Source of the DNA: JBHIER01 sp046760705 [NCBI: bacterium]
GTDB taxonomy: Bacteria; JBHIER01; G020348925
Length of the DNA: 12,112 nucleotides
Reading direction: 5' to 3'
Assembly (NCBI GenBank): GCA_046760705.1
Contig: JBHIER010000046.1
Coordinates: forward strand, 1-12,112
Both the position numbers and the translations under genes were made by a program. Below are positions 1-12,112 of this stretch, piece after piece. Below the pieces are notes generated by a model. The model was given only the letters and a program-made list of their open reading frames with translations, was not told where the DNA came from and ran no database searches. Numbering within the stretch: the first letter of the stretch is position 1; each line of letters begins with the position of its first letter.

Positions 1-89
1 CCCTCTACCTCCGGCTGGAGGCCGTCTCAAGGCGGGGGGAGGAGGTATACCGAGCCTACACAAACCCCATCTGGCTCAATCCGGCTTGA
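1..89 (+). CDS. C-terminal end of an upstream gene (possible PHP-domain metal-dependent hydrolase)
   Basis: A reading frame enters from the left edge (codons from base 3) and ends at TGA 87-89, giving about 28 residues. They end with an Ala-Tyr-Thr-Asn-Pro-Ile-Trp-Leu stretch followed by Asn-Pro-Ala. A terminal x-Asn-Pro-Ile-Trp motif after a short Arg/Leu/Glu beta-strand is common at the C-terminus of CehA/McbA-type PHP-domain metallohydrolases; that comparison is from memory. No catalytic residues lie inside the window, so the function is tentative. Another frame also stays open here but looks like low-complexity translation. Confidence 0.4.
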   Translation, partial: LYLRLEAVSRRGEEVYRAYTNPIWLNPA

Positions 90-125
90 GGGGAGCCTGT
101 CTGCCTGCTTAAGTCACTTGTTCTC

Positions 126-180
126 AAAAAATGGATTGACAAAGGGGGCGAAAAACGTTATTATTGGGGGAGTCACCCAG
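126..180 (+). repeat. Promoter repeat, copy 1
   Basis: First of three related intergenic modules (others at 8608 and 11961). It has six A's (126-131), TTGACA at 136-141, a 17-base spacer, TATTAT at 159-164, then TGGG (165-168) and CCCA (176-179) as arms of an inverted repeat over the expected start site. The other copies share the A-run, the -35, the spacer length, the TATTAT-TGG core and the inverted repeat, but the arm sequence differs. Outside this module I see little similarity to the other copies. Confidence 0.7.
136..164 (+). promoter_or_regulatory. Sigma-70 promoter P1 (in repeat copy 1)
   Basis: TTGACA (136-141, perfect -35), 17-base spacer, TATTAT (159-164, one mismatch to consensus). 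An A-rich stretch just upstream could act as an UP element. The start would fall near 171, inside the TGGG/CCCA inverted repeat. It points into the satD remnant and the methionine/transsulfuration operon. Confidence 0.7.
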
Positions 181-197
181 GTCGAGGGTACTCTGGG
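165..197 (+). promoter_or_regulatory. Overlapping inverted repeats at the start of the P1 transcript
   Basis: TGGG 165-168 can pair with CCCA 176-179. CCCAG 176-180 can instead pair with CTGGG 193-197. Both use the same central CCCA, so the two pairings exclude each other. The first surrounds the predicted start site and fits an operator better than an RNA stem. The second would form at the very 5' end of the transcript. Stems are short, so function is only suggested. Confidence 0.3.
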
Positions 198-218
198 ACA
201 GAGGAATACAAATAAAAA

Positions 219-242
219 AGCTTGTACTTTTAAAGATAAGCT
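219..242 (+). promoter_or_regulatory. Dyad-symmetric operator candidate over P2
   Basis: A 24-base near-palindrome: outer arms AGCTT (219-223) and AAGCT (238-242), inner core CTTT-T-AAAG (227-235), with 3 and 2 unpaired bases between them. It covers the -35 and most of the spacer of the second promoter, where a dimeric repressor could bind. No regulator gene can be linked to it from this window. Confidence 0.4.
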
Positions 243-250
243 GATATACT
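222..250 (+). promoter_or_regulatory. Sigma-70 promoter P2 upstream of the satD remnant and met operon
   Basis: TTGTAC (222-227), a 17-base spacer, TATACT (245-250). The start would fall near 256-258, on or beside the ATG at 257, so a transcript from P2 would be essentially leaderless for the satD-like frame. I see no Shine-Dalgarno before 257, which agrees. P2 would also drive the operon from 706 unless there is an internal promoter. Confidence 0.6.
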
Positions 251-256
251 TGTATT

Positions 257-693
257 ATGAAGATGAAATCAAGAATCTTTACGATAATTGTTGGTGATTT
301 GGTCCGCTCTGGGGACATCTCTGCTCGTCAACAGCTCTCTCACAAGATTCGTTTGGCAATCGATCACCTTTCCAGAGAATTCCGGGGCATCAGCTCCAAG
401 GATGCAAGGAGGATGGATGGTTCTGCATTTCATACAGCATCTAATATGGTCAGCACCGCGGAGTGCAGTTCAACGAAACATTTGGAAGCCAGAAGTCAGC
501 GGCAAAGGAACTTGGTATGACTCAACAGGCAATATCTGACGCACTTCGGCAGGCTCATTGGAAGGAACTGAAACGACCGGAGAATATGATTTGTCAAAGG
601 CGAACGAGGACGAAGATGAATGGGTTCGGAGAGTTAATAATTGCGTTCTTGCATTTCTGCCACTTGCAGAGGTCTGTTCCTGCGATTTGCTAA
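257..693 (+). pseudogene. Broken SatD-family gene
   Basis: The N-terminal frame (ATG 257, or 263) gives about 46 residues with the SatD pattern: short hydrophobic strand, Gly-Asp-hydrophobic-x-x-Ser-x-x-Ile/Leu, then a helix of Arg-x-x-Leu repeats. It then jumps to Met-Asp-Gly-Ser-Ala-Phe-His, which resembles a motif from the later part of SatD proteins, so the middle is missing. The frame then shifts near 445. From there to stop 691-693 a second frame carries a C-terminal helix-turn-helix (Ser-Ala-Ala-Lys-Glu-Leu-Gly-Met-Thr-Gln-Gln-Ala-Ile-Ser), the usual SatD ending. Intact members are around 200 residues (from memory). At least one internal deletion plus a frameshift make it non-functional as written. 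It lies between P2 and the met operon, so its remains act as leader DNA. Family recognition is from motifs only. Confidence 0.6.
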
Positions 694-705
694 GGAGATA
701 CTCAC

Positions 706-1701
706 ATGAGGTATCATCACAATGTACTTGAAACAATCGGTAATACCCCATTGGTAAAGTTGAACGCTATTCCCAAAAGTGCCAAACCGACCATCTGGGC
801 GAAATTGGAGTACTTCAATCCCACTGGAAGTGTCAAAGATCGAATGGCACTATATATGATTGAGGATGCAGAAATAAGGGGGCTCTTAAAGCCTGGAGGA
901 ACAATAGTAGAAAATTCCTCAGGGAATACGGGGGCTGCCCTTGCAATGATTGCATCAGTAAAAGGATACAAATGCATCATCACGATGCCCGACAAGATGA
1001 GTGATGAAAAGAAGAATTTGATGACAGCATTGGGCGCGGAGGTGATCGTAACCCCCACAGATGTTCCCGCAGATTCTCCTGAGAGCTACTACAGTGTGGC
1101 CAAACGAATAGCAGCAGAAACCCCCGATTCATACTATCCAGACCAATACAATAATCCAAAGAATATTGAGGCACATTATTACACCACTGGACCTGAAATC
1201 TGGCAACAGACAGGGGGTAAGATCGATGTTCTCGTGGCTGGAATTGGGACAGGAGGCACTCTCAGCGGGGCTGGAAGATATCTCAAAGAAAAAAATCCTG
1301 AGATAAAAGTGATTGCTGTTGATCCCGAGGGGTCGGTCTTCTATGATTACTTTAAAACCGGAAAGTTACCCGAACCACACGTTTACAAAGTGGAGGGGAT
1401 TGGAGAGGACTACCTGGTGAAGGCAGTCGATTTCAAGTTAATAGACGACATCATTCAAGTAAATGACAGGGAATCCTTTTTGATGGCCAGAAGACTGGCA
1501 AAAGAGGAGGGAATCTTTGCCGGGGGATCGAGCGGCAGTGCCGTCTGGGCTGCGGTCAAGATTGCTGAAAAGATTGAAGAGATGAAAAACATCGTCGTTA
1601 TCATTCCAGATTCAGGCAGCAGATACCTGAGCAAGATGTATAATGACGAATGGATGAAAATCAATGGGTTCTTCGAAGAGGGTGAACAACATGAAATTTG
1701 A
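706..1701 (+). CDS. cbs: Cystathionine beta-synthase-type PLP enzyme (catalytic core only)
   Basis: A fold-type II PLP enzyme of 331 residues. Predicted reaction: serine (or O-acetylserine) plus homocysteine to cystathionine in the cytoplasm, the first step of reverse transsulfuration. Visible motifs: the Schiff-base lysine in Asn-Pro-Thr-Gly-Ser-Val-Lys-Asp-Arg (K44), the substrate loop Ser-Ser-Gly-Asn-Thr-Gly (71-76), the PLP phosphate loop Gly-Ile-Gly-Thr-Gly-Gly-Thr (179-185), and Pro-Asp-Ser near the end. A Thr-Pro-Thr then Asp-Ser-Pro-Glu-Ser stretch, Val-Asp-Pro-Glu-Gly-Ser and Glu-Gly-Ile-Gly resemble CBS more than plain CysK. It lacks the N-terminal heme segment and C-terminal Bateman domains of animal CBS, so no SAM control through that domain. 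AAGGAG at 692-697 supports ATG 706. It overlaps the next gene by 11 bases. Cysteine synthase activity (CysK or MccA-like) is the main alternative. Confidence 0.85.
   Translation: MRYHHNVLETIGNTPLVKLNAIPKSAKPTIWAKLEYFNPTGSVKDRMALYMIEDAEIRGLLKPGGTIVENSSGNTGAALAMIASVKGYKCIITMPDKMSDEKKNLMTALGAEVIVTPTDVPADSPESYYSVAKRIAAETPDSYYPDQYNNPKNIEAHYYTTGPEIWQQTGGKIDVLVAGIGTGGTLSGAGRYLKEKNPEIKVIAVDPEGSVFYDYFKTGKLPEPHVYKVEGIGEDYLVKAVDFKLIDDIIQVNDRESFLMARRLAKEEGIFAGGSSGSAVWAAVKIAEKIEEMKNIVVIIPDSGSRYLSKMYNDEWMKINGFFEEGEQHEI
1678..1684 (+). promoter_or_regulatory. Ribosome binding site choosing the 1691 start
   Basis: GAGGGTG lies 6 bases before ATG 1691, inside the end of the upstream gene. The in-frame ATG at 1664 has no comparable site and would add nine residues absent from the family, so 1691 is preferred. 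Confidence 0.6.
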
Positions 1702-2851
1702 GACAAGATCAATCCATATAGGGGAAGAGCCAAATTTTGCGCCAGGCGGTTCCGGAGATGTGGTTATCCCAATTCACCTTTCATCCACATTTGCCAGAAA
1801 AGAGGTAGAGAAGCCCACATCCGGCTATGAATACTCCAGGACAGGCAATCCAACAAGAAATGCCCTCGAGAGGCGATTGGCAACACTTGAGAATGCTGAA
1901 TTTGGACTCGCCTTCGCTTCCGGAATGGCTGCTGAAACAACCATCGCCTTATCCCTACTTCAATCAGGTGATCATATAATAGCATTTGATGATTTATATG
2001 GTGGCACAAGGAGATTGTTCGATACGGTCTTTAGCAAGAACTTTAAAATTGCCGTAAGTTACGTCGATGCAAGGGATGCGGAGAAGGTGAAAAGAGCTAT
2101 ACGGGCAGATACAAAACTCATCTGGTTAGAAACCCCAACAAACCCGCTGATGAAACTTTGTGATCTTCCAGTAATTTCAGCAATTGCGAAAAAGCAAAAT
2201 ATCTTAGTTGTGGTTGACAACACCTTTATGACCCCGTATTTTCAAAAGCCACTCCTTTTAGGGGCGGATATTGCCCTTCATAGCACAACCAAATACCTGA
2301 ATGGCCATAGCGATTCAGTAGGCGGAGCAATAATGCTTTCTGACGAAACGATTTATAACAAGCTCAAATTCAATCAAAATGCCACTGGGGCCATACTTTC
2401 TCCTTTTGACAGTTTCTTGGTTTTGAGAGGAACAAAGACGTTGGCCATACGAATGCAGGAACATGAGAAAAATACTATTAAACTTGCGGAGTTTTTAGAA
2501 TCTCATCCCAAAGTAAAAAAGGTCAACTATCCTGGATTAAAGAGCCACCCTCAACATGAGTTGGCTAAAAAACAGATGTCGGGATTCGGAGGAATGTTGT
2601 CATTAGAAATAGACGGAACCATGAAACAGGTAAAACTCTTTTTAGAAAGCCTTGAAATCTTTGCTTTGGCCGAGAGTTTAGGCGGTGTTGAATCACTCAT
2701 TGAACATCCTGCTCTGATGACGCACTCTTCCATACCCAAGACTGAAAGGGAAAAGATAGGGGTTACGGATTCATTAATCAGAATGTCAGTGGGAATTGAA
2801 AATATTGATGATCTAATAGAAGATATTAACAGAGCATTTCATAGAATCTGA
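1691..2851 (+). CDS. Cystathionine gamma-lyase (Cys/Met metabolism PLP enzyme)
   Basis: A 386-residue fold-type I PLP enzyme. Likely reaction: cystathionine to cysteine, 2-oxobutyrate and ammonia, completing reverse transsulfuration after the preceding CBS-type enzyme. Visible motifs: Tyr-Ser-Arg-Thr-Gly-Asn-Pro-Thr-Arg near residue 50, the Ser-Gly-Met-Ala PLP contact, Glu-Thr-Pro-Thr-Asn-Pro, the pyridine-nitrogen Asp in Val-Asp-Asn-Thr-Phe (D176), and the Schiff-base lysine in Ser-Thr-Thr-Lys-Tyr (K201). The C-terminal Ala-Glu-Ser-Leu-Gly-Gly-Val-Glu-Ser-Leu and Met-Thr-His-Ser-Ser motifs are intact. Length is normal. Over long stretches it recalls eukaryotic CSE. Cystathionine gamma-synthase, beta-lyase and methionine gamma-lyase share this fold, so the exact reaction rests on pairing with the CBS-type neighbour. 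It ends one base before the next gene. Confidence 0.88.
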   Translation: MKFETRSIHIGEEPNFAPGGSGDVVIPIHLSSTFARKEVEKPTSGYEYSRTGNPTRNALERRLATLENAEFGLAFASGMAAETTIALSLLQSGDHIIAFDDLYGGTRRLFDTVFSKNFKIAVSYVDARDAEKVKRAIRADTKLIWLETPTNPLMKLCDLPVISAIAKKQNILVVVDNTFMTPYFQKPLLLGADIALHSTTKYLNGHSDSVGGAIMLSDETIYNKLKFNQNATGAILSPFDSFLVLRGTKTLAIRMQEHEKNTIKLAEFLESHPKVKKVNYPGLKSHPQHELAKKQMSGFGGMLSLEIDGTMKQVKLFLESLEIFALAESLGGVESLIEHPALMTHSSIPKTEREKIGVTDSLIRMSVGIENIDDLIEDINRAFHRI

Positions 2852-2852
2852 A

Positions 2853-3476
2853 ATGGTTTTTAATAAACTTATCAAACTTGATGAAATTCACTTTGAAATA
2901 GACAGAAGGGCCGTTTACTCACTTCTCGGTTACAGAAAAGGAAAAGCATCTCTCTCTCAGAAAATGATAAGGATTCTTGACAACGCTTTCAGTGAAATTC
3001 TTGATCTCGTTGATCCGAAAGGAGCTTATCTTATACGGAAAATAAGAGACAAGGGTGGGGAAGTCTTCCTTTTAGATTCCGAAATAGTCCTGAGAGGAGA
3101 ATCTATGGTGAACCTCCTTCGTGATTCTTTTGCTGTTATCTTCATGGCAGTTACAGTGGGTTGCCGCTTGGAGAGAAGAATTTCCCAGGAGATGGAAAAA
3201 GGAAACCACGAAACGGCCCTTGTTTTTGATGCGATAGGTTCAGAGACAGTAGAAGCTGTTGCAAACTCTCTCAACAATCGCCTGCTGACGGAGGCAAGAC
3301 AGTTCAAGCATTCTTTGACCATGAGGTTCAGCCCCGGTTATGGCGACCTTCCACTAACATTCCAGAGGGAGATGTACGAGGAGCTATCCCTCGGTGAGCT
3401 GGGAATTGAGATCAATGACAGAAACATGCTCTCTCCTCAAAAGACCATAACTGCCCTCATTGGAATAGAAAAGTGA
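2853..3476 (+). CDS. Free-standing methionine synthase (MetH) reactivation domain
   Basis: A 207-residue protein matching the vitamin B12-dependent methionine synthase activation domain. That domain binds S-adenosylmethionine and reductively methylates oxidised cob(II)alamin in MetH. The diagnostic Arg-x-x-x-Gly-Tyr motif appears as Arg-Phe-Ser-Pro-Gly-Tyr-Gly-Asp-Leu-Pro-Leu (R158, G162, Y163). In E. coli it is the C-terminal domain of the 1,227-residue MetH. Here it is a separate gene just before a MetH that lacks it, an arrangement known from Thermotoga and other anaerobes. A few intact Cys and hydrophobic strands are present but no signal peptide. It starts one base after the previous stop with no clear Shine-Dalgarno, suggesting translational coupling. 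Its GTGA end overlaps the metH start by four bases, fitting 1:1 production with its partner. Confidence 0.85.
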   Translation: MVFNKLIKLDEIHFEIDRRAVYSLLGYRKGKASLSQKMIRILDNAFSEILDLVDPKGAYLIRKIRDKGGEVFLLDSEIVLRGESMVNLLRDSFAVIFMAVTVGCRLERRISQEMEKGNHETALVFDAIGSETVEAVANSLNNRLLTEARQFKHSLTMRFSPGYGDLPLTFQREMYEELSLGELGIEINDRNMLSPQKTITALIGIEK

Positions 3477-5881
3477 GCATTCTTGAAAAATTGAAGGAAA
3501 AAGTTTTAATTCTTGACGGAGCGATGGGAACTGAGATCATACGGAAGATCGGAAAAGATTTTGTTTTTCCAGAACTCCTCAACCTTGAAGCAAAGGACAT
3601 CATCATCGACATACACAGAGATTACATTGACGCCGGTGTAGACATCATAACCACAAATACTTTTGGAGCAAACAGAATCAAGCTCGATGAGTACGGGGTA
3701 GGAAGTAGGGTCGAGGAGTTGAACATTGCGGCTGTGATGATAGCCAAGGAGGCAAGAGCAGGAAGGGAGGTTTTCATCGCTGGTTCTATCGGGCCTCTGG
3801 GCAAGTTTATCAGACCCCTTGGAGACCTGGGGGAAGAGGAAGTCTATCTTGTCTTTTCAGAGCAGGCAAGGGCTCTCGAGAAGGCAGGCGCGGACCTTCT
3901 CCTCATTGAGACACAGATAGACATTCTTGAGGCCAAAATTGGTCTCAGAGCTTCGAAAGAGAACACCTCCCTTCCCGTTGCCATCTCCATCTCCTACCCC
4001 CTTGAGGAGGGAAGGACTGTAACAGGTTCCGACCCAGAAATCGCCTCAATCGCCTTCTCCTCCACTGACGCCGACATCTTCGGAGTAAACTGCGGAGGCC
4101 ATCCTGAGGAGTTTGAGAGTTACCTTGAGAAAATTCTCCATCACAGCGACAAGCCGGTTATCGCCCACGCCAATGCTGGAGTTCCTGAAAAGAGGGGGGC
4201 TGAGGTTTCTTATCCACTTGACCCAGGGGAATATGCAGAATATGCCTGGAAGTTCTATCGGCTTGGAGCCAGCATAATAGGTGGATGTTGTGGGACAACT
4301 CCCGAACACATAAGGTTCGTTTCTGAGAAATTGAAGGGGAGAAAGCCTGTAGAAAGGAAAAAGGAATACTTTTTTAGAGCCTCCAGCAGGAACTCCCTTC
4401 TTACGATAGGAGATTCACTTCCTTTCAGGCTCATAGGAGAGAACATAAATCCATTTGGTAGAGAGAAACTGAGCCAGGAGCTCAAGGAGGGGAGATTGGA
4501 ACTGGTGAGGGAGTCTGCACGAAAGCAGGAGGGGGCAGGGGCAGATGCCCTCGACGTAAATCTTGGAGGGAAGGGAGAGGCCGATCCTCAGTTTTTTGCC
4601 TCCGCTGTAAGGGAGCTGCAGACAACCGTTCAAATCCCTCTCTTTCTGGACAATAATAACCCACACTCCCTTGAGTTGGCTCTCAAATCCTATGGAGGGA
4701 AAGCGGTCATAAACTCAGTCAACGGAGACAGAAGTTCCTACGAGACCCTTTTCCCCCTCGCCAAGAAATACGGTGCTTCTGTTGTTCTTCTTGCGACGGA
4801 TCAGAATGGAATTGCCGATGAAGCTGAGGAGAGAGTCAGAATAATAGAAAAACTGTACAGGATAGCCATTGATTTCGGGCTAACAGAGCAAGACCTTCTC
4901 GCCGATCCCGTTGTTCTCACCATCTCCACCTCTCAGAAATGTTCTCTGGAGACACTTAAAGCCGTAGAAATGATAAAGTCTTTGGGTCTCCACACAATAA
5001 TGGGGCTTTCCAATCTTTCCTTCGGTCTTCCCCACAGAAAACTTCTCAATGCTTCATTTCTCACCATGGCCATGGAAAGGGGACTCGACTCAGCCATTGC
5101 AAATCCCCTCGATGAAAATCTCATGGCTGCCATAAAAGCCTGCGATGCAATCCTTGGCAGAGACAGAGGGATGCGTCTTTTCGTAGAGAGATTTGGAGGG
5201 ACTTTCGCAGTTACAATTGAAGAGAAGCAGGAAATAAGATCAGAGAGTCCTGAAGAAGAGCTTTTTCATGCTGTTGTCGAAGGAGAGAAAACCAAAGCAG
5301 AAGAGACAACAAGACTGCTCCTTGAAAAAGGAGAAAATGGTTTTGAGATCCTTGAGGGGATCCTCTCTCCCGCTCTAAGACAGGTCGGGGAATATTATGA
5401 AAAAAAGAAATATTTTCTCCCCCAACTGATTCTTTCGGCAGAGGCGATGGAAAGGGCATCAAAAGTGCTCGAGGCTTCTCTCGAGCTGAGAGGAAAGGCA
5501 AAGGAGAGGATCAAAATTGTCATTGCCACAGTCAGAGGAGACCTTCACGACATTGGAAAAAATATCGTGGCCCTCATCCTCAGAAACTATGGATATGATG
5601 TCGTAGATTTGGGAAAGAATGTGGAGGGAAAAGAGATAGTTGAGACTGCGGTCAGGGAGGGAGCGAATATCATCGGCCTGTCTGCTCTCATGACCACGAC
5701 TATGGAGGAGATGAGGAAGGTGGTGGAACTGAGAAATTCGATGGCTCCCCATATTCGGGTCGTTGTAGGGGGAGCTGCTGTTTCTCCATCCTTTGCCAGG
5801 CAGATTGGGGCTGATGGTTACTGTAAGGACGCCATGGGCACGGTAAGAAAAATAGAGAACCTTTCGGGAGAGAGCAAATGA
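3473..5881 (+). CDS. metH: Cobalamin-dependent methionine synthase lacking the activation domain
   Basis: 802 residues. It moves the methyl group of 5-methyltetrahydrofolate through methylcobalamin to homocysteine, giving methionine. Domain order: homocysteine/zinc domain about 1-290 with the three zinc ligands (C207 and the C272-C273 pair in Gly-Gly-Cys-Cys-Gly-Thr); pterin-binding domain about 315-575 starting at Ile-Gly-Glu-Asn-Ile-Asn (321-326) with Asp-Val-Asn; cobalamin cap helices about 590-675; cobalamin Rossmann domain about 680-800 with Asp-x-His-x-x-Gly (D690, H692, G695), H692 being the lower cobalt ligand. The chain stops after the B12 domain, and the missing SAM-binding reactivation domain is encoded just upstream. 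GTG start with four-base overlap; the next gene overlaps by four bases as well. Arg is mostly AGA/AGG. Confidence 0.95.
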   Translation: MSILEKLKEKVLILDGAMGTEIIRKIGKDFVFPELLNLEAKDIIIDIHRDYIDAGVDIITTNTFGANRIKLDEYGVGSRVEELNIAAVMIAKEARAGREVFIAGSIGPLGKFIRPLGDLGEEEVYLVFSEQARALEKAGADLLLIETQIDILEAKIGLRASKENTSLPVAISISYPLEEGRTVTGSDPEIASIAFSSTDADIFGVNCGGHPEEFESYLEKILHHSDKPVIAHANAGVPEKRGAEVSYPLDPGEYAEYAWKFYRLGASIIGGCCGTTPEHIRFVSEKLKGRKPVERKKEYFFRASSRNSLLTIGDSLPFRLIGENINPFGREKLSQELKEGRLELVRESARKQEGAGADALDVNLGGKGEADPQFFASAVRELQTTVQIPLFLDNNNPHSLELALKSYGGKAVINSVNGDRSSYETLFPLAKKYGASVVLLATDQNGIADEAEERVRIIEKLYRIAIDFGLTEQDLLADPVVLTISTSQKCSLETLKAVEMIKSLGLHTIMGLSNLSFGLPHRKLLNASFLTMAMERGLDSAIANPLDENLMAAIKACDAILGRDRGMRLFVERFGGTFAVTIEEKQEIRSESPEEELFHAVVEGEKTKAEETTRLLLEKGENGFEILEGILSPALRQVGEYYEKKKYFLPQLILSAEAMERASKVLEASLELRGKAKERIKIVIATVRGDLHDIGKNIVALILRNYGYDVVDLGKNVEGKEIVETAVREGANIIGLSALMTTTMEEMRKVVELRNSMAPHIRVVVGGAAVSPSFARQIGADGYCKDAMGTVRKIENLSGESK

Positions 5882-7686
5882 ACTTCATGGACTTTTTTGC
5901 CAACGAACAGTTCGTCCTTTTTGATGGAGCTCTGGGCACTCAATTATATACCAAAGGGATTGCTAAAGGACATTGCTACGATGAGTTGAACATCTCTATG
6001 CCTGAAGTCATTCTGGGAATTCACGAAGAATATATCGCAGCAGGGGCCAGGGTCATAACGACCAATACGTTTGGAGCCAACAGATTTATTCTTGAGGAGT
6101 ATTACGACCTGGGAGGAAAAACAAAAGAGATGAACTACTACGGAGCAAGGCTTGCAAAACGCGTGGCAAAAGAGAGAGCCTTTGTTGCTGGCTCGGTCGG
6201 ACCCATAACCAGGCCCCTTGACAAGGAGAAGAAGCTTGAGGAGCGGGAAATATCCACCATAATGAAGGAGCAGATCGAGGCACTCCTTGAGGGGGGAGTT
6301 GACTTAATACTCTTTGAAACGTTTGCGTGCATAGACGAACTTCTCACAGGGATAAAAACAGCGAAGGAGGCAGAGAAGGAGATATTTGTTATCGCTCAGG
6401 CCTCTTTTCCAAACAATGGACTGACCCTCTTCGGAAAAAATCCGTACGAAGTAGCCCTGAGGCTCGATGCTGCGGGAGTCGCTGTTCTCGGTTCGAACTG
6501 CGGCACCGGTCCCCAGAGCGTTTACGAGGCAGTGAGGAAGATGGGGTCGGTGACAGAGACAGAACTTTCAGCCATGCCAAATGCTGGCCTGGCCCAGTTT
6601 ACTCAGGGCAAGTTCTACTATCCTTACAATCCAGAATACTTTGCTGAATACGGGAGGAAATTTTTGGAGTCAGGGGTGAAGGTCATAGGGGGATGCTGCG
6701 GCACAAGCCCTGAGTACATCAAGCTCCTCAGCCAGAACCTTGAGGGAATGAAGCCGAGAAGGAGGAAAACGAAAAGAATCGAGACTATAGAACAGAGGCA
6801 GGTAAGAAAAAAGGAAAAATTAACCTCCAGGCTGAAGAGGCTTCTTGACCAAGGCAAGGTGATCGCTCTGGAAGTCGACCCGCCCAAGGACGGTGATTTT
6901 GACAGATTCCTCAAGGAAGTTGAGCCTTATTCTGGTTCCATTGATGTCATAAACGTTTCTGATAGTCCCATGGCCAGACCGAGAATGTCTCCCATCTCTG
7001 CTGGCAAGCTTCTCAAAGATGCTCTCGGAAAGGAGATCATCGTTCATTATACCTGCAGGGACAGGAACATTCTCGGAATTCAATCAGACCTCCTCGGTGC
7101 TTCAGCATTGGGGCTTGAAAACTTTCTCGCCCTCGGAGGAGATCCCCCGTCCATAGGAGATTATCCCTTTGCCACAGGAGTGTACGACCTCACCGCAGAG
7201 GGGCTTGTAGAAATGATGTCAGCGCTCAACCACGGCGTTGACCTCCTTGGCAATCCCGTTGGAAAGCAGACCCATTTCTTCATAGGCATTGGGATGGGAA
7301 CAGGTTTTGAAGATGAGAGCGAAATTGGAAGAATAGAGAAGAAGATAGAAAAGGGGGCCCACTATATAATGACTCAGCCTGTATTCGATCTGGAGGGCAG
7401 CAGAAAGGTACTGGAGGCTTTGAAGGAACTCGGAGTTCCTCTATTGCTCAGCATACTGCCTCTCGTCTCCTCCAAAAATGCCGAATACATACACTACGAA
7501 GTCCCTGGGATTACGGTGCCTGAAAAATATTTGAAAAGAATGGAAGGGAAAAGGGGAAAAGAGGGGGAAAAAGAGGGTGTTTCCATTGCCCGGGAGCTTC
7601 TCAAGGAACTCGGCCCAGTTGCTGATGGGATTCTTCTCATTCCGCCTTTCAACAAATTTCACCTCATAGAGGAAATTCTCTCATAG
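5878..7686 (+). CDS. Bifunctional homocysteine S-methyltransferase / methylenetetrahydrofolate reductase
   Basis: 602 residues, a fusion of the YitJ type. The N-terminal homocysteine domain (about 1-285) starts with Leu-Phe-Asp-Gly-Ala-Leu-Gly-Thr-Gln-Leu and keeps zinc ligands C208 and C273-C274. A charged Arg/Lys-rich linker (about 287-312) leads to a MTHFR barrel (about 313-602) with the catalytic glutamate in Leu-Glu-Val-Asp-Pro-Pro-Lys (E332), Thr-Cys-Arg-Asp-Arg-Asn, Leu-Gly-Gly-Asp-Pro-Pro, and Thr-Gln-Pro-Val-Phe-Asp (from T499). The MTHFR half reduces 5,10-methylene-THF to 5-methyl-THF, the donor for the MetH just upstream. The methyl donor of the N-terminal half is uncertain (S-methylmethionine, SAM, or 5-methyl-THF handed across). 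The ATGA overlap with metH shows coupling, and a purine-rich site precedes ATG 5878. ATG 5887 is a possible alternative start. Confidence 0.93.
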   Translation: MNFMDFFANEQFVLFDGALGTQLYTKGIAKGHCYDELNISMPEVILGIHEEYIAAGARVITTNTFGANRFILEEYYDLGGKTKEMNYYGARLAKRVAKERAFVAGSVGPITRPLDKEKKLEEREISTIMKEQIEALLEGGVDLILFETFACIDELLTGIKTAKEAEKEIFVIAQASFPNNGLTLFGKNPYEVALRLDAAGVAVLGSNCGTGPQSVYEAVRKMGSVTETELSAMPNAGLAQFTQGKFYYPYNPEYFAEYGRKFLESGVKVIGGCCGTSPEYIKLLSQNLEGMKPRRRKTKRIETIEQRQVRKKEKLTSRLKRLLDQGKVIALEVDPPKDGDFDRFLKEVEPYSGSIDVINVSDSPMARPRMSPISAGKLLKDALGKEIIVHYTCRDRNILGIQSDLLGASALGLENFLALGGDPPSIGDYPFATGVYDLTAEGLVEMMSALNHGVDLLGNPVGKQTHFFIGIGMGTGFEDESEIGRIEKKIEKGAHYIMTQPVFDLEGSRKVLEALKELGVPLLLSILPLVSSKNAEYIHYEVPGITVPEKYLKRMEGKRGKEGEKEGVSIARELLKELGPVADGILLIPPFNKFHLIEEILS

Positions 7687-7721
7687 GGCGGCGAAACTGC
7701 GATTAGTTTGTCATTGCCACT

Positions 7722-8414
7722 GTGAACAAAGGTATCCGCAGAATTTTTTCCGAAGTTCCTGGGACTTACGAGTTGGTCAATCATGTTTTGACATGTGGTC
7801 TCGACACCCTCTGGCGAAGGAAAGCAGCCCGATTTGCGGCCGCCGATGGTGGCACGAGGTGGTTGGATATCTGCAGCGGGACAGGAGAAATGGCCGTTTA
7901 CCTGTGTCGGCTGGCAGAAGATGATACAACCATTGTCGCTGCAGATTTCTCCCTTCCGATGCTCCGCAACCTTACTGATAAATCTGAAGCGACTCGAATC
8001 GTCTTCACCATTGCGGAGGCCAGTACTTTGCCTTTCCACAACAATACCTTTGACCTGGTAACTATTTCTTTTGCAACGCGCAATATCAATGTCAGTCGCG
8101 AGGCATTGATACAGTGTCTTCGTGAGTTCTATCGGATTCTCAAGCCAGGGGGAAGATTCGTGAGCCTGGAGACGAGCCAACCGCCGTTGAGGCTGTTCAG
8201 ATGGTTATTTCACGTCTACGTCCGACTTTTTGTCAAGCCGATCGGGTTCATCATTTCTGGATCGAGGGCTGCCTATGCCTATCTTTCACATACGATTCCT
8301 CGTTTCTACAGCGCTGGCGAATTTGGGGAGATCGTTCGCCGAGCAGGTTTTGTCAAGCCCACCTTTAAGCGCCTTTTCTTTGGGGTGGCTGCCATCCACA
8401 AAGCAGTCAAGTGA
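7722..8414 (+). CDS. ubiE: UbiE/MenG-type class I SAM methyltransferase
   Basis: 230 residues, close to the normal UbiE/MenG length. Family function: C-methylation of demethylmenaquinol or the ubiquinol precursor, at the inner face of the membrane. Visible: the UbiE-like N-terminus with Tyr-Glu-Leu-Val-Asn-His and Leu-Trp-Arg-Arg; SAM motif I Trp-Leu-Asp-Ile-Cys-Ser-Gly-Thr-Gly-Glu (D49 to E56); Ala-Ala-Asp-Phe-Ser as the ribose-binding acidic strand; Leu-Pro-Phe then Phe-Asp-Leu-Val and Ala-Thr-Arg-Asn-Ile; and Arg-Ile-Leu-Lys-Pro-Gly-Gly-Arg. GTG start at 7722; an in-frame TAG at 7704 limits extension, and no good Shine-Dalgarno is visible. It begins 35 bases after the met operon and could be read through, but uses more CGN arginine codons. 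No other quinone gene is nearby, so substrate is inferred from family only. Confidence 0.8.
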   Translation: MNKGIRRIFSEVPGTYELVNHVLTCGLDTLWRRKAARFAAADGGTRWLDICSGTGEMAVYLCRLAEDDTTIVAADFSLPMLRNLTDKSEATRIVFTIAEASTLPFHNNTFDLVTISFATRNINVSREALIQCLREFYRILKPGGRFVSLETSQPPLRLFRWLFHVYVRLFVKPIGFIISGSRAAYAYLSHTIPRFYSAGEFGEIVRRAGFVKPTFKRLFFGVAAIHKAVK

Positions 8415-8558
8415 CGCGGGCCTAGCGAAACCTGTCGGTTGTGGCACCCAATGAGTGGGAACTAAGTATGGCTGCTCGCCTTTCTGTCTGCCTGGCGTGA
8501 CCGCCGCGGCAGCGACGTCGGGCCAACGATTTAAGGCATTGTAAGGACTCCGATAGAC

Positions 8559-8579
8559 GGACAACCATAAAGGCTGTCC
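8559..8579. repeat. Imperfect hairpin, REP-like
   Basis: GGACAACC (8559-8566) and GGCTGTCC (8572-8579) flank a five-base ATAAA loop. Seven of eight positions pair, the eighth being A-C on this strand and a G-T wobble on the other. The form (a GGG-ACAGCC arm, short AT loop, complementary arm) recalls dispersed REP-like palindromes of some environmental bacteria, from memory. No second copy is seen in this window. Confidence 0.35.
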
Positions 8580-8607
8580 CTACAGTCGGATTCACTCAAA
8601 AGTCGCG

Positions 8608-8662
8608 AAAAAATGTATTGACTAAGAGGGTTGAAAATGTTATTATTGGGATAAATCATCCA
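8608..8662 (+). repeat. Promoter repeat, copy 2
   Basis: Six A's (8608-8613), TTGACT (8618-8623), a 17-base spacer, TATTAT (8641-8646), then GGAT (8649-8652) and ATCC (8658-8661) as inverted arms in a 13-base element. Copies 1 and 3 keep the same layout with different arm bases. Confidence 0.75.
8618..8646 (+). promoter_or_regulatory. Sigma-70 promoter of the ATPase gene
   Basis: TTGACT, 17 bases, TATTAT. The start is expected near 8653, within the inverted repeat at 8649-8661. The leader to ATG 8748 would be about 95 bases. There is no other gene between it and the ATPase. Confidence 0.7.
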
Positions 8663-8747
8663 ATAGCAATAGAGGTGATTGACTCTTGAGGGGATAAGAT
8701 GGTGGGGGTGGGCGAGTGATATATGAAGCAGGGAGAGGCAAGTTGCG

Positions 8748-10262
8748 ATGAGAGAGACCGAGCTTGAATATACCTTGTTCGGCTTTCGATTGTCGGAAGA
8801 ATTGGAGGCTTTCTTGTGGGACACCAACCCATGGTGGCAGGATAAACCCATGCGCCTATTGCCACCGTTTCGGCGCTGGCTGTTCGATCTTATCCGGCAG
8901 CATCTCAAAGCAGGACTTGCTCCCGCCACCGTGCTGCGTGGCCCTCGTCAGGTCGGCAAGACCACCCTGCAGGAACAGATCATAGACCACTTGCTTCATC
9001 AAGAGGGTGTTAGTCCAAAGCGCATCTTTCGCGTGCAGTTTGACGAAATCCCCTCCCTCAAAGGTTTGAGGGACCCCATCCTCAGCCTCTGCCGCTGGTT
9101 TGAGAACCGTATTCTCGGGGGGTCTTTCAACGAGTGGGCACGCAAGGGTGAGCCTGTATGCCTTTTTTTTGACGAAGTGCAAAATCTGATGGATTGGGCT
9201 CCACAAATCAAAGCCCTTGTGGATCATCACTCAGTCCGAGTGTTGTTGACGGGGAGTTCCGCACTGCGCATCGAGCACGGTCGGGACAGCTTAGCTGGGC
9301 GCATTTCCAGTTTGGAACTGAACACGCTGCTTCTACGTGAGATTGCCTCGTTGCACGGATGGGGGGAACTCCCTCCTCTGCTCCCCTTCAATGGGCTGAA
9401 GATGCTCAAAGAGCGCGAGTTCTGGGAAGCCCTGCGCGAGCATGGTGTCCGCCATCGGGTGGTGCGAGACCAGGCGTTTGAGGCTTTTTCCGAACGCGGC
9501 GGTTATCCGATAGCCCAGGTCCGAACCGACCGTCTATGGGAAGAAATAGCTGACCAACTCAACGAGACAGTGATCCGCCGTGTAATTCAACATGACCTGA
9601 GGCTGGGAGAACGCGGTAGAAAGCGAGATGAGAGCCTGCTTGCGGAAGTCTTTCGACTTTCGTGCCGCTATGCAGGTCAGGCCCCTGGGCAGCCCATCTT
9701 CATCAATGAACTCCGTTCGGCCTTGTCTGCCAACGTTGGCTGGCAGCGAGTTCTGGCTTACCTACGATTTCTCAATGACACATTACTGATTCGTCTCATC
9801 CCACCGTTGGAGCTTCGGCTTAAACGGCCGAAAGGACGACCCAAGATCTGTCTGTGCGACCACTCGCTGCGCGCGAGTTGGCTTCAAGAGATCATTCCTA
9901 TCACCTCGGATGATCTGCAACGCTCACCGCACCTCAGCGACCTATCAGGGCACATAGCAGAGAGCATCGCGGGTTATTTTCTGAGCAACATTCCCGGGCT
10001 GGACCTCGCCTGGTTCCCAGAACGGGGCGCGGACCCGGAGGTAGACTTTGTGATCACGGTGGGTCAGTGCCACATTCCGCTGGAAGTGAATTACCGGGTG
10101 CACATCGATGAGCATCGCGACACCTTGGGGCTACGGGCGTTCATTGAGAAGACGGTCTATAACGCCCCCTTTGGTGTACTTATAACTCTCTCAGATGATG
10201 TGCCAATTGCGGACCCCAGAATCGTGGCCCTACCGCTTTCGTCGCTTTTGTTAATGAGGTGA
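8748..10262 (+). CDS. AAA-family ATPase with DUF4143-type C-terminal domain
   Basis: 504 residues. Walker A Gly-Pro-Arg-Gln-Val-Gly-Lys-Thr-Thr (65-73), Walker B ending Phe-Phe-Asp-Glu-Val-Gln-Asn (D142, E143), and a sensor-like Leu-Leu-Thr-Gly-Ser-Ser-Ala motif after it. The C-terminal half has the DUF4143 layout: Leu-Arg-Phe-Leu-Asn-Asp-Thr-Leu-Leu-Ile near 355-365, Lys-Ile-Cys-Leu-Cys-Asp, then Glu-Val-Asp-Phe-Val-Ile (431-436) and Pro-Leu-Glu-Val-Asn-Tyr-Arg (444-450). In many relatives the last motif reads Glu-Val-Lys, as in a PD-(D/E)XK nuclease fold; here N448 replaces that lysine. The cellular role of the family is poorly defined. GGGAGAGG (8731-8738) precedes ATG 8748. It stands alone behind its own strong promoter. 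CGN arginine codons dominate, unlike the met operon. Confidence 0.85.
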   Translation: MRETELEYTLFGFRLSEELEAFLWDTNPWWQDKPMRLLPPFRRWLFDLIRQHLKAGLAPATVLRGPRQVGKTTLQEQIIDHLLHQEGVSPKRIFRVQFDEIPSLKGLRDPILSLCRWFENRILGGSFNEWARKGEPVCLFFDEVQNLMDWAPQIKALVDHHSVRVLLTGSSALRIEHGRDSLAGRISSLELNTLLLREIASLHGWGELPPLLPFNGLKMLKEREFWEALREHGVRHRVVRDQAFEAFSERGGYPIAQVRTDRLWEEIADQLNETVIRRVIQHDLRLGERGRKRDESLLAEVFRLSCRYAGQAPGQPIFINELRSALSANVGWQRVLAYLRFLNDTLLIRLIPPLELRLKRPKGRPKICLCDHSLRASWLQEIIPITSDDLQRSPHLSDLSGHIAESIAGYFLSNIPGLDLAWFPERGADPEVDFVITVGQCHIPLEVNYRVHIDEHRDTLGLRAFIEKTVYNAPFGVLITLSDDVPIADPRIVALPLSSLLLMR

Positions 10263-10489
10263 TTTTGAAACGGAACTTGAAAGAGAATCTGAAGCAAATA
10301 GCAATTGGATAGGTATGGAGAATGCAACTTCATCTAACATCACTTGTGACTCCATACTTGCAAGACCGTTCCAATAATCTGACCAGATGCCGCAGGGACC
10401 GCCCTCCATCAAAACCCACTTCGTCCCTTGATACGAGGAGACGGAGCTGATCTCTGACCACCCATCCTTGAAAGAGACTGACTCCGAAT
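10263..10489. other. Unassigned 227-base stretch before the ferredoxin frame
   Basis: No gene recognised. Plus-strand frames are broken by stops (for example TGA 10429-10431 and 10469-10471). There is no Cys-x-x-Cys-encoding stretch that could be the missing N-terminus of the ferredoxin. A minus-strand frame is open across it (stop complement at 10251) and contains Trp-Val-Leu-Met-Glu-Gly-Gly-Pro, but I do not recognise it and the frame runs on as a shadow of the ferredoxin. It may be foreign or decayed sequence. Confidence 0.4.
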
Positions 10490-10882
10490 TTGGCCCAGAT
10501 GCCTGAAGGGTCTCATCGTTGGCGGGCCAGGCGGCAGGGTGAGGCAGGACTGGCCAATACGTGCATAGGCGTGAGGTCCGTTGGGGGCATGGAACGGGGA
10601 TTTGTCGTGGTGGTCTGTAGGGCCTGCGAGAACCCCCCATGTGGAAAGGTATGCCCGACAGGTGCCCTGAAAAAGAGGGATGCGGGTGGGGTGAAGCTCG
10701 ATGAGGGCAAATGTTTCGGATGTGGCTACTGTCGGCAAGCCTGTCCCATAGGATGTGCTTTCTGGAGTGATGAGGTGAACAAACCGATGATTTGTATCCA
10801 CTGCGGTTTCTGCGCTCGATTCTGTCCTCACCGGGTATTGGGCCTGGAAAAAGGCAGGGAGGCCGACCATGTGTACCGATGA
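10490..10882 (+). CDS. Polyferredoxin partner of AOR, N-terminally truncated (probable remnant)
   Basis: Up to 131 codons from TTG 10490; more conservative starts are GTG 10571 or ATG 10589. Three [4Fe-4S] motifs are visible (numbered from 10490): Cys43-x2-Cys46-x4-Cys51-x3-Cys55-Pro, Cys75-x2-Cys78-x2-Cys81-x3-Cys85-Pro, and Cys102-x2-Cys105-x2-Cys108-x3-Cys112-Pro. The pattern matches ferredoxins encoded directly before aldehyde:ferredoxin oxidoreductases, which accept electrons from the AOR tungstopterin enzyme. Those usually begin with another Cys-x-Gly-Cys-x-x-Cys motif; here the residues before about 33 look unrelated and no such motif exists upstream in any frame. It overlaps the AOR start by 14 bases. 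With its partner destroyed it is likely non-functional or in decay. Confidence 0.6.
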   Translation: MAQMPEGSHRWRARRQGEAGLANTCIGVRSVGGMERGFVVVVCRACENPPCGKVCPTGALKKRDAGGVKLDEGKCFGCGYCRQACPIGCAFWSDEVNKPMICIHCGFCARFCPHRVLGLEKGREADHVYR

Positions 10883-11962
10883 TCCTCTGGCAAACGTCCT
10901 CTACATCGACCTTTCGAAAAAACGGTTCTGGGTTGAGAAGAGGCAGGACCTTTTCACAAAATATATAGGTGGCGCAGGCGTGGCCACGCAGCTCCTCCAC
11001 GAGGAATGTCCCGAAGGGGCAGATCCTTTCGGCCCAGACAACCCGATTGTCCTTACTGTCGGCCCTCTGACGGCGCTCTTCCCCCTTGCCTCAAAGACCG
11101 TGGCTATGTTCAAGTCGCCGCATGCTGGCAACTTAGGAGAAAATCATGCCGGGGGGGCGAAGCCCCATTGCTCTCCGCATGGCTGGGTACGGCGCTGCGG
11201 TCATAAAGGGGGCCAGCGATACCCCCATCTACCTCGCTATTCACGGCGATCGGGTCTACTTCCGGGATGCTTCCTCCCTGTGGGGGATGAGGAGCAGCTT
11301 TACGGTAGGCCGCATCATCAGGGAGGCCGAGCCTGCCGCGGGCTTGAGACTGAAGAAATACCACGATCTTGGAACGGCTGAGAATGTGCTGCCCTTAAAC
11401 GCACTGAAGGGGCTTCCCACCAGAAACCTCCAAGGGACAGAATTCGAGGGAGCCTCTGAACTCTCCGGCGAAACATTTGCCGAAAAGTATCTGATCCGAT
11501 GCCAGAGGTTTTCTGCAGTTGATGGATCAGGTGGAAATCTGGGGTCTGGATGCGATGAGCACCGGAGTGATCCTGGCCTGGGCGACGGAGGCTCAGCAGC
11601 GAGGTATCATCTCTGAGAAGGAGACACTGGGCCTCAGGCTCCGCTGGGGAGATTACACGGCCTACACTGCCGTTCTCCGACCAATCATCGAGCAAACGAA
11701 TGACTTCTTTAAGGCCTTGGCCAGGGGAGTCGAGCGCGCTGCCTCCATCTACGGAGGCGCTGATTTCGCCCTGGCTTTCGGCGGACACGAAATGGCCGGA
11801 TATCACCCTGGCCCAGGTGCGTATCTCACCTATCTGACCGGGGCACGACACAGCCATCTGGACAGTGCCGGGTACAGCGTTGACCAGAAAATCCTCGTCG
11901 AAAAAGAGATGAGCCCGGAGGGGCTGGCCGATGCCCTGCTGAGTGAGGAGCGCTTTTCGTAA
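10869..11962 (+). pseudogene. Aldehyde:ferredoxin oxidoreductase (AOR family), multiply disrupted
   Basis: GGGAGG precedes ATG 10869. The N-terminal AOR fold is clear: Leu-Tyr-Ile-Asp-Leu-Ser, Tyr-Ile-Gly-Gly-Ala-Gly, Val-Gly-Pro-Leu-Thr, Gly-Asn-Leu-Gly-Glu-x-His-Ala-Gly-Gly. (1) A seven-G run at 11151-11157 shifts the frame; with six G's it continues as Gly-Gly-Arg and then Ala-Gly-Tyr-Gly. (2) Near 11340 Glu-Pro-Ala-Ala-Gly jumps in frame to Lys-Lys-Tyr-His-Asp-Leu-Gly-Thr-Ala, losing roughly 80-90 residues including the Gly-Ser-Lys-x-Leu-Lys cofactor region. (3) Near 11500 the frame jumps again, from Glu-Lys-Tyr-Leu-Ile-Arg to Leu-Met-Asp-Gln-Val-Glu, deleting the Cys-x-x-Cys-Pro-x-Gly-Cys cluster site. 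(4) After Ala-Arg-His-Ser-His-Leu-Asp-Ser-Ala-Gly-Tyr it stops at TAA 11960-11962, short of about 100 residues normally present. Loss sizes are estimates from family memory. It cannot make a working tungsten enzyme. Confidence 0.85.
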
Positions 11963-12014
11963 AAATGGATTGACAAAGAGGTTTAAAAATAGTATTATTG
12001 GGATAGGTTATCCA
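11961..12014 (+). repeat. Promoter repeat, copy 3
   Basis: Five A's (11961-11965), TTGACA (11970-11975), 17-base spacer, TATTAT (11993-11998), then a perfect GGATA (12001-12005) / TATCC (12009-12013) inverted repeat with a three-base centre. Its first A's are part of the TAA that ends the truncated AOR frame, so the AOR sequence is lost exactly where this module begins. Confidence 0.75.
11970..11998 (+). promoter_or_regulatory. Sigma-70 promoter in repeat copy 3
   Basis: TTGACA (perfect -35), 17 bases, TATTAT. The start is expected near 12005 in the middle of the GGATA/TATCC palindrome. It reads rightward out of the window toward a possible start codon at 12058. Confidence 0.7.
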
Positions 12015-12057
12015 CTGTAAGGGATGTTGGATATTGTGATTGGCTGGAGAAAGAGGA

Positions 12058-12112
12058 GTGAGCGATTCTGTAAAAGTATGGAAAATATTGCAATCTGAGC
12101 ATAACCAAGCTG
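12058..12112 (+). CDS. Possible start of a gene running off the right edge
   Basis: An open frame from GTG 12058 to the window edge (18 codons), with GGAG (around 12045-12048) upstream and promoter copy 3 about 53 bases before it. The residues look like an amphipathic helix (Val-Lys-Val-Trp-Lys-Ile-Leu-Gln then Glu-His-Asn-Gln). This faintly recalls the N-terminal helix of HypB-type GTPases, but it is far too short to assign. Confidence 0.25.
   Translation, partial: MSDSVKVWKILQSEHNQA

What the first reader, a model, noticed from the sequence alone, without database searches (positions are those of the whole stretch)
126..12014. Three-copy promoter module with a covarying palindrome over the start site
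Copies at 126-180, 8608-8662 and 11961-12014 share an A-run, TTGACA/T, exactly 17 bases, an identical TATTAT followed by TGG, and then an inverted repeat. The arms differ but stay complementary: TGGG/CCCA, GGAT/ATCC, GGATA/TATCC. Promoters drift freely outside the two boxes, so retained pairing with changing bases suggests a selected dyad, such as an operator or a 5' RNA hairpin, or a common mobile origin. The three copies stand before unrelated genes (satD remnant plus met operon, AAA ATPase, unknown gene), which suggests either a regulon or a dispersed promoter cassette.
Basis: partly seen in the sequence, partly recalled or inferred. Interest (0 to 1): 0.7.

Follow-up and report, generated by a model that had tools for sequence, protein, structure and literature searches.

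The report
One strong promoter reused three times
Three genes or gene groups on this stretch of DNA from an unidentified bacterium begin with nearly the same very strong 'on' signal, which is real and unusually alike, but the extra palindrome that made it look special is only weakly supported.

Summary
The repeated module is real. Three ~57-nt copies (124-180, 8606-8662, 11958-12014) share more than the two promoter boxes. Outside them 23 of 45 positions are invariant in all three, against at most 13 in 20,000 random window triplets and at most 17 among triplets of box-matched sites in parts of two proxy genomes. Conserved parts map onto known RNA-polymerase contacts: an A-tract matching the proximal UP subsite, TTGACW, a 17-bp spacer, TATTAT, a TGGG discriminator. 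Similarity stops near -46 and +9. I read it as a strong full-length sigma-70 promoter template used at three transcription units.

The 'covarying palindrome' is weak: the quoted arms are not the same positions in all copies. In one common register copy 1 keeps three pairs, two changed on both sides (P = 0.025 by shuffling; 0.16 for at least 3 of 5). The RNA hairpins fold no better than shuffles, and most of the left arm probably lies upstream of +1. An operator is not excluded.

No genome is held for the window, and no further copy of the whole module turned up in 937 genomes of four phyla searched by pattern. Lineage-wide promoter class, dispersed repeat or regulon stays open.

The parts
124..180 (+). 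Module copy 1: promoter upstream of a short decayed frame (257-520, weak SatD N-terminus) and the Met/Cys operon
   Evidence: 57.3 bits with profile R1, which was built from the three copies
125..133 (+). Copy 1 UP-like A-tract (CAAAAAATG, 8 of 9 to AAAAAARNR at -46..-38)
   Evidence: consensus from a passage of PMC2801614
136..141 (+). Copy 1 -35 box TTGACA
159..164 (+). Copy 1 -10 box TATTAT
165..179 (+). Copy 1 discriminator TGGG and dyad TGGG/CCCA (165-168/176-179); in the register of copies 2/3 it is GGG/CCC (168-170/176-178). Inferred +1 A at 171
   Evidence: +1 is inference from spacing
8606..8662 (+). Module copy 2: promoter upstream of the AAA_14/DUF4143 ATPase (8748-10262)
   Evidence: 61.3 bits
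8607..8615 (+). Copy 2 UP-like A-tract (GAAAAAATG, 8 of 9)
8618..8623 (+). Copy 2 -35 box TTGACT
8641..8646 (+). Copy 2 -10 box TATTAT (TG one base upstream, extended -10)
8647..8661 (+). Copy 2 discriminator TGGG and dyad GGAT/ATCC (8649-8652/8658-8661). Inferred +1 A at 8653
   Evidence: +1 inferred
11958..12014 (+). Module copy 3: overlaps the stop codon (11960-11962) of a truncated aldehyde ferredoxin oxidoreductase remnant; its downstream gene lies beyond the window
   Evidence: 59.7 bits
11959..11967 (+). Copy 3 UP-like A-tract (GTAAAAATG, 7 of 9)
11970..11975 (+). Copy 3 -35 box TTGACA
11993..11998 (+). Copy 3 -10 box TATTAT
11999..12013 (+). Copy 3 discriminator TGGG and dyad GGATA/TATCC (12001-12005/12009-12013). 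Inferred +1 A at 12005
   Evidence: +1 inferred
706..8414 (+). Likely operon served by copy 1 (operon inferred from spacing and strand): PLP enzyme (cystathionine beta-synthase/cysteine synthase type), Cys/Met PLP enzyme, a protein without family match (by position perhaps MetH activation, inference), MetH-type protein, homocysteine methyltransferase-MTHFR fusion, UbiE-type methyltransferase
8748..10262 (+). AAA_14/DUF4143 ATPase served by copy 2

Best explanation
The module is one full-length, near-consensus vegetative (sigma-70 type) promoter template used at three transcription units. From left to right: an A-tract at -45 to -40 for the alpha-CTD (proximal UP subsite); the -35 box; a 17-bp spacer with A's at -19 to -16; TATTAT as -10; a G-rich discriminator TGGG; and a purine start (A, 7 bases after -10). 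Such a set should give strong, largely constitutive recruitment and a long-lived open complex. The TGG...CCA symmetry would then come mainly from the fixed G-rich discriminator meeting pyrimidines in the first transcribed bases. Most likely the organism builds its strong promoters to this template genome-wide. Shown: the sequence conservation and its limits. Inferred: polymerase contacts, start site, strength, and genome-wide use.
For: Copies 1 and 2 stand in front of a transcription unit in the right orientation (inferred +1 to first ATG about 86 and 95 nt), and copy 3 is in the same orientation with its gene outside the window. They are three of only four sites in the window with a -35 of at least 5/6, boxes at 10 or more of 12 and a 17-bp spacer; the fourth, at 2214, lies inside the 1664-2851 gene. 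UP subsite match 8, 8 and 7 of 9, against 1.6% of 125 box-matched control sites with 8 or more and 12% with 7 or more. TGGG follows -10 in 3 of 3 copies, against 7 of 125 controls, a control set partly fetched for TATTATTGG and so biased towards it. Conservation covers about -46 to +9 and falls to about chance on both sides, roughly the extent of polymerase contacts. From the A-tract through TGGG the copies align without gaps. The downstream genes have no evident common function.
Against: Ordinary promoter-like sites of one genome do not share this much: 0 of 3,951 same-genome pairs in parts of two proxy genomes reach 26 of 45 non-box matches, whereas the window's pairs have 26, 27 and 36. The invariant AAG.GG at -29 to -24 and the CCA at about +8 have no known polymerase contact that I can name. 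The proxies are far from the window (GC 0.30 and 0.33, measured on the first 3 kb of each contig, against 0.49; MetH 52% and 59%), so a lineage-wide template is not shown; the consensus of their own promoters lacks AAG.GG and TGGG.
Confidence: 0.5

Rival explanations
1. Dispersed promoter repeat: a discrete ~55-bp promoter cassette was copied to new places (promoter propagation, 'mobile promoters', or a remnant of a larger repeat) and has since diverged by 18-33%.
For: In copies 2/3 identity runs evenly through upstream, spacer and downstream parts (10/12, 13/17, 13/16) and ends abruptly at both edges. No control pair of box-matched sites in the proxy genomes comes close. Copy 3 overlaps the stop codon of a truncated AOR remnant and copy 1 stands before a decayed frame, so rearrangements happened nearby.
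Against: No inverted repeat of 8 or more bases flanks any copy (the only reported pairs are one inside copy 1's spacer and -10 box, 151-162, and one downstream of it, 205-256). The borders coincide with the polymerase footprint. The part of AOR missing upstream of copy 3 is not recognisable in the 98 bases after it (read by eye). No copy in viral contigs; blastn with copy 2 in phage records and with copy 3 in plasmid records found nothing.
Confidence: 0.25
2. Regulon: a dimeric repressor or activator binds the dyad centred near +3 (and perhaps the spacer), so the three units are co-controlled.
For: In one register (pairs 3-15 to 7-11) copies 1, 2 and 3 have 3, 4 and 5 contiguous Watson-Crick pairs. 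Two pairs of copy 1 are changed on both sides. P = 0.025 for just those three pairs under shuffling. A control pair with 27/45 shared non-box bases, in a Lachnospiraceae genome, is concentrated in one block of about 20 nt around -35 and the early spacer, in loci fetched for relatives of the window's Cys/Met enzyme; I read it as a shared operator, which would show that operators can produce such sharing. A weak helix-turn-helix match (HTH_1, E 0.00079, under the cut-off) lies in the decayed frame 463-693.
Against: P = 0.16 for at least 3 of 5 pairs in register; only three copies, two of them close relatives of each other; stems of 4 or more pairs are common in the window (17%). Shared bases are spread over the whole promoter rather than focused on a dyad. 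Functions are unrelated.
Confidence: 0.2
3. A protective or regulatory 5' RNA hairpin at the very start of the transcripts.
For: Arms can pair in all three (minimum free energy -5.5, -2.8 and -3.6 kcal/mol).
Against: No better than shuffled sequence (z 0.23, -1.43 and 0.31). With +1 about 7 bases after -10 most of the left arm is not transcribed (inference).
Confidence: 0.03
4. Chance coincidence of three promoters.
For: Three copies only. With looser boxes (4 of 6 each) 5 of 55,298 same-genome pairs in other loci reach 26 of 45 (two of them involve one viral-contig site read on the opposite strand) and one reaches 36; a loose site in the window itself (2993) shares 22 of 45 with copy 1.
Against: 0 of 200 shuffles; 23/45 invariant against at most 13 in 20,000 random triplets; 0.004% of 50,000 triplets of box-matched sites, a set that includes orthologous sites; at most 17 in the two proxies.
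Confidence: 0.02

Closest known systems
Full-consensus sigma-70/sigma-A promoters with proximal UP subsite, Z-element-like spacer and G-rich discriminator (review PMC10911233, passages read; UP subsite AAAAAARNR at -46..-38 quoted in PMC2801614, passage read)
   Same: Boxes, 17-bp spacing, A-tract position, G's at -5 to -3, purine start (inferred)
   Different: The spacer start AAG.GG and bases to +9 are also shared between copies, which is not a property of the general consensus; GGG is one base further downstream than the -6 to -4 named in the review
Mobile promoters / promoter propagation in prokaryotes (Matus-Garcia et al. 2012, van Passel et al. 2014; the papers are not held; known here from a passage of PMC8049555, from reference entries in PMC9208149, and from recall)
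   Same: Short similar promoter sequences before unrelated genes of one genome
   Different: No evidence of movement, copy number unknown, identity here 67-82%
Regulon promoters with a shared operator; possible example: the Lachnospiraceae pair L049/L054 (my reading)
   Same: Promoters of one genome that share bases outside the boxes
   Different: There the shared bases form one main block; here they are spread from -46 to +9

Membership tests
Sigma-70 (vegetative) promoter | -35 and -10 hexamers near TTGACA/TATAAT at 16-18 bp | tested here: met
   11, 10 and 11 of 12, spacer 17 in all
Sigma-70 (vegetative) promoter | Stands upstream of a transcription unit in the right orientation | tested here: met
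   Copies 1 and 2; for copy 3 the downstream gene lies outside the window
Sigma-70 (vegetative) promoter | Transcription starts about 7 bases after -10 | not testable with these tools
   No transcript data
UP-element promoter (proximal subsite) | AAAAAARNR at -46 to -38 | tested here: met
   8, 8 and 7 of 9; alpha-CTD binding untested
Mobile promoter / dispersed promoter repeat | Homologous promoters before non-homologous genes in one genome | tested here: met
   Three copies in 12 kb; the genes after copies 1 and 2 are unrelated, the gene after copy 3 is not in the window; common descent of the copies is not proven
Mobile promoter / dispersed promoter repeat | Evidence of movement (empty sites, presence/absence between relatives) | not testable with these tools
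   No relative carrying the module found
MITE | Terminal inverted repeats | tested here: not met
   No inverted pair of 8 or more bases flanks any copy within 60-300, 8500-8760 and 11880-12112
Operator-controlled regulon | Conserved dyad across members | tested here: inconclusive
Operator-controlled regulon | Functionally linked members and a cognate regulator | tested here: inconclusive
   Met/Cys operon, AAA_14/DUF4143, unknown; only a sub-threshold HTH match in a decayed frame
5' RNA hairpin / Rfam element | Stem more stable than shuffled sequence, or a family match | tested here: not met
   z 0.23, -1.43 and 0.31; no Rfam match at gathering threshold

The most novel reading that the evidence does not exclude
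The module is a dispersed ~55-bp promoter cassette of an undescribed bacterial lineage that carries its own start-site operator. It has been copied in front of unrelated genes so that they come under one shared regulator: a regulon spread by promoter copying rather than by evolution of separate operators.
Probability: 0.12. Interest if true: 0.6.

Novelty: new member of a known kind. Interest (0 to 1): 0.28.

Why it matters
If promoters of one genome really share a 55-bp template, promoter reuse could be counted, dated and tested in that lineage, and the usual assumption that only two hexamers are constrained would be visibly wrong there. If it is simply the organism's strong-promoter logo, it is a useful but ordinary annotation aid for an uncultured lineage.

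Tried and rejected
Finding the genome: none is held for the window. The single scan of genome contigs with the MetH protein gave 19 loci, at best 59% (Candidatus Aminicenantes) and 52% (WOR-3), so no close relative.

Pattern TTGACW-N17-TATTATTGG exact: 0 of 5. In the class of G001 13 of 142 genomes (16 matches; reversed-pattern control in 3 genomes), at most 3 per genome, none with the module's spacer by eye. In the phylum of G005 6 of 147 genomes (control in 2). One of these (L040) scored 23.5 bits with a position matrix but lies inside a coding frame, so I set it aside as chance.

Extended pattern with 3 mismatches: 0 of 191 (phylum of G292; reversed control in 2), 0 of 297 (phylum of G001), 0 of 193 (phylum of G294). 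Counting overlapping genomes once, these pattern searches covered 937 genomes: 289 by the exact box pattern, 681 by the extended one, 33 by both. Profile R1 (57-61 bits on the window's own copies): 32 of 142 genomes of the class of G001 have something at E<=0.1 per genome, best 20.7 bits (about 14 genomes expected by chance); I call this noise plus general promoter likeness.

Viral contigs: 0, 4, 0 and 0 stretches for four patterns; of the four, none has the module's spacer. Viral-contig scans with the AAA and AOR proteins found no relative. The PLP-enzyme, AAA and AOR searches of plasmids did not place the organism. One family search (SatD in G005) rang nowhere, not even in its controls, and says nothing.

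Control filter: the first proxy control used a gene filter that the window's own three copies fail (it printed no window rows), so I repeated it without the filter and use that.

Considered and rejected: a TGGAT...ATCCA inverted repeat around the whole promoter (5 bp in copy 3, broken in copies 1 and 2; by eye); MITE; RNA hairpin.
Full report
What is there. The window (12,112 b, GC 0.49) carries three 57-nt copies at 124-180, 8606-8662 and 11958-12014, 67% and 82% identical without gaps to the middle one. Each has an A-run, a -35 box (TTGACA, TTGACT, TTGACA), 17 bases, TATTAT and TGGG. The box pattern with up to 3 mismatches occurs three times, and no shuffle of 200 reaches three. A profile made from all three scores them at 57-61 bits with nothing else in the window at E<=1. 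In leave-one-out matrix scans each left-out copy outranks everything except the two copies used for training.

More than boxes. Outside the two hexamers 23 of 45 positions are identical in all three copies. Random window triplets average 2.9 to 3.1, with maxima of 12 (any position) and 13 (similar GC) in 20,000 draws each. Triplets of 125 box-matched sites from other loci reach 23 in 0.004% of 50,000 draws; that set includes some orthologous sites (its maximum is 34), which makes it conservative. Pairwise the copies share 27, 26 and 36 of 45. Among 273 same-genome pairs of box-matched sites (5 of 6 in each box) only one reaches 26, a Lachnospiraceae pair with 27 and a shared 19-nt block that includes the -35 box; with looser boxes (4 of 6) 5 of 55,298 pairs reach 26 and one 36, and one loose site in the window (2993) shares 22 with copy 1. 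In parts of two proxy genomes, G005 (WOR-3 MAG, 40 contigs, 224 kb, 36 sites) and G001 (Aminicenantes MAG, 20 contigs, 285 kb, 82 sites), 0 of 630 and 0 of 3,321 pairs reach 26, and the best of all triplets have 16 and 17 invariant positions. So the sharing is exceptional, with the reservation that the proxies are distant and AT-rich (GC 0.30 and 0.33 on the first 3 kb of each contig).

What is conserved. Similarity spans about -46 to +9 and drops to about chance on both sides. Set on the usual numbering (-10 box at -12 to -7), the conserved blocks are: an A-tract at -45 to -40 that matches the proximal UP subsite AAAAAARNR (8, 8 and 7 of 9; of 125 controls 1.6% have 8 or more and 12% have 7 or more; consensus as quoted in PMC2801614, passage); the -35 box; AAG.GG at -29 to -24; AAAA at -19 to -16, near the reported Z element (named in PMC10911233 passages; its exact position is recalled); TATTAT; and TGGG at -6 to -3 (GGG at -6 to -4 gave the longest open-complex half-life in a study cited by PMC10911233, passages; that review also reports a model in which GGG is not favourable). 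These are promoter-strength features. AAG.GG and the downstream CCA have no assigned contact that I know of. The consensus of the proxies' own promoters shows A-rich upstream bases and A's after -35, but not AAG.GG or TGGG.

The palindrome. In the register of copies 2/3, copy 1 pairs at 4-14, 5-13 and 6-12, with two pairs changed on both sides, and fails at 3-15 and 7-11. Shuffling copy 1 outside TGGG gives those three pairs in 2.5% of cases and at least three of the five in 16%. If all copies are treated as independent, stems as long as observed occur together in 0.06% of 5,000 shuffles, but copies 2 and 3 share 13 of 16 bases there, so that figure overstates the case. MAFFT puts a one-base gap into copy 1 just after TGGGG and then aligns the right arms as TCACCCA/TCATCCA/TTATCCA, so the right arm may simply be conserved. 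The 26-nt RNAs fold no better than shuffles (z 0.23, -1.43, 0.31). With the start at the A 7 bases after -10 most of the left arm is untranscribed. I conclude that the dyad is possible as DNA but unproven, and unlikely as an RNA hairpin.

Surroundings. Copy 1 precedes an 87-aa frame with a weak SatD N-terminus match (E 0.11; IraP scores E 0.062; both sub-threshold) and then enzymes of Met/Cys metabolism and a UbiE-type methyltransferase. Copy 2 precedes an AAA_14/DUF4143 protein. Copy 3 overlaps the stop codon of a broken aldehyde ferredoxin oxidoreductase (AFOR_N and AFOR_C pieces in several frames, C-terminus missing) and has 98 bases after it. The functions do not suggest one regulon.

Search for other copies. 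The window has no genome held. The nearest MetH relatives found are 59% identical. Exact box pattern: 13 of 142 genomes of the class of G001 (at most 3 per genome) and 6 of 147 of the phylum of G005, none with the module's spacer; the reversed pattern hits 3 and 2 genomes, so the forward pattern is somewhat commoner than its control. Extended pattern with 3 mismatches: 0 of 191, 0 of 297 and 0 of 193. Profile R1 in 142 genomes: nothing above 20.7 bits. Four pattern scans of viral contigs: 0, 4 unrelated, 0, 0. blastn with copy 2 in phages and with copy 3 in plasmids: no match. These misses say little about the source lineage itself, which is not in the collections as far as I could see.

Verdict. 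The most likely account is a strong full-length sigma-70 promoter template (0.5), then a dispersed promoter repeat (0.25), then an operator-bearing regulon (0.2). A genome-wide count would decide.

Noticed in passing
window 10869-11962: Aldehyde ferredoxin oxidoreductase remnant after a ferredoxin-like frame (10490-10882): AFOR_N and AFOR_C matches fall in several frames, an internal stretch and the C-terminus are missing, and the remnant's stop codon lies inside the left edge of module copy 3.
   Followed up: partly
window 205-256: A 19-nt inverted repeat (79% complementary, 14 nt between the arms) directly before the start codon at 257; the copy 1 leader folds better than shuffles (z -2.24, 5 of 200 shuffles as good), unlike the leaders of copies 2 and 3 (z 2.19 and 1.68). 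Could sequester the start region.
   Followed up: no
L049 around 393 and L054 (genome G297, Lachnospiraceae MAG): Two promoter-like sites, in loci fetched for relatives of the window's Cys/Met PLP enzyme, share CCTATTGACATAGTAGGTA; in L054 an AGTAG/CTACT inverted repeat is formed there. Perhaps a sulfur-metabolism operator.
   Followed up: no
L039 4076-4125 and about 4861 (viral contig): Two copies of an element with complementary arms TTGACTAT...ATAGTCAA followed by CAAC; the first also holds the TTGACT-N17-TATTATTGGGATA match. Perhaps a phage operator or terminator-like repeat.
   Followed up: no
window 2853-7686: A 207-aa protein without family match, a MetH-type protein and a homocysteine methyltransferase-MTHFR fusion lie in tandem; the same order is seen in WOR-3 locus L004 (39%, 52%, 56% identity), while the four Aminicenantes loci, as fetched, show only the first two.
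   Followed up: partly
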